From an uncultured Aquincola sp. (GTDB taxonomy: Bacteria > Pseudomonadota > Gammaproteobacteria > Burkholderiales > Burkholderiaceae): a DNA stretch of 5,211 nucleotides. Every line of letters starts with the position of its first letter. Position 1 is the first letter of the stretch. The position numbers were made by a program, and so were the translations under genes. Below are positions 1 through 5,211 of this stretch, in pieces. The DNA lies in NCBI GenBank assembly GCA_937883885.1, contig CAKZXL010000024.1, forward strand, positions 1 through 5,211, written 5' to 3'. A model generated the notes under the pieces. That model was not told the DNA's origin. It was given only the letters and a program-made list of their open reading frames with translations, and searched no databases.

Positions 1-1446
1 GGCAGCCAGCGGCAGATGCAGTCGCTGGCGATGGCCCGGGTGCAGCAGGCCGGCGTGCGGCCGGTGCAGCAGGTGGACGCGGCCACCGACGTGGTGGCCG
101 TGGTGCGGGTGTTCGCCGAGCACCGCACCGACCATGTGCTGGTGCGCGACGACAGCCGCACGCCGCCGCGGCTGGGCATCTTCACCACCACCGGGCTGCA
201 GCGCGCCATCCTGCAGGGCACGCCGCTGCAGCAGCTGCCGGTGGGCCGGCTGGCCAGCTGGCAGCTGGTGACGGTGGCGCCGCAAGCCTGGCTGTTCGAG
301 GCCCAGGCCACGATGATCCGCCACCGCGTGCGGCGGCTGGTGGTGGCCGATGCGCCGGCCGAAGAAGGCGCGCCGCCCCGCGTGCACGGCACGCTGGACC
401 AGGTGGACATGCTCAGCTTCCTGTCCAACCGCTCGTACCTGATCACACGCGAGATCCTGGAGGCCCCCGACCTGCCCGCGCTGGCCGGCCCGGCCGAGCG
501 CATCCAGCAGCTGGTGGGGCTGCTGCATGGCGGCGGCACGCCGGTGGGCCCGATCGCGCGGCTGGTGCAGGCGCTCAATGCCCAGCTGTTCGAGCGCACC
601 TGGCGACTGGTGGCGCCCGATGACCTGGTGGCCCACAGCTGCCTGTTCGTGATGGGCAGCGAAGGCCGCGGCGAGCAGCTGCTGAAGACCGACCAGGACA
701 ACGGCCTGGTGCTCGCCGACGGCTACACGCCGCCCGAAGACCTGCCGGCGGTGTGCCAGCGCTTTTCGGCCGCGCTGGCCGGCTTTGGCTACCCCGAGTG
801 CCCGGGCCGCATCATGGTCAACCAGCCGGCCTGGCGGGCCAGCGCCAGCGAGTGGGTGCAGCGTGTGCGCGGCTGGCTGCTGGCCCCCACCGCCGAGCAG
901 CTGATGTCGGTCGCCATCCTGCTGGACGCGCATGCGGTGTGCGGCGATGCCCGGCTGCTGCAGGGCGTGCGCACCGCACTGCTGGAGGCGGCACCCGACC
1001 ACGACGCGCTGCTCGCCCGCTTTGCAGCCGCCATCCATGCCTTCGACGGCCGCAGCGGCTGGTGGACGCGGCTGCTCACCCGCGCCGACGATGCCGAGCG
1101 GCTGGACATCAAGAAGGCCGGGCTTTTCCCCATCGTGCACGGCGTGCGGGCGCTGGCGCTGGCCCACCGCATCGGCGCCACCGGCACCGCCGAACGCATC
1201 GAGGCACTGGCCGCCGAACACCGGCTGCCGGCCGAGCTGGCCGGCGCGCTGGTGGACAGCCTGCACTTCTTCATGACGCTGCGGCTGCGCGCCGGGCTGG
1301 AGGCTCAACGCCTGGGCCAGCCGGCGCAAGGCATCGCGGTGAGCAGGCTCAGCACGCTGGACCGCGACCTGCTGAAGGACACGCTGGAGGTGGTGCGCCG
1401 CTTCAAGGCGCTGCTCGACCAGCGTTTTCGGCTCGATCTTGTCTAG
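1..1446 (+). CDS. CBS-domain / DUF294 putative nucleotidyltransferase (5' end outside window)
   Basis: The frame is open from base 1, so this is the C-terminal part of a longer protein; the Met at 16 is probably internal. Numbering from that Met, residues about 14-75 and 77-145 form a CBS-domain pair, which in this family senses adenine nucleotides. A GlnD-like nucleotidyltransferase domain follows, with the signature GSEGRGEQ (214-221) and TDQDN (225-229), whose acidic residues would bind metal. The C-terminal helical region (about 300-470) contains LDIKKAGLFPIVHG, typical of DUF294_C. Family members usually carry a cyclic-nucleotide-binding-like domain at the N terminus; that part would lie upstream. 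The protein is likely cytoplasmic and regulatory, possibly a protein-modifying enzyme, but its substrate is unknown. It precedes the exonuclease gene by 8 nt on the same strand. From memory, this pair is often found near acetate uptake and acetyl-CoA synthetase genes, none of which are visible here. Domain assignment is firm; function is not. Confidence 0.9.
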   Translation, partial: GSQRQMQSLAMARVQQAGVRPVQQVDAATDVVAVVRVFAEHRTDHVLVRDDSRTPPRLGIFTTTGLQRAILQGTPLQQLPVGRLASWQLVTVAPQAWLFEAQATMIRHRVRRLVVADAPAEEGAPPRVHGTLDQVDMLSFLSNRSYLITREILEAPDLPALAGPAERIQQLVGLLHGGGTPVGPIARLVQALNAQLFERTWRLVAPDDLVAHSCLFVMGSEGRGEQLLKTDQDNGLVLADGYTPPEDLPAVCQRFSAALAGFGYPECPGRIMVNQPAWRASASEWVQRVRGWLLAPTAEQLMSVAILLDAHAVCGDARLLQGVRTALLEAAPDHDALLARFAAAIHAFDGRSGWWTRLLTRADDAERLDIKKAGLFPIVHGVRALALAHRIGATGTAERIEALAAEHRLPAELAGALVDSLHFFMTLRLRAGLEAQRLGQPAQGIAVSRLSTLDRDLLKDTLEVVRRFKALLDQRFRLDLV

Positions 1447-1451
1447 ACAAG
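1438..1451. promoter_or_regulatory. Perfect 14-bp palindrome at the DUF294/exonuclease junction
   Basis: CTTGTCTAGACAAG reads identically on both strands. It spans the TAG stop of the DUF294 gene and ends 3 nt before the exonuclease ATG at 1455. The GTCTAGAC core resembles operators of GntR-family regulators of the HutC/DasR type (for example TGGTCTAGACCA). It could instead fold in the mRNA as a 5-bp hairpin with a CTAG loop next to the start codon. The operator reading is an inference from shape only. Confidence 0.4.
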
Positions 1452-1454
1452 TGG

Positions 1455-2132
1455 ATGCGCCGCGCCAGCACCGCCCTGCCCGCACCGCCCGCCGCCTGGT
1501 CGGCCCCGTGGCGCGCGCTGGTGCGTGCCTGGATGCTGTACCACCTGGGCGACCCGCGCTACCGCTTCCTGTACGACGCGCCGCCGCCGGACGAATGGGT
1601 GTCGGTGGACTGCGAGACCACCGGCCTCAACCCGCACAAGGACGAGATCATCGCCATCGGCGCGGTGCGCATCCAGGGCCAGCGGGTGCTGACCAGCCAG
1701 CGGCTGAACCTGCTGGTGCGGCCAGCGCGCGTCATCTCGGCCGAGGCGGTGAAGGTGCACGGCCTGCGCGAGCGCGACGTGGCCGGCGGCCTGCCCATCG
1801 ACGAAGCGATGCACCGGCTGCTGCACTTCATCGGCCCGCGGCCGCTGGTGGGCTACTACCTGGAATTCGACGTCGCGCTGATCAACCGCGCGCTGTTTCC
1901 GATGCTGGGCGTGCGCCTGCCGCAACCCTGCATCGAGATCAGCGCGCTGTACCACGACTGGAAGCAGCGCCAGCTGCCGCCCTACCAGCACGGCGCCACC
2001 ATCGACCTGCGCCTGGCCACGCTGATGGCCGACCTGCAACTGCCCACCCGCCAGGCCCATGACGCGGTGAACGACGCCACGATGGCGGCGCTGGCGTTTC
2101 TCAAGCTGAGGGCGCTGCTGGCGGCGCCGTGA
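1455..2132 (+). CDS. DnaQ-like DEDDh 3'-5' exonuclease
   Basis: This is a 225-residue protein of the DNA polymerase III epsilon / RNase T exonuclease superfamily. All three motifs are visible: Exo I as D52-C-E54 (DCETTG), Exo II as G133 to F138-D139, and Exo III as H202-D203-A-V-N-D207. The HxxxxD form makes it the DEDDh type, and the full set of catalytic residues predicts an active two-metal nuclease. Residues 1-47 lie before the catalytic core and are rich in Trp, Arg and Pro (for example LGDPRYRFLYD, 31-41). Such an extension marks the stand-alone exonucleases paired with DUF294 genes rather than the replicative DnaQ. The ATG at 1455 is the first start after the upstream stop. No convincing Shine-Dalgarno precedes it, so translation probably depends on reinitiation from the upstream gene 8 nt away. 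The natural substrate (DNA, RNA or a small nucleotide) cannot be told. Confidence 0.9.
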   Translation: MRRASTALPAPPAAWSAPWRALVRAWMLYHLGDPRYRFLYDAPPPDEWVSVDCETTGLNPHKDEIIAIGAVRIQGQRVLTSQRLNLLVRPARVISAEAVKVHGLRERDVAGGLPIDEAMHRLLHFIGPRPLVGYYLEFDVALINRALFPMLGVRLPQPCIEISALYHDWKQRQLPPYQHGATIDLRLATLMADLQLPTRQAHDAVNDATMAALAFLKLRALLAAP

Positions 2133-2145
2133 GCGCCGCCACAGC
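2114..2145. terminator. GC-rich hairpin between convergent genes, possible bidirectional terminator
   Basis: A 9-bp perfect stem (2119-2127 with 2133-2141) closes a 5-nt CGTGA loop holding the exonuclease stop codon. After one bulged C (2118) it extends by four pairs (2114-2117 with 2142-2145), 13 bp in all. It lies 10 nt downstream of the stop of the opposing PEP-CTERM gene, so it could serve both transcripts. There is no T-tract on either strand, so intrinsic termination is uncertain; it may act mainly as a 3'-end stabiliser. Confidence 0.45.
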
Positions 2146-2155
2146 CGCGCCCGGA

Positions 2156-2689
2156 TCAGCCCGCGCGCCGCCGGCGCACGGTGGCGCCACCCACCACCGC
2201 CAGCCCGGCCAGTGCCAGTGCGGCGCTGGCGGGCTCGGGCACGCTGGCCACCGGCGTGGTGCGCCAACTGACCCCGATCGCCGAAGACGTGTCGCCGCCT
2301 GAATCGATTGCGTACACCGCCACGGTGGGCGGCGACCACCAGGTGTTCAGGTAAACGTTCACACGCCGCCCATCGGCCACCGAAAAGCCGATGCCCTGCG
2401 TGGTCAAACCGCCGTCGGCACGGACGAGGTTGTCCACCGGCCAGTCGTTGAGCGGCACCGGCGTGCCGGTGGCCTGCAGGCCGGTGATGGCGTTGCCGTA
2501 GAGCTGCCCCTGGATGGCAGTGACCAGAAAGTAGCCATTGGCGTCGGCCGTGTCCGTCGTGGTGAGCACTCCGCTGCCGAAGCTGCCCAACGAAAAATCG
2601 AAGGTACGCAGCGCATGCGCCGGCGCGGTGAGCGACAGGGTGACAGCCAGGGCAGCAGCGGTGCGCGCAAAGGTCAATGCAATGGCCAT
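2156..2689 (-). CDS. PEP-CTERM sorting domain-containing exported protein
   Basis: This is a 177-residue exported protein. A Sec signal peptide (residues 1-26) ends in an A-H-A cleavage site. The body (27-149) looks beta-rich, with stretches such as GSGVLTTTDT and YFLVTAIQGQLYGNAITGL, a pattern recurring in small PEP-CTERM proteins of unknown role. The C-terminus is a textbook PEP-CTERM signal: V-P-E-P at 150-153, a hydrophobic helix to about 171, then R172-R175. In this system an exosortase cleaves near the PEP motif during export, and substrates are typically tied to exopolysaccharide, biofilm or floc formation. No exosortase gene is in the window, so it must be encoded elsewhere. I chose the ATG at 2689 over an in-frame TTG at 2704 because AAAGGA lies 6 nt before the ATG; the TTG would put that site inside the gene. 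It is transcribed away from the thi operon end and converges on the exonuclease. Its molecular function is unknown. Confidence 0.88.
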   Translation of the reverse strand: MAIALTFARTAAALAVTLSLTAPAHALRTFDFSLGSFGSGVLTTTDTADANGYFLVTAIQGQLYGNAITGLQATGTPVPLNDWPVDNLVRADGGLTTQGIGFSVADGRRVNVYLNTWWSPPTVAVYAIDSGGDTSSAIGVSWRTTPVASVPEPASAALALAGLAVVGGATVRRRRAG

Positions 2690-2695
2690 GTGGTT

Positions 2696-2701
2696 TCCTT
2701 T
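2696..2701 (-). promoter_or_regulatory. Shine-Dalgarno site of the PEP-CTERM gene
   Basis: AAAGGA on the minus strand lies 6 nt before the ATG at 2689-2687. It decides the start: the upstream TTG at 2704 would encode an extra five residues (starting M-K-G-N-H) through this site and has no good ribosome binding site of its own. Confidence 0.75.
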
Positions 2702-2719
2702 CAAATAGAAACTGACAAT

Positions 2720-2736
2720 TGCATTTTGGGTGCCAG
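2720..2736 (-). promoter_or_regulatory. Sigma-54 (-24/-12) promoter of the PEP-CTERM gene
   Basis: The minus strand reads CTGGCACCCAAAATGCA, against the RpoN consensus YTGGCACGrNNNTTGCW. The -24 element CTGGCAC is perfect and the -12 element is ATGCA against TTGCW. The invariant GG and GC are exactly 10 nt apart. This predicts a transcript start near 2709 and a 20-nt leader that contains the Shine-Dalgarno site, which is an excellent geometric fit. Sigma-54 promoters need an activator ATPase. In the exosortase/PEP-CTERM systems of betaproteobacteria the linked two-component pair PrsK/PrsR (PrsR is NtrC-like) is the obvious candidate, but it is not encoded here. Confidence 0.72.
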
Positions 2737-2779
2737 CTTTCGCATTGCAGTGGAGAGAGGGATCATTTGCCCACAGAGT

Positions 2780-3724
2780 TCACGAAGGTGCTGACGGGTG
2801 CACGAAGCGCACCACGCCGGGCCGGTCCACCTCACGCCGCAAGGTGGGTCGCGGCAAGGCCGGCACCGGGCGCCTGGGCGCGGCTTGTCCCTGGTGCACC
2901 GCCTGCTGCAACGCGGCCATCGCGGCCTCGGGGTCGGCCGCACTGGTGATGGCGCTGACCACGCACACGCCATCGGCGCCGCAGCGCATGGCCTCGGCGC
3001 AACGGGCCGCGTCCATGCCGCCGATGCCCACCACCGGCACCGCCTGCAGCAGCGCGCACCAGTAGGCCAGGTTGCCTTCGCCCTGCGGTGTCCAGGGCAT
3101 CACCTTCAGCTGCGTGGCATGGATGGGCCCGCAGGCGATGTAGCTGGGCCCCAGGGCCCAGGCGCGGCACACCTCCCAGTAGGCATGGGTGCTCAGGCCC
3201 AGGCGCAGACCGGCGGCGCGGATGGCGTCCAGGTCGGCGCTGTCCAGGTCTTCCTGGCCCAGGTGCACGCCGTAGGCGCCGTGCTCGATGGCCAGTTGCC
3301 AATGGTCGTTGATGAACAGCTGCGCCCCCGCCGCCTGCGCGGCCTGCACGCTGCGGCGGATCTGCGCGGCCAGTGCCTGCGGCGGCGCCTGCTTGATGCG
3401 CAGCTGCACGGTGCGGATGCCAGCATGCAGCACCCGCGCCACCCAATCGGCGCTGTCGACGATGGCATACAGGCCCATCGAGCGCTCGGCCAGCGGCGCA
3501 AAGGCCTGCAAGGGCGGGCGCACCGGCAGGTTCTCGGCCCGCAAGGCAAAGCCGGCCAGCGGGGTGCCCGCCGGCGTGCGGCGGCGCTGGGCTTCGAACA
3601 TCTGCGCCAGGATGGCGGCTTCGCGGTCCACGAAGCCCAGCTGCTGCGCCGCCTGCAGCGGCGTGTCGGTGGCCACGCCGAAGGCCTGGGCCACGGCGGC
3701 TTGCAAGGTATTGCCGGGGCTCAT
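2780..3724 (-). CDS. thiE: Thiamine-phosphate synthase with an N-terminal extension
   Basis: ThiE condenses HMP pyrophosphate with thiazole phosphate to give thiamine phosphate in the cytoplasm. The TIM-barrel core spans about residues 83-280. Visible motifs are LYAIVDS (85-91), VQLRIK (106-111, pyrophosphate-binding Gln, Arg and Lys), IND (138-140, metal Asp), GVHLGQED (152-159), LSTHAYWEV (177-185), GPIHATQLK (199-207), VVGIGGM (231-237) and GADGV followed by VSAIT (249-260). At 314 residues it is about 100 longer than E. coli or Bacillus ThiE. About 82 extra residues lie at the N terminus and about 34 Pro/Arg-rich residues at the C terminus. The ATG at 3724 overlaps the thiG stop as ATGA, which supports the long start; no clear Shine-Dalgarno is seen, so translation is probably coupled to thiG. 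The extension may derive from the C-terminal part of a ThiD-type kinase, but that is an inference. It is the last gene of the thi operon visible here, and thiD does not follow. Confidence 0.93.
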
Positions 3725-4533
3725 AGGTCGAACGGGCGGCCGCCCACCGGGGTGCTGGCCACCGCCATGTCCTGCGCGGCGATCAGCCCGGCCGCATGGC
3801 CCAGCCAGCCGCCGCGCACCGCATGCGCAAAGGCAGCCGCCATGCGCACCGGGTCGCCCGCCTGCGCCACCGCCGAGTTGAGCAGCACCGCATCGAAGCC
3901 CAGCTCCATCGCCTGCGCCGCATGCGAAGGCGCGCCCAGCCCGGCATCGACGATCAGCGTGACGCCCGGCAGCCGCGCCCGCAGCGTGCGCAGTGCCCAG
4001 GGGTTGAGCAGGCCCTGCGCGGAGCCGATCGGCGCGCCCCAGGGCATCAGGATGCGGCAGCCCGCGTCCAGCAGGCGCTGGCAGCTCACCAGATCGTCGG
4101 TGCAGTACGGAAACACCTCGAAGCCGTCGCGCACCAGTTGCGTGGCCGCGGCCACCAGTTCAACCGGGTCGGGCTGCAACGTGTGCTCGTCGCCCACCAC
4201 TTCCAGCTTGATCCAGTGGGTGCCCAGCAGCTCACGCGCCATGTGGGCCAGCGTCACGGCCTCGCGCGCGCTGCGGCAGCCGGCGGTGTTGGGCAGCAGC
4301 CGGGCGCCGCTGGCGCGGATGATGTCCATGAAGGCGCCCTGGGCACCGCCGCCATCGCCGGCCAGCTCGCGCTTCAGGCCCACCGTCACCACGCCGGTGC
4401 CCGAGGCGGCGATGGCCTGCTGCAGCCCCTGCGGCGAGGGGTAGCCCGCGGTGCCCAGCAGAAAGCGGCTGCGCAGCGGCACGTCGGCCAGCTGCCAGTG
4501 GGCGTCGTCGGGCGGGGTGTGTGGGTCGGTCAC
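3721..4533 (-). CDS. thiG: Thiazole synthase
   Basis: ThiG forms the thiazole phosphate ring of thiamine from deoxyxylulose 5-phosphate, dehydroglycine and the thiocarboxylate of ThiS. The 270-residue protein matches the usual family length. Motifs in order are [10 protein letters not shown] (24-33), TVGLKRE (50-56), LLPNTAGC (79-86), WIKLEVVGD (107-115) with K109 as the expected Schiff-base lysine, [10 protein letters not shown] (138-147), [17 protein letters not shown] (162-178), [12 protein letters not shown] (195-206) and [12 protein letters not shown] (217-228). The start is GTG at 4533, one base after the thiS stop, with AGGAGGT 5 nt upstream. The same frame stays open to an ATG at 4656, but that start would overlap most of thiS and add about 41 residues unlike ThiG. 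The stop overlaps the thiE ATG as ATGA. ThiG normally works in complex with ThiS, the adjacent gene. Confidence 0.96.
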
Positions 4534-4534
4534 G

Positions 4535-4747
4535 TCAACCTCCTGTGATGGGTTTGAAGCACTGCACCTGGTCGCCATCGGCCAGGGCATGGTGGTCGCG
4601 CTGCGCGCGGGCGACGAAGGCGCCGTTGATGGCGGTGGCCACGCTGTCGGGCGCATGGCCCAGTTGCTGGACCAGCGCGGCCAGGCTGCAGCCAGCGGGC
4701 AGCGCGTGCTGCTGGTGGCCCACCTGCACGTGGATGGTGTCGGTCAT
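4535..4747 (-). CDS. thiS: Sulfur carrier protein ThiS
   Basis: This is a 70-residue ubiquitin-like (beta-grasp) sulfur carrier ending in the diagnostic ITGG. The C-terminal glycine is adenylated by a ThiF/MoeB-type enzyme and converted to a thiocarboxylate that donates sulfur to ThiG; no such activating enzyme lies in the window. The pattern fits the family: an N-terminal strand ([12 protein letters not shown]), [10 protein letters not shown] as helix, then [12 protein letters not shown] and the strand run [16 protein letters not shown]. The length is close to the usual 65-70. The ATG at 4747 overlaps the thiO stop as ATGA, and GGAG lies 8 nt upstream. A longer reading from 4864 would overlap thiO by about 120 bases and is rejected. 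The stop is followed after one base by the thiG GTG. Coupled translation of the two complex partners is likely. Confidence 0.95.
4538..4544 (-). promoter_or_regulatory. thiG Shine-Dalgarno made of the ThiS Gly-Gly codons
   Basis: The minus strand reads AGGAGGT, then TTGAC-spaced to GTG at 4533 (5 nt from the last G of GGAGG). The bases GGAGGT are themselves the last two sense codons of thiS, GGA GGT, coding for the diglycine tail. The site fixes the GTG as the thiG start. Confidence 0.85.
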
Positions 4748-5211
4748 GCCAAAGTCTCCGAAGCAAGTGCGGCCAGGGCCTCTTCCACCAGCGCCGGCGC
4801 CAGCAGCCAGCCGTGGCGAAAGAGGCCGTTGATGCGGGTGAGCCCCGGCTGCGCGTGCAGGCAAGGCAGGTTGTCGGGCAGCGCGGGGCGCAGGTTGGTT
4901 TCCAGGTGCAGCACCCGGCCTTCGGCCAGCTCGGGCAGCACGCTGTGGGCCGCGCTCAGCAGCCCCAGCAGGCTGCGCACCGAGACGGGTGAGCGGTCCT
5001 CCGATTCGATCTCGGTGGCGCCCACCAGCACCACGTCATCCGGCCGCGGCACCAGGTACACCCGCCAGCGCGGATGCAGCAGCCGCAGCGGCCGGTGCAG
5101 CACCAGACCGCGGGCCTGCACCCAGGCCACCTCGCCCCGCACGCCACGCACCGGCAGCGCGGGCCGGGCGCCCAGGCCGCGCACGTCGAACACATGGTCG
5201 AAGCGGCGGCC
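4744..5211 (-). CDS. thiO: Glycine oxidase ThiO, C-terminal part (5' end outside window)
   Basis: This FAD-dependent D-amino-acid-oxidase-fold enzyme oxidises glycine to the imine (dehydroglycine) used by ThiG. Only the last 155 residues are present; the frame runs off the window edge at 5211, so the FAD-binding N-terminal GxGxxG motif cannot be checked. Visible are DVRGLGAR near the start, PVRGVRGEV, a substrate-barrel strand YLVPRPDDVVLVGATEIES, and the conserved C-terminal block NLRPALPDNLPCL followed by INGLFRHGWLLAPA. The Arg in the first part of that block and the one in FRHG correspond to substrate/FAD-site residues of Bacillus glycine oxidase. The assignment to ThiO rather than another DAO-family oxidase is secured by the gene order with thiS and thiG. 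Its TGA overlaps the thiS ATG as ATGA. Aerobic glycine oxidation points to the ThiO rather than the ThiH (radical SAM) route. Confidence 0.93.
   Translation of the reverse strand, partial: GRRFDHVFDVRGLGARPALPVRGVRGEVAWVQARGLVLHRPLRLLHPRWRVYLVPRPDDVVLVGATEIESEDRSPVSVRSLLGLLSAAHSVLPELAEGRVLHLETNLRPALPDNLPCLHAQPGLTRINGLFRHGWLLAPALVEEALAALASETLA

What the first reader, a model, noticed from the sequence alone, without database searches (positions are those of the whole stretch)
2690..2736. PEP-CTERM gene driven by a near-perfect sigma-54 promoter
The minus strand carries CTGGCAC-N5-ATGCA with the invariant GG and GC exactly 10 nt apart. The predicted start site leaves a 20-nt leader with a well-spaced Shine-Dalgarno, so promoter, leader and gene fit as one unit. 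Exosortase loci in betaproteobacteria often carry the NtrC-like regulator PrsR with its kinase PrsK, and as I recall RpoN/PrsR dependence of PEP-CTERM genes has been reported in floc-forming relatives. This gene stands alone next to thiamine genes, so it would be a scattered member of an RpoN-controlled surface-protein regulon. The same motif upstream of other PEP-CTERM genes in this genome would define that regulon.
Basis: partly seen in the sequence, partly recalled or inferred. Interest (0 to 1): 0.72.

Follow-up and report, generated by a model that had tools for sequence, protein, structure and literature searches.

The report
Probable sigma-54 promoter, not PrsR type
A gene for a bacterial surface protein has a probable promoter for the alternative sigma factor 54, but it lacks the activator site that marks the known surface-protein regulon and no clear copy was found in its close relatives, so it is a modest addition to a known theme.

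Summary
The site is there as described: minus strand 2736-2720, CTGGCAC-N5-ATGCA, GG and GC 10 nt apart, 11 of 12 consensus positions, predicted +1 at 2709, 20-nt leader with AAAGGA. The gene encodes a PEP-CTERM protein of an Aquincola-like genome.

The window site is therefore probably a real sigma-54 promoter (about 0.7).

The regulon reading fails in part. RpoN/PrsR control of PEP-CTERM genes was predicted in 2006 and pepA is RpoN1-dependent in RN12. The PrsR box found 60-74 nt before 12 pepA sites is absent here (score -3.8; background mean -3.3). Of 80 PEP-CTERM genes examined in the RN12-like genome, only pepA carries it. The two congeneric homologues have no comparable site.

Best reading: a lineage-specific sigma-54 promoter using an unidentified activator. 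New member of a known kind; low interest.

The parts
2720..2736 (-). sigma-54 (-24/-12) promoter-like site CTGGCACCCAAAATGCA
   Evidence: sequence; 11/12 to YTGGCACN5TTGCW; calibration of the same kind of site in relatives
2709..2709 (-). predicted transcription start (+1), 12 nt after the C of GC
   Evidence: inference from sigma-54 geometry (recalled); not mapped
2690..2709 (-). 20-nt predicted leader with Shine-Dalgarno AAAGGA at 2701-2696
   Evidence: sequence
2156..2689 (-). PEP-CTERM protein gene, 177 aa
   Evidence: homologues P0001-P0006
2168..2245 (-). PEP-CTERM domain (residues 149-174)
   Evidence: PF07589, 27.0 bits
2769..2845 (-). stretch where a PrsR box would lie at the published 32-92 nt spacing; none found (best score -3.8)
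   Evidence: spacing from PMC1569441
2780..3724 (-). thiE, upstream on the same strand; stop 90 nt before the PEP-CTERM start
   Evidence: TIGR00693 and PF02581; DNA similarity to the RN12-like genome stops at 2830
2778..2807 (.). two 10-nt direct repeats (2778-2787 and 2798-2807; CTTCGTGNAC on the minus strand), 20 bp apart; candidate activator site only
   Evidence: a comparable phased repeat occurs in 5% of random 150-nt stretches

Best explanation
The PEP-CTERM gene is transcribed from a genuine sigma-54 promoter at 2736-2720, starting near 2709. The promoter is specific to this lineage and is opened by an enhancer-binding protein other than PrsR, at a site not identified here. Shown: the site and its geometry, the PEP-CTERM domain, no recognisable PrsR box, no comparable site before the two congeneric homologues. 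Inferred: that RpoN uses it, the start point, and the other activator.
For: 11/12 match with exact spacing and a usable leader. In the RN12-like genome, 16 of 31 checked TGGCACN5WTGC sites are intergenic (12.6% expected, p 1.8e-7), and 15 of 31 lie 13-154 nt before a same-strand gene. Of the ATGC form, 5 of 14 are intergenic and 4 of 14 are oriented before a gene. Of 6 TGGCACN5ATGCA sites in the two congeneric genomes, 3 are intergenic before genes and 3 lie inside genes. One ATGC-form site stands before the same gene in both genomes (L214, L248). No sigma-70-like site was found in 2600-2950. No PrsR box.
Against: No conservation: the homologue in the RN12-like genome has only a 9/12 site at -75, and the other congener none near the start. 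No convincing activator site: inverted repeats are at background (86% of random stretches have one). The window site scores 8.1 on the pepA -24/-12 model, below each of the 12 pepA sites in leave-one-out (11.1-22.1). Scores of 8.1 or more are not rare (444 of 1,144,320 positions, pepA loci included), and 9 of 80 PEP-CTERM upstreams of 450 nt in the RN12-like genome hold a site of 8.0 or more. The looser TGGCACN6TGC is not enriched in that genome as a whole (129 against 149 for the reversed control). For TGGCACN5ATGCA the two genomes have 6 sites against 3 for the control. The ATGC calibration rests on small counts (5 of 14, p 0.024).
Confidence: 0.62

Rival explanations
1. The site is a chance match. 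The gene is read through from the thi genes upstream on the same strand, or from a promoter of another kind that the consensus scan missed.
For: thiE ends only 90 nt upstream on the same strand, and the scan of 2600-2950 found no minus-strand terminator-like site (one on the plus strand). The site is not found before homologues. The two congeneric homologues share GGTGAGTCTT and GGCGCGGCCAGAATG upstream (read by eye), which suggests another kind of promoter there.
Against: Chance of at least 11/12 in that region is 0.06-0.23%. In the RN12-like genome TGGCACN5WTGC sites are about four times commoner in intergenic DNA than expected, and about eight times commoner before a gene in the right orientation, taking half of the intergenic share as the expectation.
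Confidence: 0.28
2. One reading: the gene is a PrsR/RpoN-controlled member of a scattered PEP-CTERM regulon.
For: The regulon type is real: 99 of 167 proteobacterial PEP-CTERM genes in Haft 2006; pepA depends on RpoN1 in RN12. A strict box-plus-site pattern gives 20 places in 14 of 22 genomes chosen for having pepA, reversed control 1; 8 of the 20 are the pepA promoters the model was built on. By regex 16 of 20 precede a PEP-CTERM-like ORF. The other congener has 3 such places, each with a PF07589 match 0.67-0.78 kb downstream on the same strand.
Against: No PrsR box: best score -3.8 at the allowed spacing, -0.8 anywhere in the 300 nt upstream. Of 80 PEP-CTERM genes examined in the RN12-like genome, pepA alone has box and site. 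The two congeneric homologues lack a comparable site.
Confidence: 0.06
3. A remnant of a sigma-54 promoter brought in with the gene or by rearrangement and no longer used.
For: Neighbours are 82-97% identical to the RN12-like genome (ThiG 97, DUF294 97 over the 180 residues held, ThiE 93, exonuclease 93, ThiS 91, ThiO 82) but the PEP-CTERM protein only 52%, and the locus is rearranged.
Against: GG, GC, spacing and leader are all intact.
Confidence: 0.04

Closest known systems
PEP-CTERM cis-regulatory site: motif 1 (predicted PrsR site) plus motif 2 (sigma-54), Haft et al. 2006, PMC1569441 (abstract and passages seen)
   Same: A PEP-CTERM gene preceded by a -24(GG)/-12(GC) site.
   Different: No motif 1 found. 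Motif 2 ends 30 nt before the start codon (published mean 71, range 23-221), and only 90 nt of non-coding DNA lies upstream of the gene.
pepA of Aquincola tertiaricarbonis RN12, RpoN1-dependent, start mapped, PMC9850573 (outline, part 1 of 3 of section 4, and passages seen)
   Same: PEP-CTERM product; TGGCAC -24 element; probably the same genus.
   Different: pepA has a PrsR box 61 nt upstream and TGGCAC-N5-CTGC (L146). The window protein is not PepA (NF033554 19.3 bits, cut-off 80).

Membership tests
sigma-54 promoter | GG and GC 10 nt apart in a TGGCAC-N5-TTGC context | tested here: met
   11/12, one mismatch (T to A) in the -12 element
sigma-54 promoter | intergenic and correctly oriented before a gene | tested here: met
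   30 nt between the 17-mer and ATG, within the 90-nt gap
sigma-54 promoter | conserved upstream of orthologues | tested here: not met
   14 homologous loci: none has a GG-N10-GC site of 10/12 or more in the 320 nt before the match. Neighbourhood was compared for the two congeners only, and their upstream DNA does not align with the window's
sigma-54 promoter | activator (enhancer) site upstream | tested here: inconclusive
   inverted repeats at background; one phased direct repeat, 5% by chance
sigma-54 promoter | RpoN-dependent transcription from about 2709 | not testable with these tools
   needs 5'-end mapping and an rpoN mutant
PrsR/RpoN PEP-CTERM regulon | PEP-CTERM product | tested here: met
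   PF07589 27.0 bits and TIGR02595 19.5 bits, both over cut-off
PrsR/RpoN PEP-CTERM regulon | PrsR box (motif 1) 32-92 nt upstream of the -24/-12 site | tested here: not met
   best score -3.8; background mean -3.3, sd 4.0; the 12 model boxes score 17.1 or more in leave-one-out
PrsR/RpoN PEP-CTERM regulon | prsR and rpoN in the same genome | not tested
   the window's genome is not held; prsR is present in both congeners (699.5 and 693.2 bits, cut-off 502.6); rpoN was not searched

The most novel reading that the evidence does not exclude
A PEP-CTERM surface-protein gene has been placed under a sigma-54 circuit that does not use PrsR, so its expression answers a different signal from the floc-forming pepA gene. 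A second candidate of this kind is the PEP-CTERM subtilase-like gene L133 in the RN12-like genome, which lies directly behind an NtrC-type regulator.
Probability: 0.5. Interest if true: 0.35.

Novelty: new member of a known kind. Interest (0 to 1): 0.22.

Why it matters
If true, sigma-54 control of PEP-CTERM proteins is not one PrsR regulon but can be wired gene by gene to other activators. The census made on the way is of more use: box plus sigma-54 site was found before 1 of 80 PEP-CTERM genes examined in the RN12-like genome, and at 3 places in the other congener, which has 86 PF07589 matches at E up to 10. Most PEP-CTERM genes there must be controlled in another way.

Tried and rejected
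Own-genome test: not possible. A scan of genome contigs with the PEP-CTERM protein gave 3 loci, two of them matching only the C-terminal part. Plasmids: ThiG gave matches in 540 records, none above 80% identity; the PEP-CTERM locus DNA gave one record covering 11% of the query. Activator site by inverted repeats: at background. L201 (the same place as L230) in the RN12-like genome looked like a second PrsR promoter, but its box scores 4.2 and no ORF of 90 aa or more starts within 350 nt. L096 has a high-scoring site inside a gene (L215); that of L132 looks coding by eye; L127 (11/12 at -109) has no PrsR box. RNA fold of the upstream region: z 0.30.

Limits of the counts. RN12-like PEP-CTERM genes: 80 of 98 matches at E up to 10 were listed and fetched, the 80 all over the cut-off; at E up to 10 the search also rings in 13 of 14 control genomes, in none over the cut-off. 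Starts were chosen by a home-made rule and L120 has no signal-like start. pepA model: 12 of 30 loci. 13 of 30 had a site of 10/12 or more; L190 was left out because its TTTACA lies at another spacing. Of the other 17, L172 and L191 are cut by contig ends and may be misplaced. Box windows were picked by best match to a reference read off these sequences, so leave-one-out scores lean high. The RN12-like pepA (L179 = L146) and the other congener's pepA (L169) are in the model, so their scores are not independent. Calibration: the 31 are the sites with A or T before TGC among the first 100 listed of 129; coding was called with a home-made codon model. In one search several match starts are not start codons. 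In one search the regex took a wrong frame for L246 and missed L233, which looks PEP-CTERM-like by eye.

Full report
What is there. The window holds, on the plus strand, a DUF294/CBS protein (1-1446) and a 3'-5' exonuclease (1455-2132). On the minus strand it holds part of thiO (4744-5211), thiS (4535-4747), thiG (3721-4533), thiE (2780-3724) and the PEP-CTERM gene (2156-2689). The closest match of the PEP-CTERM protein, 99% identical, is named as from an Aquincola sp. MAG (P0001).

Is it more than chance? A site this good arises in 0.23% of Markov copies of the 90-nt region, and at 8 of 922,206 positions of held loci. A sharper test asks what such sites are in a close genome. G575 has contigs of 3,831,859 and 3,115,829 bases, the lengths given in the text of PMC9850573 for the two chromosomes of A. 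tertiaricarbonis RN12. Its ThiG is 97% and its ThiE 93% identical to the window's. TGGCACN6TGC as a whole is not enriched there (129 against 149 for the reversed control). But of the 31 sites with A or T before TGC among the first 100 listed, 16 are intergenic where 12.6% would be expected, and 15 of these 16 lie 13-154 nt before a same-strand gene. By form: TTGC 11 of 17 intergenic; ATGC, the window's form, 5 of 14, of which 4 are oriented before a gene. Of 6 TGGCACN5ATGCA sites in the two congeners (control 3), 3 are intergenic before genes and 3 lie inside genes. One ATGC-form site stands before the same gene in both (L214 and L248). So the window site is probably real; I put it near 0.7.

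Is it part of a PrsR/RpoN PEP-CTERM regulon? That regulon is known. Haft et al. 2006 (PMC1569441; abstract and passages seen) found a sigma-54 motif and, 32-92 nt upstream of it, a second motif ending TTTACA before 99 of 167 proteobacterial PEP-CTERM genes, and proposed PrsR as activator. PMC9850573 (outline, part 1 of 3 of section 4, and passages seen) shows that pepA of RN12 depends on RpoN1, with a mapped start behind TGGCAC and CTGCTT; the promoter I find at L146 has those elements. PMC9012009 (passages seen) states that PrsK-PrsR and RpoN control a PEP-CTERM gene and floc formation in Zoogloea resiniphila. I modelled both motifs from 12 of 30 pepA loci of the family: the box, consensus TGTCG-N7-TTACA, stands 60-74 nt before the -24/-12 site. 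The window has no such box: the best score at the published spacing is -3.8 and anywhere in 300 nt -0.8, against a background mean of -3.3 (sd 4.0) and leave-one-out values of at least 17.1. On the same model the window's -24/-12 site scores 8.1, below the 12 pepA sites (11.1-22.1). In the RN12-like genome 1 of 80 examined PEP-CTERM genes, pepA, has box and site; 9 of 80 have a -24/-12 score of 8.0 or more somewhere in 450 nt, which is no more than chance would give. A strict box-plus-site pattern, run on 22 genomes chosen for having pepA, gives 20 places in 14 genomes (reversed control 1). Eight of the 20 are pepA promoters of the model itself; by regex 16 of 20 precede a PEP-CTERM-like ORF. 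The RN12-like genome has 2 places, one of which (L230) has no ORF behind it, and the other congener 3. The regulon is thus real but small in these genomes, and the window gene is not in it by these signs.

Conservation. Homologues occur in 12 of 299 family genomes, at 14 loci. None has a GG-N10-GC site of 10/12 or more in the 320 nt before the match. I compared neighbourhoods for the two congeners only; both keep the gene near thiE. In the RN12-like genome a terC gene lies between thiE and the PEP-CTERM gene, and sulfatase and NMT1-like genes lie between it and the exonuclease. There the homologue has a weak 9/12 site with GG and GC at -75, a level seen in 12 of 80 PEP-CTERM upstreams of that genome. 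DNA similarity to thiE ends at 2830 and resumes only inside the PEP-CTERM gene; the protein is 52% identical, its neighbours 82-97%. The promoter DNA thus has no counterpart in the congeners: absence there says little about function but speaks against a conserved regulon site. In 30 thiE or exonuclease loci of more distant genomes no relative of the protein was found within the held flanks.

Mechanism. Most likely RpoN-holoenzyme binds 2736-2720 and an activator other than PrsR opens it, giving a 20-nt leader. No activator site could be named: inverted repeats are at background, and a pair of 10-nt repeats 20 bp apart (2778-2787, 2798-2807) has a 5% chance rate. The main rival is chance plus read-through from thiE: no minus-strand terminator-like and no sigma-70-like site was found in 2600-2950.

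Verdict. Observation confirmed; interpretation partly supported; new member of a known kind. Three searches of the held papers (PEP-CTERM with RpoN and PrsR, with sigma-54 and promoter, with exosortase and RpoN) listed no paper whose title or opening lines deal with PrsR-independent sigma-54 control of PEP-CTERM genes; that is a statement about those listings only.

Noticed in passing
L133 / L165 (G575 C2:514274-517859): A PEP-CTERM subtilase-like gene lies directly behind an NtrC-type regulator on the same strand, with GTGGCATAAGCAATGCA (9/12) between them; behind the matching regulator of the other congener (L166) no such gene was seen in the held flank.
   Followed up: partly
L214 and L248: CTGGCACATCGCATGC stands before the same small gene (protein begins MPKVTK) in both Aquincola-group genomes: a shared ATGC-form sigma-54 site.
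   Followed up: partly
L229, L246 (G476): Two further PrsR-box plus sigma-54 places besides pepA, each with a PF07589 match 0.67-0.75 kb downstream on the same strand.
   Followed up: partly
G575, G476: 98 and 86 PF07589 matches at E up to 10; 80 of those in G575 were listed over the cut-off, a large set of PEP-CTERM genes.
   Followed up: partly
window 2156-2689: The PEP-CTERM protein is far more diverged from its positional homologue in the RN12-like genome (52%) than its neighbours (82-97%), in a rearranged locus.
   Followed up: partly
L127 (G575 C2:3576071): PEP-CTERM gene with an 11/12 sigma-54-like site at -109 and no PrsR box.
   Followed up: no
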